Source of the DNA: a virus
Direction: 5' to 3' (one strand)
IMG/VR virus record: IMGVR_UViG_3300033149_001443
Location: 1 to 45,476 of that record
Length of the DNA: 45,476 nt
The first letter of the stretch is position 1; each line of letters begins with the position of its first letter. The notes beneath the pieces are model-generated. The model saw only the letters and a program-made list of their open reading frames with translations. It did not search any database and was not told the origin of the DNA. The position numbers and the translations under genes were made by a program. Shown here piece after piece: positions 1 through 45,476 of the stretch.

Positions 1-302
1 CACCCATTCTACATTATATCTATTATATATGTTATATATAGCCTCAGGACTTTATACAGACTACTATTATATACCCCCCTAAAAAATATAATGAAATTAC
101 CAAATAGAATAGATATAAAGGGTATAATGGGTATAATAGAATGCCTTCTAAATAGAAAGGGTGATTTTCTACCCATTATCCTGAGTGTTAAGCGTTTTCT
201 AAACGATTTGAAAGTTTTTCGGCAACATCCACGAAAACGGCTTGTATAATGATTAAGTTGAGCTATATTGAAAGTAACGAAAGACAACAAAGGAGTCACA
301 AG
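1..302. other. AT-rich intergenic region, candidate origin/control region (left part)
   Basis: No credible gene is seen here. The stretch is strongly AT-rich with TATATA-type tracts, a C6 run near 75-80 and a tandem direct repeat GGGTATAAT (about 124-141). The motif CTACCCATT/ATTCTAC recurs near 1-12 and 168-180. The first early promoter lies at its right edge (242-269). If the genome is circular or permuted, this joins 45285-45476, which carries similar AT tracts and a G9 run, to give one intergenic region of about 490 bases between divergent early operons. A 96-codon minus-strand ORF here has biased composition and is not accepted. Confidence 0.5.
201..269 (+). promoter_or_regulatory. Early promoter P1
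   Basis: AAACGATTTG stands at 201-210. A -35-like TTGTAT is at 242-247 and a -10 TATATT at 264-269 with a 16-base spacer. It reads into the gene at 303. Unlike the other family members, the AAACGATTTG box is separated from the -35 by about 30 bases. Confidence 0.55.
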
Positions 303-428
303 ATGAACAACAAGATGGATAACGAACTGGATCGCCTAGAAATGAGTCAAGATGAACGCGACATGGAAGCTCTGATGGACTGGGATGACTTCGATTCCTG
401 CATGGATAATTGTGGGCAAGAGGACTAA
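303..428 (+). CDS. Small acidic early protein (41 aa), unknown
   Basis: A 41-residue acidic, methionine-rich ORF (begins MNNKMDNELDRLEMSQDERD) with a good ribosome site AAAGGAG eight bases ahead of ATG 303. It is the first gene behind promoter P1 and ends two bases before the next start at 431, as in an operon. Composition (many D, E and M, two Cys near the C-terminus) resembles small phage inhibitor or adaptor peptides, but no family is recognised. Confidence 0.6.
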   Translation: MNNKMDNELDRLEMSQDERDMEALMDWDDFDSCMDNCGQED

Positions 429-430
429 TT

Positions 431-781
431 ATGAAAATTTCTGAATTCTTAACTAAATGGGAAGCGACCGACCTGGGCCATGAAATTCAATTTGGTGACT
501 ACTCCGAAGAACAAGCCATTTTTGACACGGAAAAGGACTGTAAAGCTTTTGAACTTAGCCGCTATCAAATATCGGCCTTTCATCGCGGTGCAGCCCGTAT
601 TTACATCGGCACAAATCTTTACGGGTTCAACCTGATGTATGTTAGCAACTTACTCCCGCAGACGTCACAGGCTAAGCGCGGCGCTACAATTGAGGACTGT
701 TTGAAGGTCGCTGATGTAATTCTTCGTGATCGCAAAGGTCGCTGCAAACTGACAATTTCTAAAAAACACTTGGGACTGTAA
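431..781 (+). CDS. Hypothetical early protein (116 aa)
   Basis: Start chosen at ATG 431 (MKISEFLTKWEATDL) because AAGAGGAC lies just upstream; the longer reading from 410 would run through the end of the preceding gene. No transmembrane segment or known motif is seen. It contains a lysine/arginine-rich C-terminus (RDRKGRCKLTISKKHLGL). It sits in a tightly packed early operon with two-base spacing on both sides. Function unknown. Confidence 0.7.
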   Translation: MKISEFLTKWEATDLGHEIQFGDYSEEQAIFDTEKDCKAFELSRYQISAFHRGAARIYIGTNLYGFNLMYVSNLLPQTSQAKRGATIEDCLKVADVILRDRKGRCKLTISKKHLGL

Positions 782-783
782 TT

Positions 784-1032
784 ATGGGACACCTAACCAC
801 ATCAAACCCTCTTTATCTCAAATACAGAAATGCCCACGCAAACCGGGTAATTCGCGATACGGATGAGTTTATGGGCTGGTATGACAAAGCGGCGGAACGC
901 GTATTTTCGGGCATTTGTAAAAAGGATGCAATTGATAGACTGGCGCCTTTCGGTTGTCCTCTCACTCAATCCAACGGCGTCCAAGCTGGAGCCTGTCAAG
1001 CTGCAAGGCTTATGAGGTTTAATCATGTTTGA
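784..1032 (+). CDS. Hypothetical early protein (82 aa)
   Basis: Starts MGHLTTSNPLYLKYRNAHAN, two bases after the preceding stop, and overlaps the next gene by eight bases. It has an RDTDEFMGWYDKAAERVFSG segment likely to be helical and a C-terminal part with Cys residues. No family recognised; the overlapping arrangement supports translation coupled to its neighbours. Confidence 0.6.
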   Translation: MGHLTTSNPLYLKYRNAHANRVIRDTDEFMGWYDKAAERVFSGICKKDAIDRLAPFGCPLTQSNGVQAGACQAARLMRFNHV

Positions 1033-1318
1033 TACTGTACTAACTCAAGCTGCTGATCTGTTGGTGGAAATTCAAAAAGGCGAATGGCCTGGGGATTTTG
1101 TGACTATCAAATGTAACAACATCACGTACAAACTTATCGCCAGCGAAAAGGTTCTTACCTCCTTTATAAAGCAATACAAGAACCGGAACCGGGCAAAAGC
1201 CTATATTGTTGTAAACGCAGGAGGAGGTAAGTTCTTGCAAAGGGTGCCACCAAACTTCAAACCGCTAACATTGAAACAAGCCGTTGCGAAATGTGGCGAA
1301 TATAAAAAAGTAAAATAA
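1025..1318 (+). CDS. Hypothetical early protein (97 aa)
   Basis: ATG 1025 lies inside the end of the preceding gene. The protein (MFDTVLTQAADLLVEIQKGEWPGDFVTIKCNNITYKLI) has a short helix followed by alternating hydrophobic strands and is basic at the C-terminus (KQAVAKCGEYKKVK). It is the last gene of the first early operon; a new promoter follows directly. Unknown function. Confidence 0.65.
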   Translation: MFDTVLTQAADLLVEIQKGEWPGDFVTIKCNNITYKLIASEKVLTSFIKQYKNRNRAKAYIVVNAGGGKFLQRVPPNFKPLTLKQAVAKCGEYKKVK

Positions 1319-1325
1319 TTTAGTT

Positions 1326-1360
1326 AAACGATTTGCTTTAATGATTTAGTTGAGTATATT
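1326..1360 (+). promoter_or_regulatory. Early promoter P2 (AAACGATTTG family)
   Basis: AAACGATTTG at 1326-1335 overlaps a -35 TTTGCT (1332-1337); 17-base spacer; -10 TATATT at 1355-1360, followed by AGAATTATAA as in the sister promoters. It drives the gene at 1398. Confidence 0.7.
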
Positions 1361-1397
1361 AGAATTATAAGCGAAACCCAACTAAAGGAAAGTTAAA

Positions 1398-1547
1398 ATG
1401 ACAAAGCAAGAAAGAAAACTAAAAGAAGCTGTAGAAGTAGAAGTCGCTAGATTATACGGGAAAATCATGTCACCCTACGATATCCGGAAAGTTCGCGCAC
1501 TAGAGACTTACTTGAACGAGCTCAACAACCCACTTAAGAGCAAATAA
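1398..1547 (+). CDS. Small basic early protein (49 aa)
   Basis: Begins MTKQERKLKEAVEVEVARLY behind AAAGGAAAG. It is rich in Lys, Arg and Glu and likely all helical, with no Cys. It is alone between promoter P2 and a GC hairpin (about 1562-1580) followed by CCTTTTTC, so it is a monocistronic unit. Such helical mini-proteins may bind nucleic acid or a host protein, but nothing specific is recognised. Confidence 0.6.
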   Translation: MTKQERKLKEAVEVEVARLYGKIMSPYDIRKVRALETYLNELNNPLKSK

Positions 1548-1559
1548 CCCCTCACTCCG

Positions 1560-1590
1560 CTCGCCCTTCGGGGTGGGCAACCTTTTTCTA
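1560..1590 (+). terminator. Possible intrinsic terminator after the gene at 1398
   Basis: GCCC/GGGC hairpin (around 1563-1578) followed by AACCTTTTTC. The stem is short, so termination may be partial and let the next small gene at 1616 be read through. Confidence 0.4.
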
Positions 1591-1615
1591 AAGTAATTTA
1601 ATAGGAGAATTTATT

Positions 1616-1765
1616 ATGACTTGTTCAACTTACGAAATCTGTGAAACTTGTGAGCAACGGATAATTGACGAAGTGCATATAGTTGACGGCTTTGTTCAAT
1701 GTGACGCATGTTACTGGGAAGATGAAGAAATGATCGAACTGGAAGAAAAAGAAAATAACTCATAA
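1616..1765 (+). CDS. Zinc-ribbon-like mini-protein (49 aa)
   Basis: Start ATG 1616 has TAGGAG upstream. The protein carries two knuckles, CETC (residues 9-12) and CDAC (31-34), spaced as in a small zinc ribbon, followed by an acidic tail (WEDEEMIELEEKEN). Phages often encode such Cys4 mini-proteins; the role is usually unknown. No promoter of its own is visible, so it probably depends on read-through from P2. Confidence 0.65.
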   Translation: MTCSTYEICETCEQRIIDEVHIVDGFVQCDACYWEDEEMIELEEKENNS

Positions 1766-1799
1766 AACGATTTGCAAAGTGATCCTTTAGGCTTATATT
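1765..1799 (+). promoter_or_regulatory. Early promoter P3 (AAACGATTTG family)
   Basis: AAACGATTTG 1765-1774, -35 TTTGCA 1771-1776, spacer 17, -10 TATATT 1794-1799, then AAAAGTATAA. It overlaps the stop codon of the preceding gene and drives 1835. Confidence 0.7.
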
Positions 1800-1834
1800 A
1801 AAAGTATAAACCAAAACGAAAGAAGGAAGGCAAC

Positions 1835-2056
1835 ATGAAAAGACACTACAAAATCAATGGTAACATCTTCTCAACAGTCAACGGTGCGAGCGCAGCTATC
1901 AAGGCTTATCAGAAAGCAACGGGTAACCCATTCAACTATATCACTGATGATTGCTTCATTGTATCCGTATGCGTCTCCTGTGGCTCTGAGATCGCCAGAA
2001 CTGAACCTTTCGATATGTGTGCCGATTGCTTAGCAAAACGTCATGGGGAGGGTTAA
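1835..2056 (+). CDS. Hypothetical protein with C-terminal Cys4 knuckles (73 aa)
   Basis: Start supported by GAAGGAAGG upstream. The N-terminal half (MKRHYKINGNIFSTVNGASAAIKAYQKATG) looks like a small alpha/beta fold. The C-terminal half has CVSC and CADC motifs typical of a treble-clef or zinc ribbon. It forms a two-gene unit with the Cys-rich gene at 2060. Function unknown. Confidence 0.7.
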   Translation: MKRHYKINGNIFSTVNGASAAIKAYQKATGNPFNYITDDCFIVSVCVSCGSEIARTEPFDMCADCLAKRHGEG

Positions 2057-2059
2057 GAG

Positions 2060-2386
2060 ATGAAGGTAACATGGGAAGAGCTTCGCGCGGCGTATAAAGA
2101 CGGCGCCAAACCTGCTGAAATGTTTGTGGGCAACATCCTACGCGGGGGCTTTGTCTATCGGGATAAATTCTGGTTTACAGGAAGTCGATCGGTCGGGAGT
2201 GTGAAAGTCGAATTGAACGAAACTTTGAAGATTCACAAAGAATTAAACCCCTGCAAAGCTTGTGCAATGTGCGGCGAGGCGTGTACCGGGTGCAGGTGTC
2301 GCCGCTGCAAAAAGTGCGGGGATAATTGTTTCTCGTGTGAGCATCGGGCAGAAGGGAACGGGTGGAATGTTGCGAATTCTAACTGA
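2060..2386 (+). CDS. Cysteine-rich early protein (108 aa)
   Basis: Begins MKVTWEELRAAYKDGAKPAE four bases after the preceding gene. The C-terminal third holds a dense cluster of cysteines (CKAC, CGEAC, CRCRRCKKCGDNC, SC), enough for two metal sites or a small cluster fold. The N-terminal part is predicted soluble. No family is recognised. Paired with the Cys4 protein at 1835 under promoter P3. Confidence 0.7.
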   Translation: MKVTWEELRAAYKDGAKPAEMFVGNILRGGFVYRDKFWFTGSRSVGSVKVELNETLKIHKELNPCKACAMCGEACTGCRCRRCKKCGDNCFSCEHRAEGNGWNVANSN

Positions 2387-2412
2387 AGTGATTTAATTAA
2401 AATATTTCACAA

Positions 2413-2447
2413 AAACGATTTGCTTTAACGTTTATTAGGGTTATATT
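2413..2447 (+). promoter_or_regulatory. Early promoter P4 (AAACGATTTG family)
   Basis: AAACGATTTG 2413-2422, -35 TTTGCT 2419-2424, spacer 17, -10 TATATT 2442-2447, then GAATTATAA. Drives the gene at 2484 and possibly the run of genes to 4451. Confidence 0.7.
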
Positions 2448-2483
2448 GAATTATAACCTAAACAACGAACTGGAGTGAAGATC

Positions 2484-2774
2484 ATGGGAATAGCAACTAC
2501 AGGAAACGAAATGCGGGCGAACGATTTCCTTGACAAGCTGATAAATACACCTTTTGGGGTTATGACTCGTCGCGATTTTTACACCAAGTTTGGCATTGGT
2601 AAATCCAAACAAACTTGCAAACATGCTGCTAGAAAAATCAATGGATGCTATGCCGAACTTAAAAATCCTAAAATAACGTATTACACTGTAACTTTGTCTA
2701 AGGACGGGACCAAAGAATATTGGAAAATTCCAAAAGTGGTTTTCGACTATATTATTTTTGCAGAAATAAACTAG
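2484..2774 (+). CDS. Hypothetical protein, possible winged-helix fold (96 aa)
   Basis: ATG 2484 is preferred over an in-frame GTG nine bases earlier because CTGGAG sits at the right distance. The segment GVMTRRDFYTKFGIGKSKQT resembles a helix-turn-helix, and the later strand-rich part (KITYYTVTLSKDGTKEYWKI) could be a wing, so a DNA-binding role is possible but not proven. A GGCC hairpin follows at 2785-2799. Confidence 0.6.
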   Translation: MGIATTGNEMRANDFLDKLINTPFGVMTRRDFYTKFGIGKSKQTCKHAARKINGCYAELKNPKITYYTVTLSKDGTKEYWKIPKVVFDYIIFAEIN

Positions 2775-2819
2775 ATAGCCAATCCGGCCCTTCGGGGCCT
2801 TTACTAAAGGACGTGTATT

Positions 2820-3044
2820 ATGACATTGATTACAAACCCACCTGAAGCGCCAATGACCCCTACAGAATTTGATTTTGAGAGGTTTATGGAAGCATTCCAA
2901 AAAGGCGTATTGGATGCCCATAACGAGCATGAAATCAATACCGAATACGATTCGTTGTTTTGGGGCAATGTGGATGGATGTGAATTTGATTCCACCGAGG
3001 ATGCCTATACGAACGGCTTCGAAGCTGTGGAAAATACACTGTGA
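2820..3044 (+). CDS. Acidic hypothetical protein (74 aa)
   Basis: Starts MTLITNPPEAPMTPTEFDFE after AAAGGACG. The protein is strongly acidic (runs of D, E and N) and has one aromatic-rich patch (EYDSLFWGNVDGCEFDSTEDAY). No homologous family can be named. Acidic phage mini-proteins are sometimes DNA mimics; that is only a possibility here. Confidence 0.65.
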   Translation: MTLITNPPEAPMTPTEFDFERFMEAFQKGVLDAHNEHEINTEYDSLFWGNVDGCEFDSTEDAYTNGFEAVENTL

Positions 3045-3066
3045 TTTGACCTAAGGGATGTACGCC

Positions 3067-3279
3067 ATGACAAAGCAAGAAGCAGCAGAGAAAAGCGACA
3101 TCGCGACACCTGCAGAAGCAAACGAAATCATTGATCGCCGGGCAAACCATAAGAACATAGGGCCCATATACGGGCTATATCTTGATGATACGATTGATAA
3201 AACCCATTGGACATTCGCAATCTGGGAATTGTGCTTTGCTGTGAGCTTTTTGATTGAATTTAACCATAGACCAACTTAA
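3067..3279 (+). CDS. Hypothetical protein with hydrophobic C-terminal helix (70 aa)
   Basis: Start set at ATG 3067 (MTKQEAAEKSDIATPAEANE) because AAGGG at 3052-3056 gives normal spacing, while the ATG at 3058 is too close. The C-terminal half contains a hydrophobic stretch (WELCFAVSFLIEF) that could touch the membrane. Unknown function. Confidence 0.6.
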   Translation: MTKQEAAEKSDIATPAEANEIIDRRANHKNIGPIYGLYLDDTIDKTHWTFAIWELCFAVSFLIEFNHRPT

Positions 3280-3298
3280 AGCATCGGGGAAATGGAAT

Positions 3299-3385
3299 AT
3301 GCCATACGCAAAACCAATTATAGACGATTCGCCAGCCGGAAATTTCAACCGGATCTATTGGAAATACACACGAAAGGAGAAATAA
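3299..3385 (+). CDS. Possible 28-aa peptide
   Basis: A 29-codon ORF (begins MPYAKPIIDDSPAGNFN) with GGGGAAATGG just upstream, ending two bases before the next start; the ribosome site of the next gene lies inside its last codons. The spacing is typical of coupled genes, but the length makes chance likely. The reading from 3292 in another frame would merge into the next gene and is not preferred. Confidence 0.35.
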   Translation: MPYAKPIIDDSPAGNFNRIYWKYTRKEK

Positions 3386-3387
3386 AG

Positions 3388-3672
3388 ATGAAATTCAAAG
3401 ATCTGGAATTCAGGAAAACAGGGTATCCAAAACCTGCAGGCATACAAGCAAGGGCGCTTTTTGAGAATGGATATGGCGCGTCAGTGATCTGCAACGAAAC
3501 GAGCTATGGACACGAAGAAGGGTTATACGAATTAGCTGTAACAGACCATATGCGCGTCCTTATCTTTGACACCCTAGTCACCCCTGACGTCGAAGGTGAT
3601 TTATCAGAAGAGGACGTTACCCGACTATTGGGTGAAATAGAAGCCCTCCCAAAGATAAAGGACACGAAATGA
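3388..3672 (+). CDS. Hypothetical protein (94 aa)
   Basis: Start at ATG 3388 (MKFKDLEFRKTGYPKPAGIQ) is marked by AAAGGAG eight bases upstream. It reads as a compact alpha/beta protein: strands in the first half (ARALFENGYGASVICNE) and an acidic helix near the end (LSEEDVTRLLGEIEALPKI). It overlaps the next gene by four bases (ATGA), implying translational coupling. No family recognised. Confidence 0.7.
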   Translation: MKFKDLEFRKTGYPKPAGIQARALFENGYGASVICNETSYGHEEGLYELAVTDHMRVLIFDTLVTPDVEGDLSEEDVTRLLGEIEALPKIKDTK

Positions 3673-3971
3673 TTAAAAACGGAACAATTACTATTGCTGA
3701 AACTACCCACACTCACCCCGGAACCGGAAACAGAGAGGGCGTGCGACTTTTGGCCGCTGATGCCCTGGAGGATGCCTATAAATACGTTGTTTACGATTTT
3801 GAATTCAACGCGTCCAAAGCAACTGAAAAACGCGCATATTGTGCATACTTCAGCACCCAAGCTAGCGCGGTCCAATCTTATATTAGACGTGCTGCAAACT
3901 CAAACAAAAAGGCGATACTGACGGAAAATCTATCTGTGGGTTACAAAAGGTTGAAAGGTCGGTTAAGTTAA
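3669..3971 (+). CDS. Hypothetical basic protein (100 aa)
   Basis: Starts in an ATGA overlap with the preceding stop. The C-terminal half is rich in Lys and Arg (RRAANSNKKAILTENLSVGYKRLKGRLS), which may indicate nucleic-acid contact. The N-terminal half is polar and strand-like. Function unknown. Confidence 0.65.
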   Translation: MIKNGTITIAETTHTHPGTGNREGVRLLAADALEDAYKYVVYDFEFNASKATEKRAYCAYFSTQASAVQSYIRRAANSNKKAILTENLSVGYKRLKGRLS

Positions 3972-3989
3972 GGAAACAAGGGGTTTGTT

Positions 3990-4226
3990 ATGAATTATAT
4001 TTTAGCTCAAAATGCGCGCAAATGCACATGTAACACTCATTCCATTGAACCAATCATCCAATTGGCTAGCCGCCCTATAAAAGATGTCCCCGGCTTGGAA
4101 AATGCTCACGAATGCGCCGAAACCCTTCTAAAGCTCATTGTTGCTGAAAGTCACTATAAAAGGCGGCGATTAACGACAAACGAACTTAATATTTTAACAG
4201 CCAAACAAGCTGCAAAGCTTAGATAA
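3990..4226 (+). CDS. Hypothetical protein (78 aa)
   Basis: MNYILAQNARKCTCNTHSIE follows the previous gene by 18 bases. It has a CTC motif near the start, a central helix (NAHECAETLLKLIVAESHYKRRR) and a basic end. It sits in the same short-gene operon and ends 12 bases before the next start. No family recognised. Confidence 0.6.
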   Translation: MNYILAQNARKCTCNTHSIEPIIQLASRPIKDVPGLENAHECAETLLKLIVAESHYKRRRLTTNELNILTAKQAAKLR

Positions 4227-4238
4227 AAGGACTGGATT

Positions 4239-4451
4239 ATGACTAAAATTGAATTACTTGAAATGCTGACAAAAGAAGCTGGTAAATTCGTCAATGACAC
4301 GAGTGTCCTTCAACGTAACCAACATTTGCATAATATGGATTCAGGTCCATCAGTTCGACAAGCGGAAGCTATTTTAATTTGTTTCATTAATCAAGTTGGT
4401 ATGAAACAAGGTGTTGATTTTGCATTACATGCGGATGATTTGAAACAATAA
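4239..4451 (+). CDS. Hypothetical protein (70 aa)
   Basis: Start preceded by AAAAGGACTGG. The protein (MTKIELLEMLTKEAGKFVND) looks all helical with a Gln/Asp/His-rich middle. It is the last gene before a strong intrinsic terminator at 4508-4543, which closes this early operon. Function unknown. Confidence 0.65.
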   Translation: MTKIELLEMLTKEAGKFVNDTSVLQRNQHLHNMDSGPSVRQAEAILICFINQVGMKQGVDFALHADDLKQ

Positions 4452-4507
4452 ACCTTGCAAGCATGGCGAAACCTGCTAAAGTAGATTTACCCAACAAAAT
4501 CCCTCCC

Positions 4508-4543
4508 AAAGCTTCCGTGTCATTTAGGCCGGGAGCTTTTTTA
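4508..4543 (+). terminator. Intrinsic terminator closing the early operon
   Basis: Stem AAAGCTTCC (4508-4516) pairs with GGGAGCTTT (4531-4539), followed by TTTTATTTC. Nine pairs plus a T tract make this a convincing factor-independent terminator. Confidence 0.75.
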
Positions 4544-4561
4544 TTTCTAAATATTTTCCCA

Positions 4562-4596
4562 AAACGATTTGTAAAAACGATTTATTAAAGTATATT
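4562..4596 (+). promoter_or_regulatory. Early promoter P5 (AAACGATTTG family)
   Basis: AAACGATTTG 4562-4571, -35 TTTGTA 4568-4573, spacer 17, -10 TATATT 4591-4596, then GTAAGTATAA. Directly downstream of the terminator at 4508-4543, so it starts a new unit with the single gene at 4633. Confidence 0.7.
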
Positions 4597-4632
4597 GTAA
4601 GTATAACAAGAAACGAAAGAAGGAAACGGAAA

Positions 4633-4905
4633 ATGGTAAAGTTTAACAAATTCAATGTAAAAAACACCGAAACGAAAGAATCCGCCCGCGTTCACTATTC
4701 GCTCGATAATAGGGTCGATGGTCGAAAATGTGTTACAATTTATGCAAAAGACTATGATAGGAAATTGGGTAAAATCTTACAAAATGAATATAAAAATGAA
4801 ACTGATTCTATGACTGATTATTTCGACAAAGGAAATGCAACGCTTTTCGAAGATAGCCCACTGTATGCCCAAGCTAGAAAACGCGCAGAAGCGAACGAAA
4901 TCTAA
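4633..4905 (+). CDS. Hypothetical protein (90 aa)
   Basis: Starts MVKFNKFNVKNTETKESARV with GAAAGAAGGAAACGG upstream. It is mixed charge, strand-rich at first (CVTIYAKDYDRKLGKIL) and helical at the end (LYAQARKRAEANEI). Monocistronic behind P5 and convergent with the minus-strand operon. Function unknown. Confidence 0.65.
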   Translation: MVKFNKFNVKNTETKESARVHYSLDNRVDGRKCVTIYAKDYDRKLGKILQNEYKNETDSMTDYFDKGNATLFEDSPLYAQARKRAEANEI

Positions 4906-4963
4906 AATTCAATAAATTTCTTAGCCCAATCTAAATAACCAAGCTTTTTAATGTTTACAGAAA

Positions 4964-4993
4964 AACCACCAATGCTCGAATACAAAGGTGGTT
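4964..4993 (-). terminator. Intrinsic terminator of the primase operon
   Basis: Inverted repeat AACCACC (4964-4970) / GGTGGTT (4987-4993). Read on the minus strand the stem ends in GGTTTTTC, so it terminates transcripts arriving from the gene at 5038. Confidence 0.65.
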
Positions 4994-5037
4994 CGTGTGT
5001 TGAGAGGGTGGTAACTGTATAGGGTTTTGGGATTAAG

Positions 5038-5232
5038 TCAAGCTTTTATACAAATCTCTTTTACAACGAGTGATTTAAGTTTAAAGTCACTAGGTCCTAA
5101 AATTCTACGCGCTGTGTGGGAAGCTGAGTCGCACGCCTGCTTGTGTATTTGACCGACAGTGCAATCGTCGCCCCATGTATCGTCCAGGGATAACTCTAAT
5201 TCAAGTTTAACTTTTGCTGTAGCTTGTGTCAT
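5038..5232 (-). CDS. Hypothetical protein (64 aa)
   Basis: MTQATAKVKLELELSLDDTW begins 18 bases after the stop of the primase-polymerase gene. Its N-terminal strand alternates hydrophobic and charged residues, followed by a Cys/His-containing helix (VGQIHKQACDSASHTARRIL). Last gene of the minus-strand operon, just ahead of a terminator. Its position suggests an accessory to the primase-polymerase, by inference only. Confidence 0.65.
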   Translation of the reverse strand: MTQATAKVKLELELSLDDTWGDDCTVGQIHKQACDSASHTARRILGPSDFKLKSLVVKEICIKA

Positions 5233-5249
5233 TTTCTTTTCGCCTTTAG

Positions 5250-7580
5250 TTATAAATCAAATGCTTTTAGGTTTGAAATCATAAACGCCTCGCATTGGGT
5301 GTTATAATCCTTGATTAATTTTGCCTTACTTATCTTCTCGATATCACCCCTCTCTATTAGTGTCTGCAATGTTCTCTTGAGCGCATTTGAGGCCCCTAAC
5401 CGGTCTTTGCGATACACAGCTACGCAGCCCAATTTACGTTGTAAATATCCGTAGGTCACTATCTTGTCACCGTGCAAACTGGCAAACTTTGACCCATAAT
5501 AGGTTTTGACTTTTTGCCAGGGGGATACCACACAGTTTCTAAATTCATTAATCATTTTTGCAAGCTGTTTTGTCTCGTCATTGTCAAGCCCAATTTCCCC
5601 ATTTTTGAATCTGTCCAGCATGTTTTCAACATCGGCTACCACAATATTAATTCCCCACATAGCAAGCTCAGTTGTGATAACCGGATCATATGCGTGGTTC
5701 CCGACCGCGATCACCGCTGCAAGTTTTATCGCCTTAACGTAGGCTCGTGTCCAAAGATGGCGCACAACTTCCCGGTCGGCCGCGTTTACTCGGGTTCTGC
5801 AAGTCTCGCGGAACTTTTTGCAAAGGGCCTCCGCATCAGGGGAGAATTGAACATTTATGCACTTATGTTGGCCATTAAGCACTAGCGAATTTGAACATAA
5901 ATCGGCTAACTTTTGGATCAACTCAAAGCTGGGTCTAGCTTGCAAAAATGTATCTGAATACTGCCCAAGAGCCCCTTTATATTCAATAATTGTAAATCGC
6001 GGCAATAACCCGCTTGTGATTAATCCCTCGTGTAACCCCTCATAAAAGGGCTCAGGGGCCGATTCCCCCAAGATAGAAAGGGCAGGGGCTTGAATGGCTT
6101 TTGTATTGTTCGCCTTGTCCGCTCGGATAGACGGGTGGAAGATATCCCCCTCGCCAGATTTGTTGTATGCCATAAGCAAAAAGCGTTTTAACCCTTCGTC
6201 CGCCGGTGCCGCGTTTTCCCGTGACATTTTTTGCAAGGCGATCCCAAATTCCCCGACTACTGAAGTGAACGAGGGGCTTTCTTCGCTCATATGCCTGAGT
6301 GCTGCCTGTGGGGATGCTATTTCAGCGGGACCGGCGAATTGTTTGGCGTTAGGCTGTGCAACGGCGATTTCATTGAAAAGCCTATCAATTCCCCGCGCCA
6401 TTGCTTCTTTACCATGCCCTGTATTTGCAAGCAATAGAATATACTGATTAAGCCCCGTGCCGCTGACGTTGTATGATCGCCCGGCAATACCTGCTACCAT
6501 TCCCAATGCGCCAGCAAGGGCAATCTCAGGTACAGGAACGGGTGCTTGGGCGTAGATGAATTTGGCAATTTCCCCAACTAAACCAGGAGGAACTGTGTAA
6601 ATGTCTTTTGTGGGCTTAAACTCAACCGAGGTTTGATCGATTGTTTCGGGGGCTTCGATTTCCATATTTGCACTTGGGGCGCTGGCGAGTTTCGTTTCCT
6701 TACTCTTTGCAATAGCTTCCGCGAGTTGATTTTGTAGCCCTGAAATGTCAACGGGAGGCAGTTTATTATCAAAACAACGATTCAGCATATAGTTGATATA
6801 ATCATTTCGCTTTGCTTTGTCCCTTTGACCTAATCCCGATTCTCTAAACATCCTACATATCTGTTGTCGATTTTCAGAATAAAAAGCGATGATGTCAACA
6901 AGTGCAAAATCAGCCTCCGATTGTGAGGCGTAGTGGTCTTGCCAGTTTCCTTCCCACAAATCTAGGAACTTTTTCCCATTGGCCGCATTTGTGGCAGTTT
7001 CTAAAATCTCATCGTCGGCATAGGTCGGATCATCCAAACCCATATAATAGGAGGCGGCTTGTCTACCCGTCCCCATCTGCTGATAAAGAATATCCAAAAG
7101 ATCTTGCCTTTCTGCAATCGGGGCATCCTTATAAATATCACCTGTCATTGTCATGTATCTGGCGTTTGAATAAATCTCAATGCTGGAACGTCGGCGACCT
7201 GAGGGGATCTTGCCTTTTATTATGATATGCAGCCCTTTCTTGGAAGGGGAGCGTTCGGCAAAACTATCAAATTCGTCAAAAACTTTTATCTGACTGGCAA
7301 AAGCGGCTTTGTCTTCTTTTGCATCGTCCAAGTCGATAAACGCGTAGGGGTCATCATCGGTCAAAATAAAACCTATCCCGTCATACCACTCGTTTTTGGC
7401 CATTGCCCCGACAGCTTCATCAAAAGTTGACCATGTTTCCGGATTGGTCACGCTCATATGTCTTCCGGTTTTGACACAATAGGGCATTTTCGTAGGCTTC
7501 TTCGCCTCTAAATCCTCAAACCTCCAAACACAAAATTGTTTAAAAACCCGCATTTCATGGGGAATATTTTCAAAGCTCAT
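5250..7580 (-). CDS. Primase-polymerase with DUF3987-type helicase/ATPase domain
   Basis: 776 aa. Residues about 1-170 match the archaeo-eukaryotic primase/prim-pol fold of phage NrS-1 polymerase: acidic metal site IDLDD (82-86), SKKGLHII with the catalytic-type His (113-120) and YSNARYMTMTG (137-147). Residues about 205-275 look like the helix-bundle domain that follows in NrS-1-type enzymes. From about 330 a DUF3987-like ATPase follows with a Walker A-like ANTGHGKEA (385-393). In this family the protein starts DNA chains de novo and may unwind the template. It is unusually placed: on the opposite strand from the main replication genes and directly downstream of the HTH regulator, sharing a junction with its stop codon. 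Domain borders are by eye. Confidence 0.85.
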   Translation of the reverse strand: MSFENIPHEMRVFKQFCVWRFEDLEAKKPTKMPYCVKTGRHMSVTNPETWSTFDEAVGAMAKNEWYDGIGFILTDDDPYAFIDLDDAKEDKAAFASQIKVFDEFDSFAERSPSKKGLHIIIKGKIPSGRRRSSIEIYSNARYMTMTGDIYKDAPIAERQDLLDILYQQMGTGRQAASYYMGLDDPTYADDEILETATNAANGKKFLDLWEGNWQDHYASQSEADFALVDIIAFYSENRQQICRMFRESGLGQRDKAKRNDYINYMLNRCFDNKLPPVDISGLQNQLAEAIAKSKETKLASAPSANMEIEAPETIDQTSVEFKPTKDIYTVPPGLVGEIAKFIYAQAPVPVPEIALAGALGMVAGIAGRSYNVSGTGLNQYILLLANTGHGKEAMARGIDRLFNEIAVAQPNAKQFAGPAEIASPQAALRHMSEESPSFTSVVGEFGIALQKMSRENAAPADEGLKRFLLMAYNKSGEGDIFHPSIRADKANNTKAIQAPALSILGESAPEPFYEGLHEGLITSGLLPRFTIIEYKGALGQYSDTFLQARPSFELIQKLADLCSNSLVLNGQHKCINVQFSPDAEALCKKFRETCRTRVNAADREVVRHLWTRAYVKAIKLAAVIAVGNHAYDPVITTELAMWGINIVVADVENMLDRFKNGEIGLDNDETKQLAKMINEFRNCVVSPWQKVKTYYGSKFASLHGDKIVTYGYLQRKLGCVAVYRKDRLGASNALKRTLQTLIERGDIEKISKAKLIKDYNTQCEAFMISNLKAFDL

Positions 7581-7778
7581 TTAGCCGACCTTTATGTCTT
7601 TACCCGATAAGTACTTAACCAGCGATTCAATTGTGATAAATGAGGGGTTTTCAAGGTTCCCACACGCGAAAGCCTTTAGCCACGATTCTTTTATCCCAGT
7701 GTCCTTCTCTATCTCGGCGTACGTCATTGTTCGCGGTCGTCGTTTTAGCAAATCCCTTGCCTCGTCAATAACACTCAT
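7581..7778 (-). CDS. Small HTH transcription regulator (Cro/XRE-like)
   Basis: 65 aa, start at ATG 7778 (MSVIDEARDLLKRRPRTMTY) because AAAGGACTTTTAT precedes it; the upstream in-frame ATG at 7820 touches the -10 box and lacks a ribosome site. Residues about 20-50 form a helix-turn-helix (AEIEKDTGIKESWLKAFACG), then a helix (TIESLVKYLSG), like a minimal Cro/C1 domain. It is the first gene of the primase operon and is divergent from the exonuclease operon, so it probably controls that switch and itself through the palindrome at 7830-7844. Confidence 0.75.
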   Translation of the reverse strand: MSVIDEARDLLKRRPRTMTYAEIEKDTGIKESWLKAFACGNLENPSFITIESLVKYLSGKDIKVG

Positions 7779-7820
7779 ATAAAAGTCCTTTGTTGGTTTT
7801 GAGTTTTGGAAATTGAGCAT

Positions 7821-7848
7821 ACTATAGGGATATTACGATAATATTCAA
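7821..7848 (-). promoter_or_regulatory. Promoter of the regulator/primase operon
   Basis: On the minus strand -35 TTGAAT (7848-7843) and -10 TATAGT (7826-7821) with a 16-base spacer that contains the palindromic operator. Confidence 0.6.
7830..7844. promoter_or_regulatory. Palindromic operator candidate
   Basis: Perfect inverted repeat ATATTA-CGA-TAATAT in the spacer of the minus-strand promoter. A dimeric HTH protein bound here would block RNA polymerase; the neighbouring HTH gene is the obvious candidate. Confidence 0.55.
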
Positions 7849-7874
7849 GTTGAAATAAATATTCTTTTCAGCCC

Positions 7875-7903
7875 TTGACATCCTTTTGGGCCGGATCTAT
7901 GTT
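7875..7903 (+). promoter_or_regulatory. Promoter of the exonuclease/dUTPase operon
   Basis: Consensus -35 TTGACA (7875-7880), 17-base spacer, -10 TATGTT (7898-7903). It lacks the AAACGATTTG box of the early family, so it is probably regulated differently. Confidence 0.7.
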
Positions 7904-7940
7904 GAACATGCTTTAACACAAAATAAAAAGGACTGGAAAG

Positions 7941-8498
7941 ATGTTAATAGGGGTCGTAGACATTGAAACAACCGGGTTTTTCCCAAAAGGGTGCATTGTC
8001 GAAGTCGGGATAGCATCCTTGGACACGGAAACAGGCGAAGTTACGGAAGTATTTGATTCTGTTTGTCATGAGGACGGGATGACGGCAAAGGATCGGGACG
8101 CATGGATTTTTGATAATTCTAATTTGACCGTTGAGATGGTCCGGGAATCACCTTTGTTGACCGAACTACTACCCGAGCTACAATTTCAGTTTGACAGTTT
8201 CGACGCTGTAACGGCCTATAATAAATCATTCGATTTCACGTTTCTACGTGACCGAGGGTTAGTTATTGAAAAAGAATGGCCGTGTCCCATGAAAGTCGCC
8301 ACTAACGTTTGCAAGCTTCCCGGTCGGCGTCGTGGTCGGAATGATTACAAATGGCCAAAAGTCCAAGAGGCTTGGGATTTCTTTTTCCCCAACGAGCCAT
8401 ATGTCGAAGCCCATCGCGGTTGTGATGATGCCATGCATGAGGCAAAAATTGTATACGCGCTTTGCCTTCTCGGTAAGATGCCAAATAAAAAGGACTAA
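7941..8498 (+). CDS. DnaQ-like 3'-5' exonuclease (DEDDh)
   Basis: 185 aa. All three exonuclease motifs are visible: DIETTGF (7-13, Exo I), YNKSFDFTFL (93-102, Exo II) and H158 with D163 in AHRGCDDAMHEA (Exo III, H-x4-D). It would remove nucleotides from 3' ends as a proofreading or degradative enzyme. The length fits a stand-alone DnaQ domain. Since the family B polymerase at 15120 has its own exonuclease motifs, this one may serve the primase-polymerase or degrade host DNA. Start has AAAGGACTGG; dUTPase follows by three bases. Confidence 0.9.
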   Translation: MLIGVVDIETTGFFPKGCIVEVGIASLDTETGEVTEVFDSVCHEDGMTAKDRDAWIFDNSNLTVEMVRESPLLTELLPELQFQFDSFDAVTAYNKSFDFTFLRDRGLVIEKEWPCPMKVATNVCKLPGRRRGRNDYKWPKVQEAWDFFFPNEPYVEAHRGCDDAMHEAKIVYALCLLGKMPNKKD

Positions 8499-8501
8499 AT
8501 T

Positions 8502-9008
8502 ATGCCCTGCAAAACTTGTGATCGAGAGGTAGTCTGCGGCTTCTGCGGCGACGCTATGGAACATATGCCCACACTCAAAGTAAAGAAGCTGACTCCTACC
8601 GCAAAACTCCCCGTTTACTCAACTGAGGGTGCGGCGGCTATGGATTTGCACGCTGATGCAGGTACATCGCCCGGAGAAAGGGCACTTATGGGCCATCAGT
8701 CTATTATACCGACAGGTATTGCAGTTGAAGTTCCCGAAGGCTACGTTTTGAAGATTTATAGCCGCTCAGGTCACGGGTTCAAATATAGCGTGCGACTTGC
8801 TAATTGTGTGGGCATTATTGATTCCGACTATCGAGGGGAGATTCAAGTAGCGCTACACAACGACGGCAAAGGGTGCTTCTCCGTCAATCAAGGCGACCGC
8901 ATCGCACAAGCAATCCTCGAAGAGATTCCAAAAGTTGACATTGTAGAGGTTGAGGAACTTTCCGAAACGAAGCGCGGAGCGAACGGCTTTGGCTCTACTG
9001 GAAAATAA
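8502..9008 (+). CDS. dut: dUTPase with N-terminal Cys4 element
   Basis: 168 aa. Trimeric dUTPase motifs: AAAMDLHA (44-51), YSRSGHGFK (86-94), LANCVGIIDSDYRGEI (99-114), GDRIAQ (131-136) and RGANGFGSTG (158-167). It hydrolyses dUTP to dUMP, keeping uracil out of phage DNA and supplying dTMP precursors. Before the catalytic domain are two knuckles, C3-C6 and C12-C15, not normal for this enzyme. The start at 8502 is supported by AAGGACTAAATT; a shorter start at residue 19 or 22 would lose the Cys4 element but has no good ribosome site. In one operon with the exonuclease. Confidence 0.92.
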   Translation: MPCKTCDREVVCGFCGDAMEHMPTLKVKKLTPTAKLPVYSTEGAAAMDLHADAGTSPGERALMGHQSIIPTGIAVEVPEGYVLKIYSRSGHGFKYSVRLANCVGIIDSDYRGEIQVALHNDGKGCFSVNQGDRIAQAILEEIPKVDIVEVEELSETKRGANGFGSTGK

Positions 9009-9024
9009 TTCAAAATTTCTTTCT

Positions 9025-9059
9025 AAACGTTTTGACAAGTGTTAGTTTAAGTGTATATT
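9025..9059 (+). promoter_or_regulatory. Promoter P6 (AAACGATTTG-like family)
   Basis: AAACGTTTTG 9025-9034, one base different from the early box; TTGACA 9032-9037; -10 TATATT 9054-9059, then GAATTATAA. It drives the replication genes from 9114. Confidence 0.7.
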
Positions 9060-9113
9060 GAATTATAAGCAAAACGAACCACTAAACAAAAACCGAAAGA
9101 AGGAAAACACAAA

Positions 9114-9623
9114 ATGGTAAAAGCTCAAATGGTAACAGTAACGGACGAAAGCGGCAACGAAACAGTTTACACGCTCGAAGCTTTCGAAGCAAAGCGTAAT
9201 CAACTTTTGGCCGATTGGGAAAAGGCAAAACAGGCGCTTGCCTCGGCTAAAGAATTGGAAATGGAATACCGCAAAGAGTTTGTCCAGTTCGCCTCCGATT
9301 CCAGCAAGGAAAAGGGCACTGAGAACATCGAACTCGATAATGGTTTCAAGGCAAAAGTTGTCAAGAAAATCAATTACGGGTTCATTCAAGACGACGACGG
9401 GAAAGTTGACAAACCCGAGATCGAAAAGGCTCTTGATTGTATCGCCTCTACTGGCGAAGCCGGTCGCCTGATCGCTTCCCGTCTGGTCAAATGGACACCT
9501 TCCCTTTCTCAGACTGAATACAAACTACTCCCTGCTGACTGGAAAGAAACGATTGATGAAGTTCTTGTAACTAAAGCAAGCGCTCCCACACTGGCAATCG
9601 TCGCCCCCAAAGCAAAGAAATAA
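9114..9623 (+). CDS. Conserved-looking phage replication-cluster protein (169 aa)
   Basis: Starts MVKAQMVTVTDESGNETVYT behind GAAAGAAGG. It has a long charged helix (about 25-70, AKRNQLLADWEKAKQALASAKELEMEYRK), then a mixed domain with KVVKKINYGFIQDDDGKVDK, ending in an Ala/Lys-rich tail. The architecture is reminiscent of helical accessory proteins found beside Sak4/DUF669 genes in many phages; no precise family is claimed. First gene of the recombination/replication operon behind P6. Confidence 0.75.
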   Translation: MVKAQMVTVTDESGNETVYTLEAFEAKRNQLLADWEKAKQALASAKELEMEYRKEFVQFASDSSKEKGTENIELDNGFKAKVVKKINYGFIQDDDGKVDKPEIEKALDCIASTGEAGRLIASRLVKWTPSLSQTEYKLLPADWKETIDEVLVTKASAPTLAIVAPKAKK

Positions 9624-9639
9624 TTACTCAACACACGTT

Positions 9640-9685
9640 CCGGCCGGTGATAGAATGACTCCCTGTTACCGGTCGGGACTTGCGA
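9640..9685 (+). other. GC-rich imperfect hairpin between replication genes
   Basis: CCGGCCGGTGATA near 9649 pairs imperfectly with TTACCGGTCGG near 9666-9676. No T tract follows, so it may be an RNA stability or pausing element rather than a terminator. Confidence 0.35.
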
Positions 9686-9734
9686 GGCGTTCCGATTAGT
9701 TTAGAAGTCAACTTCACTGAGGAAAAGAAAGAAA

Positions 9735-10040
9735 ATGGATAAATCACCTTTGATTAAATTCGTGTACCTTATACACGGACAAATAGGAACGGGAAAAACC
9801 CAAGTGGCGGCGAAGCTCTGCCCACATGTACTTGAATTGGACAGGTCTGATTGCAAGCTTTTTCACCCAACAAACCCCGAGTTTTCCCAAGTCTTTAAAA
9901 ATATCAAAGTTCTTTCGAAAGGGACTACCCCTTTCGCAATTGTTTGCAACAAAGGGGATATCAAAACCTTTTCTGAGTTCATTTTGGAAAATGGAAAAAA
10001 TTTCGTTTTCATTATCGAAACCCAAGGCATACTGAAATGA
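9735..10040 (+). CDS. Mini P-loop protein (101 aa)
   Basis: Contains a clear Walker A (GQIGTGKT, residues 15-22) and a hydrophobic strand ending in E (FVFIIET, about 89-95) that could be Walker B. At 101 aa it is much shorter than normal P-loop ATPases or kinases. It overlaps the Sak4-type gene by four bases (ATGA), so the two are coupled. It might be a shrunken paralogue of its neighbour or a minimal nucleotide-binding accessory. No family is assigned. Confidence 0.7.
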   Translation: MDKSPLIKFVYLIHGQIGTGKTQVAAKLCPHVLELDRSDCKLFHPTNPEFSQVFKNIKVLSKGTTPFAIVCNKGDIKTFSEFILENGKNFVFIIETQGILK

Positions 10041-10717
10041 ACATTAAAGAACTAGTTCCAGCTTCCCAACTTGCCCGACAACTAGGTGTAAAGGCCGTTG
10101 TTTATGGTGGACCGGGAACGGCTAAAACCCCAATTAGCGCAACAGCTCCGCGCCCTGTAATGTGCGTTATTGAGCCCGGTATGCTTTCAATGCGTGGGGT
10201 AGATAATATCCCGGCATTTGAAGCGTACACGCCGAAGAAAATCGAAGAGTTTTTCAAGTGGGTTTTTGAATCAAAAGAAGCTTCGAATTTTGACACGATT
10301 GTCATTGACTCCCTTTCCCAATTGTGCGAAGTCATCCTTGAACAGGAATTGGCAAGAAATGTGCATGGTTTGCAGGCATACGGGAAAATGGCAACTCGCG
10401 TTTTGAAGTTGATAAACAAGCTCTATTTTCACGAAAACAAACATGCCTACATTATTGCAAAACAAACCACTGGTGAGATAGACGGCGCTGCAACAAAGTT
10501 ACCATATTTCCCCGGTAAAGAATTGAATGTTAAAATTCCCCATCTTTTTGATGAAATTTTCCATATCGGGAAAGCCAATGTTCCCGGTCAAGCCAAACCA
10601 GTTTTAGCCATGCGGACACAAAATACCTTCGGGATTATGGCACGTGATCGCTCCGGTAAACTGGATGAACTCGAACCCCCAAACCTTTCCGATATTTTCG
10701 CCAAATGCATGTCGTAA
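10037..10717 (+). CDS. Sak4-type RecA-fold recombination ATPase
   Basis: 226 aa. Walker A GGPGTAKTP (24-32), with Ala in place of the usual Gly before Lys, and Walker B TIVIDSLS (87-94) fit the AAA_24/Sak4 group of phage single-strand annealing ATPases. A later RTQNTFGIMARDRSGKL segment is a likely DNA-binding or sensor region. The following gene is a DUF669-type ssDNA-binding protein, its usual partner. The pair likely handles recombination-dependent replication and repair. Confidence 0.85.
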   Translation: MNIKELVPASQLARQLGVKAVVYGGPGTAKTPISATAPRPVMCVIEPGMLSMRGVDNIPAFEAYTPKKIEEFFKWVFESKEASNFDTIVIDSLSQLCEVILEQELARNVHGLQAYGKMATRVLKLINKLYFHENKHAYIIAKQTTGEIDGAATKLPYFPGKELNVKIPHLFDEIFHIGKANVPGQAKPVLAMRTQNTFGIMARDRSGKLDELEPPNLSDIFAKCMS

Positions 10718-10742
10718 CAAAAACAAACAAAAGGTAAAAAGA

Positions 10743-11351
10743 ATGCAATTCAAGACCCCATTTGATCCCACACAACACGCCCCGAGCCAAAGCGGGGGCT
10801 TTAGTCAAATCACCCCCGGTGACCACATTGTCACCATTGTGAGCCATGAAATCAAGGAATGCTCTTCCAGAGACGGTAGCGGAGGTATGCAATTGATTTT
10901 GGAAGCTTCCGAGGGACCGTGCAAAGGTGCTCAATGCAAAGAATGGCTGAACCTTTTCCACAACAAGCCGAAAGCCCAGCGCGCGGCAGAGGGCACCCTT
11001 TCTGCCTATTGCCATGCTATTGGTCATTTGCAACCTGTCACTAACCCCAATGTGCTATACGGTCGCCCCTTTATGGTCGAAATGGGCAACAAGCCTTTGA
11101 CTGATCAACAGGAAGAGCGCAAAGCCGAAGGTTTGGAAGTAACCCCATTCACGGAAGTGAAAAAGATCAAAGACGTTGCTGGAAATGTTCCCGGTGAAGC
11201 ACCCACCCAGGCTCCCGCCCCTGCCCCTGCTCAACAACAGCAGGAACAAGCAAGCGAACAAAGTTGGGGCAACACTACGCCCGCACAGCAACCCGCCGCA
11301 GCTCCGGCCCAAACACCCGCCGCTGAAGCCAAACCCGATTGGATGAGCTAA
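10743..11351 (+). CDS. DUF669-type ssDNA-binding protein
   Basis: 202 aa from ATG 10743 (MQFKTPFDPTQHAPSQSGGF), with AAAGG upstream; the longer in-frame reading would run inside the ATPase gene. The N-terminal part (about 1-130) has the strand pattern of phage OB-fold proteins (GDHIVTIVSHEIKECSS, GGMQLILEASEGPCKGAQCKEWLN). It is followed by a low-complexity Pro/Ala/Gln linker and ends in KPDWMS, similar in style to SSB C-terminal tips that recruit partners. Such proteins coat ssDNA and work with Sak4. No operon break on either side is obvious. Confidence 0.8.
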   Translation: MQFKTPFDPTQHAPSQSGGFSQITPGDHIVTIVSHEIKECSSRDGSGGMQLILEASEGPCKGAQCKEWLNLFHNKPKAQRAAEGTLSAYCHAIGHLQPVTNPNVLYGRPFMVEMGNKPLTDQQEERKAEGLEVTPFTEVKKIKDVAGNVPGEAPTQAPAPAPAQQQQEQASEQSWGNTTPAQQPAAAPAQTPAAEAKPDWMS

Positions 11352-11366
11352 AAGATCCACCAAGGT

Positions 11367-11390
11367 TCCCCGGTACCTTAAACCGGGACT
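11367..11390 (+). other. GC-rich hairpin 5' of the tRNA-like element
   Basis: CCCGGT / ACCGGG, six pairs with a seven-base loop ACCTTAA, located 15 bases after the DUF669 stop. It could be a weak terminator or a processing/stability hairpin; no T tract follows. Confidence 0.4.
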
Positions 11391-11392
11391 AT

Positions 11393-11485
11393 GGCACTCT
11401 TTGCGATCTAAAACACAAGATTCCTTCTTTCGTGATATAAACAGATACGGGCAAACTGTCGGTTCAAGTCCGGCGAGTGTCACCA
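11393..11485 (+). tRNA. tRNA-like element, isotype undetermined
   Basis: The 3' half is convincing: T-stem GTCGG/CCGGC around loop TTCAAGT, acceptor GAGTGTC, discriminator A and encoded CCA. The 5' acceptor GGCACTC pairs fully with it (one G-U pair). The central 58 bases are too long for an ordinary tRNA and do not fold canonically: the D-loop lacks GG. A hairpin AAGA-TTCCT-TCTT flanked by CAC/GTG replaces a clear anticodon arm. It may be a class II or degenerate tRNA, or a tRNA mimic. It separates the SSB gene from the Cas4-like gene. Confidence 0.45.
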
Positions 11486-11509
11486 AAACTTTACAGGCAA
11501 AGGAAAATT

Positions 11510-12499
11510 ATGGAACTCAATAACCCCGGAACTCCCGACCTTGTTGCAAAACAAGTCGGGTTAGATATAGATACTTACTGCGAAAATGAATACAACGATG
11601 GCCACCGTAACCACCTCGGGGCCTCCTTGATCGGTCACGACTGTAAACGCTATCTGTGGTACGTTTTCCGATGGTGCCTCGCCCCAAGCCATCCAGGAAA
11701 CATAATGAGGCTATTCCAACGGGGACACCGCGAAGAGCCCAATTTCATTGAATATCTTGAGGGAATCGGCTGCAAAGTGTGGGTAGATGATTTAGAGAAT
11801 AACCAGCTATTTTATAATCAAGAAATTGACCATTACTCAATCAACAGCCCGACACATGCGCAATTGGATATTGACGTTTCGGATAATCCCCAACATATCA
11901 AACGTGCCAAAGCCGACGGGGTCAAGTTCCCACAGTACCGAATCTCCGACGTATTCGGTCATTTTGGCGGATCGCTCGACGGAAAACTATTACTCCCAGA
12001 ACGTTATCAGATTGCCGAAAGGGTCTTAACCGAATTCAAGACCATCAATACGAAAGGTTTTAACAAGCTGACAAAAGATGGAATGGTTAAAAGTCAGCCA
12101 AAGCACTTTGCCCAAACTTCGACATATGGTTACAAGGAGGGTTTGAATTACGTCCTTTATCTGAGCTTGCACAAAGACACGGACAAAATTCATATTGAGC
12201 TTGTGAAGCTGGATCACAGTTTGGGCAAACAGATGATTGCAAAAGCCGAACAAATCATCACATCCGAAGAGGCTCCCCCGAAACTGTCTTTAAGCTGTAC
12301 CGACTTCCGCTGTAAGTTTTGCGACATGTTCGAGATTTGCCACAAAAGCGCAATGGTTGACCGCAATTGCCGAAGCTGCAAAAATGCGTTCCCGGCTGAG
12401 GAATCAAAATGGTTTTGCCGAATGCACAAAGCCGAAATTCCCCGTAAACATGTTCTTAGCGCGTGTTCATCTTATAAAGCAATAACGGATAGAGCTTAA
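11510..12499 (+). CDS. Cas4-like PD-(D/E)XK nuclease
   Basis: 329 aa from ATG 11510 (MELNNPGTPDLVAKQVGLDI), with AAAGGAAAATT upstream. Catalytic residues are visible as GGSLDGKL (D157), LTEFKT (E175, K177) and a QxxxY motif (Q202-Y206), the Cas4/RecB pattern. An iron-sulfur type Cys set is present: C45 after the N-terminal helix and C263, C268, C271, C277 at the C-terminus. A second Cys group follows (C287, C290, C303, C319), longer than plain Cas4-like phage nucleases. Expected role: ssDNA-directed exonuclease in recombination with the helicase that starts on the next base. Confidence 0.85.
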   Translation: MELNNPGTPDLVAKQVGLDIDTYCENEYNDGHRNHLGASLIGHDCKRYLWYVFRWCLAPSHPGNIMRLFQRGHREEPNFIEYLEGIGCKVWVDDLENNQLFYNQEIDHYSINSPTHAQLDIDVSDNPQHIKRAKADGVKFPQYRISDVFGHFGGSLDGKLLLPERYQIAERVLTEFKTINTKGFNKLTKDGMVKSQPKHFAQTSTYGYKEGLNYVLYLSLHKDTDKIHIELVKLDHSLGKQMIAKAEQIITSEEAPPKLSLSCTDFRCKFCDMFEICHKSAMVDRNCRSCKNAFPAEESKWFCRMHKAEIPRKHVLSACSSYKAITDRA

Positions 12500-14110
12500 A
12501 TGATCACCCCCCGTTATTACCAATCTGAAGCTGAACTTGCTGCGGTTGAATACTATCAATCTGGCGGAACCGGCAATACGGTCTTATGTTTGCCCACAGG
12601 GACAGGTAAAAGTTTAATTATCGCTTTCTTTATCATGAACATCTTGAAACGTTGGTCAGGTGTTCGGTTTATGATGCTTACTCACGTAAAAGAGTTAATC
12701 AAACAAAACGCCGATCAACTCACATCCATTTGGCCCACCGCCCCTTTGGGCATATACTCGGCAGGTTTGAAATCAAGAGACAGCTCCTTGCCTGTTATCT
12801 ATGGCGGAATTCAATCAGTTGCAAATGAGATCAAAAGGAAGGCTGAAAAAGGGCTCCCTCATTTCGGGCATAGGGACATTATAATTATCGATGAATGCCA
12901 CCTGTTAGGGCCTTCCGACGATACCAAATACGCGTTTACACTAAGTGAATTGAAAAAGATCAACCCCAAGCTACGGGTAATTGGTTTAACCGCAACGCCT
13001 TACAGATTGAAACAGGGCATGTTAACCGATGAGGGTGGGATTTTTGACGAAATCGTTTATAACGCATGTACTGTCGAGGGATTCAACAGGTTAATCAAAG
13101 AGGGTTTTTTGGCCCCGTTGATCCCCCTCAGGCAGTCGATGATGATCGACACGTCAAATGTGGGTATGCGAAACGGCGAATTCATTTCAAAGCAATTACA
13201 GGAAGCCTCAGACAAAGACGAAATTACCTATGAGGCCGTTAAAAGTGCAGTTGCCCAAGGATACAATCGTAAAAGTTGGTTAGTGTTTGCTTCGGGTATT
13301 GAACATGCGGAGCACATTGATGCGATGCTAGATTCATTCGGCGTGTCATCTGCCGTTTGTCATTCCAAGTTAAAAGCCGAAGAAAACGACAAAAGAATCG
13401 AAGCTTTCAAACGTGGCGAAATTCAAGCCCTTGTCAACAACATGAAATTGACAACTGGTTTTGATCATCCCGATATTGATTTGATCGTAGACCTCGCCCC
13501 AACTATGTCACCCGGCCTACATGTCCAGAAATATGGACGAGGTACTCGGCCTTGTCCAGGAAAGGAAAATTGCCTCGTTTTAGATTTCGCAGGGAACACA
13601 AAGAGGCTTGGACCCATCAACGACCCAGTATTGCCGAGAAAGCCCGGAAAAGGCGGCGGAGGCGAGGCCCCTATACGCATCTGTGAAGCTTGTGGCATGT
13701 ACAACCATGCGTCTGCCCGTGTTTGTGAATTGTGCGGGGCTGAATTCAGCTTTGAAACAAAGTTGCTTGCCCAAGCTGGAACTGAGGAAGTGATAAGAAC
13801 CGATACCCCGGTTATTGAGCGCTTTGAGGTTGAAAAGGTAATTTACAACAGACACACTAAAATCGGCAAACCCCCATCTATCCAAGTGAGCTATTTTTGC
13901 GGAATGCAAAGGTTCCGGGAATGGGTGGGGTTACAGCATCCTGGCTATGCCGGGCGAAAAGCCCGTTCTTGGTGGAGCGAACGCCATGAATCAGAACCCC
14001 CGGTAACAACCGACGAAGCTTTGCAAATGGTTTCCCAATTGCGGAAACCCTCACATATTCGAGTACAAACAAACACAAAATACCCCGAGATATTGGGGAC
14101 GGAGTGGTAA
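12500..14110 (+). CDS. SF2 helicase, RadD-like, with zinc ribbon
   Basis: 536 aa. Walker A TGTGKS (33-38), motif II DECH (131-134) and motif III TATPYR (164-169) define a DEAD/DEAH-box superfamily 2 helicase. The second RecA domain ends near LVLDFAGNTKRLGP. Then comes a Cys4 ribbon (CEACGMYNHASARVCELCGAEF) and a C-terminal domain with WVGLQHPGYAGRKARSWW, an arrangement seen in RadD/YejH-like phage helicases. It starts one base after the nuclease stop, suggesting a nuclease-helicase pair. Role: unwinding during replication or recombination. Confidence 0.88.
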   Translation: MITPRYYQSEAELAAVEYYQSGGTGNTVLCLPTGTGKSLIIAFFIMNILKRWSGVRFMMLTHVKELIKQNADQLTSIWPTAPLGIYSAGLKSRDSSLPVIYGGIQSVANEIKRKAEKGLPHFGHRDIIIIDECHLLGPSDDTKYAFTLSELKKINPKLRVIGLTATPYRLKQGMLTDEGGIFDEIVYNACTVEGFNRLIKEGFLAPLIPLRQSMMIDTSNVGMRNGEFISKQLQEASDKDEITYEAVKSAVAQGYNRKSWLVFASGIEHAEHIDAMLDSFGVSSAVCHSKLKAEENDKRIEAFKRGEIQALVNNMKLTTGFDHPDIDLIVDLAPTMSPGLHVQKYGRGTRPCPGKENCLVLDFAGNTKRLGPINDPVLPRKPGKGGGGEAPIRICEACGMYNHASARVCELCGAEFSFETKLLAQAGTEEVIRTDTPVIERFEVEKVIYNRHTKIGKPPSIQVSYFCGMQRFREWVGLQHPGYAGRKARSWWSERHESEPPVTTDEALQMVSQLRKPSHIRVQTNTKYPEILGTEW

Positions 14111-14112
14111 AA

Positions 14113-15123
14113 ATGAGTTGGGAAACTGGCAAAACAGAGCCCGAAAAGCCCAAGGGCAAAAAGAAAGCCTCCCAAGGCTTACTTGACGCTCTCAAATTCA
14201 TCAAGCCCGTTGTAGTCAAGAAAGGTGCTGCATTCTGCGCCATTGGCGGTAATTGGCTTGTGGCTTACAATGAGACAATGACAATCGGGGCAAGAATCGA
14301 AGAGGACTTGTGCGCATGCCCACAAATTAAGGCTTTCGAAGCTGCCCTAAAAAAGACCGGTGACGATTTAGCCATTACCCAGCTTTCGGACACTCAAATT
14401 TCAGTATCCTCAGGGGCTTTGAAAGCGCTTGTTCCTTGCGTGACATTTGGCGAACTTAATCCAACCGGACCGGACGAGAATATTCACGAAATCGACAACA
14501 GCCTTGTGAGGGCGTTTCGTCATCTTTCCCCCATCCCGGACGAGGCCCAAACCGACATCCGAAAGGCCTCTGTCTTTGTGAAAGCTTTTGAAGCCGTTGC
14601 GACCGACGGCAAAGCCTTAATCGAGTATATGCACGGGTTGAAGTTCCCCGAAATGCTGATTCCCAAACAATCCGCCGTCGCCATTTCGAAAGTTAAAAAG
14701 GAAATGGTCGGGTTTGGTTATTCCGGCCCGACTGCAACCTTTTGGTTTGAGGACGACAGTTTTATCAAGACCCGCCTCTATAATGAGCCCTATGTCGAGT
14801 ACAAATCGTTCCTTGAGTGTGGGCAACCCGAAACATGGGAAGTTCCCGAGGATTTCTCCAAGGCTGTAAAAGATGTTAATCAATTTAGCAATAGCGGACG
14901 GCTTTACTTTAAAGATGGTAAGATTTGTTCAGAAGAAAACGTTGTCGAAAGTTCAACCTATTCAATCGATCAATTGCCCGACGGAATGATTTTTAATTCT
15001 AATCTTTTATTAAAGGTTGAAAAATCGTTTAAAGAAGTGTACTTTGATATTGAAAAGAAAAAAGCTTTCTTCTTTGCCCCGAATTTACGCGGAACAATTA
15101 GCGCAATGGTTTTACAAAAATGA
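14113..15123 (+). CDS. Divergent sliding-clamp-like protein
   Basis: 336 aa from ATG 14113; GGAG at 14101 places the start here rather than at the in-frame GTG 14104. Several stretches recall the bacterial beta clamp: ATDGKALIEY (163-172) like ATDGHRL, PEMLIPKQSAVAIS (179-192) like the entry to the next clamp domain, and TRLYNEPYVEYKSF (220-233) like the clamp S/TRLI-G-FP-Y loop. It ends with a strand before VLQK. It overlaps the DNA polymerase start by four bases. Expected role: ring that tethers the polymerase to DNA. The assignment rests on weak motif resemblance and on position. Confidence 0.6.
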   Translation: MSWETGKTEPEKPKGKKKASQGLLDALKFIKPVVVKKGAAFCAIGGNWLVAYNETMTIGARIEEDLCACPQIKAFEAALKKTGDDLAITQLSDTQISVSSGALKALVPCVTFGELNPTGPDENIHEIDNSLVRAFRHLSPIPDEAQTDIRKASVFVKAFEAVATDGKALIEYMHGLKFPEMLIPKQSAVAISKVKKEMVGFGYSGPTATFWFEDDSFIKTRLYNEPYVEYKSFLECGQPETWEVPEDFSKAVKDVNQFSNSGRLYFKDGKICSEENVVESSTYSIDQLPDGMIFNSNLLLKVEKSFKEVYFDIEKKKAFFFAPNLRGTISAMVLQK

Positions 15124-17075
15124 AACAAGGCTACTTAATACCCAAGGAAAAGCGGGTAATTGACCGCACAACATCGGCATCCCGACTTAAGTTGAAAAAG
15201 CCCGATTTCATGACCGACGAAGAGCTTATGAAAGTTCCGGCTGGAAGCGTTTTTGTCTTTGATGTTGAGTGTTATACCAATTTCTTCTATGTCGCTTTCA
15301 AATGCCTTGCAAATCAAAAATATGTCGCCGTTGAACAATCCCCGGCTTGGGAACTCAATATTGACAAAATGCTGTGGCTTATGTACCGGTTTTGTATTGT
15401 GGGCTTCAATAGTCGCAACTATGATCTACCCATAATAACCCTTGCTGCAAAAGGGGCCACATGTGAAGAGTTGAAAGAAGCAACAAATTTCATCATCGAG
15501 GGTGACAACAATGTTTGGGCTTTTCAGAAACACTACAATTTGAAAGTCCCCGATTTCAATCACATTGACATTATCGAAGTTGCTCCACTTCAAGGTTCCC
15601 TGAAACTGTACGCGGGGCGCCTTCATTGCCCGACTATGCAAGATCTCCCGTTCCCCCCTGAGCACATCGTTTCCCAAGATGACGCGAAAGTCATACGGCC
15701 TTATTGCTGTAACGATTTGGAAAACACTGAGATACTATTCCACGATCTTGCACCGGAATTGAAATTGCGCTTAGATATGAGCCGGGACTATGGCGTTGAA
15801 TTGCGGTCAAAGTCCGACGCTCAAATTGCCGAAACTGTGATAAATGGGGAACTCCAAAAGCTTTCGGGCTATTACCCAAAGAAACCAAAATTTGATCCTG
15901 ATTTGGTTTTGCAATACAACGTTCCTGATTTTATCTCTTTCAAATGCCCACAACTAAACAAGGCTCTTGACTTGATTTCAAACGCGACCTTTACATTGGA
16001 TAAAGGAGGGAAGCCAAAATGGCCCGAAGGGTTGGGCGAAAGGGTAAAGAAAAAGAACGGATCCGCGTGGGAGCTTCGGGTTATTGCAGGCGAACACGCG
16101 TACAAGTTGGGCATGGGAGGTCTTCATTCTCAAGAAAGCTCGGTGTCTTATATTGCCGATGAAAACACGATTATCGCAGACAATGACGTTGCCAGTTATT
16201 ATCCCAGAATTATTCTTAACCAAAAGCTATTCCCTCCCCATTTGGGCGAAGACTTTTTAGATGTTTATGAGTCGATTGTGAACCGGAGACTTGAGGCAAA
16301 AAGGACCGGGAACAAAGTCGTAGCTGACAGCCTCAAAATTACAATCAACGGAAGCTTCGGGAAACTTGGCAGTAAGTATTCGGCCTTATACGCTCCCCAA
16401 CTTATGCTCCAAGTCACATTGACCGGTCAGCTTGCTCTCTTGATGTTGATCGAAATGCTCGAAGAAGCTGGAATAAGCTGCGTCTCAGGGAATACGGACG
16501 GCGTTGTATCAATGTACCCTAAAGAGCGACACGAAGAAGTTCGCGCCATTATCTCTGAATGGGAATCCAAAACCCAATTCCAAACTGAAGAAACCCGGTA
16601 TAAGGCCCTGTACAGTCGTGATGTAAATAACTACATCGCTGTCAAAGAAGACGACACTTGCAAAACAAAAGGTACCTACGGGAAATCAGGTCTATCCAAG
16701 AACCCTGAGCATTATATCTGTTCTGAAGCCGTATTGGCCTTTGTGACGAACGAAACGCCCGTCGAGGACACCATACGAAGGTGTCAAGATGTGAGAAGCT
16801 TCCTGAGCGTTAGGAACGTCCGAGGGGGCGGTGAGAAAGACGGGCTTTATCTCGGAAAGGTCGTGAGATGGTATTACGCAAAGGGCGAAAAGACCGCGAT
16901 CAATTATGTGGGCAGTGGTAATAAAGTCGCGAAGTCAGATGGGGCCAAACCCTTGATGGATTTGCCCGACGCGTTGCCCACAGATATTGATTACGACTTC
17001 TATATCAAAAAGGCAACTGAGATGCTGTACGATTGCGGGGCTTTGCGGCATCCCGAAACCCCGACATTCTTCTAA
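15120..17075 (+). CDS. Family B DNA polymerase with 3'-5' exonuclease domain
   Basis: 651 aa. Exonuclease motifs: FDVE (D48, E50), GFNSRNYD (N97, D102) and Y195-x3-D199. Polymerase motifs: A DVASYYPR (D356), B KITINGSFG (K406, N410), C GNTDG (458-460, with Asn in place of the first Asp of the usual DTD). The protein is compact for family B, and no protein-priming insertions were recognised. It replicates phage DNA, probably with the clamp-like protein whose gene it overlaps. Last gene of the plus-strand replication block; a bidirectional terminator follows. Confidence 0.9.
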   Translation: MKQGYLIPKEKRVIDRTTSASRLKLKKPDFMTDEELMKVPAGSVFVFDVECYTNFFYVAFKCLANQKYVAVEQSPAWELNIDKMLWLMYRFCIVGFNSRNYDLPIITLAAKGATCEELKEATNFIIEGDNNVWAFQKHYNLKVPDFNHIDIIEVAPLQGSLKLYAGRLHCPTMQDLPFPPEHIVSQDDAKVIRPYCCNDLENTEILFHDLAPELKLRLDMSRDYGVELRSKSDAQIAETVINGELQKLSGYYPKKPKFDPDLVLQYNVPDFISFKCPQLNKALDLISNATFTLDKGGKPKWPEGLGERVKKKNGSAWELRVIAGEHAYKLGMGGLHSQESSVSYIADENTIIADNDVASYYPRIILNQKLFPPHLGEDFLDVYESIVNRRLEAKRTGNKVVADSLKITINGSFGKLGSKYSALYAPQLMLQVTLTGQLALLMLIEMLEEAGISCVSGNTDGVVSMYPKERHEEVRAIISEWESKTQFQTEETRYKALYSRDVNNYIAVKEDDTCKTKGTYGKSGLSKNPEHYICSEAVLAFVTNETPVEDTIRRCQDVRSFLSVRNVRGGGEKDGLYLGKVVRWYYAKGEKTAINYVGSGNKVAKSDGAKPLMDLPDALPTDIDYDFYIKKATEMLYDCGALRHPETPTFF

Positions 17076-17077
17076 AG

Positions 17078-17137
17078 AAATAACTCCAACTCGCTCAAGG
17101 TAAAGGACAAAAACCCAAAAACGAGTCGGAGTTATTT
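17078..17137. terminator. Bidirectional terminator between replication and late genes
   Basis: Arms AAATAACTCC-ACTCG (17078-17093) and CGAGT-GGAGTTATTT (17122-17137) pair over about 15 positions with one mismatch. A and T runs on the two sides give a T tract in either direction. It lies exactly between convergent genes and contains the stop codon of the minus-strand gene at 17132. Confidence 0.85.
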
Positions 17138-17329
17138 TTTCTTGCAACCCTTACAAGGCTTCTTGAATACATCACCATTCTTTTCATGCTCGTCAGCGAT
17201 TACTCTTCGGCGTTCGAGCTCCTTCCATTCCTTGCGCACATCTGCGTATTCCTGCATGAGAATAGGAGATGCGAACCCGAACTGCTTGATTAGTTTCTGT
17301 CTGTATGATTCAACGCCTATCATGTGCAT
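17132..17329 (-). CDS. Small tail-end protein (65 aa), unknown
   Basis: MHMIGVESYRQKLIKQFGFA, followed by a long charged helix (EYADVRKEWKELERRRVIADEHEK) and a CKGCKKK tail. It overlaps the end of the large upstream gene by ten bases and its stop codon lies within the terminator stem. As the last late gene it may be a minor tail or assembly factor. No family recognised. Confidence 0.65.
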   Translation of the reverse strand: MHMIGVESYRQKLIKQFGFASPILMQEYADVRKEWKELERRRVIADEHEKNGDVFKKPCKGCKKK

Positions 17330-19608
17330 GAGTCTCCTGTTGGGTCGATACTGATGTCAGTGGACGAACCATTGACCAGGGTGTTTCCTGTTAAATTGGC
17401 GTTAGCTTTTGAAGGATTCCCGGAATATGCAAACAGGCCAAAATCAAATCTATCCAATGTGCCGCTTACCGTCCATGTTTTATAGGTTGTCCCGTTGAAC
17501 TTCAGGGATAGGGTGTTGCCGACTCGCGAGAATTCCAGGTAGCCTGATAAATGCGCTCCTGCCGATATATTGGTGAATCCTGTAGCCCAATCAATTTTGT
17601 TGACTGAACCCGACATGAATCTAGATCCCTGATAGAGACCCCCACTGACAATACAATTAGTGACCAGCCCGATATCCCCAGACGTCCTAGAAAGGCTGGT
17701 ATAGTTCTTCCTAAACACAAAATCCCCAACATGGCCAATATCACGCGTGGACCACCCTTCCAGCTTTTGTCCGCTTGGACTGTTTAGTTCAACCTCCATC
17801 TGCCCTGCATTAAACTGAGTATTTGGATCATGTAATGTCTGCTTGTACAGTAAATTCCAAGGGATATCACCGAAGTCGCCGCTATCGCATCCTGTGCCGC
17901 CGAAATCATCAGATACCGGCCGCCCAACAAGATCGGCGCACTCTGTTGGGGCTGTTCCGCATTGCTCAATAAACGATGGCTCAAGAGCGCTTTCCGACGA
18001 AAGGTTTCCGCCGTAGCATTTGACGTATATACTTGACAAACACAACCATGCGTAATCATTCTCAGGGGCGTTGCTTGGGTCATAGCGAGCAACTTCGACG
18101 TCATTGTCGCACCTATACCAGATTTCATTTTCTCCGGCAGCGTTACAAGTGGAGCAGTCTGAGAATGTATCTACAACGGTCGGCACTGGGTCCGTTGCAT
18201 CGTCTTCGGTCGTGTCCTGTGCTTCCTCGTAACAGTTCCCATCCACCTCAACGATAACATCAGCCTGTTGTGAAGAAAAGATCAGATCGTCCTCGCCTGT
18301 GTCGGAACAATGGACATATCGGTAGTTTTCAATGGTCGGCTGAGTAGCGGCATCCACTTTCCAGACATGACCCTTCTCGTCAATGTAGATAGTGCCCCCA
18401 CTCGTAATAACCGTCTTCCAGTGCTCATCATCAGAATCGCTGGTCACAGGGCTTGTAAGGTGCTTGAACGTGGCTTTTCTGGGTGCAAGCTCCATCCCTA
18501 CCCACTTGTTAAGTGTGGTCAGAACCAAATTTACACCGGCAGCGCTTGAGAAGTTCTGCATTAGCCCATGTTCGACATCAACGCTCAGCTGGTCAAATAC
18601 AAATTCGACCTCATTTTCTGTTGATAGGTCAAAGTCTGAACATTGTGAATTTATTACATCAACGTTTGTTCCACCTACCTCGAATTCGTCGCCGGATGTT
18701 ACCTGCCTCAAACCTGACAAGCGAAAAAGCAGTTCTACGATTCGACCTTTCAAGGCGAAGGTTTTGCCCGCCGATGTTGTGAGGGTGTTCGCTTCTTCAA
18801 CCATTGCGGTGTTCGCAGCATCTTTCAATGTGGTTGACGGGCGAACTTCTTCCGGAAATTCGGGCTGGGTTGCTCCTGATGTAAAATTAATATCACCCTC
18901 ATGCCAAATAGTGACGGATTCGTCATCTTCAATTTCAAGCAAAGGGAAGGATTTAATCACAACACGAGTTGTTGGGTCATGGTCGGCATCTTCGGGCCAC
19001 GCAATGCCAAACTTGATATCAGTTGTTACAATAATACCCGTGGTTCCCGGCGTTGAAGTTACCTCAACCCAGAATTTCTGAGGAGTATCCCGATCATACG
19101 GACCTAAAGCCCCATCGACTTTCGTTCCCATATCATCATTGCCCACAAATACAAAACCCTCATGAAAAGTAAGGCTGGTATCATTTTTGAAATGTGAAAA
19201 GTGGGTAACATCATCTAAGCCGGTAGGGTCTGCAAAATACCAAGTTGCCAACAGGCCGTCTTTTGAGCGACGAGGAAAGACAACCCCCAAAGTCCCTTCG
19301 GGAACATTGGCAGATTCATTCAATTCATAAAGAGGGGCGATGTCTTCGGTAGCATCTCCGAAAGTTCGACCGTTTTCGAGAACTTCCCAAGAACTTGCAG
19401 AATCGTCGTAAATGACTTCTTCGGCACCGTAAGTAGCGGTTACCCCAATTCTCGCCCCGATAATAACGGGAAAGGGTCGGGTGTCTGCGTTTTCGCGTTG
19501 CGGGCCTGTTGTTAAATCTACGCCTTGCTGGCGACGGACCCAATCAACCGTTTGGCCCAGTTCACGAAGGGCATTCTTTCCGAGCAATGCGCCCTTTTTA
19601 GCGACCAT
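17320..19608 (-). CDS. Large tail-tip/receptor-type structural protein
   Basis: 762 aa. The N-terminus (AKKGALLGKNALRELGQTVDWVRRQQG) is typical of minor phage structural proteins. The middle is strand-rich. Residues about 470-580 are unusually cysteine-rich (FSDCSTCNAAGENEIWYRCDN and later Cys), suggesting disulfides or metal. The last about 120 residues (LEFSRVGNTLSLKFNGTTYKTWTVSG) look like a lectin/LamG-type beta-sandwich. Two genes after the tape measure, where siphoviruses keep baseplate and adhesion proteins, so a receptor-binding role is inferred. Confidence 0.65.
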   Translation of the reverse strand: MVAKKGALLGKNALRELGQTVDWVRRQQGVDLTTGPQRENADTRPFPVIIGARIGVTATYGAEEVIYDDSASSWEVLENGRTFGDATEDIAPLYELNESANVPEGTLGVVFPRRSKDGLLATWYFADPTGLDDVTHFSHFKNDTSLTFHEGFVFVGNDDMGTKVDGALGPYDRDTPQKFWVEVTSTPGTTGIIVTTDIKFGIAWPEDADHDPTTRVVIKSFPLLEIEDDESVTIWHEGDINFTSGATQPEFPEEVRPSTTLKDAANTAMVEEANTLTTSAGKTFALKGRIVELLFRLSGLRQVTSGDEFEVGGTNVDVINSQCSDFDLSTENEVEFVFDQLSVDVEHGLMQNFSSAAGVNLVLTTLNKWVGMELAPRKATFKHLTSPVTSDSDDEHWKTVITSGGTIYIDEKGHVWKVDAATQPTIENYRYVHCSDTGEDDLIFSSQQADVIVEVDGNCYEEAQDTTEDDATDPVPTVVDTFSDCSTCNAAGENEIWYRCDNDVEVARYDPSNAPENDYAWLCLSSIYVKCYGGNLSSESALEPSFIEQCGTAPTECADLVGRPVSDDFGGTGCDSGDFGDIPWNLLYKQTLHDPNTQFNAGQMEVELNSPSGQKLEGWSTRDIGHVGDFVFRKNYTSLSRTSGDIGLVTNCIVSGGLYQGSRFMSGSVNKIDWATGFTNISAGAHLSGYLEFSRVGNTLSLKFNGTTYKTWTVSGTLDRFDFGLFAYSGNPSKANANLTGNTLVNGSSTDISIDPTGDSCT

Positions 19609-19611
19609 TTT

Positions 19612-20574
19612 CTAACTCCCGTAAGCGGTTGGTAAGCCTAAGCCGGTCCAATCAGTTTCGCGAATCATACCGGCAGCAATGTAAAACGCGGTTGTGAAAT
19701 TATCGGCCGTAACGAACTGTCCAGCGAGATCCAACGGTTGGGGGTTTGTGGGCTTTTCCCCGTCGATTGTAATCGGGTGCTTTTTGTCATCGTCACCTAA
19801 TTGGTTGAAACCGGCGTTTCGGATAAATGCAACATGTGTCTCAAAATCAATCAAAAGTGAGTAATCGACTTTATAATATCGAATGCCGTTTTCATAAAAA
19901 TCATTATGGTTGATCTCTTCCATAAAACCTTGCCATTTATCAACGGGACTGCCCGCGATTAAGGTAATATCGCTGTTGTTCATACTCCCGGCAATATTGG
20001 TCAAATTGGCAACAGATCGCCCACCTGACAAATTCGCGTAATTCTTGCTCATTTTGATTCGAATAAGAACAACGGGTTTTTCAGGGGGAGGGTTGAAAAG
20101 ATCTTTCGCGGTGTTATCGATAGGCTCATCAACCTCAAGCGCGTCTGTCTGTCCTGCTCCTATTGGAAAGTTGGGACTGTAACCCGAAACATCAGTAAGG
20201 GTGAATTCCCCCACCTGAGTAGTCAGGACGGTTGTGTAAGCTATTTCCCAGTCTCTTGCGGTTGGATCGGGGTCCGCTTGATTATCACCACCCGGAGGCG
20301 TTGCATAATCGACATTTACAAAAAAGTTCTTCTTATCAGACTTTTCAACATTGTAGACGGGCTTGATCTGAGTTGCTTTCAGGCTTGTGTTGGACCCGGA
20401 CCAAGAGTCGTTTTCAATGGGAATGGTATTCCCACCATGACTTGCAGTAGCCACTTCCTGTAGGTCTTCGATAGGTGTATCGGACCGGACTACAAACGTC
20501 TTCTTACCCGTTTGAAAGCCCACTCCTTGGGCGAATTCTTGAGGCCAACTTTCGGTTACCTGAATAAATGCCAT
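19612..20574 (-). CDS. Tail structural protein (320 aa), probable distal tail/baseplate
   Basis: MAFIQVTESWPQEFAQGVGF begins on the last base of the tape measure stop (TAATG). It is strand-rich without transmembrane segments, with repeated polar loops (GGDNQADPDPTARDWEIAYTTV, NPPPEKPVVLIRIKMSKNYAN). In siphoviruses the gene after the tape measure usually encodes the distal tail protein. Sequence alone does not confirm that fold, so the assignment rests on position. Confidence 0.6.
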   Translation of the reverse strand: MAFIQVTESWPQEFAQGVGFQTGKKTFVVRSDTPIEDLQEVATASHGGNTIPIENDSWSGSNTSLKATQIKPVYNVEKSDKKNFFVNVDYATPPGGDNQADPDPTARDWEIAYTTVLTTQVGEFTLTDVSGYSPNFPIGAGQTDALEVDEPIDNTAKDLFNPPPEKPVVLIRIKMSKNYANLSGGRSVANLTNIAGSMNNSDITLIAGSPVDKWQGFMEEINHNDFYENGIRYYKVDYSLLIDFETHVAFIRNAGFNQLGDDDKKHPITIDGEKPTNPQPLDLAGQFVTADNFTTAFYIAAGMIRETDWTGLGLPTAYGS

Positions 20575-22136
20575 TATGCAAAACTCTCAATTATTGCGAT
20601 ATTATTGATAGAGATACCGTCACTCAGCATTTGAGCTTGTTGGTTTGCCATTTTCTGAGTGTTCTTAGCGGTGCGTTTAGTTGCTTTGTCTGTTTCGGTC
20701 TCTGTATCCAGACCTATGGCGAATGCTGCTGCCGTACCCCTTTCTGCCGCTTCAGCAAGCTTTCTGGAGGCATTACCTAAAGCACCGTCATCACCGGCCC
20801 CGTCACCTGCTCCGGGCTCATCCTTGAGATTGTTTATTTTATTCAAAGCCTCATCGAGAAGGGCTTGTATTGCTGCTTTTCGGGCTGTGTCCAAACCTTC
20901 AATTTGATCAACTAATGTTTTAAATCCCTTAAGACCTTTTCCTAATTCCGTAAACTTAGGTTCTTCAATTTTCAATCGCCTACTGATTCGAGAAAATACG
21001 TCTATTCCCAATCTTCCAAGGTCGGCATTTTCAAGTATAAGTCTGTCAAAATTAGCCAGTGACGGATTCTTGAAAAAACTTGCTAGATTCTTTCCAAGAG
21101 TTGAAAGCTGTTTAATAACAGAATCGACCACGGATTGAACCACTACGAGCATGTTTTTCCAAAGAACGCCCCAATTATCCCCTATCCAGTCAAAAGCTGT
21201 TTTGAAATTAGATGTCAAGTTACTCGTAAAGTTCCAAATGTTCCCAAAGAACCATTTGGCAGCGCCCCAAGCTTGCTTAAACGCGAATTTTATCTCAATT
21301 GCCATTTGTCGCCAAACTAAAGTATTTTCGTCACTTCCGATCTTTTTAAGCTTCTTATTTGTAGCGTCCAAAGTTTCGTCTATCGATAGAAGTTCAATAA
21401 GAACCGCGCCTATACTTTCTTTCACTTCCTTCCAACGTTCCGATAAAACTTTCATCTGGTTAGCGGTAGTTTTACTAGTTCGCTTCCAATCACCCATAGC
21501 ATTCTTACTTTGTTTGATAGCCTCTTCAAGAATAACTTGGGCTTTAGCCGCTGGCAATGTTGCGCCAGTTAGCCTTTGCATTTCTTTAACACGATTTTTA
21601 AACTCTTTGGTATCTTGACGAACGACAATGCCCAAGGTGCGTAAGGTTCGCACATTACCCACAAGACCCGATTCAAGTCGCTCACTCGTCGCGGCTACCC
21701 CGCCTTGGATATTTCGGAACGATGCCAAATCCCCAGCAAGTTCCTGAACCTGTTTGGATAAAGACAGGGCTCTTCTTTGCGTAATTCCAAAACCCGTAAG
21801 TAAGTCACCAGTAGATCCAAGCAATTGCTGAGCTGTGCTTTCTGCCAAGTCAAAGTCTTCGGCTAACGACTTTGCGGTGAGACTTGCGGAACCCCGAATG
21901 TTCTTGAATACTTCGTTGAACAGATTCTCAGTTTCCACAGCATTAGCGGCAGCGCTCACCATTGATTTGCCGATACGTGCGCCCAGGAACACAAATCCAG
22001 CAGTAAGAAGACGGGACGACATAAGCATGCTTCTTTGAGTACGCTTGACCGAATTCATATGGCGCTGAGATTGCCTCAACCCCGCATTAAACCTGCGCGA
22101 ATCAAGCTGCAAAACCAATCTTGCAAAATCAGCCAT
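20574..22136 (-). CDS. Tape measure protein
   Basis: 520 aa, mostly helical and rich in Ala, Lys, Ser and Gln. It has an N-terminal signature common in tape measures (ARLVLQLDSRRFNAGLRQSQRHMNSVKRTQRS), a hydrophobic patch (LLTAGFVFLGARIGKSMVSAAAN) and Thr/Lys-rich helices near the end. It sets tail length and is ejected with DNA; at about 1.5 angstrom per residue a tail of roughly 80 nm would follow. It overlaps the frameshifted chaperone ORF by eight bases, the classical order. Confidence 0.88.
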   Translation of the reverse strand: MADFARLVLQLDSRRFNAGLRQSQRHMNSVKRTQRSMLMSSRLLTAGFVFLGARIGKSMVSAAANAVETENLFNEVFKNIRGSASLTAKSLAEDFDLAESTAQQLLGSTGDLLTGFGITQRRALSLSKQVQELAGDLASFRNIQGGVAATSERLESGLVGNVRTLRTLGIVVRQDTKEFKNRVKEMQRLTGATLPAAKAQVILEEAIKQSKNAMGDWKRTSKTTANQMKVLSERWKEVKESIGAVLIELLSIDETLDATNKKLKKIGSDENTLVWRQMAIEIKFAFKQAWGAAKWFFGNIWNFTSNLTSNFKTAFDWIGDNWGVLWKNMLVVVQSVVDSVIKQLSTLGKNLASFFKNPSLANFDRLILENADLGRLGIDVFSRISRRLKIEEPKFTELGKGLKGFKTLVDQIEGLDTARKAAIQALLDEALNKINNLKDEPGAGDGAGDDGALGNASRKLAEAAERGTAAAFAIGLDTETETDKATKRTAKNTQKMANQQAQMLSDGISINNIAIIESFA

Positions 22137-22868
22137 TTTCGGTATTCCTTGCGTTTTTCGCGTTAGTTGCCAAGGCCATTGCTTTCATTTGTTCCCAGTT
22201 CGAAGCTTGCCGCTTCTTTTTCAACTCAGGCGTATCGTACCGAATAAGATAGTCATTTATTGAGCCGTTTTTCTGTGAGGCACACAGGGCTATTTGCGCC
22301 AAATAATAATCAATCTTTTCGTATTCTTGAAGCTTGTGATCCTCGCAAGCCAAATGCCATTGAAATTCCCTCTCTGAGAGTATGCGTTCAAGCTCACGCC
22401 TCGGTAAGCCGAACTCTCGACAAAGCTTTGCGGTTAGTCGCTCTTCTCTGTCTTCGTGGACTTTTTTTCAAGTTTCTCAGCCTCGGATAACTCATCAACT
22501 TCTTTCTGACTCACAAGGCCGTTGTAAATCTGGATTTTGCCCACAATCTCAAATAGGTAGTTTGGGATATCGCCTGCGTCTTTGAAAATCAAAGCACCTG
22601 AGCTGTTTACAACGGAGTTCACCATGAGAATTTCATTGGCCTCATCGGGAGCGGTCAAACAATCTGCGTTGGGGATCACGTCCCCGTCGTCATTCATAGC
22701 CAGCTCACCCGACTTATCACGCCTCACCATTTCATTCAGCTTGGCTTTATAGCTGCGGATTACGGAGCGGGGCAGGCTGCGAATCAACACCGCCTTACCT
22801 TCATCGCCGTATGGTGCGGGAATAGATTCGTCTAATGCGAAACTCTCAACAATTTCATAATTACTCAT
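22129..22868 (-). CDS. Tail assembly chaperone, long frameshift product (G-T type)
   Basis: The upstream ORF (22434-22868) carries a slippery A AAA AAG near its end (22467-22461 on the minus strand; zero-frame codons GAA AAA AAG). A -1 shift there joins it in frame to an ORF lacking its own ribosome site that runs to 22129, giving a fusion of roughly 246 residues whose extension reads VHEDREERLTAKLCREFGLP. This matches the gpG/gpGT arrangement of lambda-like tails, where the two forms hold the tape measure during assembly. Frameshifting is predicted, not shown. Confidence 0.8.
22434..22868 (-). CDS. Tail assembly chaperone, short form (gpG-like)
   Basis: 144 aa (MSNYEIVESFALDESIPAPY), acidic, ending in EKLEKKSTKTEKSD. 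The region IRSLPRSVIRSYKAKLNEMV and the Asp/Asn-rich loops fit gpG-like chaperones. It lies between tail tube and tape measure genes. The slippery heptamer is about 30 bases before its stop, so most ribosomes should make this short form and a minority the long form. Confidence 0.8.
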   Translation of the reverse strand: MSNYEIVESFALDESIPAPYGDEGKAVLIRSLPRSVIRSYKAKLNEMVRRDKSGELAMNDDGDVIPNADCLTAPDEANEILMVNSVVNSSGALIFKDAGDIPNYLFEIVGKIQIYNGLVSQKEVDELSEAEKLEKKSTKTEKSD

Positions 22869-22899
22869 AGTGGATCGTCCTTTCTACTATGCTAAATGT

Positions 22900-23331
22900 T
22901 TATACTACGGGTGTGATTGTGAAATCTTGGGAAGCATCGAATTGGATAGTGCCCGTCATCATCGGGGCGGTACCGTCAACGCTGGAGCCCAGTTCAATCT
23001 TAGAAAGCCATGCGCCAGGATGCTCAAGCGTCTCCTCGTCGTTGTAAGTCCATGTGATTACTCCCGCTTGACCACGAATTGCGTAAAGCTTCGCAAACAT
23101 CACCGTGTCTTGTTTACAAATGAACGTAACATCATCGAAGTCAGTCGCGGCAGGATCGCGAGGTGTTGACTTTTTACCGCTAGTATCAGCAAAAGAGGCG
23201 TTATCGACCTTTTCACCCATATCAAAACCGCCAACCGGGGAGGTCTCTGTTTCAGCAAGTATGATTGTAGCGTCTTGGGCGAAATCAAGCCGCAAGCCAA
23301 AGCCGTCGAGTTTTTGAGGATCTGATGCCAT
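22900..23331 (-). CDS. Major tail tube protein
   Basis: 143 aa, strand-rich: GFGLRLDFAQDATIILAETETSP, VTFICKQDTVMFAKLYAIRG, GTIQFDASQDFTITPVV. Length and pattern fit a siphoviral tail tube subunit that stacks as hexameric rings. Position directly before the chaperone gene and after the terminator protein is the normal place. A good AAGGAG-like site precedes the start. Confidence 0.75.
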   Translation of the reverse strand: MASDPQKLDGFGLRLDFAQDATIILAETETSPVGGFDMGEKVDNASFADTSGKKSTPRDPAATDFDDVTFICKQDTVMFAKLYAIRGQAGVITWTYNDEETLEHPGAWLSKIELGSSVDGTAPMMTGTIQFDASQDFTITPVV

Positions 23332-23343
23332 TTTGTGGGCTCC

Positions 23344-23763
23344 TTATGTGTTCTTTTGGAATACTTTGAATGTCAACCTTACAGGCATAACATACCACGT
23401 TTTGTCAAATTTTCCAGAATCCCCGCGTTCGACGGTTAGAATCTGCGTTCTGTTACCGCTTATGGTCAAATTTTTGTTTTCCCAAGGCTTGAAAACGTCC
23501 CCGATCTCGGTAGCTTTGGTTTCCGCAATTACCGTGCCCGAATCTTTCTTGGTGAAAATGTCGTAAATGATTAGACCTTGGAGCATTTCTTGGGTGAAGT
23601 CAGACGAAGATTCCAAAATAGGGAAATATGTTTCGCGGTACCAAAGCGTTTTCCCGGACGGATCAAACGCCTTATTTTCCCATGCAAAATCGGATAGCGT
23701 AACAGCGCCTGCGTCATCCAAAGCAGTTCTAAAAAACAATCTAACTTGTGATGAATTTATCAT
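23344..23763 (-). CDS. Tail terminator protein
   Basis: 139 aa (MINSSQVRLFFRTALDDAGA) with a WYRETYFPILESSSDFTQEMLQGLIIYDIFTKK segment and an ending beta strand (YVMPVRLTFKVFQKNT), resembling DUF4128-like tail terminators. Such proteins cap the tail tube and join it to the head connector. It overlaps the preceding gene by four bases (ATGA). Confidence 0.72.
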   Translation of the reverse strand: MINSSQVRLFFRTALDDAGAVTLSDFAWENKAFDPSGKTLWYRETYFPILESSSDFTQEMLQGLIIYDIFTKKDSGTVIAETKATEIGDVFKPWENKNLTISGNRTQILTVERGDSGKFDKTWYVMPVRLTFKVFQKNT

Positions 23764-24173
23764 TTTAATCGTCCTGAATCGATGTTGGCTTTTAGTTCCG
23801 CTATTGTTCTTGTAATCATAGCTTGGGATTGTCGGCTTGTTCCGCGTTCTAGTCCAGGTGCGTAGTCAAGACTATTTGAAATAAAAACACTATTCCCAAT
23901 TTTAGCGCTTCGCGCCCTAAACAACTGTATTTGAAAATCGCCTTGATTAAAAGGCATAGGCGCATGTCTTTCGGGCGTGTTCCTCCTTTCGTCCGCGACT
24001 CTTCTTTCCACAGCGCCCAATCCAACCTGCCAACTTAAATGCGCCCTTTTCGTGTCAACAGGTGTTTTTTCAACAACTCTTTTCAATCCAGACACAGCGA
24101 CATTGCGTAAAAACTTATTAGATTTCACGCCTAGTTTTTTAGTAAATAGCGTCAAGTCTGTACCAAACGACAT
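23760..24173 (-). CDS. HK97 gp10-like neck/tail completion protein
   Basis: 137 aa. It contains the family-style VVEKTPVDTKRAHLSWQVGLG motif followed by ISNSLDYAPGLERGTSRQSQ and a C-terminal helix (MITRTIAELKANIDSG). This is the recognised pattern of HK97 gp10-like tail-completion proteins that bridge head connector and tail. It lies between the stopper-like and terminator genes, as expected. Confidence 0.82.
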   Translation of the reverse strand: MSFGTDLTLFTKKLGVKSNKFLRNVAVSGLKRVVEKTPVDTKRAHLSWQVGLGAVERRVADERRNTPERHAPMPFNQGDFQIQLFRARSAKIGNSVFISNSLDYAPGLERGTSRQSQAMITRTIAELKANIDSGRLK

Positions 24174-24174
24174 T

Positions 24175-24555
24175 TTACGGCCTAAGTTGAATCATCCATG
24201 CGGCAGTTAGTTTGCCGCTGACAAGTGGTTTAAGTGAAATTATTTCGTAAACTTTCCCGTTGACGCTCAGAGTTGCGGTGCTGTCAATTGGAGGCTCTTC
24301 GGTGATCTGCTCACGGGGAACAATTGTCCAAAGATCCTCACGTTTGATACTCGTCCCATCGATCTCTTTTATTGTGTATGGGAATGGCGGCGAAGGGTCT
24401 ACGTCAATGTTGATTGTTATCCCAAGGGTCGTTTCATCTGTCAACGGATCGTAGCTGTTACCCGTCGTCAAACTGTAGATACCGAGCCCGCCGTATTTGG
24501 CACACATCCGCGTTGCGAGATCGGCCATTGGTTTGTCTAATTCACCTTGACCCAT
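24175..24555 (-). CDS. Head closure/stopper-like protein
   Basis: 126 aa (MGQGELDKPMADLATRMCAK), strand-rich at the C-terminus (TATLSVNGKVYEIISLKPLVSGKLTAAWMIQLRP). The ending resembles head-closure proteins of siphoviruses, and its place between the adaptor and gp10-like genes supports this. The start shares a base with the previous stop. Family identity is by position plus weak pattern. Confidence 0.65.
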   Translation of the reverse strand: MGQGELDKPMADLATRMCAKYGGLGIYSLTTGNSYDPLTDETTLGITINIDVDPSPPFPYTIKEIDGTSIKREDLWTIVPREQITEEPPIDSTATLSVNGKVYEIISLKPLVSGKLTAAWMIQLRP

Positions 24556-25079
24556 TATACATGTACCGCCATTCCGTCACTTGAAATTGTAAAACACTTT
24601 GGAATCTTGTTATCGGCTTGGGGGTAAGCGATGACATTGCCAGATTCACCCGCCGGGGAATATTCAAACTCCTCTTCCAATGGGCCAACTTTCGCTTTTT
24701 TGCTTTTCACATTACCCTTGATATTCCCATTCGGCTGAAGAGCACCTTGGTCGGCCTGAATGTGGGCATATTCGTTTTGGGCTTCTTTAATCTCACGAGG
24801 GATGCCATCAACAAGTTCCGGGGATGCGCCGCTACAGTCGTAAAGCTCTTCTCTCGGGAATGCGGTTGTTTGATCACGACCATTTGTTTTGTAACCTGCC
24901 CACACATAGCGGGTATCGAGATAAGACCTTGCCGGAATCAAATAGGATTCGATGGTGCAATCGGAAGTTTCCGTGTAATCAACTCCCCGAGCTTTCCAGT
25001 AGTCTCGGAACTCTTGGACAGTGTTGTAGCTGTTTGCGTTCTCTACGGTCCCGGTATCATCTTGTGCAATAAGTGACAT
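24555..25079 (-). CDS. Head-tail adaptor (connector) protein, DnaT-like family
   Basis: 174 aa. NSYNTVQEFRDYWKARGVDY, then ARSYLDTRYVWAGYKTNGRDQTTAFPREEL, matches the phage family often labelled putative DnaT-like, which acts as the head-tail adaptor under the portal. Residues IPREIKEAQNEYAHIQADQGAL fit its helical second half. Placement after the head genes agrees. It is not expected to bind ssDNA despite the family name. Confidence 0.8.
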   Translation of the reverse strand: MSLIAQDDTGTVENANSYNTVQEFRDYWKARGVDYTETSDCTIESYLIPARSYLDTRYVWAGYKTNGRDQTTAFPREELYDCSGASPELVDGIPREIKEAQNEYAHIQADQGALQPNGNIKGNVKSKKAKVGPLEEEFEYSPAGESGNVIAYPQADNKIPKCFTISSDGMAVHV

Positions 25080-25092
25080 TTAGGAAACTCCT

Positions 25093-25926
25093 TTAGGGAT
25101 CTACAATGTGGCCTTCTGCGATTACTTGAAGTGAGTCGATATCGTAAATACCACTCGCAGAAAGATTGTCTTGGTTAATTATTTCCAATCGCTCGTCTTG
25201 TCCAGACAGGCGGATAATTACCCCCAGCTTGTTCTGTCCGCCGAGGGTTAACCGCATAGACAAAGCGTCAACATCTTGCGGATTAGAGCCCTCATATCGT
25301 TGGACATCGTAGGCTACTTTCACAAAACCAATGTTTTTCTGTATCGTGAAAAAGTTCTGGTAAATGCCGTCCCGCTTACGGAATACTAATCCATTGGGCA
25401 GGGCTGTCGGCTCGTCCGCAAAGCCTTTCATGTCTATGGGATCGTCCGTTATCATCGTCAATAAAATTCGAGTGATATCAATATCGTATTCCGGGGCACC
25501 CCTCACGCCATATACTTGGGGCGTGACACTTCCGTCGGTGTTTAGTTCGATGTTCACTTTCTGTACAATTGAACCGGCTACCGGAAAAGCGAAATCTAAC
25601 GGCGTATTCATAGTAAGTACACCTGCAGCAGTGCTCACAACCGTTGCAAAGTAAAAACTGCCGCCAAAAATGCCAACCTTATCCCCAGTAGAAAAACCCG
25701 TTTCATCATCAACATTCACAACATTGGAGTCAATGACGGTGGGACTGGTTAGAGTTGTAATTGTTGCGGTTTCTTGGGCAAACGGGAGAAAAAGCGGGCG
25801 CGTGGTTTGATCCTGAATATTGACATCTTGAATAGGTATGTAGGGGTTTTCTTCGGTCCCCTCACCATTAGCTTTCAAGAACTTAACGGGGATGCCATGC
25901 GCGTCTCTGATTGCAATGTTTGACAT
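25093..25926 (-). CDS. Structural protein of the head-neck region (277 aa)
   Basis: MSNIAIRDAHGIPVKFLKAN, then strand-rich domains with a loop PTVIDSNVVNVDDETGFSTGDKVGIFGGSFYFATVVSTAAGVLTM-type segment common in phage surface domains. No transmembrane segments. It lies between the mini-protein trio and the adaptor gene. Expected to be a virion protein, perhaps a head or neck decoration; the exact role is unknown. Confidence 0.6.
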   Translation of the reverse strand: MSNIAIRDAHGIPVKFLKANGEGTEENPYIPIQDVNIQDQTTRPLFLPFAQETATITTLTSPTVIDSNVVNVDDETGFSTGDKVGIFGGSFYFATVVSTAAGVLTMNTPLDFAFPVAGSIVQKVNIELNTDGSVTPQVYGVRGAPEYDIDITRILLTMITDDPIDMKGFADEPTALPNGLVFRKRDGIYQNFFTIQKNIGFVKVAYDVQRYEGSNPQDVDALSMRLTLGGQNKLGVIIRLSGQDERLEIINQDNLSASGIYDIDSLQVIAEGHIVDP

Positions 25927-25938
25927 AATGTAACCTTA

Positions 25939-26100
25939 TTAAAGAAGTGCCAAGTATTGGCTGTTTTGAGGTTGTGAAAAATCAAGAGAAACAACCTGAT
26001 TCGAGACTTTCGCCTTGTCCCGGTTAGTCATCCAAAGGTGGGCTTTTTGGACATTAGCTTGTTTTCTGCTTGTTTTCAAGTTTACAAATTTTCGTTTCAT
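25939..26100 (-). CDS. Basic mini-protein (53 aa), paralogue of the gene at 26097
   Basis: A highly basic 53-residue protein (MKRKFVNLKTSRKQANVQKA) whose segment KAHLWMTNRDKAKVSN matches KAYLWMTKRDAAKKVTN of the neighbouring 36-aa protein, so the two are tandem duplicates. ATG 26100 overlaps the preceding stop as ATGA, supporting translation. Among virion genes such basic peptides could bind packaged DNA, but this is speculation. Confidence 0.6.
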   Translation of the reverse strand: MKRKFVNLKTSRKQANVQKAHLWMTNRDKAKVSNQVVSLDFSQPQNSQYLALL

Positions 26101-26207
26101 GGGTTTGTAACCTTTTTAGCGGCATCACGCTTAGTCATCCACAAATAGGCTTTTTTGATTTTCTGGATTCTCTTTTTCGATACCAAGTTACGAAATTTTC
26201 TCGCCAT
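26097..26207 (-). CDS. Basic mini-protein (36 aa)
   Basis: MARKFRNLVSKKRIQKIKKA, then YLWMTKRDAAKKVTNP. About a third of residues are Lys or Arg. It is paralogous to the next gene and coupled to it by an ATGA overlap; CTAGGAGTTTGACAA precedes the start. Too short for confident family assignment. Confidence 0.55.
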   Translation of the reverse strand: MARKFRNLVSKKRIQKIKKAYLWMTKRDAAKKVTNP

Positions 26208-26210
26208 TTG

Positions 26211-26381
26211 TCAAACTCCTAGAGATAGTTCGGTAAGCTCAATTTCAAGTTCGATTTCTGAGTCGGCATTATCCAAATCAATTTCCAATGAAGCACTATC
26301 GTTTTCCAATTCAAGTTCAATTTCTTGAGGTTGAACCGTCCGATCGGTAGGGCCTACACCAAATGTAAAAATTCCAGACAT
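26211..26381 (-). CDS. Acidic mini-protein (56 aa)
   Basis: Begins MSGIFTFGVGPTDRTVQPQE, followed by repeats of the type EIELELEND / EIDLDNADS / EIELEIELT, alternating Glu and hydrophobic residues as in an amphipathic beta strand or designed-like repeat. It lies directly ahead of two very basic mini-proteins, giving an acidic/basic trio. Unknown function; charge pairing with the neighbours is possible. Confidence 0.6.
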   Translation of the reverse strand: MSGIFTFGVGPTDRTVQPQEIELELENDSASLEIDLDNADSEIELEIELTELSLGV

Positions 26382-26382
26382 T

Positions 26383-26760
26383 TTATGTCAAATCCGCCTT
26401 TGTCAGAATCTCACGAACCGTAATGATTCCGACTTTCTCACCGAGCCTTGTGTAATCTTCCGTAAATCCAATCTCTGCGCGGGCAGTACGTACGGAAACA
26501 TCGAGGGTGCCCACAGGATAGTCTACGGTAGCGCTTTTTTCAAGGTGGCAAATAACAGTAGTTTTATTTGTACCCGAATCATAAGAAACATCAAAGACAG
26601 TGCCGTACCCGTTGCCTTGATCAGTTACATCGGTGCTGTATTTATCTGCAACAACTTCGTCTTGATCCAAATAAACCCGGATAGCTTCGGTTGAAACGTC
26701 ACCTGTAATTAGGACGTTCAACTTTATCGCCGTACCTTTGATTATAGTAAAACAGGCCAT
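26383..26760 (-). CDS. Probable virion-associated beta-sandwich protein (125 aa)
   Basis: MACFTIIKGTAIKLNVLITGDVSTEAIRVYLDQDE reads as alternating strands, similar to immunoglobulin-like or head-fibre-attachment domains. It follows the giant fibre gene by two bases and precedes the acidic mini-protein by one, so it is likely co-produced with the fibre. Role as fibre adaptor is inferred from position only. Confidence 0.55.
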   Translation of the reverse strand: MACFTIIKGTAIKLNVLITGDVSTEAIRVYLDQDEVVADKYSTDVTDQGNGYGTVFDVSYDSGTNKTTVICHLEKSATVDYPVGTLDVSVRTARAEIGFTEDYTRLGEKVGIITVREILTKADLT

Positions 26761-26763
26761 TAC

Positions 26764-29700
26764 TTAAGGTCTCCGAACTTTAGATATAATGTTTTCTTCC
26801 TCTACAACCACATCGTATTCTTCTAATACTGTGTTTGGATCGTCAAATTCTCTCACGTCAATAATGCCGGTGCCCTTGTCGTAGAATGCGTCACCGAGAA
26901 CGGCGCTTTTCACCTTGCCAAGCTCTTCTTGGGTATCCGCATCGTTACCCACAAGTATCGCCTGCCTTGCATCGGCTTCAACCTTCGTTTCAAGCTCGTC
27001 CACATCACTTGCTATTTGGTCAATTTCTGCGTCACGTGTGCCTTCTGTAAGTTGCCTGTCCGCGTGGTTCCAGATCTCGGTAGGCGTTGTCCCACCGGTA
27101 CCAAGATTGTCGCGGATATCTTTCAGTGTTTCGTCTGTCCAGCCCGCACCCTTGATCTCATCAAATGCATCATCTTGCTCTGCTTTTGTCGGCCCGTTGT
27201 AGTCCGCCAATGCCGCATCAGCTTGAGCTTTTACCTGAGCCTCGCTGAGGTCATTTAGGTTGCCGATAGCCACACCGTTTGCCGCGATCCCTGCATTGTC
27301 GGGGGCGACCGTGTTGGCGCCGTCAGTTCCCTTCATGTCCGTGTTCGTGGTCGTGGTGTCAACCAATGTGACACGGGCAACAGTTTCGCCATCAAGCGTT
27401 GCTTTGACATCCCCACTCACGAAGTCGAGTTGGTCAGTCTGCGATTTGATAGCATCTATTTCCGCGTCCTTTGTACCTGCGGTTAGCTGTCGATCTGAAT
27501 ATTCCCACACTTCTTGTGCAGTAGCCCCACCACCTCCACCGCCTGCAGCGGCGTCTATCAATGCTTCGCCTGTGCTTCCTGCGTCCGTATGGCCTGAGGT
27601 TTGTTCATCCCACACACCGTCAACAATATCGATAATGTCTTGAGGGAGGACAGCAGAGCCAACGGGTACAACAGTTACCGGCTCACGCCATGAGAAGTCG
27701 AGGCAACCAGTTCCGCTGATTGGACTTTTGATTGGTCGTAACCCGTCGCGGCGATGAATTCGGCGGTTTGTCGATTCGATAGCATCGGCGGAGCTTGTGT
27801 TATCCAGGACCATCGGGATCACGTCGGAATCATTAAAGAATGATCCATCATCCAATACATGGTTGACGTTCCAGAACTCCTCCATAGGCGTTTGTAGCGT
27901 CATCTGATATTTCCACCAGACCATTCCTTCCTCCGTTTCCCAAGGGCCGGAAATGATCAAGTCAATCTCGTTGTCGATGTAGTCAATCGTGAACTTGTCA
28001 TCGATGGAAGGATCTGCGCCATCTTTATCAAAAGTATTGCTCACAGCATCAAGCACCGGGAGCGTTGCGCTATTGATCGTGCTTGTGGAGCCATCCGTGA
28101 TAATGCTGTCAGTCTCTTCTGAGTAGTAGACCTTTACATTCTTGCGTGAAATCCTGATTTCGATTGAATCGCCGTTTGCGTAATCCGTATCGAGAATCAT
28201 GGCAATGCTATAACCGGTGCCTGTTGCGAGGCTCGCAGTGTAAGCAATGGTCGTGTCTGTGGTTGTATTGCGGACCAAAATAGTCGTGCCGTCTACCAAT
28301 GCAGCATTGTTGTACGTCGTTGATGCAGGTGGTTCGACAAGCGTGATTGTTCCATTGGTTTCGGTGAGCGTGGGTACTGCGGAACCACCGGCAAGCGTTA
28401 CGGTCAGGTCAGCCCCGCCAGTCACTTCAATTTCAGCAGTGGCCCCACCGTCAAGGGTGAGGGCTTGGGTTCCGGTGCCTGTATGCACGATCTTTTCAGC
28501 CGTGATATCGGTGTAGGTGTCGCCGTCTGAAGCGTTGTCGATCTCAATGTCCCCGGTGAACGTTCCGCCATTGAGTAGTGCGCCGTTTTCCATGACGGTT
28601 TCACCGGTCGTGACTTCAACGCCCCCGGTGTACTCGTCAACCTTCCATGTGATTATCGATCCGGTGATGTCGCGAACCTGAGCCGCTGTTTTGTTGAGAA
28701 CCAAAGTCTTATCAGTGATCACAGCATTGGGGCCGTTACGCCCCATATACTTCGCTGTTTCCCCTGCGTAGTTGTCGCACTGCTCCGACTGCATGGCGTC
28801 GTAACCCTCTTCGGCGGTGGATATCACAAGAAGCGCATCAGTTACGGCCCTGTCCTGCTCTGTCGTCAAAAGGTCGGGGACAGTTTGGGCTTGGACAGTA
28901 AGCGAGAATAGTCCAACTAGGCTAGGAGCATAGGTCAGAATCGCTTGACCGTATACACATACGCCTATAGGTATTGTGTCGCCGTCCATTCTGCTATCAA
29001 CCTCGTAGGCTGTATCGCCTGAGAAAAGCCGTTGAGTCTGGAGCAACATATTCTCAGAAAGATTACCCGTTTGGTTGATTCCTGAGTAAATGACATCGGC
29101 AGTATCGTCATTCCCGTTCGGCCCTACCCCACGATTTCCGTTGTTGATGTCCTTTCCATAGTAGCTGTACTCGGAAAGCGGATCGCCGTTAATGTCCACC
29201 ACAGGTACGTCCAATTGCCTGTAAGCGACTGTGTAGCCATATTTATTGGTCGTGCCTGTCTGAGGTAAACTAGTGGGGAGTATTGAGCAGTTCTGGACGA
29301 CAACCTTGCCTGTTGATCCTTCGTTTCCTGAGGACTCCTGGATATCCTGAGCTGCGAAGTTTTCACCATTGTCGAGATCTAATAAAGTGATCGTTTGGGA
29401 AGAACTTCCAAATGTCTGGTAGAAGCCGTTTTTTAACTTAAGGATCAACTTCCCAAAGCCGTATCGCGTGAACATTGCTGCGGGATATGATCCGTCCAGC
29501 GTGATGTTGTTGAATCTAACTTTGTCTGCATTCGTTTGGTCGGTTGCATCCACGCGAATCTGAGGCGAGGAACCGTTATCCATGATGTCAGAAGCGTAGA
29601 ATGTGCCTTGGTTCCATTGTAGATCTCCGCCATGCTCAATGCGCCATGCGGAACCAGCCCGATAGATGCCCCCATTTACATATAAAAAAGCACCGCTTGC

Positions 29701-30324
29701 AACGGAGAGTGAATACCTGTCGTACTGCTGAGGGGAGGATACTGTTGATTCAACATTAACCAAAGAGCTGTAGTGGAACTTGCCGTCTGAATAGGCCCTA
29801 TACCCCCAATACACCTTACCAGTTCCTACACGGTACCCTTGCTGTGTGCCTGTGTCGACTGCCTTTTCAGACATCACCCGGTTAACCTCTGGGTCTTGCA
29901 ACATGTGGCCATCTACGACCAAGCGGGTAGACGAGTCTAAAATGTAAATTGTTGCTTGTGCAGGTCCGGCGTCTGGGTCGCTGGTGACGGTAGTGACTCC
30001 GGTCAATCCATCAAGGTCCGACTGGTCACCATCACTACGCGCAAAGGTTCCAGCTTCATCGGCGACGAACGCAAGGGCAACCTCTTCTTCGAGTTCCTGG
30101 AATGCCTGATTGATAATATCAAATGTATCCGTCGTGATATTGGAAATAAACCAAACATCGTTGTAGCTGGTCGTGCCCGCTATTGGTCCGAAGTTGCCGT
30201 TGGCCAGTCCGTGGCCTACAATGGTAACTCTTATTCCGCCGGTGATCGGCTCTATCAGTGTGATCGTTTGGGCCGATTCGTCTGTCTGTGTGAGTACTCC
30301 GCCGCCGCTGTCTACAATGCTCAT
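26764..30324 (-). CDS. Giant fibre-like protein with beta-helix regions (1186 aa)
   Basis: Largest gene of the window, start preceded by AAGGAG. Long stretches of short beta repeats rich in Thr, Asp, Gly and Asn (for example GGTFTGDIEIDNASDGDTYTDITAEKIVHTGTGTQALTLDGGATAEIEVTGG-type series) indicate a right-handed beta-helix or fibre. Near the C-terminus two copies of a module are visible, VWEYSDRQLTAGTKDAEIDAI and IWNHADRQLTEGTRDAEIDQI, followed by a coiled coil. It lies between capsid and connector genes, not after the tail genes, so it may be a head fibre or a neck appendage. It may bind or degrade host polysaccharide, but no catalytic site was identified. Confidence 0.65.
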   Translation of the reverse strand: MSIVDSGGGVLTQTDESAQTITLIEPITGGIRVTIVGHGLANGNFGPIAGTTSYNDVWFISNITTDTFDIINQAFQELEEEVALAFVADEAGTFARSDGDQSDLDGLTGVTTVTSDPDAGPAQATIYILDSSTRLVVDGHMLQDPEVNRVMSEKAVDTGTQQGYRVGTGKVYWGYRAYSDGKFHYSSLVNVESTVSSPQQYDRYSLSVASGAFLYVNGGIYRAGSAWRIEHGGDLQWNQGTFYASDIMDNGSSPQIRVDATDQTNADKVRFNNITLDGSYPAAMFTRYGFGKLILKLKNGFYQTFGSSSQTITLLDLDNGENFAAQDIQESSGNEGSTGKVVVQNCSILPTSLPQTGTTNKYGYTVAYRQLDVPVVDINGDPLSEYSYYGKDINNGNRGVGPNGNDDTADVIYSGINQTGNLSENMLLQTQRLFSGDTAYEVDSRMDGDTIPIGVCVYGQAILTYAPSLVGLFSLTVQAQTVPDLLTTEQDRAVTDALLVISTAEEGYDAMQSEQCDNYAGETAKYMGRNGPNAVITDKTLVLNKTAAQVRDITGSIITWKVDEYTGGVEVTTGETVMENGALLNGGTFTGDIEIDNASDGDTYTDITAEKIVHTGTGTQALTLDGGATAEIEVTGGADLTVTLAGGSAVPTLTETNGTITLVEPPASTTYNNAALVDGTTILVRNTTTDTTIAYTASLATGTGYSIAMILDTDYANGDSIEIRISRKNVKVYYSEETDSIITDGSTSTINSATLPVLDAVSNTFDKDGADPSIDDKFTIDYIDNEIDLIISGPWETEEGMVWWKYQMTLQTPMEEFWNVNHVLDDGSFFNDSDVIPMVLDNTSSADAIESTNRRIHRRDGLRPIKSPISGTGCLDFSWREPVTVVPVGSAVLPQDIIDIVDGVWDEQTSGHTDAGSTGEALIDAAAGGGGGGATAQEVWEYSDRQLTAGTKDAEIDAIKSQTDQLDFVSGDVKATLDGETVARVTLVDTTTTNTDMKGTDGANTVAPDNAGIAANGVAIGNLNDLSEAQVKAQADAALADYNGPTKAEQDDAFDEIKGAGWTDETLKDIRDNLGTGGTTPTEIWNHADRQLTEGTRDAEIDQIASDVDELETKVEADARQAILVGNDADTQEELGKVKSAVLGDAFYDKGTGIIDVREFDDPNTVLEEYDVVVEEENIISKVRRP

Positions 30325-30348
30325 GTTAAAATGCTCCTTGTAAGCTCC

Positions 30349-30398
30349 AAGTAATTAATTGAACGCACTGATTGAACCAATGCGCTCTATAATTACTT
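30349..30398 (-). promoter_or_regulatory. Long hairpin between decoration and fibre genes
   Basis: Outer stem AAGTAATTA (30349-30357) / TAATTACTT (30390-30398) encloses an imperfect GC stem GAACGCAC.../...TGCGCTC. It overlaps the stop codon of the gene at 30393 and could attenuate or stabilise the fibre transcript; without a T tract it is not a standard terminator. Confidence 0.5.
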
Positions 30399-30737
30399 AG
30401 CGAACGGTTTCAAGGCTTCGTATTCTTCTTTCGAAGTTGGCTTGTAAACGCCCCGGAAATAACTTTTCCCGAGCTTTTCACACCAACCTGAAGCTTCAAA
30501 TGTCATACTCAAGGGATACTCCGATTTCGTCTTTGTGTCCGGCGTTACACCAGCAGAAAGATACGCCTCGACATCGGCCTTTTGAAGTTTGCCATTTGTA
30601 CCGGAAGTCTCGATTTCCAAAACTTTTTCGTCTGAAATCTTGTTCTTAGCGATAAGGTTTTTAGCCCCGTCGGTCATATCGGGCAATTCGAAACTATCAA
30701 TGCTCGAACCCCAAGCACTTGCATCTTTTGTGGGCAT
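30393..30737 (-). CDS. Small head-associated protein (114 aa), possible decoration
   Basis: MPTKDASAWGSSIDSFELPD; the middle (DEKVLEIETSGTNGKLQKADVEAYL) and the end (GVYKPTSKEEYEALKPFAK) show a mixed fold. It directly follows the major capsid gene, the normal site of decoration or head-completion proteins. No family recognised with certainty. Confidence 0.55.
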   Translation of the reverse strand: MPTKDASAWGSSIDSFELPDMTDGAKNLIAKNKISDEKVLEIETSGTNGKLQKADVEAYLSAGVTPDTKTKSEYPLSMTFEASGWCEKLGKSYFRGVYKPTSKEEYEALKPFAK

Positions 30738-30796
30738 TTTGAAAATCTCTCGTTATCAATTCAACAGAGCCGGGGCCGAAGCCCCGACCCGGTAGC

Positions 30797-31963
30797 TTAG
30801 GACTGAGTAATGCCGGTCATCAGAATATGGTCGTAGCCCACATTCTCAACAGCAAGGAAGAACGAGCCGTTATAGGCGGAGCGTTTTTCACGGCTGGAAA
30901 GCGTGGTCTGTTCTTCGAGCTGAAGAGCATCGCCTTTCTTCCAACCTTTCTTGACCATGGACATGTTGACGATAGCGATTTGATCGTCAGGCATATCGAG
31001 GTCAATCTTGACATTCAAAATCAGACCTTCGTAGTTGTACGAATCAACGTAGTAACCGGCCTGCGTGTTAGCCATATCGGTGTTAACCGACAGCTTCGTT
31101 GCAGCGGAAGCACCCAGGAACTCGTTGATAGTGTCCTTGTTTGCGCTGGAAACGTAGATGTCGCTCGGAGTGCCGCGCTCAGTGACAACCCGAAGGGCTG
31201 CTTTCAACTTGGCCTCAGTCAAAACACCGCCAACGGCATACGTCAGGACCAAACGACCGCTTGAATTATCGGAAAGCTGCTGGAGAAGTCCACCAGTCAT
31301 CCAAGGTGCAGTAGCGTCTTTTTGCTGCTTCAGACCTTTAACGGCTGTAGTGGAGATACCCTTTGCAACACGAAGAAGGGCCTCTTCTTCCATGATCTGA
31401 ATCTGATTTGCGGAAAGACCTTTGCGGGGATCGAGACGACCACCACGGGTGTAGTCAATCGTTTCGGCGGCAGTCTGCATGTAATTTTCATACACGGACG
31501 TGATTTCACTGACAGATTCCAAATCCTTCAGATCTTGATCATCAATGGCGGAACCAAGGACGATATATGCGGCAGCAGCACTGTGGGCAGCGGCAGTAGT
31601 ACCAGCGGTACCACGTTCACGGACCGTGATGCTCGTTGCATTTACAATAGTATTGATAACAACCGCTTCATCCTCGATCAAAAGAACCAAGCCCTTGATC
31701 AAACCGGCAGTTGAGGTAATTGGAATGGTCGTATCAGTATCATCAACGCCACCGGTGCCCACAGTACCAGCACGGGGAGTTTCAGTACGGGAGTAAATTT
31801 CAAATTTACGATTTGATTCAGGATCCGTCTCAACAGCGGCATCTTCCCAGATACGGCCTTTGTTCATTGGAAGCTGAATAGCACTTGCACGAACCATGAC
31901 CATAGGATCGGCAATGGAATTTGAATCGTCAAGATCAGTAAAAATACCGAGTTCGAAAGACAT
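30797..31963 (-). CDS. Major capsid protein (DUF5309/SU10-like)
   Basis: 388 aa. The N-terminal part (MVRASAIQLPMNKGRIWEDA) and the E-loop-like region are followed by an inserted beta domain (PITSTAGLIKGLVLLIEDEAVVINTIVNATSITVRERGT). The core contains ETIDYTRGGRLDPRKGLSANQIQIMEEEALLRVAKGI-type sequence and ends with SAYNGSFFLAVENVGYDHILMTGITQS. This pattern fits the DUF5309 HK97-fold capsid family. Gene order scaffold-capsid-decoration supports it; it forms the icosahedral shell. Confidence 0.82.
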   Translation of the reverse strand: MSFELGIFTDLDDSNSIADPMVMVRASAIQLPMNKGRIWEDAAVETDPESNRKFEIYSRTETPRAGTVGTGGVDDTDTTIPITSTAGLIKGLVLLIEDEAVVINTIVNATSITVRERGTAGTTAAAHSAAAAYIVLGSAIDDQDLKDLESVSEITSVYENYMQTAAETIDYTRGGRLDPRKGLSANQIQIMEEEALLRVAKGISTTAVKGLKQQKDATAPWMTGGLLQQLSDNSSGRLVLTYAVGGVLTEAKLKAALRVVTERGTPSDIYVSSANKDTINEFLGASAATKLSVNTDMANTQAGYYVDSYNYEGLILNVKIDLDMPDDQIAIVNMSMVKKGWKKGDALQLEEQTTLSSREKRSAYNGSFFLAVENVGYDHILMTGITQS

Positions 31964-31964
31964 G

Positions 31965-32747
31965 TTAGTCTCCTTGTTGTTCCGCTTTAATGTCAGCGGC
32001 TAGATTTACCATTTGCGCTTGCTCGGCTCTTGAAAGCTCGTTCTTTTTGTTCTTTTCAAGCATTTCATTGAGTTGAGTGCGCTTGTCTAAACCTCCAGCA
32101 CCGCTGGAACCTTTCGCGCCGTGTCCGGGCGTGTTCTTTTTCTGCCAATGAGGTCTGCCTTCAACTGCTTTACTGACAAGTTGCTCAATTGAGAGCCCCT
32201 TTTCAAAACCAGCTTTACCGTTCGACATGTAAGAACCGTCTGCCTGCCTTTCAATCGCTGAACCAATAATAAACTCAGCGTCAGCAAGTGCATCACCGCT
32301 CACATGTTTTCCCAAAACTTCGTCAAGTGCGGTTGTCTTTTGAGTACCTTGTTTGAAACCCAAAAGTTCCGTGTTTTCTTCAGACAATCGACCGTTGGCA
32401 CTTGTCAGCTCTTCCGTGAGTCTTTTCACGCGAGCCTCAACAATTGCTTTAATGGTTTCTTCATCCGCGCCGCCGTCCTTAGCCTTAGCCCGAAGAACTT
32501 CGATTTCTTCAGTAAGCTCTTTGTGTTTTTTGGGATCAATCCCTTCGAAACTCTTGAATTTTGTTTCCAATTCATGGAATTTCGTAAAACCCGCTTGCTT
32601 TGCTTTGTGTACCTCTTGGTACTCGGCTTCGGTCTTGAATTCGAAACTGCCACCAGTGAAATCGACTTTACCGTCTTTCTCTGCGTAAGCGTTTTCGTAT
32701 CCTGTCGGAACATCCGACATAGCGTCATAACTTGGTTTTAGTTGCAT
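31965..32747 (-). CDS. Capsid scaffolding protein
   Basis: 260 aa, highly charged and helical. A coiled-coil core (KAKQAGFTKFHELETKFKSFEGI, KELTEEIEVLRAKAKDGGADEETIKAIVEARVKRL) is followed by a Gly/Lys-rich linker and a helical C-terminus that should bind the capsid protein. It is placed between portal and major capsid genes, and its transcription starts from the promoter at 32807-32836. The stop is one base from the capsid start. Confidence 0.8.
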   Translation of the reverse strand: MQLKPSYDAMSDVPTGYENAYAEKDGKVDFTGGSFEFKTEAEYQEVHKAKQAGFTKFHELETKFKSFEGIDPKKHKELTEEIEVLRAKAKDGGADEETIKAIVEARVKRLTEELTSANGRLSEENTELLGFKQGTQKTTALDEVLGKHVSGDALADAEFIIGSAIERQADGSYMSNGKAGFEKGLSIEQLVSKAVEGRPHWQKKNTPGHGAKGSSGAGGLDKRTQLNEMLEKNKKNELSRAEQAQMVNLAADIKAEQQGD

Positions 32748-32806
32748 AACTCACCTTTTTGCGCGAAACATTCGCTTTCGAATATGTGGGGAACGTCCCC
32801 TTGAAA

Positions 32807-32836
32807 ATAATGGACAGCGTACTGTCGCTTTGTCAA
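32807..32836 (-). promoter_or_regulatory. Capsid operon promoter with palindrome in the spacer
   Basis: Minus-strand -35 TTGACA (32836-32831) and -10 CATTAT (32812-32807), 18-base spacer. A perfect inverted repeat GACAG-CGTA-CTGTC (32813-32826) fills the spacer and would let a repressor block capsid expression. Confidence 0.6.
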
Positions 32837-32852
32837 GTGAAAATATCAAATT

Positions 32853-34295
32853 TTAATCTTCTTCTGAACCGTTACTCTCAAGTTCGTTTTCCCATTCCTC
32901 GAACGTTTCCGCTGAAGTGAGATTGTGCTGTTTTTGAAGTGTGTAAAGGTCTTGCTGTCTCATTGCGCCAACTTCCACCATTGAAGCAAACTTGGCAAAG
33001 TCTTCGGCAGTGTACCGAACTTCGGCAAATGTGGTATTTGCAACAACCGAAACCCCGTCGGCATTCAGGTTTAACCATTTGGCACCAATGCGGAGCAACG
33101 TTTCTAAAGCAAGAGCCCCGGTCAAGGAAAGGGTTTTGAGAGATGCCGTTTTAACGTTGGAGCGGATATTCAATGCAACCCCGCTTTCATTCCCTTTATT
33201 GAGCAAATCAACACCGAGAGAAACACAATAATCAAACTGCTTGTTGACGTTATTCTCACGGGGTCCAATGCCATCCGTACCCATGGTGACGTATTTAGCA
33301 TCGGCATATTCGGCGCTTGTGACGTTCTTTGAACCATTGCCCACATAAACATTCTCGTCCGCCCCAAGCGCGTAGCCTTTCGTGAACAATGTGGATTCGC
33401 CACCCCAATACAAGGCATCTTCGTGATGGGCCGAAGCTCTGAACAAGGAAACCGAAGCGTCTGCGACCGACTCCAAAAACGGACGCTCAATGTCAGCACC
33501 GAGACGGATAACATTTGCGATCACAAACGGAATTTCATCCAAACGCGATTCAGCGGCTTTAGGTTCGACATAACTGTCAAACAGGTAGCTATCGGCAGAA
33601 ATCACATCCCTATATTGTGCGTTCCCGTCAACGGTTTTGAATTGGGCGTATTGCCCGACTTCATCAATGAATAAGATCAGGTAAATCGGCTTATTGTCTT
33701 CGTATTCGTCAGTTTTGAGTTTCAACCATACCAAAGCCTCTTCTGATTCTTCAGTTACAATTGATTTCCAGTCAAGGATACTTTCAGCCCTGTAAGTGGC
33801 GATATTGAAAGGCTTTGCAAGTTCCGCACTAGGTTCCAAAAGAACACCTACCCGCGAAACTTCCAACTGTTGACTGTTCATAATTGAAAGCACTTTTTCA
33901 AGCGATTCGTTATTGGTAGTTGCATCAGTCAGCATGAATTCAAGTTGCGGCGGAAGCTCAAAAGAGGGAGGTTGATTTTCAACCAAACCCAAGGATTGTG
34001 ATTTGACTTCAAGAGGAAAAGGATAGTATTTGGCCCGGTAAATGTAATCGCAAAAACGCTGATATCCCACATCAGGCAAACGGCGCATTGAGTCAGTTGG
34101 GCGTAAATATTGATCGAAAGTCTCGATTGCAACGAGTTGCGGTTGCCCGTCAAAGTTTTGGGAGTTTTGCTGCAAAGAGCGCTTTTTCATATACTCCTCA
34201 CCTTTGAAAACATCTCGCATTTTACGCCATGTTTTCAGGAAAAGACTATACTGTGGATTTACCGCGCTTTTCGTCGTTATCTTCTTAGTTGGCAT
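32853..34295 (-). CDS. Portal protein (DUF4055-like)
   Basis: 480 aa. The N-terminal region (YSLFLKTWRKMRDVFKGEEYMKKRSLQ) and the long helical and strand segments, with LKTLSLTGALALETLLRIGAKWLNLN and an acidic tail (WENELESNGSEED), fit the DUF4055 portal family. It forms the dodecameric ring at the capsid vertex through which DNA is packaged. It is located directly after the large terminase gene, as expected. Confidence 0.82.
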   Translation of the reverse strand: MPTKKITTKSAVNPQYSLFLKTWRKMRDVFKGEEYMKKRSLQQNSQNFDGQPQLVAIETFDQYLRPTDSMRRLPDVGYQRFCDYIYRAKYYPFPLEVKSQSLGLVENQPPSFELPPQLEFMLTDATTNNESLEKVLSIMNSQQLEVSRVGVLLEPSAELAKPFNIATYRAESILDWKSIVTEESEEALVWLKLKTDEYEDNKPIYLILFIDEVGQYAQFKTVDGNAQYRDVISADSYLFDSYVEPKAAESRLDEIPFVIANVIRLGADIERPFLESVADASVSLFRASAHHEDALYWGGESTLFTKGYALGADENVYVGNGSKNVTSAEYADAKYVTMGTDGIGPRENNVNKQFDYCVSLGVDLLNKGNESGVALNIRSNVKTASLKTLSLTGALALETLLRIGAKWLNLNADGVSVVANTTFAEVRYTAEDFAKFASMVEVGAMRQQDLYTLQKQHNLTSAETFEEWENELESNGSEED

Positions 34296-34305
34296 TTTTA
34301 ACCCC

Positions 34306-35877
34306 TTAGTAATAGCTTCCGCCAGAAACTACTCTGTTGCTGCCTTTTAAAACTCTGTATCTCACCATATCATACACGTGATCTTCGGAATTAGTATCAA
34401 CATCGTCAATTTTTATGTCATCGCGGGGCAATGATGGGAGTGTTTCAACCGATCCTTTGCAATGCCTCATAAAGTAAATACCCGGACCTTCGCCGCGCAC
34501 AGAAGCTTGCAGTCTGTCTCTCAAAAGCTGCAATCCGTTCTTTCGTGAACCTGCTGATTTGTCGGATTTTTCCCATTTGACACCCGCATCGGCCATTTTC
34601 TTCTCTATGGTGTCAACGTCCTTTTCCCGGACATCTGAAATCTGATTATCCGCTGGACCTGCCAACGGTGTTGAGGTAACCCAGCTTTGACTCAAAAGCA
34701 TAGCCTCGCGGCTCTTTATGCCTTCGGCAATGTCCGGGGCCGACATCTTCATGCCCTTATTTGTACCAATTTCAAGCGTGCCGTACCACTCTTCAAGCTG
34801 AATGAGGGTACCGGAAGGAGGACAAAACGCCGTGCCATTGGGTAAAGTGATTTCCTCACCGTTCGCCTCAGCCCACCAGCCCACACTAAATGGATGGCTC
34901 GATCCCCAGTCAAACGCCCTATCAACTCGCCAAGCGCTCGGAACCTTGAAACGTGGGAGGATGTGTACTTTGCGATCCCAAAGGTCGTCAATTGCCCCGC
35001 CCGCTGTCACATCCCAATCACCAAAGAGCCACGCCCGTTTGAGGTTGGGATTCGTGTCCGTCAACCTGTCCAACTCAGCGATGTAGTCAGCCGTAAGATA
35101 AATGTTCTCTTTGTAGGAGCCAAAAATTGCAACTTGAGTTTTGACAACCTCAACGTCTTCTTGTTTCTTTGGGTCAAATACGATCGACGTACGCTTGACA
35201 ATTTCGCCCGGTTCAGCGCAATTTATGAAACGGCGTTTGACCCAATTATGCCCCGGCCCGCTCGGATTTGTTGTACTGAAAACCCGTAAAGGGATCGGAG
35301 GCAGAGGTTTACCGTCCAAAGTCAGAAAATTACCCTCCCTATCCCGAGGGGTGTGGACTTCGGGAGTAAATGAGGACCGGTTTGTTGACATCAATTTGTC
35401 GTAAAGTTCAGCGGTCGGCTGTTTCGTCAACTCATTCCAACCGATATAGGGGTATTCGTGACCATGGAAGCTGTCATAATCGGCGACTTTCTTCACATGA
35501 CGAAAAAGCAACTCCTCACCAGTAGGCCAAACCCATTTGAAATCTGAAGCAGAAGCATGGAATTTTGCGCCATCGCCAAACGCATTGAAAAATCGTTTTG
35601 ACTGAGCAACAAGGTCGGATAGATTCTTGAATTCTTTATCGAAAATGACACCGCGCCAATAATCCCCATAACCTTTCCCGACTTCCTTACGAAAGGCCAT
35701 TAGTTGGGTACAAGTCTTCCCCGGTCCGCGCGTACCATGGTAGAGTGTGTGATGGCAACGGCTATTGATTGCAAAGGACTGTGAGCTTCCGGGTATTGGT
35801 TGCCAGACAATATGGGGATTATCCATACCACGAAGCTTGAAAAACTCAAGTAATTTTTCATCAATCGGAGCTGACAT
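34306..35877 (-). CDS. terL: Terminase large subunit
   Basis: 523 aa. Walker A GTRGPGKT (48-55), Walker B ending YIGWNELT (145-151) with the catalytic Glu, coupling motif near FSTTNPSGPG, and nuclease aspartate in RAFDWGSSHPFS (about 313-325). It drives ATP-dependent DNA packaging and cuts the concatemer. It overlaps the small-subunit gene by 17 bases. Length is at the compact end of large terminases. Confidence 0.92.
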   Translation of the reverse strand: MSAPIDEKLLEFFKLRGMDNPHIVWQPIPGSSQSFAINSRCHHTLYHGTRGPGKTCTQLMAFRKEVGKGYGDYWRGVIFDKEFKNLSDLVAQSKRFFNAFGDGAKFHASASDFKWVWPTGEELLFRHVKKVADYDSFHGHEYPYIGWNELTKQPTAELYDKLMSTNRSSFTPEVHTPRDREGNFLTLDGKPLPPIPLRVFSTTNPSGPGHNWVKRRFINCAEPGEIVKRTSIVFDPKKQEDVEVVKTQVAIFGSYKENIYLTADYIAELDRLTDTNPNLKRAWLFGDWDVTAGGAIDDLWDRKVHILPRFKVPSAWRVDRAFDWGSSHPFSVGWWAEANGEEITLPNGTAFCPPSGTLIQLEEWYGTLEIGTNKGMKMSAPDIAEGIKSREAMLLSQSWVTSTPLAGPADNQISDVREKDVDTIEKKMADAGVKWEKSDKSAGSRKNGLQLLRDRLQASVRGEGPGIYFMRHCKGSVETLPSLPRDDIKIDDVDTNSEDHVYDMVRYRVLKGSNRVVSGGSYY

Positions 35878-36307
35878 CCATTAAAACCCTTTGTTGTGCA
35901 AGCATGCCTTTCTCCCACTCATCGTCGCTCATATCCGGGATAAGCATCACGTTTTGCTGAATATTTGTGTCACCGACATTGATATTGGTCCCTGGCTTAT
36001 CGATGAAGCTTCTTGCATCGGCATAAAGCTTCATACCCTTTAGGTAATCTTCCATCATTATATGGTTGCCGTGCATCTTATCCCACAGATCTTGACAGAA
36101 CTCGCCTTTTGTGGGCAAAGCCTCCAAACCATCCGACCCCAACAACTCTTCTTTCATCTGCTTAACTTCAGGATCATTAGGCCATTCGTTCGCAATTCGC
36201 AGCGCCCAATTCCGGTTGTCCGGGCACAAGTCAATTGCTGCCTCAAAGGGTGTTTTCCTCAAAAGCAGTTTTGCAAATTTAGCTTTGTATTCGAGTTCTT
36301 CGCTCAT
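35861..36307 (-). CDS. Terminase small subunit
   Basis: 148 aa. The N-terminal helix-turn-helix-like part (AKLLLRKTPFEAAIDLCPDNRNWALRIANEWPND) resembles small-terminase DNA-binding domains. The middle is helical, followed by DTNIQQNVMLIPDMS, a C-terminal pattern often seen in these proteins. It is placed immediately upstream of the large subunit and would recognise the packaging site. Confidence 0.8.
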   Translation of the reverse strand: MSEELEYKAKFAKLLLRKTPFEAAIDLCPDNRNWALRIANEWPNDPEVKQMKEELLGSDGLEALPTKGEFCQDLWDKMHGNHIMMEDYLKGMKLYADARSFIDKPGTNINVGDTNIQQNVMLIPDMSDDEWEKGMLAQQRVLMDVSSD

Positions 36308-36310
36308 GGT

Positions 36311-36610
36311 TTAATTTGGGATTTCTTTTTTAGGCTTATTCAAAATTGATAATTTGGGTCGAGCTATATCAAGTTTCTTTTCAATTCGCTCAATTGCTTT
36401 TTCAGTTATTGAAAATCGAAATGTCGTGTGATAGCCAATAAAACCAGTTGCGGCGAAAACGAGAAAAGAAACCACAGTTATGCCGCCTAAAACCAACGAC
36501 ATTTTTTCAGATAACATATCCATTTTACCGTCGTATTCTCGATCACGGTTTTCAATCTTTGCCCCAAGGGCGTCTAGTTGCGACTGACTCACGGGCGACG
36601 ATTCAGACAT
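36311..36610 (-). CDS. Small membrane protein with coiled coil, holin-system candidate
   Basis: 99 aa from ATG 36610 (MSESSPVSQSQLDALGAKIE; GGAG upstream). An N-terminal charged helix is followed by one membrane span (about 38-60, LVLGGITVVSFLVFAATGFIGY) and a basic C-terminal helix. This topology resembles XhlA-like or antiholin proteins that pair with a holin. It overlaps the multi-span gene at 36603 by eight bases, supporting a joint lysis role, which is inferred. Confidence 0.6.
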   Translation of the reverse strand: MSESSPVSQSQLDALGAKIENRDREYDGKMDMLSEKMSLVLGGITVVSFLVFAATGFIGYHTTFRFSITEKAIERIEKKLDIARPKLSILNKPKKEIPN

Positions 36611-37043
36611 TTTTAGGCTCCGTCTTTCTTTTGAATAAATGAGATATTGACCACTCACGGTTTCTATAAAGAAGGATGCCACCGCCCATCACAGCAATAA
36701 CTAGGATGATTATCTTTTCATACTCAACAATATTTTTATACAACATTCCGCCCACAATAGCCAAAACAGCGCCCACAATACCCCATTCGAGTATTTTAGA
36801 AAACGGCTTCAACGCCGGATAACTCGACTTAATCAGACCATGAACAACAGCGCAACCAATAGCTACCCACATACCGAACCACATCATATCGGCCCCGCGT
36901 TGCATCTCAGCCGCTTGTATCTGCTCTCCTGGGTCCGGTGTGGGAATAATCACTTGACTAACGCCCGGATGTGTTCGCAAGAAGAAATCAGGCAATAATG
37001 CATTTGTTTGGTACGCTGGTTTAGTTGGATCGTATTTACTCAT
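36603..37043 (-). CDS. Multi-span membrane protein, holin candidate
   Basis: 146 aa with three likely membrane spans: MMWFGMWVAIGCAVVHGLI, LEWGIVGAVLAIVGGMLY and IIILVIAVMGGGILLY, ending in a basic tail (LFKRKTEPKNV). It is the first gene behind promoter 37051-37078 and precedes a second membrane protein and the terminase. Size and topology fit a holin, though no family is recognised and no endolysin is next to it. Confidence 0.6.
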   Translation of the reverse strand: MSKYDPTKPAYQTNALLPDFFLRTHPGVSQVIIPTPDPGEQIQAAEMQRGADMMWFGMWVAIGCAVVHGLIKSSYPALKPFSKILEWGIVGAVLAIVGGMLYKNIVEYEKIIILVIAVMGGGILLYRNREWSISHLFKRKTEPKNV

Positions 37044-37050
37044 AACTGAA

Positions 37051-37078
37051 AATATAGCTTAAAGTCAATAAAAGGCAA
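37051..37078 (-). promoter_or_regulatory. Promoter of the lysis/terminase unit
   Basis: Minus-strand -35 TTGCCT (37078-37073), 16-base spacer, -10 TATATT (37056-37051). It lies just beyond the terminator at 37086-37122, so it begins a new late transcript. Confidence 0.6.
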
Positions 37079-37085
37079 ATAGAAA

Positions 37086-37122
37086 CCTCGACCCCATCCG
37101 TGTAGTCGCACTGGGGTCAAGG
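37086..37122 (-). terminator. Strong hairpin terminator after the exported-protein gene
   Basis: Arms CCTTGACCCCA and TGGGGTCGAGG on the minus strand pair over 11 positions with one mismatch, followed by TTTCTATTT. The T tract is interrupted but the stem is strong. Confidence 0.65.
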
Positions 37123-37144
37123 CTCATTTAGTTGTAATCTTTCT

Positions 37145-37636
37145 CTAAAACTCTTGTTTCGTTATATCCCATTTTTGCCCGTATGTTATTTCACCTTTTG
37201 TATCAACTACTGCAAAAGGTTTTGCAAGTAAAAGCTTTTCCCAACTCTTTTTGAATTTAGAAGTTCCTTTATAGAAAAGTACCTTGTTTTTATCATCAAC
37301 TTCCTGCCAAATTACCAAAACTCTATAAAGTTTTTCATCGGAGTTGGCCCTATCGGTCATAGTCGGGTGCACCTCATCCGTATCGCTGAGCCAAGGTTGT
37401 GTGCCATACCAAACTTTTCGAATCCTATACACCTTGTGCCGCTTCTCTTTACTAAGAATCGCAACGTAAACTTTGAAAGGCCCTTCTAATCCGTCCCGCT
37501 TGTTTGTTCTGAATTTGGCCGAAATCGTGATGTAAACGCTGTTGTTTTTCCGACTCTTCTTTACCTTATCTTCAAGGCGATCAATTGCCCACACATTAGG
37601 GAGTGCGATTAGGAAAAATATGATGAATTTACACAT
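37145..37636 (-). CDS. Exported protein of unknown function
   Basis: 163 aa from ATG 37636 (MCKFIIFFLIALPNVWAIDR), chosen because AAAGGAG lies eight bases upstream. The first about 18 residues form a signal peptide with an AxA-like end (NVWA). The mature part is basic and strand-rich (VYITISAKFRTNKRDGLEG, KVYVAILSKEKRHKVYRIRK). An exported phage protein could act in superinfection exclusion, the cell envelope or lysis; none can be chosen. Coupled to the ParB-like gene by an eight-base overlap. Confidence 0.65.
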   Translation of the reverse strand: MCKFIIFFLIALPNVWAIDRLEDKVKKSRKNNSVYITISAKFRTNKRDGLEGPFKVYVAILSKEKRHKVYRIRKVWYGTQPWLSDTDEVHPTMTDRANSDEKLYRVLVIWQEVDDKNKVLFYKGTSKFKKSWEKLLLAKPFAVVDTKGEITYGQKWDITKQEF

Positions 37637-38024
37637 TGTCGGCTCCTTTTGTTTCAGGTTCCAGATACTTCTCAAATCGGTAGGCTTTTATGTGGGTTTC
37701 TCCGGCTAAAATAGCGCTGCAAACCCTATGCCAACCGTCCATAATGAATCCATCCCATCCCATGATTATAGGAATAGAATGATTGGATTTACTAATTCTA
37801 ACAGAATGTTCAAGAAAATCATCAATTGAGCATATTTTGCCGTCACTCCAAGGTAAACAGCAAATATTCAAATGACGCAAACAAACCCTTTCAACTTTCA
37901 ATTTTTGAAGTTTGACCTGCTTATACAAATATTCAGCGGACCACTCATTTCCGTCCTGATCACGGAAACAACTTTCTTCAAATGAAGTTGAACCATTTTG
38001 ATAAATTTCAAGTAATGATTTCAT
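37629..38024 (-). CDS. ParB/Srx-like domain protein
   Basis: 131 aa. The C-terminal half carries the ParB-nuclease/sulfiredoxin core: IPIIMGWDGFIMDGWHRVCSAILAGETHIKAYRF, where DGWHR matches the DGxHR signature of the fold. In phages such domains may be nucleases, CTP-binding DNA proteins or enzymes acting on small molecules. There is no ParA or parS site nearby, so partitioning is unlikely. It lies between the tRNA-like array and the exported protein. Confidence 0.7.
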   Translation of the reverse strand: MKSLLEIYQNGSTSFEESCFRDQDGNEWSAEYLYKQVKLQKLKVERVCLRHLNICCLPWSDGKICSIDDFLEHSVRISKSNHSIPIIMGWDGFIMDGWHRVCSAILAGETHIKAYRFEKYLEPETKGADNV

Positions 38025-38111
38025 TGACTACGTGGTCGGGATTCGAACCCAACTTGCGGTATGGTTCCGCATTGACCTGTATTCCTAATACGGACGGCCC
38101 CATTCACGCAG
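38025..38111 (-). tRNA. tRNA-like element A, isotype undetermined
   Basis: T-arm TTGGG-TTCGAAT-CCCGA and acceptor CCACGTA are clear at the low-coordinate end. A 5' strand TGCGTGA/CTGCGTG pairs with it in at least six of seven positions. Between them are a loop with TTAGGAATA (either a GG-containing D-loop or an anticodon-like loop) and a perfect hairpin TGCGG-AACCATA-CCGCA. If the latter is the anticodon arm it lacks U33; if it is a variable arm, the gene is class II with a collapsed D-arm. CCA is not encoded. Confidence 0.4.
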
Positions 38112-38136
38112 CTTGCACTATTGAATTTAGCGAGGC

Positions 38137-38349
38137 TCACCCTCGCACGATTATAACGAATCGTGACGGATACCAGGCCTCTCGGTGGGCCATAGCGAAT
38201 TGGTTAACGGCTTCTTCGTTTGCGGACAATTGACAGGCCGTGCAAACCTGTCGCCTTCTTTTTTCGGGCTGAATGCCTCTTTTGCCAAGCGAAACATGTT
38301 CAAGCAAGGCGAGACAGATCATGACCAAAATTGTGAATAAGATAATCAT
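38137..38349 (-). CDS. Possible small membrane protein (70 aa)
   Basis: ATG 38349 (MIILFTILVMICLALLEHVS) gives one N-terminal membrane span followed by a basic Cys-containing part (KRRRQVCTACQLSANEEAV). The start codon directly follows the CCA of tRNA-like element B and no ribosome site is visible, so expression is doubtful. The hydrophobic start and the absence of alternatives here are the only support. Confidence 0.35.
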   Translation of the reverse strand: MIILFTILVMICLALLEHVSLGKRGIQPEKRRRQVCTACQLSANEEAVNQFAMAHREAWYPSRFVIIVRG

Positions 38350-38407
38350 TGGGGCGAGATAGAGGGATTGAACCTCCGGCACGTCTGCCTGCTATCCAAG
38401 CTCTCGC
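38350..38407 (-). tRNA. Truncated tRNA-like element B
   Basis: Only 58 bases including CCA. Acceptor GCGAGAG / ATCTCGC (six pairs), discriminator C and encoded CCA, T-arm GGAGG-TTCAATC-CCTCT. The D region is reduced to GC-TTGGATA-GC. Where an anticodon arm should be there is a four-pair hairpin GGCA-GACG-TGCC with a four-base loop, which could not decode. It starts five bases after the CCA of the next element, like a true tandem tRNA array. Confidence 0.4.
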
Positions 38408-38412
38408 AAATT

Positions 38413-38514
38413 TGGAACCGGCGGAAGGATTCGAACCTTCACCTCCCTTCTTATCGTCGATTTGACTAGTATTCCACGATTCAGGGCGACTTATCCAAAT
38501 TTGTCCACACCAGT
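38413..38514 (-). tRNA. tRNA-like element C with enlarged anticodon arm
   Basis: Acceptor ACTGGTG / CGCCGGT pairs in all seven positions (two G-U), with encoded CCA. D-arm GAC-AAATTTGGATAA-GTC, variable AGGT and T-arm GAAGG-TTCGAAT-CCTTC are all standard. The stem CCCT/AGGG sits where the anticodon stem belongs, but 34 bases instead of nine lie inside it and form an inner helix ATCGT/ACGAT. No U33-anticodon loop is apparent. Either about 25 bases are inserted or spliced out, or this is a tRNA mimic. Confidence 0.45.
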
Positions 38515-38607
38515 AAATTGCCCGTACTTTCCGGGCTGTCATGCTGTTTATTATCGTGTCGGTCAATGACACGGCCCTGCTATTATAGCGCCAGCACAAG
38601 GCAATCT
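38515..38607 (-). ncRNA. Cloverleaf-like element between tRNA-like elements
   Basis: An eight-pair closing stem AGATTGCC / GGCAATTT holds three hairpins: TGCT/AGCA; GTGTC-ATTGACC-GACAC, a five-pair stem with a seven-base loop that has U at position 33 and could read UGA as anticodon; and GCCCG-GAAAGTA-CGGGC in the T-arm position. It abuts element C with no spacer. The T-loop is not the usual TTCRA, so ordinary tRNA searches could miss it. Confidence 0.35.
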
Positions 38608-38611
38608 GACT

Positions 38612-38784
38612 TAGTGCGAGAGGCAGGATTCGAACCTGCAACTCAAGTTCAAAGTAGTTCGGGGTGTCTTATACCTCGTGCGACATGCTTGCTTATATCG
38701 CATCCACACCTATTCCGAAATAGTCAGCTACGTCCATACTTCTACTTTTTACCTTGCGACCTATCCTAATTAGACCACTCTCAC
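38612..38784 (-). tRNA. tRNA-like element D with ~100-base insertion in the anticodon arm
   Basis: Acceptor GTGAGAG / CTCTCGC pairs fully (one G-U). The D-loop AATTAGGATA contains GG, the variable loop is AGTT and the T-arm is GCAGG-TTCGAAT-CCTGC. The short anticodon stem CAAG/CTTG encloses 103 bases plus one flanking base on each side. Inside are an extension helix AAAGTAG/CTACTTT and further hairpins (CTATT-TCGG-AATAG; GGTGT/ACACC enclosing TGCGA/TCGCA). CCA is not encoded (CTA). It may be an intron-bearing tRNA or a tmRNA-style tRNA mimic. Confidence 0.45.
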
Positions 38785-38795
38785 AAAATTAAAAA

Positions 38796-38834
38796 CCCGG
38801 CTTTCGCTGAGGCTAGAGCAAGCTACTCACCGGG
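38796..38834 (-). terminator. Intrinsic terminator-like hairpin ahead of the tRNA-like array
   Basis: On the minus strand CCCGG ... CCGGG with an inner TGAG/CTCA helix, followed by TTTTTAATTTT. It lies just after the gene at 38849 and only about 12 bases before the acceptor of element D, so the array either depends on read-through or is processed from this transcript. Confidence 0.65.
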
Positions 38835-38848
38835 CCTATCAGGGAGGA

Positions 38849-39478
38849 TTACTTGACGCGGTAAATGCGTGCGCCATTAGCTTCTGGACGACTCTTGAAA
38901 TGTCGCTCCTTGATCATGGCCGGAATTTTAACGCCACCTCGCATTTTGGTTGCACCCTCGGGGCAAGGCTCAGACCAACGCCGGGTCGCACTTGCACAGG
39001 TTGACGGCATTGTTTTTGCGGGATCGGGCATCTTTTCAGTCGGAGCGACGAAGAAAGACGGAACGGTATTTTCAATGACTTTCCCGGCTTCGTCAAACTG
39101 AGGGTCAGGCATTTCGTCAAAGGGGTACTTAGACGGTCCGCGACCGCTTCGCTTGATCTTCGGCATGGGAACGCCTGTTTCGATAGGGTAGGGTGCGTTT
39201 ACTTCTGGGACTTCAGCGGATTCTTCAACAGGTGCTTCAACCGCTTCAGCAACATTATCACCACCTGACAAAGCAACAACGCCCACATCAGTGATGCGCA
39301 TAGCAGTTTTCACTTTAGTCCCGACACCTTCTGTCACTGTGGCGTTAATCTCAATGAAACCCTGTTCTTTCAGAGTTTCGACAACCTTTCCAATGCCGAA
39401 CATACCAAAGCCTTTTTCGCTTTTGGTTGCTTCCGCAATCTTTTCAAGCATTTTCTTTTCGTTCGTGCTCAGTTCCAT
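38849..39478 (-). CDS. Hypothetical protein (209 aa) with helical N-terminus
   Basis: MELSTNEKKMLEKIAEATKS, then GMFGIGKVVETLKEQGFIEINATVTEGVGTKVKTAMRITDVGVVAL, which looks like a winged-helix domain (helices followed by a beta wing). Then come an acidic Val/Pro/Glu linker, basic KIKRSGRGPSKYPFDEMPD and a C-terminal part ending ARIYRVK. A DNA-binding regulator is plausible. It has its own promoter at 39535-39563 and a terminator after it, so it is expressed alone. Confidence 0.65.
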   Translation of the reverse strand: MELSTNEKKMLEKIAEATKSEKGFGMFGIGKVVETLKEQGFIEINATVTEGVGTKVKTAMRITDVGVVALSGGDNVAEAVEAPVEESAEVPEVNAPYPIETGVPMPKIKRSGRGPSKYPFDEMPDPQFDEAGKVIENTVPSFFVAPTEKMPDPAKTMPSTCASATRRWSEPCPEGATKMRGGVKIPAMIKERHFKSRPEANGARIYRVK

Positions 39479-39534
39479 TTCAATTTGTCCTTTGGTTCTG
39501 GTTTAAGTTTCGTTAATTCAAATACTGAACTTCT

Positions 39535-39563
39535 AACTTAACACCTATTTAAGACCGTTTCAA
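39535..39563 (-). promoter_or_regulatory. Promoter of the 209-aa protein gene
   Basis: Minus-strand -35 TTGAAA (39563-39558), 17-base spacer, -10 TAAGTT (39540-39535). Confidence 0.6.
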
Positions 39564-39566
39564 GTC

Positions 39567-39725
39567 CTATTTGGCAACTTCTTCTAACAAATTTTTAAAC
39601 ATCTTTATACGGTATAGTTTGGCAGATTGGAAATCATTTTCTTTTACAGCAAGTTCCCACATATTCAGGTTTAGCTCAAATTCATCCAGTTGCCTTTGTC
39701 GTGCTTGATTTACTTCTTCATCCAT
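39567..39725 (-). CDS. Small helical protein (52 aa)
   Basis: MDEEVNQARQRQLDEFELNL, then NMWELAVKENDFQSAKLYRIKMF: a charged, all-helical peptide, possibly a short coiled coil. The ribosome site is weak but it follows the previous gene closely and precedes the promoter at 39535-39563. Function unknown. Confidence 0.5.
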   Translation of the reverse strand: MDEEVNQARQRQLDEFELNLNMWELAVKENDFQSAKLYRIKMFKNLLEEVAK

Positions 39726-39731
39726 AATTTA

Positions 39732-39992
39732 TTACCATGCCGGAGGGGTTAGGCCTCGTTCTATGTAGACAGAATTTATCATTTCTTTCCGTTGTCGGCT
39801 TAAATCTTCGTTCTCCCACCGTTCAGCTAATTTGTACCAACCAAATACAGATACTGAAAAACCAACTGACATTAAAATAAACCAAATTGCAGTACATATA
39901 TTTTTGTTAATTGGACCGGTGAGAATAGTCCGTCTTGTTATCCAATGGTTTCCGGTAAATGAAAAGTTAATTTCAGGTTTCGTTTTATTCAT
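39732..39992 (-). CDS. Small membrane protein (86 aa)
   Basis: Start at ATG 39992 (MNKTKPEINFSFTGNHWITR), with GAGG upstream and an ATGA overlap with the preceding gene. One membrane span (ICTAIWFILMSVGFSVSVFGWY) is followed by a charged C-terminal helix (KLAERWENEDLSRQRKEMIN). Could be part of lysis or superinfection exclusion; unassigned. Confidence 0.6.
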   Translation of the reverse strand: MNKTKPEINFSFTGNHWITRRTILTGPINKNICTAIWFILMSVGFSVSVFGWYKLAERWENEDLSRQRKEMINSVYIERGLTPPAW

Positions 39993-40297
39993 TTCCAAAG
40001 CCTCACCGCTGTGGGCATAATTGCCTCGTTCTCATCATGGTTCACTTTATGAAAAGCTAATTCAACCAAAACCTTATCAGCGGGCAAGCTCTCAATATCC
40101 TCTGAAACAACCTTTTGAATTTGAGGCGCATGCTGACTCCATCGGAGACTTGCTTTACCGTGGGAACCTCTTAAGATTCGTATGATCTCGCGTTTCATTT
40201 CCTCAAGTTCGTCATCACAGCATAGAATGAAAACAGACTCAGGTAAAGCCAACTCATCCAATGCATCGTAATAAATTAGTTTGAAACATTGTTTCAT
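39989..40297 (-). CDS. Hypothetical protein (102 aa)
   Basis: MKQCFKLIYYDALDELALPE, with an acidic CCDDELEEMKREIIRIL helix, overlapping both neighbours by four bases (ATGA type). Mixed alpha/beta, no membrane span. Part of an operon of three genes starting at 40641. No family recognised. Confidence 0.65.
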   Translation of the reverse strand: MKQCFKLIYYDALDELALPESVFILCCDDELEEMKREIIRILRGSHGKASLRWSQHAPQIQKVVSEDIESLPADKVLVELAFHKVNHDENEAIMPTAVRLWK

Positions 40298-40641
40298 TCG
40301 CCCGGCTCCTTTGGTCCGTCATTCCAATAGCCAATACAGAATACCTCAAGACCGTGTCCGTCTGTGATAATCATCCTGTCGTAGTTTATACCGCCAATGC
40401 AAATCATGGTACCTTGGAGCCTCCTCACTGGATACCATCCGGAATTTTTCCCAATCCCATGTTTGGTAATCTGCCAATTGTGATTGACAGAAAGCCGATA
40501 CACCAACTCAGGTTCTTTGTGTTTCTTGACTTGGTGGAAAATGACGTAGTGGTGATCACCTTCAAGGAGTGCTTGGCTTTCCACTGCCTTCCATTCGTGC
40601 CCCTCTTCCGGTTCCGGTAAATCGATTTCAAATTCAGCCAT
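40294..40641 (-). CDS. Hypothetical protein (115 aa)
   Basis: MAEFEIDLPEPEEGHEWKAV, followed by strands such as DHHYVIFHQVKKHKEPELVYRLS and GTMICIGGINYDRMIITDGHG, which suggests a small beta-rich domain. First gene behind promoter 40671-40698, with GGAGACGAGG as ribosome site. Function unknown. Confidence 0.65.
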   Translation of the reverse strand: MAEFEIDLPEPEEGHEWKAVESQALLEGDHHYVIFHQVKKHKEPELVYRLSVNHNWQITKHGIGKNSGWYPVRRLQGTMICIGGINYDRMIITDGHGLEVFCIGYWNDGPKEPGE

Positions 40642-40668
40642 CCTCGTCTCCTTTGTTTTAAGTTACGT

Positions 40669-40818
40669 TTAACATAATCGCTTTTTGTAATTAGTCAAGA
40701 CTTTGTTTGAAGTTTTCTCTAAACATTTAAAAGCTTTACATAATCGCCTTGCTGATTCTCTAACTGTCTGTTTTGGAAAAGCTCGCAATAGATCTTTTTC
40801 TAAACGTTTCTTGTTCAT
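40669..40818 (-). CDS. Basic small protein (49 aa)
   Basis: MNKKRLEKDLLRAFPKQTVR, then ESARRLCKAFKCLEKTSNKVLTNYKKRLC. Strongly basic and likely helical, resembling a helix-turn-helix remnant (ESARRLCKAF). It follows the VRR-NUC gene by three bases; the promoter of the next unit lies inside its end. Function unknown. Confidence 0.5.
   Translation of the reverse strand: MNKKRLEKDLLRAFPKQTVRESARRLCKAFKCLEKTSNKVLTNYKKRLC
40671..40698 (-). promoter_or_regulatory. Promoter inside the end of the basic mini-gene
   Basis: Minus-strand -35 TTGACT (40698-40693), 16-base spacer, -10 TATGTT (40676-40671), leading to the gene at 40641. Confidence 0.6.
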
Positions 40819-40821
40819 AGC

Positions 40822-41292
40822 TCAATATCCTAGATAAGTTTTCAAAGCATCAACAGCTTCTTTCCAACCATAGCAAACTGAATGTTCGTAACCGACTCTC
40901 AAAGAATATTCACGAAACGCTATTTGTTTTGGCTTCATTCCACCTTTACCTGATTTTTTAGGTTTTTCTGTGGGCTTTTTCATTTCGATATAAAGCCCGG
41001 CTCTCATAGCCGGAACCATAACCGGATAAGGTAAGAAGACATCAGCAACGCCTTTCCTGACCCCTTCAGCTACAGCCCTACCGCCTCTTACTTGATCCCC
41101 ATGGCCTTGATTGTGGATCGCGTGAATCCATTCGAGAGCGTAAATAGGCGCGTCTATGGACGTTTTGAAGACATTTCCGGTAGATGCCCACATATTGGCT
41201 AAATCCCAGCCCTTCCGATAGGCAACTGCGCAATAGGCGAAGAAATAGGTTTGGTGGGCATGTTCTGAGCTTCGATAATCAGGTTGTTTCAT
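40822..41292 (-). CDS. VRR-NUC family endonuclease
   Basis: 156 aa. The core GVRKGVADVFLPYP (77-90, D84), then GLYIEMKKP (E103, K105) and the C-terminal SVCYGWKEAVDALKTYL form the VRR-NUC version of the PD-(D/E)XK fold. Stand-alone phage VRR-NUC proteins can act as structure-specific or Holliday-junction-type nucleases, so it may resolve branches before packaging. It lies in the minus-strand accessory operon, far from the replication block. Confidence 0.8.
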   Translation of the reverse strand: MKQPDYRSSEHAHQTYFFAYCAVAYRKGWDLANMWASTGNVFKTSIDAPIYALEWIHAIHNQGHGDQVRGGRAVAEGVRKGVADVFLPYPVMVPAMRAGLYIEMKKPTEKPKKSGKGGMKPKQIAFREYSLRVGYEHSVCYGWKEAVDALKTYLGY

Positions 41293-41493
41293 TTAAGCGC
41301 CCCAATATCGCAGCATGTGGGCATCGTCAATCACCTTTGCATATTGCGCCCGGCTGACAAGATTATAAGTCCCGTCCATCATTTCTGAAAAATCGGGTTC
41401 GGTATTATCGGACGCTATCAATTTCCCGTCTTTAATGACAAGTTGGGCGGGCAAATCGTTACCAGTCACTACTTTATGGGGTCTAATTTTCAT
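41293..41493 (-). CDS. Hypothetical protein (66 aa)
   Basis: MKIRPHKVVTGNDLPAQLVI, then KDGKLIASDNTEPDFSEMMDGTYNLVSRAQYAKVIDDAHML. Directly abuts the nuclease gene and overlaps the preceding small gene by four bases. Possibly a partner of the nuclease, by position only. Confidence 0.6.
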   Translation of the reverse strand: MKIRPHKVVTGNDLPAQLVIKDGKLIASDNTEPDFSEMMDGTYNLVSRAQYAKVIDDAHMLRYWGA

Positions 41494-41606
41494 TTCTTAC
41501 ACTCAGGTTTAAGGATTTTCAACACAACAAAGACTTGACGAACAAAGCGCCACCATGCTCTATTTAGATTTGCCGAGGCTTCGAATGTAGTTTCAGGTTT
41601 CGGCAT
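41490..41606 (-). CDS. Small peptide (38 aa)
   Basis: MPKPETTFEASANLNRAWWR, then a hydrophobic stretch FVRQVFVVLKIL and a KPECKK end. Its ATG directly follows the previous stop and its own stop overlaps the next start (ATGA), giving good operon support despite short length. It may be a membrane-surface peptide. Confidence 0.5.
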   Translation of the reverse strand: MPKPETTFEASANLNRAWWRFVRQVFVVLKILKPECKK

Positions 41607-41837
41607 CTAATCCCTCGATTGGTAACTATTACAGATTCGGACCTCGTTTTCGTCGGCTGAACAATTGGCACTATGCCAACGCTTACAGGTTTCACGGACA
41701 CAACAAACAGGTTGAGATTTCTTTGCTTGCCATCTTCCAATAGCACCAATAACCAAGAATAAAGGTGCAACTATAAGTGTTGTGAATAAAAATAATATTA
41801 CAATGGGCGGAATACAGGTTTCTAAAAATTCAATCAT
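41607..41837 (-). CDS. Membrane mini-protein with Cys-rich tail (76 aa)
   Basis: One long membrane segment (IPPIVILFLFTTLIVAPLFLVIGAIG) followed by a soluble part with six Cys/His residues (CCVRETCKRWHSANCSADENEVRIC). No family recognised. It is part of a compact operon (41293-42308) of very small genes. Confidence 0.55.
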   Translation of the reverse strand: MIEFLETCIPPIVILFLFTTLIVAPLFLVIGAIGRWQAKKSQPVCCVRETCKRWHSANCSADENEVRICNSYQSRD

Positions 41838-41839
41838 TG

Positions 41840-42031
41840 TTAAAACGCCTCCGATATTAGTTCATCCAGGGGCCTCTCATACCAGATGTACCCACAATTT
41901 AGGCAGGTTCTTTCAATATCGCCCCCCCTGTCAATACCCAAATAGGACGATTCCCGAGCCCCTCTCCATTTACTAGTTGCGCCCGATTCGCCACATTTAA
42001 CGCACTCGCTTTCTTTATCATACCTTTCCAT
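41840..42031 (-). CDS. Zinc-ribbon protein (63 aa)
   Basis: MERYDKESECVKCGESGATS ... ERTCLNCGYIWYERP: classical two-knuckle zinc ribbon CVKC/CLNC ending in a GYIWYE-type strand, as in ribosomal or transcription-related ribbons. It overlaps the previous gene by 14 bases. It may bind nucleic acid. Confidence 0.7.
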   Translation of the reverse strand: MERYDKESECVKCGESGATSKWRGARESSYLGIDRGGDIERTCLNCGYIWYERPLDELISEAF

Positions 42032-42308
42032 CTTCTAATTCCTTTTCTTTCTCTTTTCGTTTCGCGCTTTCTTCCTTATACCAGTTAATGTATTGTTGAA
42101 TTGCCGAATCTTTACAGAATCTAATTTGCTTAGTTCGGGACCATGACAAGACTTCCGATAGATCCTTTTCGTTTTCGATATTGCGTTTAAGAAATTCCGT
42201 CAATTCGACATTGCTCAACTTACGTAACGATTCTTTAACACGACGTCCTTCATTCAAAGCAATATTACGAGGGTGCTTGGGGTTACGTGTAGTTATTTTT
42301 CTAGGCAT
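42018..42308 (-). CDS. Basic helical protein (96 aa)
   Basis: Start at ATG 42308 (MPRKITTRNPKHPRNIALNE), chosen because AAAGGAATAAGC precedes it. Basic N-terminus, then helices (VKESLRKLSNVELTEFLKRNIENEKDLSEVL) and a Lys/Glu-rich C-terminus. First gene behind promoter 42334-42361. Likely nucleic-acid associated, not assigned. Confidence 0.6.
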   Translation of the reverse strand: MPRKITTRNPKHPRNIALNEGRRVKESLRKLSNVELTEFLKRNIENEKDLSEVLSWSRTKQIRFCKDSAIQQYINWYKEESAKRKEKEKELEDGKV

Positions 42309-42333
42309 TTGCTTATTCCTTTGGTTTAACACT

Positions 42334-42361
42334 AACTTAACTCAATTGTTTAACTTGTCAA
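42334..42361 (-). promoter_or_regulatory. Promoter of the zinc-ribbon/nuclease unit
   Basis: Minus-strand -35 TTGACA (42361-42356), 16-base spacer, -10 TAAGTT (42339-42334). It overlaps the end of the upstream gene. Confidence 0.65.
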
Positions 42362-42949
42362 CTTAGATTTATCAATTTGATAAAGTTTTGCTCTCGTTTG
42401 GTAACAATCAAGTGCCTTGTTTTCGGGAATCATTCTCAAAACATCATCTTTTTCAAGTTGTTCAATTACTCGGTGCAAACGTTCTTTTGGTCCTTCTTTA
42501 GCTTTGCGAAACGATGCCAACGGGCCTAGACTTCGTTGTAGATGCGTGTAACTGATTATGTTTAATCGCTTAGCTTCTTTCTTCAAAGATGGATACACCG
42601 TCAAACAATCTTCAAATGCAAGTTTTATATACTGAGCTAGTTTTTCCTTCGTTTTTTCAATCGAATTGTCAAATGTATCAAGATTAAGTTTGCAATGTTT
42701 ATAAAATAGCTTGGAATTACTACCATCGGGTAAACGTTGGACTTCAAACGAAGCGGGCCAATAAACGACCACAATACAACGATCGTTTACATTCATCGTT
42801 TCAGCTATATCCTTTAGAAAGCCAAATGAATAGTCCTCCAATGGGATCGCGAAAGATTTACCCACAGGTAGATCCTCGCCGGGTTTCATTGCCGCAATAT
42901 GCTTTTGGTAAATACTTGCAGTTTGAGAAGGTTCTCGGTATTCGTTCAT
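42350..42949 (-). CDS. Hypothetical protein (199 aa)
   Basis: MNEYREPSQTASIYQKHIAA. Its C-terminal part (RLNIISYTHLQRSLGPLASFRKAKEGPKERLHRVIEQLEKDDVLRMIP) looks like a winged-helix of the kind found in replication-initiation or primase-associated proteins. The middle is mixed (NDRCIVVVYWPASFEVQRLP). No family can be named. It overlaps the next gene upstream by four bases. Confidence 0.6.
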   Translation of the reverse strand: MNEYREPSQTASIYQKHIAAMKPGEDLPVGKSFAIPLEDYSFGFLKDIAETMNVNDRCIVVVYWPASFEVQRLPDGSNSKLFYKHCKLNLDTFDNSIEKTKEKLAQYIKLAFEDCLTVYPSLKKEAKRLNIISYTHLQRSLGPLASFRKAKEGPKERLHRVIEQLEKDDVLRMIPENKALDCYQTRAKLYQIDKSKLTS

Positions 42950-43221
42950 CGTTTATTTTCCTTTGCTTGTTGTTTGGCCCATTCGGTGAACGCATCGCGG
43001 CATCTGTCTAACCCTTCAGTGCAAACTGAACACCCGACACAGCAATGGTCACAGTCGATAGAGTCAGTATGATGGTTCGACATCACCGCAATCACCTTCT
43101 CAGCCTCGGCAAGCTGGGACTGTAGCTCTGCGATATCGCGCAAGACATCCTTAGCAAGCAATAGCTCGCCGTTTTTCTCGATTGGGCTGGCGTAGTCTGG
43201 TCGTGTAGTCGTGTACTCCAT
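42946..43221 (-). CDS. Coiled-coil protein with Cys cluster (91 aa)
   Basis: Start at ATG 43221 in a TGATG overlap, with GGAGG upstream. A helix LRDIAELQSQLAEAEKVIAVM is followed by CDHCCVGCSVC, a dense Cys cluster that could bind zinc. The style (phage helix plus Cys cluster) matches the neighbouring small genes. Confidence 0.6.
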   Translation of the reverse strand: MEYTTTRPDYASPIEKNGELLLAKDVLRDIAELQSQLAEAEKVIAVMSNHHTDSIDCDHCCVGCSVCTEGLDRCRDAFTEWAKQQAKENKR

Positions 43222-43370
43222 CACTCAGCCTCCAGGTCGTCTATATTCTCTGCTTCGTATTCGAACGCGTCAGGTGTTCCACATTCCGGGCAGATAGGGT
43301 CAATTCCATCGCTGTGAACATCTTCGTCAGATCCCACCCAGCAGCATTCAACGCATTGGATTATTGGCAT
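43221..43370 (-). CDS. Zinc-ribbon mini-protein (49 aa)
   Basis: MPIIQCVECCWVGSDEDVHS, then DGIDPICPECGTPDAFEY: CVEC and CPEC knuckles with an acidic tail, a rubredoxin/zinc-ribbon-like unit. It is four bases after the previous gene, with GGAGGTGAG upstream, and coupled to the next by TGATG overlap. Confidence 0.6.
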   Translation of the reverse strand: MPIIQCVECCWVGSDEDVHSDGIDPICPECGTPDAFEYEAENIDDLEAE

Positions 43371-43373
43371 CAC

Positions 43374-43643
43374 TCACCTCCACTTAAAAGGCCATTTAAT
43401 TTCGAAAACAAGAGTTTCAGTCCATATCTTGCCGTTTGAATACTTCAAGACCCTTCCTTTTTGGTTGGTCTTTCCAACCAATTCGAGCGTATGTGGATCG
43501 TAGGGTCCGTAAAACCCTTTATCCTCTAGACAACATGCGGTAATTCTACTTGGCCGTCCGTTACTGCATGTTGATTTGACTGTGGGTGGATTAACCTTTC
43601 CACAACTATCACAAACCCTCCTCTTAAGTAGGTTTAATCTCAT
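43374..43643 (-). CDS. Hypothetical Cys-containing protein (89 aa)
   Basis: Start at ATG 43643 in a TGATG overlap. RRVCDSCGKVNPPTVKSTCSNGRPSRITACCL carries a Cys4-type site, and the remainder is strand-rich (KGRVLKYSNGKIWTETLVFEIKW). It may be a small RNA- or DNA-binding ribbon. No family is recognised. Confidence 0.6.
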   Translation of the reverse strand: MRLNLLKRRVCDSCGKVNPPTVKSTCSNGRPSRITACCLEDKGFYGPYDPHTLELVGKTNQKGRVLKYSNGKIWTETLVFEIKWPFKWR

Positions 43644-44776
43644 CACTCACCTCCCTGCAGCCGTTCGACCTCTGAGCGGAGGATGCGATATAATCGCACA
43701 CTGTCGGTTCTGGCCAACTTGTCGATGTCCGTCAGCTTGTACTCATACTTCTTAAAATCCAGATCAGGCAGGAGCGCCTTCAGCTTCTCGTTTTCGGCGT
43801 GCAGACTCAGCAACGACTTATCCTTGTGCTCTATGGTCGCATTAGCGTTTTGCAGCATCAGGGAAGTCGTTATTTTTTCAGCTTTGAGGGTGGCATTTGC
43901 TTGCATCTCATTAATTGCTGTAGATGCGCTGATTGCGGCACGGGCTACCGAATCCCCGTGCAGTAGTTTCAGCTTCTTGGTGAGTTTCCCAAGCTCCGCG
44001 ATTTGCCCGTTATAATGGATGCCGCATTCGTTCCAGACCTGTAGAAGTGCTCGCTTTACTGTCTGGCTATTGGGATACGCGGTGCATACCTCCTGTATCT
44101 CCTGTATCCTTTCGCTCGTCATCGCTTCAATTTGAACGGGTTTCTTTGGGGGTTTCATTTTCGGGGCAGGCAAGGTGTTCTGTGGCTCCGGTAGGCTGCT
44201 CTTGGCGCTATTGCACCGCTCGTCACCCGAGAGGTAGTCGGGTTCGGGCTGTTGTTTCAGGGTGCGGTGAAACTGCGTGCCTTTAGTTTCATAATCGCGA
44301 TCATTGGTCCGCTCCCACTCCACGTCTATGCACTCTGATTCGTAATCATACGCCCCAAAGTCAAGCTCAGGCAGTAGCGCCCTCATCTTCTCGTTTTCCT
44401 CCTGTAACAATGCAATCCATTCGTTCTGGTGTGCGTTTGCTTCGTCGTGCACACTGCAGAGGTTGCGGAGGCGGTCGCATTCTTTGGCGCTCTCACGTGC
44501 CTTTGCTCTATACTTCTGCGCGGATTCAATCCAGCCGTCGCGTGCCTTCTCAAGCTCCGCGATGCGCTCGTCTCTCTCGTGGATAGCATGGATCGCTGCT
44601 CTCATTGAGGCGTAAGGCTTGACTTCCCGCTCCAGTTCGCGGCATTGACGGCAGGTGACTTTCTGCATATCACCTGTTCGCTTAGGATAGTAATCAATCC
44701 TGCCCAAAGAACCACACTGGAGATTGCCAGATAGCCCCTTATTGTAGTGCACAATCGTCTGTTTCTCGTTAGTCAT
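43643..44776 (-). CDS. Coiled-coil protein with internal repeat (377 aa)
   Basis: An N-terminal CRQC motif (VTCRQCRELEREV) is followed by long coiled coils. The module ENEKMRALLPELDFGAYDYE recurs later as ENEKLKALLPDLDFKKYEYK, each at the end of a coiled coil, so the protein arose by internal duplication. A Pro/Lys-rich linker separates the halves. No catalytic motif. It is the largest gene of the accessory operon and may be a scaffold or host-interaction protein. Confidence 0.65.
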   Translation of the reverse strand: MTNEKQTIVHYNKGLSGNLQCGSLGRIDYYPKRTGDMQKVTCRQCRELEREVKPYASMRAAIHAIHERDERIAELEKARDGWIESAQKYRAKARESAKECDRLRNLCSVHDEANAHQNEWIALLQEENEKMRALLPELDFGAYDYESECIDVEWERTNDRDYETKGTQFHRTLKQQPEPDYLSGDERCNSAKSSLPEPQNTLPAPKMKPPKKPVQIEAMTSERIQEIQEVCTAYPNSQTVKRALLQVWNECGIHYNGQIAELGKLTKKLKLLHGDSVARAAISASTAINEMQANATLKAEKITTSLMLQNANATIEHKDKSLLSLHAENEKLKALLPDLDFKKYEYKLTDIDKLARTDSVRLYRILRSEVERLQGGE

Positions 44777-44900
44777 TTGTCAGACTCCTGTTTCTCTTTT
44801 CTGATTTTGCTTTTCTAAAAACCACTTCCAAAATTTTCTTTCCACAAGTAATGCAGATTTTAGTTCCTTCTGTAGGGTTTTTGCAATATTTACACCTCAT
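44769..44900 (-). CDS. Zinc-ribbon mini-protein (43 aa)
   Basis: MRCKYCKNPTEGTKICITCG, then a basic helix KKILEVVFRKAKSEKRNRS. CKYC/CITC knuckles form a typical zinc ribbon. AAAAAGGATTTGTAGAA precedes the start, and it overlaps the coiled-coil gene by eight bases. Confidence 0.6.
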   Translation of the reverse strand: MRCKYCKNPTEGTKICITCGKKILEVVFRKAKSEKRNRSLTND

Positions 44901-45020
44901 TTCTACAAATCCTTTTTAAGCCCTCCTGAGGCATTTTTTAATCGGTGCGGACTCATACCCACAAATTAGGCGATTGTCTCTCAGATCGCAAGGAACCGCT
45001 ATTCAGCGTTCCAATTTTTA

Positions 45021-45209
45021 CTATTTTTGAATTTTGCGGGCCATTTCGGCGAAAGTTACAAAACCCATGGAAACTTTTTGGGGAAGGAAAGACGGACGAT
45101 TTGAAAAATGCACACAAATCAATTCCGGATCATTTTCAATAGACGATTTTCCTTTTCCAGACTTATTGTATCGCTCAACCAATTCTTTTAATTCTTTTTC
45201 GTTTACCAT
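45021..45209 (-). CDS. Small early-type protein (62 aa)
   Basis: MVNEKELKELVERYNKSGKG, then KSSIENDPELICVHFSNRPSFLPQKVSMGFVTFAEMARKIQK. The ribosome site GAAGGAAGG is strong. First gene behind the rightmost promoter and probably an early gene of the minus-strand arm. A hairpin GGAACCGC/GCGTTCC follows at about 44991-45011. No family recognised. Confidence 0.6.
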   Translation of the reverse strand: MVNEKELKELVERYNKSGKGKSSIENDPELICVHFSNRPSFLPQKVSMGFVTFAEMARKIQK

Positions 45210-45256
45210 CTTCTTTTTCCTTCCTTCGTTTTAGTTAATCACTTGATCTATTACTT

Positions 45257-45284
45257 AACATACACGTTAAACAGGCAGAGTCAA
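45257..45284 (-). promoter_or_regulatory. Rightmost promoter, minus strand
   Basis: Minus-strand -35 TTGACT (45284-45279), 16-base spacer, -10 TATGTT (45262-45257). It points away from the AT-rich region, divergent from promoter P1. Confidence 0.65.
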
Positions 45285-45476
45285 GCCCTTTTGCATTATA
45301 TCCACTATATTTGTTCTATTTGTTCTATTTCTACCTAATTCTAACAATCTTCTAAAATTCTTCTCTTCTTTTAAGTAATAGATACTAAATATATAATATA
45401 TATAATATATATAATAGTATAAGGGTTATTTAAGTATAAGGGGGGGGGTTCTACTGCCTTATAACCACTATACGCA
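45285..45476. other. AT-rich intergenic region, candidate origin/control region (right part)
   Basis: No gene is seen. There are TATAATATA-type repeats (about 45395-45420), a duplicated AGTATAAGGG (about 45415-45440) and a run of nine G. Together with 1-302 it likely forms the single large non-coding region of the genome. Confidence 0.45.

Follow-up and report, generated by a model that had tools for sequence, protein, structure and literature searches.

Phage tRNA-like elements in which the acceptor stem and T-arm are kept and the anticodon arm is replaced or dropped

The transfer-messenger RNA (tmRNA) combines a tRNA-like domain of acceptor, D-loop and T-arm with a long insert, and it has no anticodon arm. 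In mitochondrial transcripts tRNAs serve as punctuation, and tRNA processing frees the messages. The tRNA-Other of Bacillus cereus is a single cellular element that sits inside longer transcripts. Scaffolds engineered from tRNA for RNA production carry foreign RNA where the anticodon arm would be (PMC3753655). Phage T4 encodes RNA C, which is described as a late RNA validated by Northern blot (PMC9697503) and whose role is unknown (PMC3014915).

We found that RNA C has a perfect T-arm at its 3′ end and that about 100 nt replaces its D and anticodon arms. Judging from the sequence, its 5′ end appears to form one side of an acceptor-like stem that includes two U-U mismatches; an internal acceptor of 7/7 pairs was rejected in favor of this terminal stem after relatives were aligned. 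In Erwinia, Enterobacter and Proteus phages the terminal stem changes from CGA/UCG to CGG/CCG, which is compensatory. RNA C matches 721 phage records and is mostly unannotated there. Two homologues are annotated as ordinary tRNAs, namely as tRNA-Met in L333 114-208 (PQ824230) and as tRNA-Lys in L335 119-212 (OQ599310); labels beginning with L or G are our own.

The window analyzed here is an IMG/VR virus record taken over its whole length of 45,476 bases. Its terminase is 68% identical to the terminases of Erwinia phage AH03 and Paracoccus phage R3, and its polymerase is 58% identical to those of PSV3-type and phage 73-type Pseudomonas phages. An earlier note, made by reading the letters, had described a row of five tRNA-like elements on the minus strand (A, B, C, X and D), four of which keep the tRNA elbow and lack a regular decoding loop. 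This observation is confirmed, and it was understated: the note missed a fifth such element, E6, which lies apart from the array, in the intergenic space that separates the genes for a single-strand DNA-binding protein and a Cas4-type exonuclease (Table 1).

Table 1. Positions of the elements and of the features discussed with them (window coordinates unless an accession is given).
Feature	Position	Strand	Description
Element D	38612..38784	-	Acceptor GTGAGAG/CTCTCGC, 7/7 pairs; D-arm; T-arm; A73-CTA
Element C	38413..38514	-	Acceptor ACTGGTG/CGCCGGT, 7/7 pairs; D-arm; T-arm; T73-CCA
Element B	38350..38407	-	58-nt mini form; acceptor GCGAGAG/ATCTCGC, 6/7 pairs; T-arm; CCCA
Element A	38025..38111	-	Acceptor CTGCGTG/CACGTAG, 7/7 pairs; T-arm; 3′ end T-CAA
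Element E6	11393..11485	+	Acceptor GGCACTC/GAGTGTC, 7/7 pairs; T-arm GTCGG-TTCAAGT-CCGGC, 5/5 pairs; then ACCA
ORF70	38137..38349	-	Fits exactly between B and A; ATG directly after CCCA of B
ORF131 (phrog_17560)	37629..38024	-	ATG 3 nt after acceptor of A
DUF7303 gene	38849..39478	-	Upstream of array
E6 antisense segment TTCCTTCTTTCGT	11421..11433	+	Largely unpaired in predicted fold
Shine-Dalgarno leader ACGAAAGAAGGAA, gene start 1835	1816..1828	+	13/13 complementary to E6
Shine-Dalgarno leader ACGAAAGAAGGAA, gene start 4633	4613..4625	+	13/13 complementary to E6
Leader CCGAAAGAAGGAA, DUF7173 gene start 9114	9093..9105	+	12/13 complementary to E6
Leader ACGAAGGAAGGAA, ORF start 45209	45217..45229	-	13 complementary to E6 with one G-U
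Repeated early module, copies	1355-1389, 1794-1828, 4591-4625, 9085-9106		
T4 RNA C (species 1 RNA, rnaC)	NC_000866 70908-71046		139 nt; stable RNA; T4 tRNA cluster

Most of the tRNA features that the note had listed for D, C, B and A were found as described. All four have acceptor stems and T-stems of 5/5 pairs, the T-loop being TTCGAAT in three and TTCAATC in one, both of the form TTCRANY, and all four (4/4) have GG in the D-loop region; CCA is encoded in B and C. The absence of a regular anticodon arm was also borne out, and none of the five elements (0/5) combines an anticodon stem of 5 bp with a loop of 7 nt that contains U33. In D, a roughly 115-nt insert-bearing arm (38640-38756), with about 100 extra nt, replaces the anticodon arm, and C is longer by about 25 nt at the same position. 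The middle of B is only a 4-bp tetraloop hairpin, GGCA-GACG-TGCC (38378-38389). Element A has a 5-bp anticodon-like stem whose 7-nt loop, AACCATA, lacks U33, and a hairpin, GTATT-AGG-AATAC, inside its D-loop. The D-arm is absent from E6, where the middle is 58 nt. D and C have a common D-arm, TGG.C.AATT.GGATA.GTCGC, and a common 4-bp stem at the anticodon position that is followed by a G-A mismatch, beyond which their sequences are wholly different.

A descriptor that demands an acceptor of at least 6/7 pairs, a T-stem of 5/5, a TTCRA loop and GG/CC beside the loop matches the window 5 times, against a mean of 0.035 and a maximum of 1 in 200 dinucleotide-preserving shuffles. Taken singly, the elements fold unremarkably when compared with shuffles (z of −0.8 for C, −1.6 for B, −2.6 for A, −1.2 for E6 and −1.3 for D). 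ARAGORN called 0 tRNAs and 0 tmRNAs in the window, and Rfam at the gathering threshold gave 0 matches. With permissive filters Rfam recognized only C, as RF00005 at 36.0 bits (gathering threshold 29) with 36 nt inserted in the anticodon arm, and no family besides tRNA matched the window, intron families included. Normal cloverleafs in another register, the result named in the note as speaking against its observation, were not called. Element X (38521-38613), which the note had read as a cloverleaf, did not hold up as a tRNA: a T-loop is missing, the putative acceptor runs into another hairpin, and the fold is not better than those of shuffled sequences (z −0.8).

When these elements are set beside the described systems, the likeness is one of plan. 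Like the window elements, T4 RNA C has a T-arm and a terminal acceptor-like stem around a long insert, but its terminal stem contains the two mismatches and it has no recognizable D-arm; no sequence kinship between RNA C and the window elements was found, and the likeness is of layout only. The tmRNA (RF00023) also shares a tRNA-like domain with a long insert and without an anticodon arm. However, the window elements are several and short in one genome, and neither a tmRNA match (ARAGORN -m and Rfam) nor a tag reading frame was found in the window, so that a tmRNA identity was rejected. Unlike tRNA-Other, they form a phage array with replaced anticodon arms. B and A, as tRNA-like units directly before start codons, resemble mitochondrial tRNA punctuation, but they are non-decoding and are the only two elements so placed. 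The engineered scaffolds use the anticodon arm in a like manner but are man-made, whereas the window elements are natural.

In Erwinia phage AH03 a normal tRNA-Ser(GCT) lies no more than 10 nt behind the homologue of the DUF7303 gene (30% identity), and the array therefore occupies a tRNA slot. tRNAs over the cut-off were found in 4 of 50 related virus records. The whole A-D cluster had no DNA match in the phage collection, and no relatives carrying A-D or E6 themselves were found, so there is no covariation to be read within these very elements. Near the array no promoter-like site turned up, and the scan did not call a terminator-like hairpin that is visible by eye before D. In one relative (G013) a lone degenerate tRNA-like unit lies between early-operon genes, at L118 4627-4705 (IMGVR_UViG_3300035034_000366); this 79-nt unit has a 7/7 acceptor, a collapsed D-arm and an over-long anticodon arm with CTCAAAT in its loop. 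Other candidates were rejected: a D-arm pattern built from C and D matched only coding-sequence coincidences; a long-insert match in G040 is an ordinary phage tmRNA; a match in G034 is the 3′ half of a tRNA-Pro beside an integrase-like gene, probably an attachment site; and matches in G011 overlap coding frames at a chance-level number. Terminase-related phages also hold a permuted tmRNA gene (L075 4564-4936) and, by eye, an ordinary-looking one (L109, about 1600-1900).

To place the elements among virus sequences more widely, IMG/VR was scanned with T-arm patterns from C and D. For the T-arm of D plus CTC, 107 distinct sites were judged, of which 67 lie in tRNAs called by ARAGORN, 1 is truncated at the end of its contig and the remaining 39 are uncalled. 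An acceptor of 7/7 pairs (at least 6 of them Watson-Crick) lies within 260 nt in 32 of the 39 uncalled sites, against 3.1 expected, although a few of the 32 are near-normal in spacing and may be missed ordinary tRNAs (e.g. L193, tRNA-Ser). Many of the uncalled sites have a tRNA-Leu D-arm, TGGCGGAATTGGTAGACGC, with 50-190 nt replacing the anticodon and variable arms. A gapped tRNA-Leu pattern, GTGGYGRAAYTGGNAGACGC N{58,88} TGCAGGTTCGAATCCTGC, which is too long for any normal anticodon domain, was found in 35 IMG/VR contigs. Among bacterial and archaeal genomes, which together amounted to 257 Gb, it matched only 5 stretches; because the collections are of unequal size and redundancy, the contrast is strong but inexact.

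Among the gapped-pattern matches 32 elements are distinct, and roughly 28 of these are viral. Although the pattern fixes only 5′ position 7 of the acceptor and leaves the rest free, the acceptor pairs 7/7 in 30 of the 32, against 1.2 for shuffled partners (maximum 6, 500 trials), and when the register is slid only 0 or 1 of the 32 pair 7/7. D-loop hairpins like that of element A occur in three members (L240, L254 and L220), and one contig (L309) has two elements. D and C clearly have the layout of this class, with B as a mini form and A and E6 as variants. A link by descent between the window elements and the Leu-type class is tentative: in D-arm scoring the best match is tRNA-Leu for C and tRNA-Arg for D, with small margins, and both D-arms are weakly Leu-like. 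No description of such a class was found in the literature searched, which excluded subscription papers and preprints, and priority is not established.

Inserts of some class members are themselves conserved. Those of L301 (identical to L306), L293 and L330, the last a human-gut phage contig, have a common core, TTRAGAG....ATGYTAAA with TAAGTCC or a close form of it. Around this core two helices were drawn by eye, with no covariation-tool score attached: in the order L301, L293 and L330 the first is GTCTCA/TGAGAT, ACTTGGT/ACCAAGT and GTTGCC/GGCAAT, and the second is AAGG/CCTT, TAGTGT/ACACTA and GCAGG/CTTGC. Similarly, GGCAG/CTGCC in the insert of L326 becomes GGCCG/CGGCC in that of L327. The changes inside both sets of inserts are compensatory, which suggests that class inserts can be conserved structured RNAs. 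L326 4166-4290 (-) and L327 2445-2579 (+) are homologous class members in Chlorobiaceae and Desulfobulbus assemblies.

Taken together, the acceptor and T-arm (mostly with the D-loop GG too) are kept and the anticodon arm is replaced or dropped in five elements here and in dozens in other phages. With a probability of roughly 0.55, we read the window elements as non-decoding small RNAs that are built on a tRNA chassis, mature through tRNA enzymes and carry regulatory or processing payloads. The kept half would allow host tRNA enzymes to mature and stabilize the RNA, the 5′ end being made by RNase P and the 3′ end by RNase Z or by exonucleases with the CCA-adding enzyme, while the replaced part would be the payload. 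This agrees with the tRNA mimics proposed in the note, a proposal that is supported by the kept acceptor and T-arm, the missing decoding arm and the same plan in a virus-enriched class.

Two uses of such RNAs appear most likely in the window phage. The first concerns E6, whose candidate antisense segment is complementary to the leaders listed in Table 1; matches of 12 nt to three leaders arose in 0 of 1000 shuffles of the E6 payload. On the strand opposite the segment no gene-length frame was seen behind it by eye. E6 would be made with the early operon and, via UUCCUUCUUUCGU, would bind the Shine-Dalgarno leaders of three or more early genes and reduce their translation. Copies of an early promoter and leader module, TATATT..AAGTATAA..ACGAAAGAAGGAA, stand ahead of several early genes. 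The payloads of D, C, A, B and X showed no antisense to gene leaders beyond chance. In the wider class antisense to the available flanking DNA shows no enrichment, and on these flanks it was rejected as a general class property.

The second use would act in cis at B and A. The two genes behind these elements have among the poorest Shine-Dalgarno sequences of the phage, ORF70 ranking 55th of 55 genes (the weakest) and ORF131 52nd of 55; no relatives of ORF70 were found. Cuts by tRNA 3′-processing would free leaderless or nearly leaderless messages for both, starting at the AUG or 2-3 nt before it, and the released messages would be those of the two genes without a Shine-Dalgarno sequence. Such junctions were likewise rejected as a general class property, an ORF lying within 10 nt in only 2 of 32 class elements.

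A broader reading is more tentative. Phages may commonly encode natural tRNA-scaffolded RNAs, with a conserved, mostly tRNA-Leu-derived chassis that lacks the anticodon arm, interchangeable structured or antisense payloads and maturation by host tRNA enzymes; T4 RNA C would be one case, and E6 would repress early genes via their common leader.

The note had also offered a decaying array, in which ordinary phage tRNA genes lost their anticodon arms and retain no role. The tRNA slot shared with AH03 fits such a history, as do the imperfect acceptor of B, the lack of a proper CCA in D and the occurrence of broken tRNA-like units in phages (e.g. L155 and L158). Decay is nevertheless unlikely, because 59 of 60 acceptor and T-stem pairs survive over the five elements despite a wholly replaced middle, and because this selective retention recurs in dozens of other phages, where some inserts are conserved RNAs and one subfamily has a conserved structured insert. 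Neutral loss would not be expected to replace whole arms and yet spare these pairs.

Slightly less probable still is that the elements are decoys, which would soak up a host factor or defense enzyme that reads acceptor and elbow rather than the anticodon, or would compete for synthetases such as LeuRS. The virus enrichment of the class is consistent with this, and A73 is present in 23 of 32 class elements; LeuRS does not read the anticodon. Phage tRNAs are moreover known to counter tRNA-targeting defenses (PMC10264068, PMC13096335). However, a decoy could do without an insert that is long, diverse or conserved, the known anticodon nucleases depend on the anticodon arm, and C and A in the window lack A73.

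We regard intron-containing tRNAs that become normal once spliced, another suggestion of the note, as improbable. In intron mode ARAGORN does fit D to tRNA-Phe(aaa), with 90 nt as the insert, and once its threshold is lowered it also accepts C, with an insert of 25 nt, and the 4-bp stem at the anticodon position is kept in both, but removal of the insert leaves no U33 in either and B is too small for an anticodon arm. Typical self-splicing introns are longer than the inserts seen here, and no Rfam intron family matched. In the wider class an anticodon-stem partner is present in 11 of 32 elements against 8.9 expected, and class members are therefore not normal tRNAs with introns. Chance resemblance, or fragments of host tRNA genes at integration sites such as the tRNA 3′ half next to an integrase in one contig of the wider set (L139), is the least probable reading and is already contradicted by the rarity of matches in shuffles (0.035 per genome) and by the complete acceptors of the window elements, which lie between genes.

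These results suggest that non-decoding tRNA-like RNAs are common in phages and largely unnamed. If our preferred reading of them as chassis-borne small RNAs is correct, a virus-enriched RNA class has escaped notice because tRNA finders require an anticodon arm, and about 30% of virus sites with one particular T-arm sequence would belong to it. T4 RNA C, unexplained for decades, would gain layout counterparts with which to be compared, and the phages would hold a natural version of the tRNA-scaffold trick of RNA biotechnology. Directly testable targets would be the leaders complementary to E6 and, behind B and A, the two genes that lack a Shine-Dalgarno sequence.

Finally, two further kinds of unit were seen in virus contigs. 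Units of about 54-66 nt with 7/7 acceptors and a small middle hairpin like that of B occur in L224 (about 10867, -) and L177 (about 9543, -). Initiator-tRNA-like units with a CAT loop and a degenerate anticodon stem lie at L162 5821 (-) and L164 380 (-) and are conserved between these two contigs.
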